23,154 nucleotides of DNA from Saprospiraceae bacterium (GTDB lineage: Bacteria; Bacteroidota; Bacteroidia; Chitinophagales; Saprospiraceae): assembly GCA_017995875.1 (NCBI GenBank), contig JAGOIB010000001.1, positions 32,915 through 56,068 of the forward strand. Direction: 5' to 3'. The translations under genes and the position numbers were made by a program. Positions 1-23,154 of the stretch are shown piece after piece (position 1 is the stretch's first letter; every line of letters starts with the position of its first letter). The notes beneath the pieces were generated by a model. It was not told the origin of the DNA. It searched no databases and worked only from the letters and a program-made list of their open reading frames with translations.

Positions 1-14
1 AGCCTCTTTAGCTT

Positions 15-1271
15 TCAAATATCGTACTGCTTAATCTTTCTGTACAACGTCCTCTCTGAAATACCAAGTTCCAATGCAGCTTCTTTCCTCCGGCCGCCGT
101 GTCGCTTCAATGATTTTTTAATCATATCCTTCTCCATATCTTCCAGGGCTAGGCTCTCGTCGATGAGTTCGGATTTATCGAATTTCTTATCATCCAGGAT
201 GATTGGATTCCTGTCTTGCAGGCCTGTTCCGGGGATTATTTCAGGAATTGAAGTCGTACTCCATGGCTCCGGAGCAGTGAAAACAGTATCCGTTTCAGAT
301 CCTTTAAATGTCCTGAAACTTATGGTTTCAGGAACACGTAGGTTATTGCCCCGTATTAATTCAAACACCAGTTGTTTCAAATCATGCAGATCTCCTTTCA
401 TGTCAAAAAGGAGTTTATAAAGTATCTCTCTTTCCTGCAATCCATCCGACCCTTTTGATAAAGCCGGAAGATTTGTTTTAGTCAGGTGTGGAGCTATCTG
501 CAGAAGGGTAGTGGCGTCAACCAATTTATCTTCTGACAATACACTGAGCTGTTCAATCAGGTTTTTCAATTCCCTGATATTTCCCGGCCAGGGATATTTC
601 ATCAGGATATTTTTGGCCTGTTCCTCCAGCCGTATCGCTTCTGTATGATAGGTTTCAGCAAAATCAACTGCAAAGCGACGGATCAGAATGGGAATATCTT
701 CAGGTCTTTCCTTAAGGCTCGGTATATGAATAGGGACAGTATTAAGTCTATAGTAAAGATCCTCACGGAATTTTCCCTGACGTATCAAGCCTGGCAAGTC
801 AACATTACTCGCGGCAATGACGCGTACATCGGTGGATTGTGATTGAGAAGATCCTACTCTGATAAATTCACCGGATTCTAATACGCGGAGTAAATACGAT
901 TGTGTGTCCAGCGGCATTTCACCGATCTCATCCAGAAAGATGGTGCCGCCATCTACTGATTCAAAATATCCTTTACGATCAGCCGTAGCGCCTGTAAAGG
1001 ATCCCTTCTCGTGGCCAAAGAGTTCTGAATTAATAGTGCCTTGCGGTATAGCTCCGCAGTTGACAGCTATAAACTTATTGTGCTTGCGTGCGCTGAGTGC
1101 GTGAATAATTTGGCTGAATACTTCTTTACCTACACCACTTTCACCTGTGATCAGGACGGTGAGGTCTGTCGCAGCAACGCGAATAGCTGTATTCAATGCC
1201 CTGTCAAAGATGTCTGATCTTCCGACAAGCCCGAATCGTTGTTTTATGGTTGCCGCGGAGTTAGCCGACAT
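15..1271 (-). CDS. Sigma-54-type AAA+/Fis family transcriptional regulator without receiver domain
   Basis: The 418-residue protein opens directly into an AAA+ sigma-54-interaction domain. Visible motifs are Walker A GESGVGKE (residues 43-50), the sigma-54 contact loop GSFTGA (90-95) and Walker B GGTIFLDE (108-115). A Fis-type helix-turn-helix occupies about residues 377-418 ([18 protein letters not shown]). There is no receiver, GAF or PAS domain before the AAA+ core, so no input module is visible; residues of about 260-375 form a variable linker. By family it should activate RNA polymerase holding sigma-54, but the signal and targets are unknown. The ATG (1269-1271) lies inside the end of miaB, with an 11-bp overlap, so the two are almost certainly cotranscribed and translationally coupled. 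From memory, this pair is followed by lptE and secG in many Bacteroidota; that part would lie beyond position 1. Family call is firm, role is not. Confidence 0.93.
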
Positions 1272-2709
1272 TCACTTCTTCATTTAAAACAATGCGCCCT
1301 TTCAATGTGGCGCTGTTGGATGACTCAACATAAACATGAACGTAGTCACCTGGTTTGCAATCGTGCGTTTTTGGAAAGACAATCATTTTATTTTGTGAAT
1401 TCCTTCCTTTGAATTCATCTTCGGACTTTCTGGAATCCCCTTCAATCAGTACTTTATAGGTCTTGCCGACATCACGTGCGTTATGAACATCCGAAATTTC
1501 TCGTTGGAGCTTAACGATTTCGGCCAGTCGTGATTTTTTCACGTCATCGGGAATATCATCTTTGTATTTTCTCGCGGCCAATGTTCCGGGCCTTTCTGAA
1601 TACATGAACATGTAACTCATGCTGTAATCTGCATAGGCCATCATGGAAAGGGTTTCCCTATGATCTTCATCGGTCTCTGTGCAGAATCCGGCAATGATAT
1701 CTGATGACACGGCACAATCAGGTATGATCTGCCGTATAGCTTCTATCCTGTTGACATACCATTCCCTGTCATACGTTCTGTTCATGAGGGATAAGACCCG
1801 TGAGCTCCCGGACTGAACAGGCAAATGGATGTAATTGCAAATGTTCTCATGACGTGCGATCGTATACAATACTTCGTCAGTAATGTCTTTCGGATGGGAT
1901 GTACTGAATCGAATACGAAGATCAGGGTGTATTTGTGCAACGCTTTCAAGCAATCTTGCAAAAGAATATGTTTCGTGTGTTTCCGGATGTTGCCATTTGT
2001 ACGAATCCACATTTTGGCCCAATAAGGTTACTTCCCTAAATCCTTTTTCAAAAAGGTGGGTGGCTTCAGAGATAATAGTGAAAGGGTCTCTGGAGCGCTC
2101 GCGGCCTCGTGTAAACGGCACTACACAAAATGAACACATGTTGTCGCATCCCCGCATGATGGAGATGAATGCAGTGATCCCATTGCTCTCGAGGCGAATC
2201 GGGCTAATATCGGCATAGGTTTCTTCTCTGGATAGCAGGACATTGATTCCTTTATCCCCGTCTTCAGCCTGGCTTAGGAGGCGTGGAAGATCCCTGTATG
2301 CATCAGGTCCTACGACAATATCAACCAGCTTTTCTTCTTCCAGGAGACTTTGTTTCAAGCGCTCCGCCATACAGCCCAGGATGCCAACCATCGTACCCGG
2401 TCTGTTCTTCTTGATTTTGTCAATGGTTCGAAGCCTCTTCCTGATAGTTTCCTCAGCCTTTTCACGTATCGAACAGGTATTGAGCAGGATGAGATTGGCG
2501 CTTTCAATGTCCCTCGTCGGGCTGTACTGAAAGTCAGTCAGGATCGATGCCACAATCTCACTGTCACTGAAATTCATTTGACAGCCATAACTTTCTATGT
2601 AGAAACGCTTTACATTAAGGCCATTAATATCCTCATTATCAGCAAAATAAAATGCCTCACCCTGCCGGGATTCATCAATGGTCTTAAAAGTGTCAGTGAC
2701 TTGGTTCAT
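1261..2709 (-). CDS. miaB: tRNA-2-methylthio-N6-dimethylallyladenosine synthase MiaB
   Basis: This is the radical-SAM methylthiotransferase that converts i6A37 to ms2i6A37 in tRNAs reading UNN codons. Numbered from an upstream in-frame ATG at 2748, the MTTase domain supplies Cys56, Cys92 and Cys126 for the auxiliary 4Fe-4S cluster. The radical-SAM motif is CDNMCSFC (Cys201, 205, 208). A TRAM-like RNA-binding domain closes the protein at about residues 420-490. I chose the second ATG (2707-2709), giving 482 residues, because a TAtcTTTG promoter element lies at 2726-2733 on the same strand. A transcript from it would start after the first ATG, and the residues between the two ATGs look unlike coding sequence of this family. 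The 3' end overlaps the downstream regulator gene. It diverges from the ornithine aminotransferase gene. Confidence 0.96.
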
Positions 2710-2725
2710 AATCAATAAGGGGTGG

Positions 2726-2733
2726 CAAAGATA
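2726..2733 (-). promoter_or_regulatory. Bacteroidota -7 element (TATCTTTG) for miaB
   Basis: TATCTTTG matches the TAnnTTTG -7 consensus described for Bacteroidota sigma-ABfr. It ends 16 bases before the ATG at 2709, leaving a short leader. I see no clear TTG -33 element at the expected 19-20 bp spacing, so this half-site is moderate evidence. It favours the 2709 start over 2748. Confidence 0.45.
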
Positions 2734-2781
2734 AGGTTTATCTGCCATTTTGACACGTTAGCGTCCGGCAATATTTCGATG

Positions 2782-2812
2782 TTGAATTATGCCTGAAAAG
2801 TTGGTATTTTTG
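2782..2812 (+). promoter_or_regulatory. Bacteroidota promoter TTG-N20-TATTTTTG for ornithine aminotransferase
   Basis: TTG at 2782-2784, a 20-bp spacer, then TATTTTTG at 2805-2812 fit the Bacteroidota -33/-7 consensus. The elements lie across and just after the first in-frame ATG (2789). Initiation near 2819 would therefore exclude that codon and leave ATG 2828 or 2834 as the start. Confidence 0.55.
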
Positions 2813-2827
2813 AAATCCAAAAATGCA

Positions 2828-4117
2828 ATGTTGATGACTACCGACACGCTCAATCAATCCAGGTTATTTATAGATTTAGAGGATAAGTATGGGGCCCATA
2901 ATTACCATCCTCTTCCGGTAGTCCTAACGAAGGGTGAGGGAGTATTCTTGTGGGATGTAGAGGGCAAGCGATACTATGATTTTCTGTCTGCATACAGTGC
3001 TGTCAATCAGGGCCATTGTCATCCCAGGATAATACAGGCTTTAATAGACCAGGCAAGCCAGTTGACACTTACCTCCCGTGCTTTTTACAATGACAAACTT
3101 GGCCCTTTTGAAAAGTACATCACCGAATATTTTGGTTATGACAAAGTCCTGGTTGCTAATTCAGGTGTTGAAGCAGTAGAAACAGCCATCAAACTATGCC
3201 GGAAATGGGCCTATGAAAGAAAAGGACTAACAGATCAAATGGCGAAGATTGTGTTTGTATCCGGTAATTTCCATGGCCGTACGCTCGGAGTTATTTCTGC
3301 TTCAACAGATCCAAGTAGTACAGGTGGGTTTGGGCCATACATGCCGGGGTATATTCTCGTGCCGTACAATGACAAAGCTGCCATCGAAGATGCTCTGCAA
3401 GATCCAAATGTTGCAGGAGTATTGTTAGAGCCTATTCAGGGAGAGGCAGGCGTTGTGGTTCCTGATGCAGATTACCTTCCATTCGTTCAGGCGAAATGTC
3501 GTGAGAAGAATGTCTTGTTTATAGTAGATGAAGTCCAGACTGGTATAGCCAGGACAGGCAAACTCCTGGCCACTTGTGGAAACTGTATGTGCAAAGGTTT
3601 TTGTGAAAATAAGCCGGAAGTCAAGCCCGATATTCTCATCCTTGGCAAGGCTTTATCTGGCGGTGTGTTACCGGTCTCAGCGGTTTTAGCTAACAATGAA
3701 ATCATGCTGTGTATCAAGCCTGGTGAACATGGATCTACATTTGGAGGAAATCCTTTGGCCTGTGCGGTTGCTATGACAGCACTTGAGGTCATTAAGGATG
3801 AAAGGCTGGACGCCAGGGCATTAGCGCTTGGTATGATATTCCGGGAAAGGATGCAAAGGCTGGTTGATACTAATCCAATTGTATTACTGGTACGCGGAAA
3901 GGGCCTGTTGAATGCAATTGTCGTAGATGATGACGAAGATGGCCATCTTGCCTGGGATATTTGTGTGGCAATGGCGTCTAAAGGTCTATTGGCAAAACCA
4001 ACCCATGGCAATATTATTCGCTTTGCACCCCCTTTGGTCATCACGGAAGATCAGCTTCACGAATGCTGCGATATTATCGAAGAGGCTATTGGAAGCATAG
4101 GGCATAGTGAAAAGTGA
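2828..4117 (+). CDS. rocD: Ornithine aminotransferase (ornithine--oxo-acid transaminase)
   Basis: A fold-type I, class III PLP aminotransferase that moves the delta-amino group of ornithine to 2-oxoglutarate, giving glutamate semialdehyde. The N-terminal [15 protein letters not shown] block is characteristic of ornithine aminotransferase. Numbered from the upstream ATG at 2789, the PLP-ring aspartate is D247 (FIVDEVQTG) and the Schiff-base lysine is K287 ([11 protein letters not shown]). Start 2828 (430 residues; 2834 is also possible) was chosen because a promoter covers the first ATG and family similarity begins near [11 protein letters not shown]. Odd feature: between those two catalytic residues there is an insertion [10 protein letters not shown] (C263, C266, C268, C272) where the human enzyme, as I remember it, has only a short loop. 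The stop codon lies inside a heptamer array. Family confident; physiological direction not visible. Confidence 0.93.
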
Positions 4118-4161
4118 AAAGTGAAGAGTGAAGAGTGAAAAGTGAAAAGTGAAGAGTGAAA
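4106..4161 (+). repeat. Heptamer tandem array (AGTGAAR)x8 spanning the rocD stop codon
   Basis: Eight contiguous 7-bp units, AGTGAAA or AGTGAAG, run without interruption. The first two units encode the last residues S-E-K and the TGA of the ornithine aminotransferase gene. Every unit contains TGA on the plus strand, and since 7 is not a multiple of 3 all three plus frames are closed within 21 bp. The complementary strand (YTTCACT) has no stop codon in any frame, which creates a spurious minus ORF. Confidence 0.9.
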
Positions 4162-4211
4162 AATATCTAAGATAAATGCTCTCCACCAGGATGTTCAAAA
4201 AACAAAGCTTG

Positions 4212-4443
4212 TTGAATTACCAGGACCTCTAGGGCTTTGAAGACATTTTCTCTGTAGAAAATTTTGAATTGCCACGGCTTTCAAGTCATGGAATAAATGA
4301 TTGTGGAATCATATTGAATTTCCACGGCTTTCAAGCCGTGGAAAAGATGGTCTGTTAGAAAGTTTTGAATTGCCACAGCTTTCAAGCCGCGGAATAAATG
4401 ATAGTGGGATCATATTGAATTGCCAGGGCCTTCAGGCCGTGGG
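4212..4443. repeat. REP-like hairpin array, five units with two alternating spacers
   Basis: Five copies of a roughly 30-bp element begin at 4212 (degenerate), 4264, 4314, 4365 and 4415, about 50 bp apart. Each starts TTGAATT and continues into an inverted repeat. The best copy (4320-4343) has arms TTCCACGGCTT and AAGCCGTGGAA around TC. Two spacer types alternate: an AATAAATGATNGTGG-ATCATA type after the 4264 and 4365 units, and a TCTGTTAGAAAG-like type after the 4212 and 4314 units. The whole is therefore a 101-102-bp period holding two hairpins. This resembles bacterial REP/BIME elements. No REP-associated (RAYT) transposase gene lies in the window. Together with the heptamer array it fills the 4118-4431 gap, which has no gene. 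Confidence 0.85.
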
Positions 4444-5037
4444 ACGCATGTTCTTGATCATCTGGTCAATATCCATCACTTGTGCTATCAATGATCGTTC
4501 ACTGTCATTATAGATTATAAAGTCTGAAAGTGGAATTTTCTTTTCATCCGGCCACTGGAATTTCATTCTGTCCCTGATTTGCTCCTCGGCTAGGTCATCT
4601 CGTTTCATAACACGTTTGATTCTCGTGTCTTCAGAGGCGACCACCAGGATGACTGCCTGTAATCTTGAAATGAGGTTTTCTTCAAATAGTATTGCACTTT
4701 CCTGTAGTAAATAGGGTGCGGCCTGCTGGGGCTCCTCTGATGACCAGATCTTGAGATCTTCAAAAACAGCCGGATGAACGATGGCATTCAGTTGTTTTAG
4801 CATTGATGGATCGGTAAAGACCCTGGAAGCGACCCAGGACCGGTTCAATTCCTGATCATACGTATATGCTTCATTGCCGAATAAGCGTATTATTTGTTCT
4901 TTAACCTCATTGTCATGGTGCATCAGATATTTGGCCCGGATATCGGATTCATATACCGGTATGCCAAGCGTCCGAAACAATCCTGCCACGGTTGATTTAC
5001 CTGAGCCAATTCCGCCTGTAAGTCCAATAAGCCTCAT
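4432..5037 (-). CDS. coaE: Dephospho-CoA kinase
   Basis: The 201-residue P-loop kinase performs the last step of coenzyme A synthesis, phosphorylating the 3'-hydroxyl of dephospho-CoA. The N-terminus carries the family P-loop GGIGSGKST (residues 8-16), followed by the VYESDIRAKYLMH substrate region, where the aspartate is the expected catalytic base. Length matches the family. It is the last gene of a three-gene minus-strand run, 27 bp after the YigZ-family gene. Its 3' end is unusual: the final residues R-P-T-A and the TGA stop are read from the last REP-like hairpin, so the native end may have been rewritten by that element. The ATG at 5035-5037 is the only reasonable start. Confidence 0.95.
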   Translation of the reverse strand: MRLIGLTGGIGSGKSTVAGLFRTLGIPVYESDIRAKYLMHHDNEVKEQIIRLFGNEAYTYDQELNRSWVASRVFTDPSMLKQLNAIVHPAVFEDLKIWSSEEPQQAAPYLLQESAILFEENLISRLQAVILVVASEDTRIKRVMKRDDLAEEQIRDRMKFQWPDEKKIPLSDFIIYNDSERSLIAQVMDIDQMIKNMRPTA

Positions 5038-5064
5038 ACGAAGGTGTAAATTGCTAAAATCGTT

Positions 5065-5727
5065 TCAGATAATAATATCTTCCTTCAATACTTCAACTTC
5101 TATTCCAAGATATGACATGTAGTGCTCAAGGTCTTCGAAATCCATTTGACTGAGTTGGTGCAATATTTCAATAAGATTTTGTTTCGCGGTCGACTTAGGA
5201 AGGCAAATAATGAAAGAAGCACGATCACCATATGATTCCTCAATAACAGGAATATCATGCTGCTTAAAGTAATTTAGAAATGAAGGAAAAGATTCATAGG
5301 ATAGTGTGATCAAGACCTTAGTCAGCACATTTCTTTCAACAATTATGGCGGTATTTATAGCATTAGCTGTACTCGTTTTATAGGCTTCTATGAGGCCCGG
5401 AATTCCAAGTTTAGTTCCACCAAAATATCTGACTACGACAACACACACATTTGTAAGCTTGTTTTTTATCAGTTGCCCGAGAATGGGTCGTCCTGCGGAG
5501 CCTGAAGGTTCTCCGTCATCATTTGATCGTTCTAATGATCCATCAGGAAACAAGCGGAATGCAGTACAGTAGTGCCTTGCCTTTGGATGTTCTTTTTTAA
5601 CCGATTGCAGGAAATGTTGAACATCATCTTCTGTCTCTACAGGATAGGCGTAAGCAAGGAATTTGCTGCCTCTTTCCATGTAGTATCCTTCCGATGGTGA
5701 GGATAGGGTCAGAAATTGATCTTCCAA
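5065..5727 (-). CDS. YigZ/IMPACT family protein (UPF0029)
   Basis: A 220-residue protein of the YigZ/IMPACT family, which has an N-terminal UPF0029 domain and a small C-terminal alpha/beta domain (DUF1949 type). The signature DDGEPSGSAGRP falls at residues 70-81, and RYFGGTKLG at 100-108. The biochemical function is unresolved; the eukaryotic relative IMPACT acts in translational stress signalling. The start is TTG (5725-5727). No ATG occurs nearby upstream, and the conserved SPSEGYYMERGSKF block begins at residue 10, so an internal ATG at residue 17 would cut into it. The TTG sits inside the last codons of the upstream permease gene (19-bp overlap), implying translational coupling. Family call firm, start moderately so. 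Confidence 0.9.
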   Translation of the reverse strand: MEDQFLTLSSPSEGYYMERGSKFLAYAYPVETEDDVQHFLQSVKKEHPKARHYCTAFRLFPDGSLERSNDDGEPSGSAGRPILGQLIKNKLTNVCVVVVRYFGGTKLGIPGLIEAYKTSTANAINTAIIVERNVLTKVLITLSYESFPSFLNYFKQHDIPVIEESYGDRASFIICLPKSTAKQNLIEILHQLSQMDFEDLEHYMSYLGIEVEVLKEDIII

Positions 5728-6608
5728 GTGTCTTTGTTCTGAGCATAAGCAATAGTCAGGATCGACAACGTAGCCAGGCCAATCCCAATCCAGTTGAGGC
5801 GATTGAGTTTTTCACGGAATGCGATTACTGCAATAATTGTTGACAGTAACAGTACTGACACATTGAGCATCGGGTACATGATGCTTCCTTTCCACCCCTG
5901 GTTGAGCATCACCAGCATCAGGTAAATGGAGAAATAATTTGGTATACCAAGCATGATTCCGGCATAGATATCTTTCCGGGAAATGCTGTTTGTTCTATTG
6001 ATCCAATGCCATCCAGTGATTAACCAGCCTATGACAGCAGCACATCCAAAACCATGTGTCGTGAAAGTCATTTGCTGATCGCCAACGAGTCCGGATTTTT
6101 CAACATAAAACAAAATAATCTCTATGGCAGATGATAGGAGTAATACGAAGAAAAGTAAAGCTATGTTTTTGCCCGGTTTCTGAAAAGAAATGGATGTCCC
6201 ATTTTGATTGATCGCTACAATGGCCATTAGCGCCAGCAATAGTCCACAAAATGCAGGCCATCCAAATCGTTCGTGAAAGACCAGGACTGTAAAGGAAACG
6301 GTGGTAATCAGTGACATTCGCTGCATCATCGTGGTTAGGGTGATACCAGCTTTTTGAATGGCTATAGCAGTCAGATTGAACCCGGAAATAAAGAGGATAC
6401 CAAGTAGTAAATCATATTTAAACCATGGTGTTTGGATGATTTGTGGGGAAAATGGGAAATTTCCCTCCGGATCAAGAAAAGAACCGAGGAGAAGGCAAAC
6501 AGTGTAGTTAATCACAATGGCGTTAAAGGTGTTGACCTTCCAGCGACCAAACAATTTGAAGCATATACCGATGCAGATTGTAACCAGCAAACACCATACA
6601 AAGGTCAT
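5709..6608 (-). CDS. DMT-superfamily (EamA-like) membrane transporter
   Basis: The 299-residue protein is hydrophobic almost throughout, with about ten predicted membrane segments in two halves, as in EamA/DMT permeases. The first half ends near residue 130 (AFCGLLLALMAIVAI). The second ends near 292 (WIGIGLATLSILTIAYA), where the closing helix has the typical glycine-rich DMT pattern. Substrate cannot be read; relatives export metabolites, amino acids or drugs. It is the first gene of a minus-strand unit with the YigZ-family gene and coaE, overlapping the former by 19 bp. A TAatTTTG -7-like element at 6640-6647 lies upstream. It diverges from the DUF1599 gene. Confidence 0.85.
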   Translation of the reverse strand: MTFVWCLLVTICIGICFKLFGRWKVNTFNAIVINYTVCLLLGSFLDPEGNFPFSPQIIQTPWFKYDLLLGILFISGFNLTAIAIQKAGITLTTMMQRMSLITTVSFTVLVFHERFGWPAFCGLLLALMAIVAINQNGTSISFQKPGKNIALLFFVLLLSSAIEIILFYVEKSGLVGDQQMTFTTHGFGCAAVIGWLITGWHWINRTNSISRKDIYAGIMLGIPNYFSIYLMLVMLNQGWKGSIMYPMLNVSVLLLSTIIAVIAFREKLNRLNWIGIGLATLSILTIAYAQNKDTWKINF

Positions 6609-6639
6609 GGAGAGGTTGTTTTAGCTATTGTTAACAGGT

Positions 6640-6647
6640 CAAAATTA
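6640..6647 (-). promoter_or_regulatory. Possible Bacteroidota -7 element (TAATTTTG) for the permease operon
   Basis: TAATTTTG matches TAnnTTTG and lies 31 bases upstream of the permease ATG at 6608, in the 44-bp divergent gap. No matching TTG -33 element was found at the right spacing, so this rests on one half of the consensus. Confidence 0.35.
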
Positions 6648-6652
6648 ATTTT

Positions 6653-7288
6653 TTGATGATCTTTGTACCACATTTGCTACTGTTGCTTGGTCAGGTTCAG
6701 CCACTGGATAGCAAATGCTCTAAACGAATAATATACTTAGTGCAACAAAGCCTTAACCAGTACGATTTAGTTATTGCCAGGTGCAAAGAACTGTTCCTGC
6801 GGAAAAACAAGGATTATGGGTCTGCCTGGAGGGTGCTCCGGCTAACCTCCCTCACCGATCAGATCTACATCAAAGCATCACGCATCCGTACTATTGAAGA
6901 GCAAGGTACAAGTAAAGTAAGTGATGGGGTCGACGATGAGTATGTGGGGATCATCAATTATTGCCTGATGGCCCTGATCCAGCATTCCCTTGCTGGAGAT
7001 GACAGACAGGATATACCTGTGACAGAGTTAGGACCATTGTATGATAGGTTTGTGGAGCAGACAAGGCAATTGTTCCAGGACAAAAATCATGATTATGGTG
7101 AAATCTGGCGCGAAATGCGTATCAGCAGTTATACTGACTTGATCCTGATGAAATTGTTGCGTATCAAACAAATTGAAGACAACCGGGGCCTTCTTCTTGC
7201 CTCCGAGGGTGTCGACGCCAATTATATGGATATTATCAATTATTGTGTTTTTGCTTTAATCCGTTTAGAAGAACAATCTACTTTATGA
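6653..7288 (+). CDS. Tandem DUF1599 (Nmad1-type) domain protein
   Basis: A 211-residue soluble protein made of two copies of the DUF1599 domain, at about residues 36-111 and 129-205. Both keep the pattern KNxDYGxxWRxxR, then SxTDxIxxKxxRIxxIE, then GVDxxYxxIINYCxxALI. The Pfam name, nucleotide modification associated domain 1, comes from comparative genomics of DNA-modifying phages. No enzyme activity is established to my knowledge. Residues 1-29 (MMIFVPHLLLLL...) look unlike the family; a GTG at 6740 (residue 30) would give a start just before the first domain and may be the real one. The TGA overlaps the next gene's ATG (ATGA), and the same gene pair is widespread in Bacteroidota. A nucleotide or base-handling role is only a family-level guess. 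Confidence 0.87.
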   Translation: MMIFVPHLLLLLGQVQPLDSKCSKRIIYLVQQSLNQYDLVIARCKELFLRKNKDYGSAWRVLRLTSLTDQIYIKASRIRTIEEQGTSKVSDGVDDEYVGIINYCLMALIQHSLAGDDRQDIPVTELGPLYDRFVEQTRQLFQDKNHDYGEIWREMRISSYTDLILMKLLRIKQIEDNRGLLLASEGVDANYMDIINYCVFALIRLEEQSTL

Positions 7289-8754
7289 CACTCCAGACCC
7301 TAATTCTTTACATCGCAATCATTGCAGCGGTTCTTACCGGCATCATTGGCCTCATGAAAAAAGGACATAAAAACTGGTTGATGACGTTCCTCCAGAATTT
7401 CACAGGGGTCTTATTTATTATTTCCGGTTTAGTTAAGGCTATTGACCCGATGGGTACGGCTTTCAAGATGGAGCAATATTTTACAGAGTTTGAATATACG
7501 TTTGCGGATACGTCCGCAAAGTTTCTGGCTCCTTTGTTTCCATTCCTGAGTAGTATTTCCCTGATATTCTCGGTCGTCATGATTGTATTCGAAATCGTCC
7601 TTGGGGTGATGTTGATACTTGGGCACAAAAGCAAACTCACCAGCTGGGCTTTTCTCTTGCTGGTACTCTTCTTTACGGTATTGACTGGATTTACGTTCCT
7701 GACTGGCTACGTTCCAACCAGTGCAAACTTTTTTGATTTTTCGGCATGGGGAGCGTATACCGAAACGAATATGCGGGTAACAGATTGCGGTTGTTTTGGT
7801 GATTTTATAAAACTGGTCCCGAAGATTTCATTTTTTAAAGATCTTGTTCTGCTGGTTCCTGCTTTTTATTTTGTCTTTCGTCACAAAGACATGCACCAAC
7901 TTTTCAGTGTAAAAGCAAGGAATATACTGGTAAGTGTTGTCACCATTTTATTGGTGATATTCTGTCTCAATAATTTTTATTGGGGATTACCCGTGATCGA
8001 TTTCAGGCCTTTCAAGGTGGGCACAGATCTGTATCAGAAAAAGACTATGGAAGAGGAAGCTGCTTCGTCTGTTAAAATAACAGGCTGGAAACTTCAGAAT
8101 AAGAAAAGCGGGGAAGTTGTCGTACTGACACATGATGTCTATATGAAATCACTGGCCCAATACCCCAAGGAGGAATGGACCGTGGTAGAGCAGATTAAAA
8201 CCAAGCCTGCCATCCCATCCACTAAAGTAAGTGAGTTCTCCGTCATGAGCATTGATGGATTTGATGTAGCTGAAGATATTCTCACGGATACCGGTAATGT
8301 TTTTATGATTGTGGCGTATAAACTTAAAGGTGAAACCAGGAATGAAGAAGTGATGGTGGCAGATACGGCCTGGGTCATGGATACCGTAGCCATCAATAAG
8401 GATAGTTTCCAGATAGTCCGAAGTATAGGCAACATTGGCACCAGGAAAGAGACAAAGGAAGTATATCTCTGGGATCAGGATTATGTGAATGATTATACAC
8501 AAAAAGTCAATGTTTTGATGGAAGATGTGATGAAGCAGGGTGGTAAGGTCTATGCGATAGCAGGAGGTGCAGGCGAAGAAAAACTTGCATCCTTCAAGCA
8601 GGCTAGCGGTGGTAAATATGATTGGTATGAAGCGGATGATATACTCCTGAAGACCATTATACGGTCAAATCCGGGTGTAGTGCATATCAAGGCAGGCAAA
8701 GTGATGAATATGTGGCATATACGACAACTCCCGAAAAGCGTACCTTTAAACTAA
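7285..8754 (+). CDS. DoxX-like membrane protein of the BT_3928 family
   Basis: A 489-residue inner-membrane protein. Six hydrophobic segments lie at about residues 3-24, 34-52, 86-112, 118-140, 182-198 and 210-232. A DCGCFG motif (167-172) sits between the fourth and fifth, as in DoxX/MauE-like redox-associated membrane proteins. After residue 240 there is a soluble region ending in a degenerate thioredoxin-like domain; NPGVVHIKAGKV near the C-terminus resembles the cis-proline strand, but no CxxC active site is visible. Start 7285 was chosen over an upstream in-frame ATG (7243) because it forms an ATGA junction with the DUF1599 stop and gives a clean first membrane helix. Function is unknown; a thiol/quinone redox role is inferred from the DoxX-like core and cysteine pair. 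Bacteroides relatives are, as I recall, followed by tpiA; here nusB follows. Confidence 0.85.
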   Translation: MTLQTLILYIAIIAAVLTGIIGLMKKGHKNWLMTFLQNFTGVLFIISGLVKAIDPMGTAFKMEQYFTEFEYTFADTSAKFLAPLFPFLSSISLIFSVVMIVFEIVLGVMLILGHKSKLTSWAFLLLVLFFTVLTGFTFLTGYVPTSANFFDFSAWGAYTETNMRVTDCGCFGDFIKLVPKISFFKDLVLLVPAFYFVFRHKDMHQLFSVKARNILVSVVTILLVIFCLNNFYWGLPVIDFRPFKVGTDLYQKKTMEEEAASSVKITGWKLQNKKSGEVVVLTHDVYMKSLAQYPKEEWTVVEQIKTKPAIPSTKVSEFSVMSIDGFDVAEDILTDTGNVFMIVAYKLKGETRNEEVMVADTAWVMDTVAINKDSFQIVRSIGNIGTRKETKEVYLWDQDYVNDYTQKVNVLMEDVMKQGGKVYAIAGGAGEEKLASFKQASGGKYDWYEADDILLKTIIRSNPGVVHIKAGKVMNMWHIRQLPKSVPLN

Positions 8755-8799
8755 TTCCGGTAGCCCGGACTGAACTGGCATTTCACATTTAAAAAAAAT

Positions 8800-8853
8800 A
8801 ACATTCGTTCTTGTTGGGTAAGATCAAATATGTTTTATTTTTGCCCGAATGTT
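8800..8853 (+). promoter_or_regulatory. 8-bp inverted repeat flanking the nusB promoter
   Basis: AACATTCG (8800-8807) and CGAATGTT (8846-8853) are exact inverted copies, 38 bp apart, enclosing the -33 and -7 elements. The right arm begins just after the -7 element, near the likely transcription start. An operator bound by a dimer is possible, but an 8-bp match could also be chance. Confidence 0.3.
8814..8843 (+). promoter_or_regulatory. Bacteroidota promoter TTG-N19-TATTTTTG for nusB
   Basis: TTG at 8814-8816, a 19-bp spacer and TATTTTTG at 8836-8843 match the Bacteroidota -33/-7 consensus exactly in both elements and spacing. Transcription from about 8850 would leave a leader near 30 nt before the nusB ATG. 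The 127-bp gap before nusB otherwise holds only an inverted repeat around this promoter. Confidence 0.7.
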
Positions 8854-8881
8854 CGTTGAATTAATCTGAGGCAAATCCAAT

Positions 8882-9820
8882 ATGGTAAGCAGGAGAAGTA
8901 TAAGAGTTAAAGTGATGCAATTGCTGTATTCCCTGGATCGTGATGCCGGCGTAAGTCATCCTGAATTATTAAAGCGGTATGACAAAGCTGTCGATCTCGC
9001 CTTTGAAAGCCTCATGTTCAATTTGTATCTGATGATGGAAATCGCCCACCAGGCGGTTGCGGATCGTGATGCCCGTCATGCTAAATTGAGACCAGGTCCC
9101 GATGACCCTATCTGGAATGCCAAACTCTATGAAAATGAATTGATGCAGAGCCTTGCCCAAAACAAGGCCCTCAGATCCTATTTTGACAAGCGGTTTTTCA
9201 GTTCCCGCCTTGATCAGGAACTGCTTATGAAGATGTATAACACGTTTTCAAAAACGCCGGAATACAAAAAGTTTGTCTTCTCAGAAATTGATATCGCCGG
9301 TCATAGAGAGTATCTTCTTGATATTTACAGGGACCTTCGCAAAAATGAAATCTATGAAGAAATCGTGGATGATCAATATCCTTTCTGGCAGGAAGATAAG
9401 TCCCTCGTCATTGGTGCCTTTAAAAAGATAATCAAACAGCTTCCAGAGGCGAATGAACACTTCTTTGAAGAATATCTCCCTGACGACGATACGGTTATTG
9501 AATTTGGCCGAAGGTTGATTGCTGTTACGATGGAGGAAGCCCCGGAATTGGAAAAGTTAATTGAGCCTACTCTTAAAAATTGGGACATGGAACGGCTTGC
9601 TGTACTGGATGTCATCATCATCAAGATGGCATTGGTGGAGTTTCTCCATTTCCCAACCATCCCAACAAAAGTAACCCTGGATGAGTATGTAGATATCTCC
9701 AAGGAATACAGCACACCGAAGAGCAAGGATTTTGTCAATGGCATACTTGACAAACTCATGAAAACGCTACTGGAGGAGGGAAAAATCAAGAAAGAGGGTA
9801 GAGGTCTTTTAGAGGAATAA
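8882..9820 (+). CDS. nusB: Transcription antitermination factor NusB (long form)
   Basis: NusB binds boxA RNA with NusE (S10) and supports rRNA antitermination. The start MVSRRSIRVKVMQLLYSLD is the family's first helix. The C-terminal third (about 200-302) carries the conserved NusB core, including WDMERLAVLDVIIIKMALVEFL and the VTLDEYVDISKEYSTPKSKDFVNGILDK region, which I recognise in parts. At 312 residues it is more than twice the E. coli length, because about 120 residues are inserted between the first helix and the core; long NusB proteins are usual in Bacteroidota. An excellent promoter lies upstream, making it the first gene of its unit. A yajC gene often follows nusB in this phylum; here guaA follows after 71 bp. 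Confidence 0.94.
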   Translation: MVSRRSIRVKVMQLLYSLDRDAGVSHPELLKRYDKAVDLAFESLMFNLYLMMEIAHQAVADRDARHAKLRPGPDDPIWNAKLYENELMQSLAQNKALRSYFDKRFFSSRLDQELLMKMYNTFSKTPEYKKFVFSEIDIAGHREYLLDIYRDLRKNEIYEEIVDDQYPFWQEDKSLVIGAFKKIIKQLPEANEHFFEEYLPDDDTVIEFGRRLIAVTMEEAPELEKLIEPTLKNWDMERLAVLDVIIIKMALVEFLHFPTIPTKVTLDEYVDISKEYSTPKSKDFVNGILDKLMKTLLEEGKIKKEGRGLLEE

Positions 9821-9831
9821 TACATGATCTG

Positions 9832-9855
9832 ATGATGCCATTATTACTGCATCAT
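9832..9855 (+). other. Small stem-loop in the nusB-guaA gap
   Basis: ATGATGC (9832-9838) pairs with GCATCAT (9849-9855) around a 10-nt loop. There is no U-tract, so it is not a standard terminator. It could be an RNA-processing or attenuation structure, or chance. No riboswitch for purines was recognisable in the 71-bp gap. Confidence 0.25.
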
Positions 9856-9891
9856 GATACGTAGACGATTTATAATTATAGCATTATCCTG

Positions 9892-11436
9892 ATGAAGGAA
9901 AAAGTACTTATCCTCGATTTCGGCGCTCAGTATACCCAATTGATTGCCCGACGCGTCCGTGAGTTGGAAATCTATAGCGAGATTATTCCCTATCATGCAC
10001 TGCCTGCAGAGATTCCTTCTGATGTTAAAGCACTGATATTATCCGGAAGCCCCTTTTCAGTAAAAGATGCCAATGCTTTGCGCCCTGATTTGAAACCGTG
10101 GATGGGTAAAGTACCTGTCCTCGCTATTTGTTATGGCGCACAATATATTGCAGATGCTTTTGGTGGTACTGTAGCACGTTCAGATAAAAGGGAATATGGA
10201 AAGGCCCGCCTGAATATTCTCAGGCCTGAACACCCTTTCTTCTCTGGCATCCCACAAGGTTCCCAGGTCTGGATGTCCCACGGTGACTCCATTATGGAAT
10301 TGCCTGATGGTTATGAACTCCTTGCTGAAACAGATAGTATTCCGGTTGCTGCTTTTGCAAGCAAGCCGGGTCACTACGATAAGATGGCATGTTGTGTCCA
10401 ATATCATCCTGAGGTAACGCATTCTCTGGATGGTCTGCTATTATTATCCAACTTCCTCAGAACGATAGCAGGTCTTAAAGAGCGATGGACGCCTGAATTG
10501 TTTATTGAAGAGACCATTCAGCAACTCAAGAGCCAGACGAATGGAGAAGAAGTGTTGATGGCATTATCCGGTGGTGTGGATAGTACTGTTGGCGCCATCC
10601 TCATCCACAAAGCTATCGGTGATAAACTGCATTGTTTTTTTGTTGACAATGGGTTGTTGCGCAAGAATGAATTCCAGCAAGTTCTCGATAAGTATGCAGA
10701 GATGGGCCTGAAAGTTCATGGAATAGATGCAAAACAAAAGTTTTATACAGCACTGAAGGGACAGACCGATCCGGAACAAAAAAGAAAGACTATTGGCAGG
10801 TTATTTATTGAAGTTTTCGAAGAAGAAGCCAATGCTTACCCGGGTGTTAAATGGTTAGGCCAGGGCACGATCTATCCCGATGTGATTGAATCTATTTCTG
10901 TTCATGGGCCATCAGATACCATCAAGTCTCATCATAATGTTGGTGGATTACCCGAACATTTAAAACTCAAGATTGTAGAACCACTCCGGATGTTGTTCAA
11001 GGATGAAGTTCGAAAAGTGGGTGATGCGCTAGACATTCCTAATGCGATTCTTGGCAGGCATCCTTTCCCCGGACCCGGGCTTGCTATCCGCATTATCAGT
11101 GACATTACTCCTGAAAAAGTGACTACGCTGCAGGAAGCTGATGCTATTTATACCGAAATACTTAGAAAGCATGGATGGTATGATAAAATCTGGCAGTCCG
11201 GAGCAATACTCCTTCCTGTTTTGACCGTTGGTGTAATGGGAGATGAGCGGAGTTATGAAAATGTCATTGCCTTGAGGGCAGTTAATTCCGTAGATGGCAT
11301 GACGGCTGAATGGAGTAAAATACCTCATGAGATCTTGGCAGAAATATCCAGTGAGATTATCAATAAAGTAAAAGGCATCAACAGGGTCGTCTATGATATC
11401 AGTACTAAGCCGCCGGCTACGATTGAATGGGAGTAG
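9892..11436 (+). CDS. guaA: GMP synthase (glutamine-hydrolysing)
   Basis: This enzyme converts XMP to GMP with ATP and ammonia from glutamine, closing the guanine branch of purine synthesis. The N-terminal class I glutamine amidotransferase domain holds the catalytic triad Cys80 (ICYGAQ), His172 and Glu174 (YHPEV). The ATP-pyrophosphatase domain begins near residue 205, with the PP-loop SGGVDST at 226-232. The C-terminal dimerisation domain ends in the characteristic KPPATIEWE. The 514-residue length agrees with the family, and no key residue is missing. It is 71 bp after nusB on the same strand. Its 3' end overlaps the reading frame of the lipoprotein gene downstream, suggesting one transcript. 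Confidence 0.98.
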
Positions 11437-12787
11437 GATAGTTTTTGCTTGCATTTGGTCGTGTTTTATTATCTCTTGTGCGGCTCCTCGTCACGCTACC
11501 ACAACACCTCCCAAGGAGACACTTCCTGAAGAAGAGAAGATCAAAGTGTATGATCCAAAATCAGACACAGAGATCCTTGTTCCGAGAGATGCTGTGAAAG
11601 TGGACACGATCCAATGGACAAAGGATCCTACACCTCCGATCGTAACTGAAAATGTTATCATCAAGGACAAGCCAATAAAAAAGACGGCTTACGAAGTCGC
11701 TTTCCTCATGCCGTTCAATGCTGTCAATGCTGAAATATTCGGTGATCAGCTGGATCCTAAACTGAATAGGTTTATACAATATTATGCTGGTGTAACGTTA
11801 GCCAAGCAATGGATTGACTCCGCTGGAATAGCGGTTAAAGTTCATAGTTATGATGCAACAGCTGGAACCACTACCATAGATAAAATCATAGAGAATCCAG
11901 AGCTGAAAAAGGCTGATGTAGTAGTAGGACCATATGAGAAAAAAGAACTCGAAGTAGTAGCATCGTTTGGTCTTCAAAATGAAGTAATGGTTGTTTCACC
12001 CTGGCTGCCTTCGTATACTATTGAAACAGAAAACCCTTTCTTTATACAGTTGTATCCATCCCTGAGTACGCATGCCCAGGCTATCATGGAGTATATTCAG
12101 GATGAGATGGCAGGAAAGAAAGTTTTTGTGGTTGGCAGGGATAACGCTACGGAAACTAACCGCATCAAACTTTTCACTTCCTTTCCTGAAGTGAAGGTGG
12201 AAGAACTCATCATTTCTGATAAATCTCCTGATCTTGAAAAGACGGACCTTCACAAATATCTGGATGATACCAGGGGCACCATTTTCATTTTGCCATATTA
12301 TGCCAAAACAGATGAGTCCTTTGTAAATTCATTTATGCGGAAGCTGCATGCTGATAAGGACACCAGAGAAGCTATTGTATTTGGTCTGCCACAATGGGTT
12401 GGCTACTCCAATCTCAATGCAAACTATATGGAAAGCCTTTCTCTTCACCTGAGCATTTCTTCTTTTATTGATGTTGCCTCTCAGGATTATGCAACCTTCC
12501 GCGCCAATTTTCTTAGGCGATTTCATTCTGTACCGGATTTAAATGCCTTTCTGGGGTATGATTTGATGATGTGGTTGGCAGATAGATTGTCCGCTGGTGG
12601 CCAGGATGGATTAATCGGTGAGATGGATCCAACGCAATATGGCCTTGCATCTGGTTTTGACATACGACCGGTATATAAAAGTGATGCTGTGACTGACAAG
12701 GCAGAAATGAAAGTGCCATTGTATTATGAAAACAGAAGGGTCAGGATCCTGCAATACATCGAGCAGGATTATAAGCTTGTACGCTAA
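11393..12787 (+). CDS. Lipoprotein with periplasmic substrate-binding (LppC/LivJ-like) fold
   Basis: A 464-residue putative lipoprotein. A short hydrophobic stretch ([12 protein letters not shown], residues 16-27) ends at a lipobox with Cys29 (IIS-C), followed by a Pro/Thr-rich linker. From residue 98 ([11 protein letters not shown]) it resembles type I periplasmic-binding proteins: alternating alpha/beta segments, [15 protein letters not shown] and [11 protein letters not shown], with a second lobe from about 230 (KKVFVVGRD). Related proteins include LpoA/LppC-like activators of peptidoglycan synthases and amino-acid-binding proteins. Many Bacteroidota relatives beside guaA also carry LysM domains, as I recall; none is visible here. 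The ATG at 11393 lies 44 bp inside guaA; a TTG at 11423 would also give a workable signal peptide. It converges on the aminotransferase gene with a 1-bp gap and no terminator between them. Ligand unknown. Confidence 0.8.
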
Positions 12788-12788
12788 C

Positions 12789-14003
12789 TTATTTTAAAGA
12801 AGAAAGCGCAATTCCAATTCTTTGAGCCGCATCTTTTAATTTTGCATCAGAAGTAGCATAGGATAATCGGATGCATTTATCATTTCCGAAAGCAACACCT
12901 GAGACAGAACTTACTTGTGCTTCGGCCAAAAGATAGAGGCTCATGTCATCAGCATCCTTTACCAGATATCCATTAGCTGAAGTTTTACCAAAATAAGCGG
13001 ATACATCAGGGAAAATATAAAATGCACCTTGAGGCCGGTTGACCATAAGAAGTGGAATTTGTTCAAGTAAAGAAATGATCAGATCCCTGCGTGAATGAAA
13101 GGCTTTTGCCATTTCATGTGTTGGGGTGTGATCAGATTCTAATGCTACAGCCGCTGCTTTCTGGCCAAAGGAGGTTGCTCCGCTAGTTACCTGCCCCTGG
13201 ATTTTTGTACAGGCATCTGCAATCCAATCAGGTCCTGCAATATAACCAAGACGCCATCCGGTCATAGCATAACCTTTGGCCATGCCATTTATGATCACTG
13301 TCCTGTCCTTCATACCTTCCATGGAAGCAATCGTGTGGTGCTGATTGGTGAAATTGATATGCTCATAGATTTCATCCGAAACGACCATGACATGTTCATG
13401 CGCCTGAAGCATGGATGCTAACGCTTTAAGCTCATCATAGGAGAGGACAGATCCACTGGGATTGCAAGGTGAGGAATACATGATAAATTTAGTGCGATCC
13501 GTTATGAGTGATTCGATATATCCTGGATCACATTTAAAATCCTCCTCGATGGTAGATTGAGCTATGACAGGTACGCCACCAGCCATTTTAACGATTTCGA
13601 AATACGAAACCCAATATGGTGCAGGCAGGATGACTTCATCACCCGGATCCAGCAATGCCATGCAAAGGTTGAAAACGCTTTGTTTAGCCCCGTTCGAAAC
13701 CACAATCTGATTTACCGTGTACTGAAGGTTGTGGTCCCTGTCAAACTTCTTTACAATTGCTTGTCTTAATTCAAGCAATCCATTGACAGGCGTATATTTC
13801 GTATATCCATCATCCAATGCCTTTTTTGCAGCTTCCTTTATATGAACCGGGGTATCGAAATCCGGTTCGCCAAGACTGAGATCAATGATATCTTTCCCCT
13901 GTGCCTTGAGTTCGCGGGCCATTTTAGCCATTTTGAGGGTAGCAGATTCCTGCATCTCTAGTACAAGTCTGGACAAAGGGAGTGTGGATGGAATACTATT
14001 CAT
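12789..14003 (-). CDS. Class I/II pyridoxal-phosphate aminotransferase, aspartate aminotransferase-like
   Basis: A 404-residue fold-type I aminotransferase. Visible landmarks are SLGEPDFDTP (43-52), N181 in PCNPSG, D210 and Y213 in VSDEIYEH, the PLP-binding K243 in GMAKGYAMTGW and the substrate-carboxylate arginine region after K243 (R251). The pattern is that of subgroup I-gamma (Ib) aspartate aminotransferases, which transfer amino groups between aspartate and 2-oxoglutarate; some also act on prephenate or aromatic acids. It faces the lipoprotein gene with a 1-bp gap and is divergent from the carboxyltransferase gene, 47 bp away, so the two probably share a regulatory region. I found no clear TTG/TAnnTTTG pair there. 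Family certain, exact substrate less so. Confidence 0.93.
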   Translation of the reverse strand: MNSIPSTLPLSRLVLEMQESATLKMAKMARELKAQGKDIIDLSLGEPDFDTPVHIKEAAKKALDDGYTKYTPVNGLLELRQAIVKKFDRDHNLQYTVNQIVVSNGAKQSVFNLCMALLDPGDEVILPAPYWVSYFEIVKMAGGVPVIAQSTIEEDFKCDPGYIESLITDRTKFIMYSSPCNPSGSVLSYDELKALASMLQAHEHVMVVSDEIYEHINFTNQHHTIASMEGMKDRTVIINGMAKGYAMTGWRLGYIAGPDWIADACTKIQGQVTSGATSFGQKAAAVALESDHTPTHEMAKAFHSRRDLIISLLEQIPLLMVNRPQGAFYIFPDVSAYFGKTSANGYLVKDADDMSLYLLAEAQVSSVSGVAFGNDKCIRLSYATSDAKLKDAAQRIGIALSSLK

Positions 14004-14050
14004 AATCTTGCAGGTATATTATTTAATTTGGGGGCTAAGTTACCAACAGA

Positions 14051-15592
14051 ATGAATAAAAAAATCAACGAATTAATCCGAAGGCAGGAACAAGCTTACCT
14101 GGGAGGTGGCCAGGACCGCATCGATCAGCAACATTCAAAAGGAAAACTAACCGCAAGGGAGCGTATTCTGCTTTTATTTGATGAGAACAGTTTCCAGGAA
14201 ATCGGACTGCTGGTTGTGCATCGTACTACAGATTTTGGAATGGATCAGCAGGTGTTTTACGGAGATGGAGTAGTCACTGGTTATGGTACGATCGAAGGCC
14301 GTCTGGTTTATGCCTATGCACAGGATTTTACGGTTTTTGGTGGAGCACTTTCAGAGACACACGCTGAAAAGATATGTAAGGTCATGGATCTGGCCATGGA
14401 GAATGGTGTTCCTGTAATAGGTCTAAATGATAGCGGTGGAGCCAGGATACAGGAAGGGGTGAGATCGCTTGGAGGGTACGCTGACATATTCTACCGCAAT
14501 GTCAGGGCATCGGGTGTCATACCTCAGATAAGCGCCATAATGGGGCCATGCGCAGGTGGTGCTGTTTACAGTCCCGCTATGACAGATTTCACCATCATGG
14601 TCGAAGGAAGTTCCTATATGTTTGTTACGGGCCCAAACGTGGTGAAAACTGTAACCAATGAAGAAGTCACCAGTGAGGAGTTAGGTGGAGCAATGACACA
14701 TGCTACCAAATCAGGCGTTACACATCTGACGGCAGCCAATGATGTGGATTGTATCCGGCAGATACGCAGGTTATTGAGTTATTTACCTCAGCATAATGGC
14801 ATCAGGTCAGCCGATCTGGATTTTCAGCTGCAGGATGAACTGAGACCTGACCTGGCACGGATCATGCCTGAAAGTGCCGCGACCCCGTACCAGATGAAGG
14901 ATGTGATTCACCAGTTGGTGGATGATGACTCTTTCATGGAAATACATGAATATTTTGCACAGAATATCATTGTAGGATTTGCAAGGATGGGAGGTAGAAG
15001 TATTGGTGTTGTAGCTAATCAACCGTGGCATCTTGCCGGGGTGCTTGATACAGATGCGTCACGAAAGGCTGCAAGATTCGTCAGGTCTTGCGATTGCTTC
15101 AATATCCCCATTTTAGTATTAGTCGATGTACCGGGATTTTTACCCGGGACCGACCAGGAATGGAATGGAATTATTCAGCATGGGGCTAAATTGCTTTATG
15201 CATTTAGTGAAGCTACAGTGCCAAGGATTACCTTGATTACCAGGAAAGCTTATGGAGGCGCTTATGATGTGATGAATTCAAAGCATATCGGAGCTGATTT
15301 GAACTTTGCCTGGCCCACTGCGGAGATTGCAGTTATGGGAGCAAAGGGTGCCTCAGAAATAATCTTTAAAAAAGAAATTCAAGGTTCTTCAGATCCACAT
15401 GCTACCCTGATGGAAAAGGAAAAAGAGTATGCTGAATTGTTTGCCAATCCTTATAAGGCTGCAGAACGTGGATTTATAGACGAAGTCATCCTGCCTGAAG
15501 ATTCAAGGCGAAAACTGATATCAGCTTTCGCTGTATTAGCCAATAAGAAGAAAGCAGGACCTGCCAGAAAGCATGGAAATATCCCGCTCTGA
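14051..15592 (+). CDS. Acyl-CoA carboxylase beta (carboxyltransferase) subunit, propionyl-CoA type
   Basis: The 513-residue protein spans both crotonase-like halves of a biotin-dependent carboxyltransferase. The N-half has [19 protein letters not shown] and [15 protein letters not shown], which build the acyl-CoA oxyanion site. The C-half has [18 protein letters not shown] and [12 protein letters not shown], which bind biotin. The family includes PccB, AccD-type and methylmalonyl-CoA decarboxylase alpha subunits; the motif set best matches propionyl-CoA carboxylase. No biotin carboxylase or biotin carrier gene is adjacent, so the partner must be elsewhere, and a decarboxylase role cannot be excluded. 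It is a single-gene unit ending at a strong terminator. Confidence 0.93.
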
Positions 15593-15635
15593 AAACCTTT
15601 TTAAAGTACATGGTTGAATTGAGGAATCTAATCAA

Positions 15636-15678
15636 ATAAAAGAGGGGCAGACTGTCATTCAGTTTGCCCCTCTTTTAT
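15636..15678. terminator. Strong bidirectional rho-independent terminator
   Basis: The arms ATAAAAGAGGGGCA (15636-15649) and TGCCCCTCTTTTAT (15665-15678) pair perfectly over 14 bp. A further four pairs, one of them G-U, extend inward to a 7-nt loop GTCATTC. Flanking A and T runs give a U-tract on either strand. It sits between the converging carboxyltransferase gene and the T9SS repeat-protein gene, and would end both transcripts. Confidence 0.93.
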
Positions 15679-15695
15679 GAATTTACTTTTTGGAA

Positions 15696-18600
15696 TTAAT
15701 ATCCTGATTTAACCAGTTTCACCGGCCAGATATAATCACCAAACGAAATCGTGCCGATATATAAACCCGCTGCTTGTTTGCTTAGTTCAAATCTATCCTC
15801 TGCAGATAATGAAATTTGATTGAATACCATTTTGCCATTTGAATTATAGAGGGACAACGTGATATTTTTCTTAGCATAGATCCCCGGAATACTTCCATTG
15901 TTAAACACCTGGAAGTAAGCGTCATAATCTACAGGTTCAGTAGCAACTGTGCAATTCACATTGCCAGGTACAATCGAAGCAGAACAATCAGGATGGCCAT
16001 TATCTATTACAACAAATTCATATTCGGTATCATCAGAAGGAAATGGGCCTATCTGCACTGGAACATTGTCATAACTGAAGTTGCCGTAATTATTACCATT
16101 GCCCTGAACATGGAAGCCTTCATTTCCGGTATTTTGGAAATCAAAATCAAGTATAAAAAAGAAATTGCCAGCTGAATCACATTCCGTTAGCGTGTAGGTA
16201 AGATTTGCTATTTCACAACCGCCTGTGCCGCATGCAGGACCTGCAAATTCCTGTGCTGTGCAACATTCTGTATTGTCGCTTTCGCAAATGGTTACAATAT
16301 ACTGACCTGTTTCATTTGCAGGAAAGTGCGCAATTTCAATAGGGACTTGTTCAAAGGTGAAAAATCCCAAATACGTATCACCGGCATAGACATCAAATCC
16401 TCCGGTAGCTATATTCTGATATTCAAAATGCAGTATGGCCGGGAAGGTAGTGTCGGAGTTACACTCGAATGTATTTACTTCGATATTATAGATCACACAT
16501 TGATCCGTGCAGAATGGTGTTTCAAATGTGAAACTGGCACAGCAATCCGGAGCACCGGCTGCGCAAACAGTGACTGTTGTTTGTTCGCCTGGAAAATGTG
16601 GGAAATTCTCAATATGAATAAAATCAGGGTTGTTTTCATATTGCCCAACGAGCGAATCATTAGCATAGATCAATACTGAGTCTGAAGGAGTGCTGTAGGT
16701 ATCGAATACAAGGTCTAATACATAAGTTGAATCAGAAGTGCATTGTCCGGTTTCTGCAAAGAGCCCATAAATTTCACAAACGAATTCTTGTCCACAATCC
16801 AGTGTTTCAAACGTAAAGCTATCACAGCATTCTCCACTTCCCAATGCACATACCGTGATGGTGGTATGGCTTGTATTGTAAGCAGGGAAATTGGCAATAG
16901 TGAACCCGTCAGGATTGTGTGCGAAATGTGCTGAGTATCCTTCAGGGGTACTCACCACGATAGAATCTGATTGTAGGTTGAGCGTGGAATAATTAATAAA
17001 CAGCGTATAGGTTGAATCGCCATTACAATTCCCAGGATCGGCTACCAGGTCAAACAGCTGGCATGTTCCTCCGCCGTCACAGTTAGGTGTTTCAAATTCA
17101 TAGAAATCACAGCAATCACTTGCCCCGGTTGCACAAACCGATACGACTGTATGGTTAGCATCTATTACAGGAAAGTTATCGATCCAGAATCCAGCCTGGT
17201 TATTGACAAAGGTTCCTACCAGCTGATCGTTGGCATTAACGGTCACGGAATCCGAAGGCAGATTGTCTGCTACATACTGAATAAAAAGAGCGAAGGTCGA
17301 ATCCGTCTGACAATCACCAATGGTAGCAACAAGGTCATAGATATGACATGGGCCACCATTGTCGCAATTTGGCGTTACGTATTCAAATGCATCGCAACAG
17401 TCATTGTCACCGACTGCGCAGACTGTGATGACTGTAGTATCCGTTTCGTAAAGAGGAAAATGCTGGATTGTAATATTCTCAGCTGTGACAGGATATTGGC
17501 CGACATAGTTGCCATTACCTGTAACCACAACAGAATCAACAGAAAGATTTTGACTATTGAAATTGATGTGCAACACATAGGTGGAGTCTGAAGTGCAATC
17601 ACCTGTTTCGGCCACAAGATCCCAAATATTGCATTGACCAAATAAAGAACAATCCTGTGTATCAAAAGTGTAGGTATCACAGCAATCAGGTTGTCCCACT
17701 GCACAGACAGTCAGCACTGTTACATCAGTACCATAATCCGGGAATTGTGCTATCACAATATTGTTAGGAGTGACTTGGTATTGGCCTATATAATTGCCAT
17801 TCCCTGTAATGATGACGGAGTCAACGTCTAAATTTTGACTGTTAAATTCAAGGTTCAGGACATATGTTGAATCTGAATTACAATCTCCCGGTACCGCAAT
17901 CAGGTCCCAAATGTGGCATTGGCCGAAAAAGGAACAATCAGGGGTTTCGAAAGTGTAGGTGTCACAACAATCATCTGCGCCAACAGCACAAACGGTAAGT
18001 GTAGTCGTTGCGCTGTCCAAAACAGGGAAATGTTCAATATGAATAAAAGTAGGTTGTACAAGAAATTTTCCGATATAGACATTATTGCCCCAGATATTTA
18101 CGGAATCTGATGGTAAATTGTCATGATTGAAAACAACATCGAGTGCAAACGTTGAATCAGAATTGCAATCGCCTGTTTCGGCAATCAAGTCATAGATAAA
18201 GCATTGAGGTGTTTCACAATTGATCAATTCAATCACTACTTCATCGCAGCAATTATTAAGATCATTTGCACACACACCGAGCACAGCTGTTCCGGTACCT
18301 TCAGGTAAAGTTATGGTCAATGGAATATCCGCAATATTGTAGAAACCGATAAAGACACCATCCAGGAATACATCAACAGAATTTCCGGGAAGGTTTTCAT
18401 AAAAGAATTCAAGGGAAATATCAAACGTGGTGTCACTTGAACAGCCAAGGTTTGTAACACTGGCATCAAACACGTGACATGCACAGTCCGGAGCGGCAAA
18501 TGCAAGTGTAGCGCAGCATGCGGAGTTGTCGTTTTCGCAGACTGTAACTATATCAATTCCAGTACCGCTGGAAGGGAATTCCGCAATAGTCAATGGCAGA

Positions 18601-20210
18601 TCATTGTAGCTATAGTTGTCAAATAATTCACCGTTAATAAACAAATCGAAACCGACACCAGTAGTTCCCTGATTATCGAAATCAATTGTAGCAGTATAGG
18701 TATTGTTGCCACTGCAATCACCTGGTACGACGGTAAGGTTGGATAATTCACAAATCTGCCCGCAATTAATAAAACCGAGTTCTACGGCTTCAAAACACAA
18801 TTGGTTCACAAGGTCTGTAACGACAAATTCAAAAAACTGTGAGCCATCACCGGCAAAGGGTCCAATCTGAACAGGTAAATCTTCATAGGCGAAAGAGCCA
18901 TAATTATCACCATTTCCGGTTATTTCGAATCCTTCGGTGGACACATTCTGATGGTTAAAGTTTATTTCAACCATTATTTCATCCTGGGCATTACAAGGCA
19001 AGGGAGTAGCTGTAAGATTGTAGATTAAACAACCTGCACATAGCAGTGCTTCAAAAGGAACAGTTGCACAGCAACCGAGGTTTTCGTTATCACATACAGA
19101 AATTACATCTATAAAATCTCCTGATCCTTCAAAGGCAAGAATCGTGAGAGGCAACTCAGCATAGGAATAACTTCCATAATAGGCGGATTCAGAAAATACA
19201 GCGAAGCCGTTATCTCCAGCACCTTCTATATCCGCATTTAGCAGAAGTGAATATGCATCATTGCCATTGCAAAGCGTTGCGGTGGCATTTAATGCATTAA
19301 AATTGCAGGGTGGAGGACAGTTGTATACACCGAGTGTTGTTGTGTCGGAGCATGAACCGGATTCACTATCACTGACGATAAATTCCCAGGTGATATTGGA
19401 AGCGCCATTAAGCGGTCCTAAAGTAATAGGAAGTTCATTATAACCAAATGTTCCATACGTCAGATTATTACCAACTACATTGAAGCTATCAGATGGTGGA
19501 TTGTCATATCCGAAATTAAGGTGTACGACAAAGTTATTGCCGGTGCATTCAGGCTCAGCCGATACATTGAAAATTTCACAATTGTTAGGATTACAATCAA
19601 TAGCATCCAAAACAAATGTTTCACAACATCCATCATTGACATGATCACATACGGTCAGGACCATGGGCGCCGCACCATTTACTACCATGTAAGGAATGGT
19701 GATGGCTTCTTCTTGATATAACCATGTGTCTATTAATTCTCCATTCCAATCATACAAATCGAACGTCAGGCCTGTTGGATTTTGAACATCAAAATCAAAT
19801 GTGACAAGAGCTGATTGATTGCCCTGACAACCTAAAAAGGTGAGAACAAAATTGCTGATGGAACAGATGGGACCGCAATTGGCCGCAGGGATAGACACGA
19901 ATTGCTGACAAGCTGCATTTTCTACATCCCAGGCAATAAATTCATAGCTGGATTCATTATCGCCTAAAAAAGGTCCAACGGTAACAGGTAAATCTGAATA
20001 CAGATACGTGCCGTAAATAACGCCATTTCCTGCAAGTGTAAAGCCGGGACTTGTTGGATTAGTCACAGAAAGGTTGACGGATACATTAAAATAGTTTCCT
20101 TCACAAGGAAGAGCTACTGCGCTGACCTCCGTGATCTCGCAATCCTGGGCTTTAAGTCCCGGAAGTAATACATTCAGCATCAGGAGAGTGGAGAGGAAAA
20201 GTTTAGTCAT
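15696..20210 (-). CDS. Giant secreted Cys-rich repeat protein with T9SS type A sorting domain
   Basis: A protein of 1504 residues from ATG 20210; an in-frame TTG at 20234 adds eight and is the numbering used here. Residues 9-30 form a signal peptide ending LKAQ before Asp31. Residues 31-1429 are 15 repeats of 90-95 residues, each beginning with Cys near C-x-I-x-x-L and ending N/D-C. Residues 1430-1512 form a C-terminal T9SS type A sorting domain (GLYIGTI, then VKLVKSGY). Repeats 1, 3, 5 and 15 have four cysteines (C, C, C, NC). Repeats 2, 4 and 6-14 have six, with an extra VC and a vicinal CC, as in the VCAVGADDCCD type. The repeats contain one Lys (K723) and no Arg, so the secreted part is strongly acidic. 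It is predicted to be exported by Sec, moved out by T9SS and anchored or released at the surface. An adhesin or polyanionic surface role is inference; I recognise no catalytic domain. It is a single-gene unit. Confidence 0.9.
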   Translation of the reverse strand: MTKLFLSTLLMLNVLLPGLKAQDCEITEVSAVALPCEGNYFNVSVNLSVTNPTSPGFTLAGNGVIYGTYLYSDLPVTVGPFLGDNESSYEFIAWDVENAACQQFVSIPAANCGPICSISNFVLTFLGCQGNQSALVTFDFDVQNPTGLTFDLYDWNGELIDTWLYQEEAITIPYMVVNGAAPMVLTVCDHVNDGCCETFVLDAIDCNPNNCEIFNVSAEPECTGNNFVVHLNFGYDNPPSDSFNVVGNNLTYGTFGYNELPITLGPLNGASNITWEFIVSDSESGSCSDTTTLGVYNCPPPCNFNALNATATLCNGNDAYSLLLNADIEGAGDNGFAVFSESAYYGSYSYAELPLTILAFEGSGDFIDVISVCDNENLGCCATVPFEALLCAGCLIYNLTATPLPCNAQDEIMVEINFNHQNVSTEGFEITGNGDNYGSFAYEDLPVQIGPFAGDGSQFFEFVVTDLVNQLCFEAVELGFINCGQICELSNLTVVPGDCSGNNTYTATIDFDNQGTTGVGFDLFINGELFDNYSYNDLPLTIAEFPSSGTGIDIVTVCENDNSACCATLAFAAPDCACHVFDASVTNLGCSSDTTFDISLEFFYENLPGNSVDVFLDGVFIGFYNIADIPLTITLPEGTGTAVLGVCANDLNNCCDEVVIELINCETPQCFIYDLIAETGDCNSDSTFALDVVFNHDNLPSDSVNIWGNNVYIGKFLVQPTFIHIEHFPVLDSATTTLTVCAVGADDCCDTYTFETPDCSFFGQCHIWDLIAVPGDCNSDSTYVLNLEFNSQNLDVDSVIITGNGNYIGQYQVTPNNIVIAQFPDYGTDVTVLTVCAVGQPDCCDTYTFDTQDCSLFGQCNIWDLVAETGDCTSDSTYVLHINFNSQNLSVDSVVVTGNGNYVGQYPVTAENITIQHFPLYETDTTVITVCAVGDNDCCDAFEYVTPNCDNGGPCHIYDLVATIGDCQTDSTFALFIQYVADNLPSDSVTVNANDQLVGTFVNNQAGFWIDNFPVIDANHTVVSVCATGASDCCDFYEFETPNCDGGGTCQLFDLVADPGNCNGDSTYTLFINYSTLNLQSDSIVVSTPEGYSAHFAHNPDGFTIANFPAYNTSHTTITVCALGSGECCDSFTFETLDCGQEFVCEIYGLFAETGQCTSDSTYVLDLVFDTYSTPSDSVLIYANDSLVGQYENNPDFIHIENFPHFPGEQTTVTVCAAGAPDCCASFTFETPFCTDQCVIYNIEVNTFECNSDTTFPAILHFEYQNIATGGFDVYAGDTYLGFFTFEQVPIEIAHFPANETGQYIVTICESDNTECCTAQEFAGPACGTGGCEIANLTYTLTECDSAGNFFFILDFDFQNTGNEGFHVQGNGNNYGNFSYDNVPVQIGPFPSDDTEYEFVVIDNGHPDCSASIVPGNVNCTVATEPVDYDAYFQVFNNGSIPGIYAKKNITLSLYNSNGKMVFNQISLSAEDRFELSKQAAGLYIGTISFGDYIWPVKLVKSGY
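15948..20144 (-). repeat. Fifteen ~90-residue coding repeats, classes A (4 Cys) and B (6 Cys)
   Basis: Repeat starts (protein numbering from TTG 20234): 31, 123, 218, 310, 402, 494, 586, 678, 773, 868, 963, 1058, 1153, 1246 and 1340. Class order is A-B-A-B-A-B, then B eight times (586-1339; DNA 16218-18479), then A. Class A shares GNGxxYG, a Y-x-x-LPV-x-IGPF block, EF-x-V-x-D and a single mid-C-terminal Cys. Class B shares DSV or FDL, the FP turn, TVCA and CCD. Repeats 8-13 are the most alike, pointing to recent expansion there. Confidence 0.9.
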
Positions 20211-20231
20211 ACGGGTTTTTTTATTGAATGA

Positions 20232-20239
20232 CAAATTTA
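20232..20239 (-). promoter_or_regulatory. Bacteroidota -7 element (TAAATTTG) for the T9SS repeat-protein gene
   Basis: TAAATTTG matches TAnnTTTG and ends 21 bases before the ATG at 20210. The upstream TTG codon (20232-20234) is part of this element, so it cannot be translated from this promoter; that supports ATG 20210 as start. No convincing -33 TTG at 19-20 bp was seen. Confidence 0.5.
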
Positions 20240-20330
20240 ATCAAAAGAGCCAATGGTTGACCTATCTATTTGCAGATACCGATATCTTTATATTCGTTGC
20301 ATTCCGATCAAATATGATAATTTCCAAACT

Positions 20331-21305
20331 ATGAGTTCAATGATTTTGTGGGGCTTTGATCGCCCATTGGAGATGGCAGACATAAAGCCATCCTTGCCTG
20401 CCGAGGGAGAGGTTTTTGTGAAGTTACGTATGGCTTCGCTCAATAAGAGGGACTATTGGATTACTAAAGGCAAATATCCCGGAATCGTTTTTCCATTGGT
20501 ATTGGGAAGCGATGGTGCCGGATTTGTTGATGGTCGTGAAGTTATCATCAATCCTGGATTGGACTGGGGTAGTGATCCTGATCATTTCTCTCCTGATTTC
20601 AGAATCCTGGGAATGCCTGATTTTGGCACATTGGCGCATATAGTAAAAGTGCCTGAAATCAATTTGCATGATAAACCTGCTCATTTATCCTGGGAGGAGG
20701 CAGCAGCTTTGCCATTATGTGGTGTCACTGCGTACAGGGCAATGATGACACGAGGGAGAGCAAAAACCGCCGAAAGGATGCTGGTTACAGGCATTGGAGG
20801 TGGCGTCGCTTCAATGGCCATGTTGTTTGGAATAGCCCTTGGGATGGATGTTTGGGTCACTTCATCTTCAGACCATAAAATTGACATGGCAGTAAGTAAT
20901 GGCGCGTCTGGTGGAGTCAATTATTCCAGGCATACCTGGGATGCGGAACTTGCAGAAAAAGCAAAAGGAAGGTTTGATCTTGTCATCGATGGGGCAGGAG
21001 GGTCAGATTTTTCAAAAATCATGCAAATGATGAATCCCAGGGGCAGAATTGTAGTTTATGGTGGAACAAGAGGCAAGATAGAAGATCTCAGCCCTCAACG
21101 AATTTTTTGGAAGCAAATAGATATACTAGGTTCCACTATGGGTTCTCCTGAAGATTTCAGCGACATGCTTGAATTTGTTAATAAACATCAGATTAAGCCC
21201 ATCGTAAGCCATACTTTTTCTTTAGACCAGGCTAATGAAGCACTGGCTGTTATTGCAAATGGTGATCAGTTTGGGAAAATATGCATCGATATTCCGGGCC
21301 AATGA
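20331..21305 (+). CDS. MDR-family oxidoreductase, zinc-independent quinone-reductase-like
   Basis: A 324-residue medium-chain dehydrogenase/reductase. The N-terminal GroES-like domain runs to about residue 115 (VLGSDGAGFVDG at 58-69). The nucleotide-binding Rossmann domain begins at LVTGIGGGVA (151-160), preceded by the family block EEAAALPLCGVTAYRA. The GHE motif and four-cysteine lobe of zinc alcohol dehydrogenases are absent, so it is probably a zinc-free NADPH-dependent reductase; substrate unknown. Start ATG 20331 was chosen over ATG 20253 because the 26 extra residues are unlike the family and overlap the divergent promoter region; ATG 20340 is also possible. Its TGA overlaps the next gene's ATG, so the two are coupled. 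Family call good, substrate open. Confidence 0.87.
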   Translation: MSSMILWGFDRPLEMADIKPSLPAEGEVFVKLRMASLNKRDYWITKGKYPGIVFPLVLGSDGAGFVDGREVIINPGLDWGSDPDHFSPDFRILGMPDFGTLAHIVKVPEINLHDKPAHLSWEEAAALPLCGVTAYRAMMTRGRAKTAERMLVTGIGGGVASMAMLFGIALGMDVWVTSSSDHKIDMAVSNGASGGVNYSRHTWDAELAEKAKGRFDLVIDGAGGSDFSKIMQMMNPRGRIVVYGGTRGKIEDLSPQRIFWKQIDILGSTMGSPEDFSDMLEFVNKHQIKPIVSHTFSLDQANEALAVIANGDQFGKICIDIPGQ

Positions 21306-21799
21306 TTAAAATTGGATTGTTGTCAGATACACATGGTTTTCTTGATCCATCGCTTCTACCGGTATTGGAAGACTGCGATGAAATATGGCATGCAGGAGAT
21401 ATCGGTTCTTTAAAATTGGTAGATCAATTTCGAAAATTAAACAAGCCGCTGAAATTGGTTTATGGCAATATTGACGGACATGACATACGCATTGATATAC
21501 CGGAAGATCTGATCTGGACGTCGAATGGGATGAAAGTATTGATGACACACATAGGGGGCTATCCCGGACATTATACAGCAAGGGTGAAAAAAGTATTAAT
21601 GGATGAGCAGCCTGACATCTTTGTGTGTGGCCACTCTCATATTCTGAAAGTCATTTATGATAAGCAATTAAGCTTGCTACATATTAATCCGGGAGCTGCA
21701 GGTAAGGAAGGGTTTCAAAAAGTCCGTACGATGGTTCGATTCGTGATTGATAGTGGAAAAGTCAGGGATCTGGCGATCATTGAGATCGGTAAACAGTAG
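21302..21799 (+). CDS. YfcE/MJ0936-type metallophosphoesterase
   Basis: A 165-residue calcineurin-like phosphoesterase of the small YfcE/MJ0936 family, which hydrolyses phosphodiesters using two metal ions. Ligand motifs are in order: D9-T-H11, G-D33, G-N56-x-D, T-H83-x-G-G, and G-H111-S-H113 followed by INPGAAG. All expected metal ligands are present. Start ATG 21302 forms an ATGA junction with the preceding reductase and puts the first strand at residue 2; an in-frame ATG at 21281 would overlap the upstream gene by 25 bp. The stop TAG lies in a heptamer array. Natural substrate unknown. Confidence 0.92.
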   Translation: MIKIGLLSDTHGFLDPSLLPVLEDCDEIWHAGDIGSLKLVDQFRKLNKPLKLVYGNIDGHDIRIDIPEDLIWTSNGMKVLMTHIGGYPGHYTARVKKVLMDEQPDIFVCGHSHILKVIYDKQLSLLHINPGAAGKEGFQKVRTMVRFVIDSGKVRDLAIIEIGKQ

Positions 21800-21835
21800 G
21801 CAGTAGGCAGTCAGCAGTATTCAGTAGGCAGTCAT
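21794..21835 (+). repeat. Heptamer tandem array (CAGTAGG)x6, degenerate, starting at the phosphoesterase stop
   Basis: Six 7-bp units: CAGTAGG, CAGTAGG, CAGTCAG, CAGTATT, CAGTAGG, CAGTCAT. The first unit supplies the last codon (CAG, Gln) and the TAG stop of the phosphoesterase. Three of the six units contain TAG. The complementary CCTACTG unit has no stop in any frame. No hairpin terminator is seen in the gap that follows. Confidence 0.8.
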
Positions 21836-21880
21836 CTATAATAGATATCTGGTCACACTCAAACCCACTCACACACCTCT

Positions 21881-21944
21881 CACGTTCTCACGTTCTCACG
21901 TTCTCACGCTCTTACGTTCTTACTTTCTTACGTTCTCACGCTAT
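21881..21944 (-). repeat. Octamer tandem array (AGAACGTR)x8 spanning the stop of the Cys/Met enzyme gene
   Basis: Eight 8-bp units, YACGTTCT on the plus strand with a few substitutions, run from 21881 to 21944. On the minus strand, the sense strand of the neighbouring gene, each unit junction reads GTGAG or GTAAG and so keeps TGA or TAA despite the G/A change. The gene's own TGA (21936-21938) is one of these. The complementary strand is open in all frames. A less regular CACTC/CACAC stretch precedes it (21854-21880). Confidence 0.88.
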
Positions 21945-23123
21945 GGCTTGCAACAGATCATCCAGTATGTCCTGCGGATCTTCAATACCTACCGATATTC
22001 TGATAAGGCCATCCGAAATTCCCGCCTTCTTTCTGGTTTCAGGATCAACTTTCAGGTGTGAAGATGAGGCAGGGTGAAGTATCAATGTATCCACATCTCC
22101 GAGTGTAGGCGCAAGAGAGCAGAATTGTAATTTATTCATTGCTCGTAACGACATATCAATCCCGCCCTCGAGTTCAAAGCTCATCATACCTCCGTATGCG
22201 CGCATTTGTTTTTTAGCAACAGTGTGATCCGGATGAGATTCAAGACCGGGATAATTTACGCGGATGACGTTTGGATGATTAGATAATGTTTTCGCTACCA
22301 ACATGGCATTGGAACAATGTCTATCCATGCGTAATGGCAGTGTCTTCATGCCCTGGTAGACCAACCATGCTTCAAAAGGGCTGCAATTGGCACCTGTGAG
22401 TTTCATGGTATTCCAGATCCGGTCGCGAAACAAATCAGGATCTTTTCCTATGACAACACCTGAAATACTGTTGCCATGCCCATTGATAAATTTTGTAGTG
22501 GAATGAATAACGAAATCTACACCAAGCAATAAGGGTTGTTGCAGATAGGGTGTAGCAAATGTGTTATCGATCGCTGACCATCGACGGTGGGCGGAAACAA
22601 CCTTTGTAAGGGCTTCGATATCAATGCATGCCAGTGTAGGATTGGCAGGCGTCTCGAGATAGACTAATCGGATCGAGGGATCACTTTTCAGCATACTGCT
22701 CACCACTTCAAGGTCGCTCAGATTAGCATACACAATCTCTACTCCCCACCCGGAAACTATTTTAGTGAGGAGTTCAGTGGTACCTCCATACAAATTTGGT
22801 TGTGTAAGAATTTTGTCTCCTTGTTTTACAAGTCCTGCAGCCAGAACATGAACGGCTGCCATTCCTGAATTAGTCATTACAGCCACAGCGTTCATATCAC
22901 TTCCATAGACTTCCATTGCGGCGATTTTCGAAGCAGTAGCCTCCACTGTTGGGTTTCCATACCGACCATAGGTATGTCCTTTCTCTTCATTGGCGAAAAT
23001 CCGAATACCCTGCTCTATATCTTCAAAGTCATAGGAAGAGGTCGCATAGATAGGAAGTATATGAGGCCTGGTAGTACTTGGATCAGGCCATTCGCGGGCG
23101 GATAAGGATTCGAAACGGATCAT
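21936..23123 (-). CDS. Trans-sulfuration-family PLP enzyme (cystathionine gamma-lyase/synthase-like)
   Basis: A 395-residue Cys/Met-metabolism PLP enzyme. Landmarks (numbered from an in-frame TTG at 23126): YGRYGNPT (53-60), SGMAA (87-91), D187 in IDNTFATP, and the PLP lysine K212 in HSTTKFINGHG. The family covers cystathionine gamma-synthase, cystathionine beta- and gamma-lyases, O-acetylhomoserine sulfhydrylase and methionine gamma-lyase. The position after YG in the YGGT block (112-116 region) is Gly; methionine gamma-lyases have Cys there, so that activity is less likely. ATG 23123 is preferred over the adjacent TTG. A weak TACCTTTT -7-like element lies at 23137-23144. The final TGA lies in an octamer array. 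Which reaction it catalyses cannot be settled by eye. Confidence 0.9.
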   Translation of the reverse strand: MIRFESLSAREWPDPSTTRPHILPIYATSSYDFEDIEQGIRIFANEEKGHTYGRYGNPTVEATASKIAAMEVYGSDMNAVAVMTNSGMAAVHVLAAGLVKQGDKILTQPNLYGGTTELLTKIVSGWGVEIVYANLSDLEVVSSMLKSDPSIRLVYLETPANPTLACIDIEALTKVVSAHRRWSAIDNTFATPYLQQPLLLGVDFVIHSTTKFINGHGNSISGVVIGKDPDLFRDRIWNTMKLTGANCSPFEAWLVYQGMKTLPLRMDRHCSNAMLVAKTLSNHPNVIRVNYPGLESHPDHTVAKKQMRAYGGMMSFELEGGIDMSLRAMNKLQFCSLAPTLGDVDTLILHPASSSHLKVDPETRKKAGISDGLIRISVGIEDPQDILDDLLQAIA

Positions 23124-23154
23124 CAATAGAAAGGTTAAAAGGTATTAGATAAAT

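Follow-up and report, generated by a model that had tools for sequence, protein, structure and literature searches.

Near-absence of lysine and arginine from the repeat region of a predicted T9SS cargo protein in Saprospiraceae

Introduction

Among the described proteins closest to the one considered here are the extender regions of RTX adhesins, such as MhLap, AhLap, and MpIBP (structure 6xi3). RTX-adhesin extenders have been described as acidic and poor in positive residues, and those that are present as highly conserved (PMC7493085 section 3.1). Comparison can also be made with fibronectin type III (FnIII) arrays, with SprB-repeat T9SS surface proteins (PF13573), and with Cys-rich repeat proteins of Saprospiraceae and Lewinellaceae, for which there is no family model. 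Searches of the open-license literature for Lys/Arg-free bacterial surface proteins and for this Saprospiraceae family, covering titles and the openings of abstracts, found no description of the family among the matches listed.

Here, we describe a protein encoded by a Saprospiraceae bacterium in a stretch of 23,154 nucleotides (contig JAGOIB010000001.1), which was analyzed as a whole and which we refer to as “the window”. Like RTX extenders, as the publication describes them, the window protein is predicted to consist of tandem acidic β-sandwiches with few Lys and Arg residues. Unlike RTX extenders, which depend on type I secretion, it has a predicted T9SS tail: profile searches gave no match to an RTX model, and in place of the C-terminal RTX repeats and T1SS signal of an RTX adhesin, there is a tail resembling a T9SS sorting domain. 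RTX extenders use calcium, whereas the window protein has four to six Cys residues per domain and almost no Lys or Arg. With FnIII arrays, it shares the modeled fold, but sequence identity is only 5–16% among the matches listed, and the Cys pattern is its own. With SprB-repeat proteins, it shares a predicted T9SS tail, and two examples from a related genome, G013, also have <1% Lys plus Arg (K+R); unlike those proteins, the window protein has no PF13573 match in a Pfam profile search. The repeats of the Cys-rich Saprospiraceae/Lewinellaceae proteins are homologous to those of the window protein, but 59 of 68 distant relatives have at least 1% K+R. By analogy, the window protein appears to be a more extreme variant of the acidic, positive-poor extender type, Cys-rich and using another secretion route.

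The gene and its secretion signals

The features that delimit the gene and its predicted export signals are as follows (window coordinates):

15696..20210, minus strand: coding sequence of a T9SS-type repeat protein, 1504 aa; ATG at 20210-20208, stop codon ending at 15696, start placed by the length of homologs
20148..20210, minus strand: signal peptide, M9-A29, from sequence; cleavage before Q30 predicted from the Bacteroidota Q-rule
20145..20147, minus strand: Q30, predicted mature N-terminus, likely pyroglutamate, from the ortholog column and the Q-rule
15699..15944, minus strand: C-terminal tail (residues 1431-1512) resembling a T9SS type A sorting domain, with ordinary K/R, from the TIGR04183 and Por_Secre_tail profiles

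The reading frame stays open upstream to a TTG at 20234, from which the protein would be 1512 aa long; residue numbers count from this TTG, making the ATG M9. The ATG is the likely start because homolog lengths cluster at 1504 aa, the length of 10 of the 17 close homologs in the 1490–1525 aa range. Under the Q-rule, a Gln directly after the signal-peptidase site in Bacteroidota is converted to pyroglutamate (PMC10653852). The Q30 column is Gln in 45 of 48 orthologs and a gap in the other three, and the protein thus shows the N-terminal arrangement expected of T9SS type A cargo, a signal peptide followed by a predicted mature Gln. The tail of the window copy scores just below the TIGR04183 cut-off (22.6 bits versus 23) and further below that of Por_Secre_tail (18.1 bits versus 27); the tails of the orthologs in G013 and in a second related genome, G119, exceed the TIGR04183 cut-off, at 27.8 and 23.2 bits. 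From these signals, the protein is predicted to be T9SS-secreted cargo.

Repeat anatomy and predicted fold

Between the two signals lie 15 tandem repeats of 91–95 aa each (residues 32-1430; window 15945..20141, minus strand), in agreement with the count made in an initial sequence-only reading of the window:

19866-20141, minus strand: repeat r1, 4 Cys
19581-19865, minus strand: repeat r2, 6 Cys
19308-19580, minus strand: repeat r3, 4 Cys
19032-19307, minus strand: repeat r4, 6 Cys
18753-19031, minus strand: repeat r5, 4 Cys
18480-18752, minus strand: repeat r6, 6 Cys
18204-18479, minus strand: repeat r7, 6 Cys
17919-18203, minus strand: repeat r8, 6 Cys
17634-17918, minus strand: repeat r9, 6 Cys
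17349-17633, minus strand: repeat r10, 6 Cys
17064-17348, minus strand: repeat r11, 6 Cys
16779-17063, minus strand: repeat r12, 6 Cys
16500-16778, minus strand: repeat r13, 6 Cys
16218-16499, minus strand: repeat r14, 6 Cys
15945-16217, minus strand: repeat r15, 4 Cys

Four of the Cys are nearly invariant, with the full set in 740 of 741 orthologous repeats. The other two, Cys72 and Cys80 of the repeat, come and go together: among the 741 orthologous repeats, 534 have both, 207 have neither, and none has one alone; among 885 repeats of distant relatives, the numbers are 663, 221, and 1 (repeats gapped at a Cys column are excluded, reducing 757 to 741 and 919 to 885). This co-occurrence indicates a predicted disulfide between Cys72 and Cys80 within the repeat. 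Linkers, measured between the final Cys of a repeat and the first Cys of its successor, span 1–5 residues.

AlphaFold models the repeats as fibronectin-III-like β-sandwiches (pLDDT 92.6 and 95.5), with the seven strands typical of the FnIII fold, and the best structural matches include FnIII arrays and the RTX-adhesin extender 6xi3. A Pfam profile search at E 0.1 returned two matches, neither of them fn3; a BetaGal_ABD2 match was set aside (14.3 bits versus a cut-off of 23). A sequence search of solved structures gave no matches at E 1.

Lysine and arginine are almost absent from the repeat region

The sequence-only reading had counted a single Lys and no Arg in residues 31-1429 (window 20144-15948, minus strand), and a scripted recount agrees. 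The one exception lies in repeat 8:

18066..18068, minus strand: K723, the sole Lys/Arg of residues 31-1429, from the scripted recount

The same residues include 114 Asp, 74 Glu, 21 His, and 82 Cys, giving a computed pI of 4.05 and a charge of about −186 at pH 7, so the mature region is indeed strongly negative, as had been proposed. Outside it, Lys/Arg content is ordinary, again as proposed, with seven K/R within the last 83 residues and two Lys in the signal peptide counted from M9. In silico, trypsin would leave fragments of the displayed chain 695 and 732 residues long, with no usable tryptic peptide, bearing out the expectation of no trypsin sites of note.

In 16 neighboring frames, K+R accounts for 640 of 5914 residues (10.8%). 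At that rate, the binomial probability of one or fewer K/R in 1399 residues has a log10 of about −67. Base composition does not account for the deficit: the expected K+R is 10.8% from the base composition of the gene and 6.4% from its codon-position composition, and a composition bias was rejected on these grounds. Economy of synthesis or of nitrogen fares no better. Secreted proteins are often cheap to make, but the region is also rich in Phe, Tyr, Cys, and Asn, and Phe, Tyr, and Cys are costly to synthesize. Synthesis cost was likewise rejected, and we regard economy or base composition, contradicted as they are by composition, as the least probable explanation of the depletion.

Depletion is shared by orthologs but not demanded by the fold

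We compared the protein with the best 120 of 207 homologs, drawn from 7,991 scored candidates. The orthologs (P0001-P0053; 53 including the window copy) form one clade with 44–97% identity. Their interior K+R ranges from 0 to 1.4% and is <1% in 49 of 53; thus, homologs with ordinary K/R content, which would have told against the sequence-only reading, do not occur among them. The 68 distant relatives (P0054-P0121) range from 0.09 to 7.2% K+R, with 9 below 1% and 59 at 1% or above. Depletion is not a requirement of the fold, since K+R rises to 7.2% (in P0090) among distant relatives built of the same repeats. With K and R masked, a FastTree tree of the 121 rows shows eight label changes at a 1% cut; long branches meet in it and letter make-up differs between rows, and the changes are not read as separate gains.

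Ortholog lengths cluster near 1312, 1410, 1504, 1598, and 1695 aa, in steps of about one repeat. Among orthologs P0002-P0053, the steps are ~94 residues, indicating that whole repeats are gained and lost, and alignment fill is most variable at repeats 9–11.

In a survey that scored at most two candidates per genome, 124 of 199 genomes from the family of G001 had a match to the repeat, and only G001, G013, and G119 had one at ortholog level. Around the G013 ortholog (L066), nine window genes are present in conserved order, with one additional small frame. The G119 ortholog is on a short contig, and the one neighbor present there matches the window. In a Lewinellaceae bin (L001; P0054, 37% identity, 0.69% K+R), seven window genes lie nearby. 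Elsewhere in the window, positions 8882-9820 encode a NusB-like protein with an N-terminal extension of ~180 residues, of the same length in L066 and L001. Intergenic repeats of ~50 bp with a palindrome, REP-like in look, lie at 4251-4442, and there are short tandem repeats at 4106-4162 (7 bp; overlapping the 3′ end of an ornithine aminotransferase frame), 21794-21834 (7 bp), and 21877-21942 (8 bp).

Purifying selection against lysine and arginine

Substitutions were inferred by parsimony from an alignment of 48 orthologs, which leaves out P0024, P0046, P0047, P0052, and P0053 (short or tail-less). In the mature region, 148 of 13,468 substitutions led to K/R (1.10%), versus 74 of 1,086 (6.8%) in the sorting tail and 23 of 378 (6.1%) in the signal region. 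Parsimony undercounts and the repeat alignment is imperfect, but the contrast within the same genes is still six-fold. In 34 K-richer relatives (those of 66 rows in P0056-P0121 with K+R of at least 2% and a length of 1300–1800), the figure was 501 of 10,552 (4.75%). Of the amino-acid changes reachable by one-base mutation from the codons of the window gene, 11.0% would be to K/R. Between the signal-peptidase site and the tail, the displayed chain is subject to strong purifying selection that targets both Lys and Arg. The proposal that selection acts on the exported part, rather than on genome composition, is thereby upheld.

What is being avoided: positive charge, protease sites, or competitors for cations

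Our leading reading, held tentatively, is that an extended surface stalk has been selected against fixed positive charge. The same reading ranks ahead of the alternatives below, from one of which, protection from proteases, it is not cleanly separated. Both Lys and Arg are excluded and His is not (0.18%, 0.22%, and 1.68%, respectively, in the orthologs' displayed region), as if positive charge were the target. Two further observations point the same way. The seven repeat columns richest in K/R among distant relatives carry 23.9% K/R there and 1.2% in orthologs, with Asp/Glu rising from 11.9% to 20.0%; and across the 68 distant relatives, K+R goes down as D+E goes up (rho −0.54), as though charge governed both. 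Within orthologs, tuning of net charge is unsupported: D+E per 1,400 residues ranges from 155 to 266 (sd 23, versus 4.7 for K+R) and varies independently of K+R (rho −0.08; n=48, the orthologs of at least 1300 aa, a set slightly different from the 48 of the alignment). This weighs against the leading reading; with net charge left to vary in orthologs, selection would be acting on positive charge itself.

The wide spread of acidic content also bears on the idea, raised in the sequence-only reading, that the protein is a polyanion for calcium, metal, or mineral binding, from which positive residues are excluded as competitors of cations. The low pI and large negative charge suit such a role, and similarly built RTX-adhesin extenders are reported to be stiffened by calcium in their linkers (PMC7493085). 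However, D+E varies from 10.7 to 20.0% across the 53 orthologs (13.3% in the window protein), linker cells are barely more acidic than the region as a whole (502 of 2954, or 17%, versus 15%), and most columns that never vary hold Cys, Gly, Pro, or aromatics, along with a few Asp and Glu. Cation binding thus found no specific support, and we consider it improbable.

A stronger alternative, also anticipated, is a protease-proof coat: K/R would have been shed since trypsin- or gingipain-like proteases, the organism's own or its neighbors', cut after them at the surface. We consider this possible but less likely than avoidance of positive charge. The two residues that such proteases require at P1 are both missing, whereas His, Asp, and Glu vary; a pyroglutamate-blocked Q30 and Cys-rich domains would both be protective; and 29 of 53 orthologs yield no internal tryptic peptide of 7–35 residues. 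A second peptidase C25 frame scores above cut-off in two of the three related genomes searched (G013 and G119); a trypsin model matches all three, but it also matches 11 of 14 control genomes. Other proteases would still find many sites in the window protein, which has 261 F/W/Y/L and 188 D/E.

The placement of losses within the fold was compared using strand labels from four repeats of one structure model, extended to all repeats. Removal of cleavage sites from loops would be expected to deplete loops more than strands. Taken raw and relative to 22 K-richer relatives, K/R has dropped 13.5-fold in strands and 7.7-fold in loops (ratio 1.76; CI 1.25–2.46, bootstrapped over proteins); relative to all 68 distant rows, the drop is 7.9-fold and 3.6-fold (ratio 2.21). 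Raw loss in strands at least equal to that in loops argues against proteases and looks as if position were indifferent, as expected for charge. Other yardsticks reverse or neutralize the comparison: with Glu, loops lose 32-fold and strands 19-fold (ratio 0.59; CI 0.39–0.82), in favor of proteases, while D+E and E+Q give neutral ratios of 1.24 (CI 0.91–1.75) and 1.21 (CI 0.92–1.65). Because the answer shifts with the yardstick, the strand-versus-loop comparison does not separate charge from protease avoidance. In distant relatives with at least 15 K/R, these residues are more frequent in strands than in loops in 52 of 53 proteins, but Glu in the K-richer rows likewise favors strands (5.0% versus 1.3% in loops), and this placement was dropped as evidence of protease-proofing.

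Residual basic positions

The basic residues that orthologs retain are unevenly placed. The K723 column is K/R in 12 of 48 orthologs. The commonest basic position of the displayed region is a column that is His in the window protein:

18039..18041, minus strand: H732, repeat 8; column Arg in 36 of 48 orthologs, from the ortholog alignment

Two other columns are basic in 18 orthologs each. Retention at these columns counts against a pure avoidance of positive charge; such a basic spot, conserved within a chain that otherwise lacks K/R, may be a binding site. Of the 261 residual K/R cells, 141 fall in repeats 3, 8, and 13.

The contexts of these residues are mixed with respect to proteases. Acids are in excess at P2′ (27.2% versus 16.4% in a polar background) and at P1′ (15.3% versus 10.4%), although a few recurrent contexts, e.g., FNRIE, weigh heavily in this excess; acids at P1′/P2′ slow trypsin. 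By contrast, Pro follows residual K/R in only 1 of 261 cases, versus 4.6% in the polar background, and K/R-Pro contexts were dropped as evidence of protease-proofing. Residual K/R in strands are not enriched for acid neighbors at i±2 (22.7% versus 28.6%, p 0.14); in-strand salt bridges were therefore dropped as an explanation, and the lack of acid neighbors also tells against avoidance of positive charge. Of the proposed protease-proof coat, then, the absence of trypsin sites stands, but as the cause of depletion it is not established, given the missing K/R-Pro contexts, the other sites that remain, and the dependence on yardstick.

Other T9SS cargo

T9SS cargo is overall poorer in K+R than the other frames of the window, with medians of 5.25% in G013 and 4.83% in G119 (samples of 30 cargo loci each). 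This general lowering fits a constraint of T9SS passage or of lipopolysaccharide attachment. However, among 37 long cargos of G013 (L068-L104; from 123 matches, those in open frames of at least ~900 codons, the ortholog counted apart), the median is 4.9%, 30 have 3.4–8.0%, and the G013 ortholog is lowest, at 0.34%. Such a constraint is very unlikely as the sole cause.

Two of the 37 have <1% K+R, both with SprB repeats. That another family behaves likewise is in line with avoidance of positive charge. Across the 37, however, K+R is lower where Cys is higher (rho −0.65) and shows no relation to D+E (rho −0.03), a pattern not expected from electrostatics. The two SprB-repeat T9SS proteins, L085 and L086, have ~0.5% K+R; L085 has a thioredoxin-like N-terminus, and L086 has a CxxCH motif near its start.

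Model and implications

Among the roles suggested at the outset, a stalk that avoids positive charge or basic partners fits best, and we infer the following model. T9SS would carry the chain to the cell surface, where the protein would be anchored as a stalk of 15 successive fibronectin-III-like β-sandwiches, probably with two or three disulfides holding each domain together. Lys and Arg would have been removed most likely as carriers of fixed positive charge. With no positive patches, the chain would avoid sticking to, or folding down onto, the anionic lipopolysaccharide and matrix of its own cell, and the stalk would thereby stay extended.

The protein is a clean natural case of the exclusion of a residue class, an exclusion maintained in orthologs with as little as 47% identity, and K-rich natural relatives of the same repeat are ready controls for asking why surface stalks lack positive charge. 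Given the size of its tryptic pieces, standard metaproteomics would miss the displayed part whatever its abundance. A broader proposal, which we regard as doubtful at present, is that several T9SS repeat-protein families (FnIII-like, SprB-repeat, and others) have separately shed Lys and Arg under a compartment-wide surface rule. If this is true, these bacteria would wear a coat nearly free of fixed positive charge and of primary amines, one that trypsin proteomics systematically misses.
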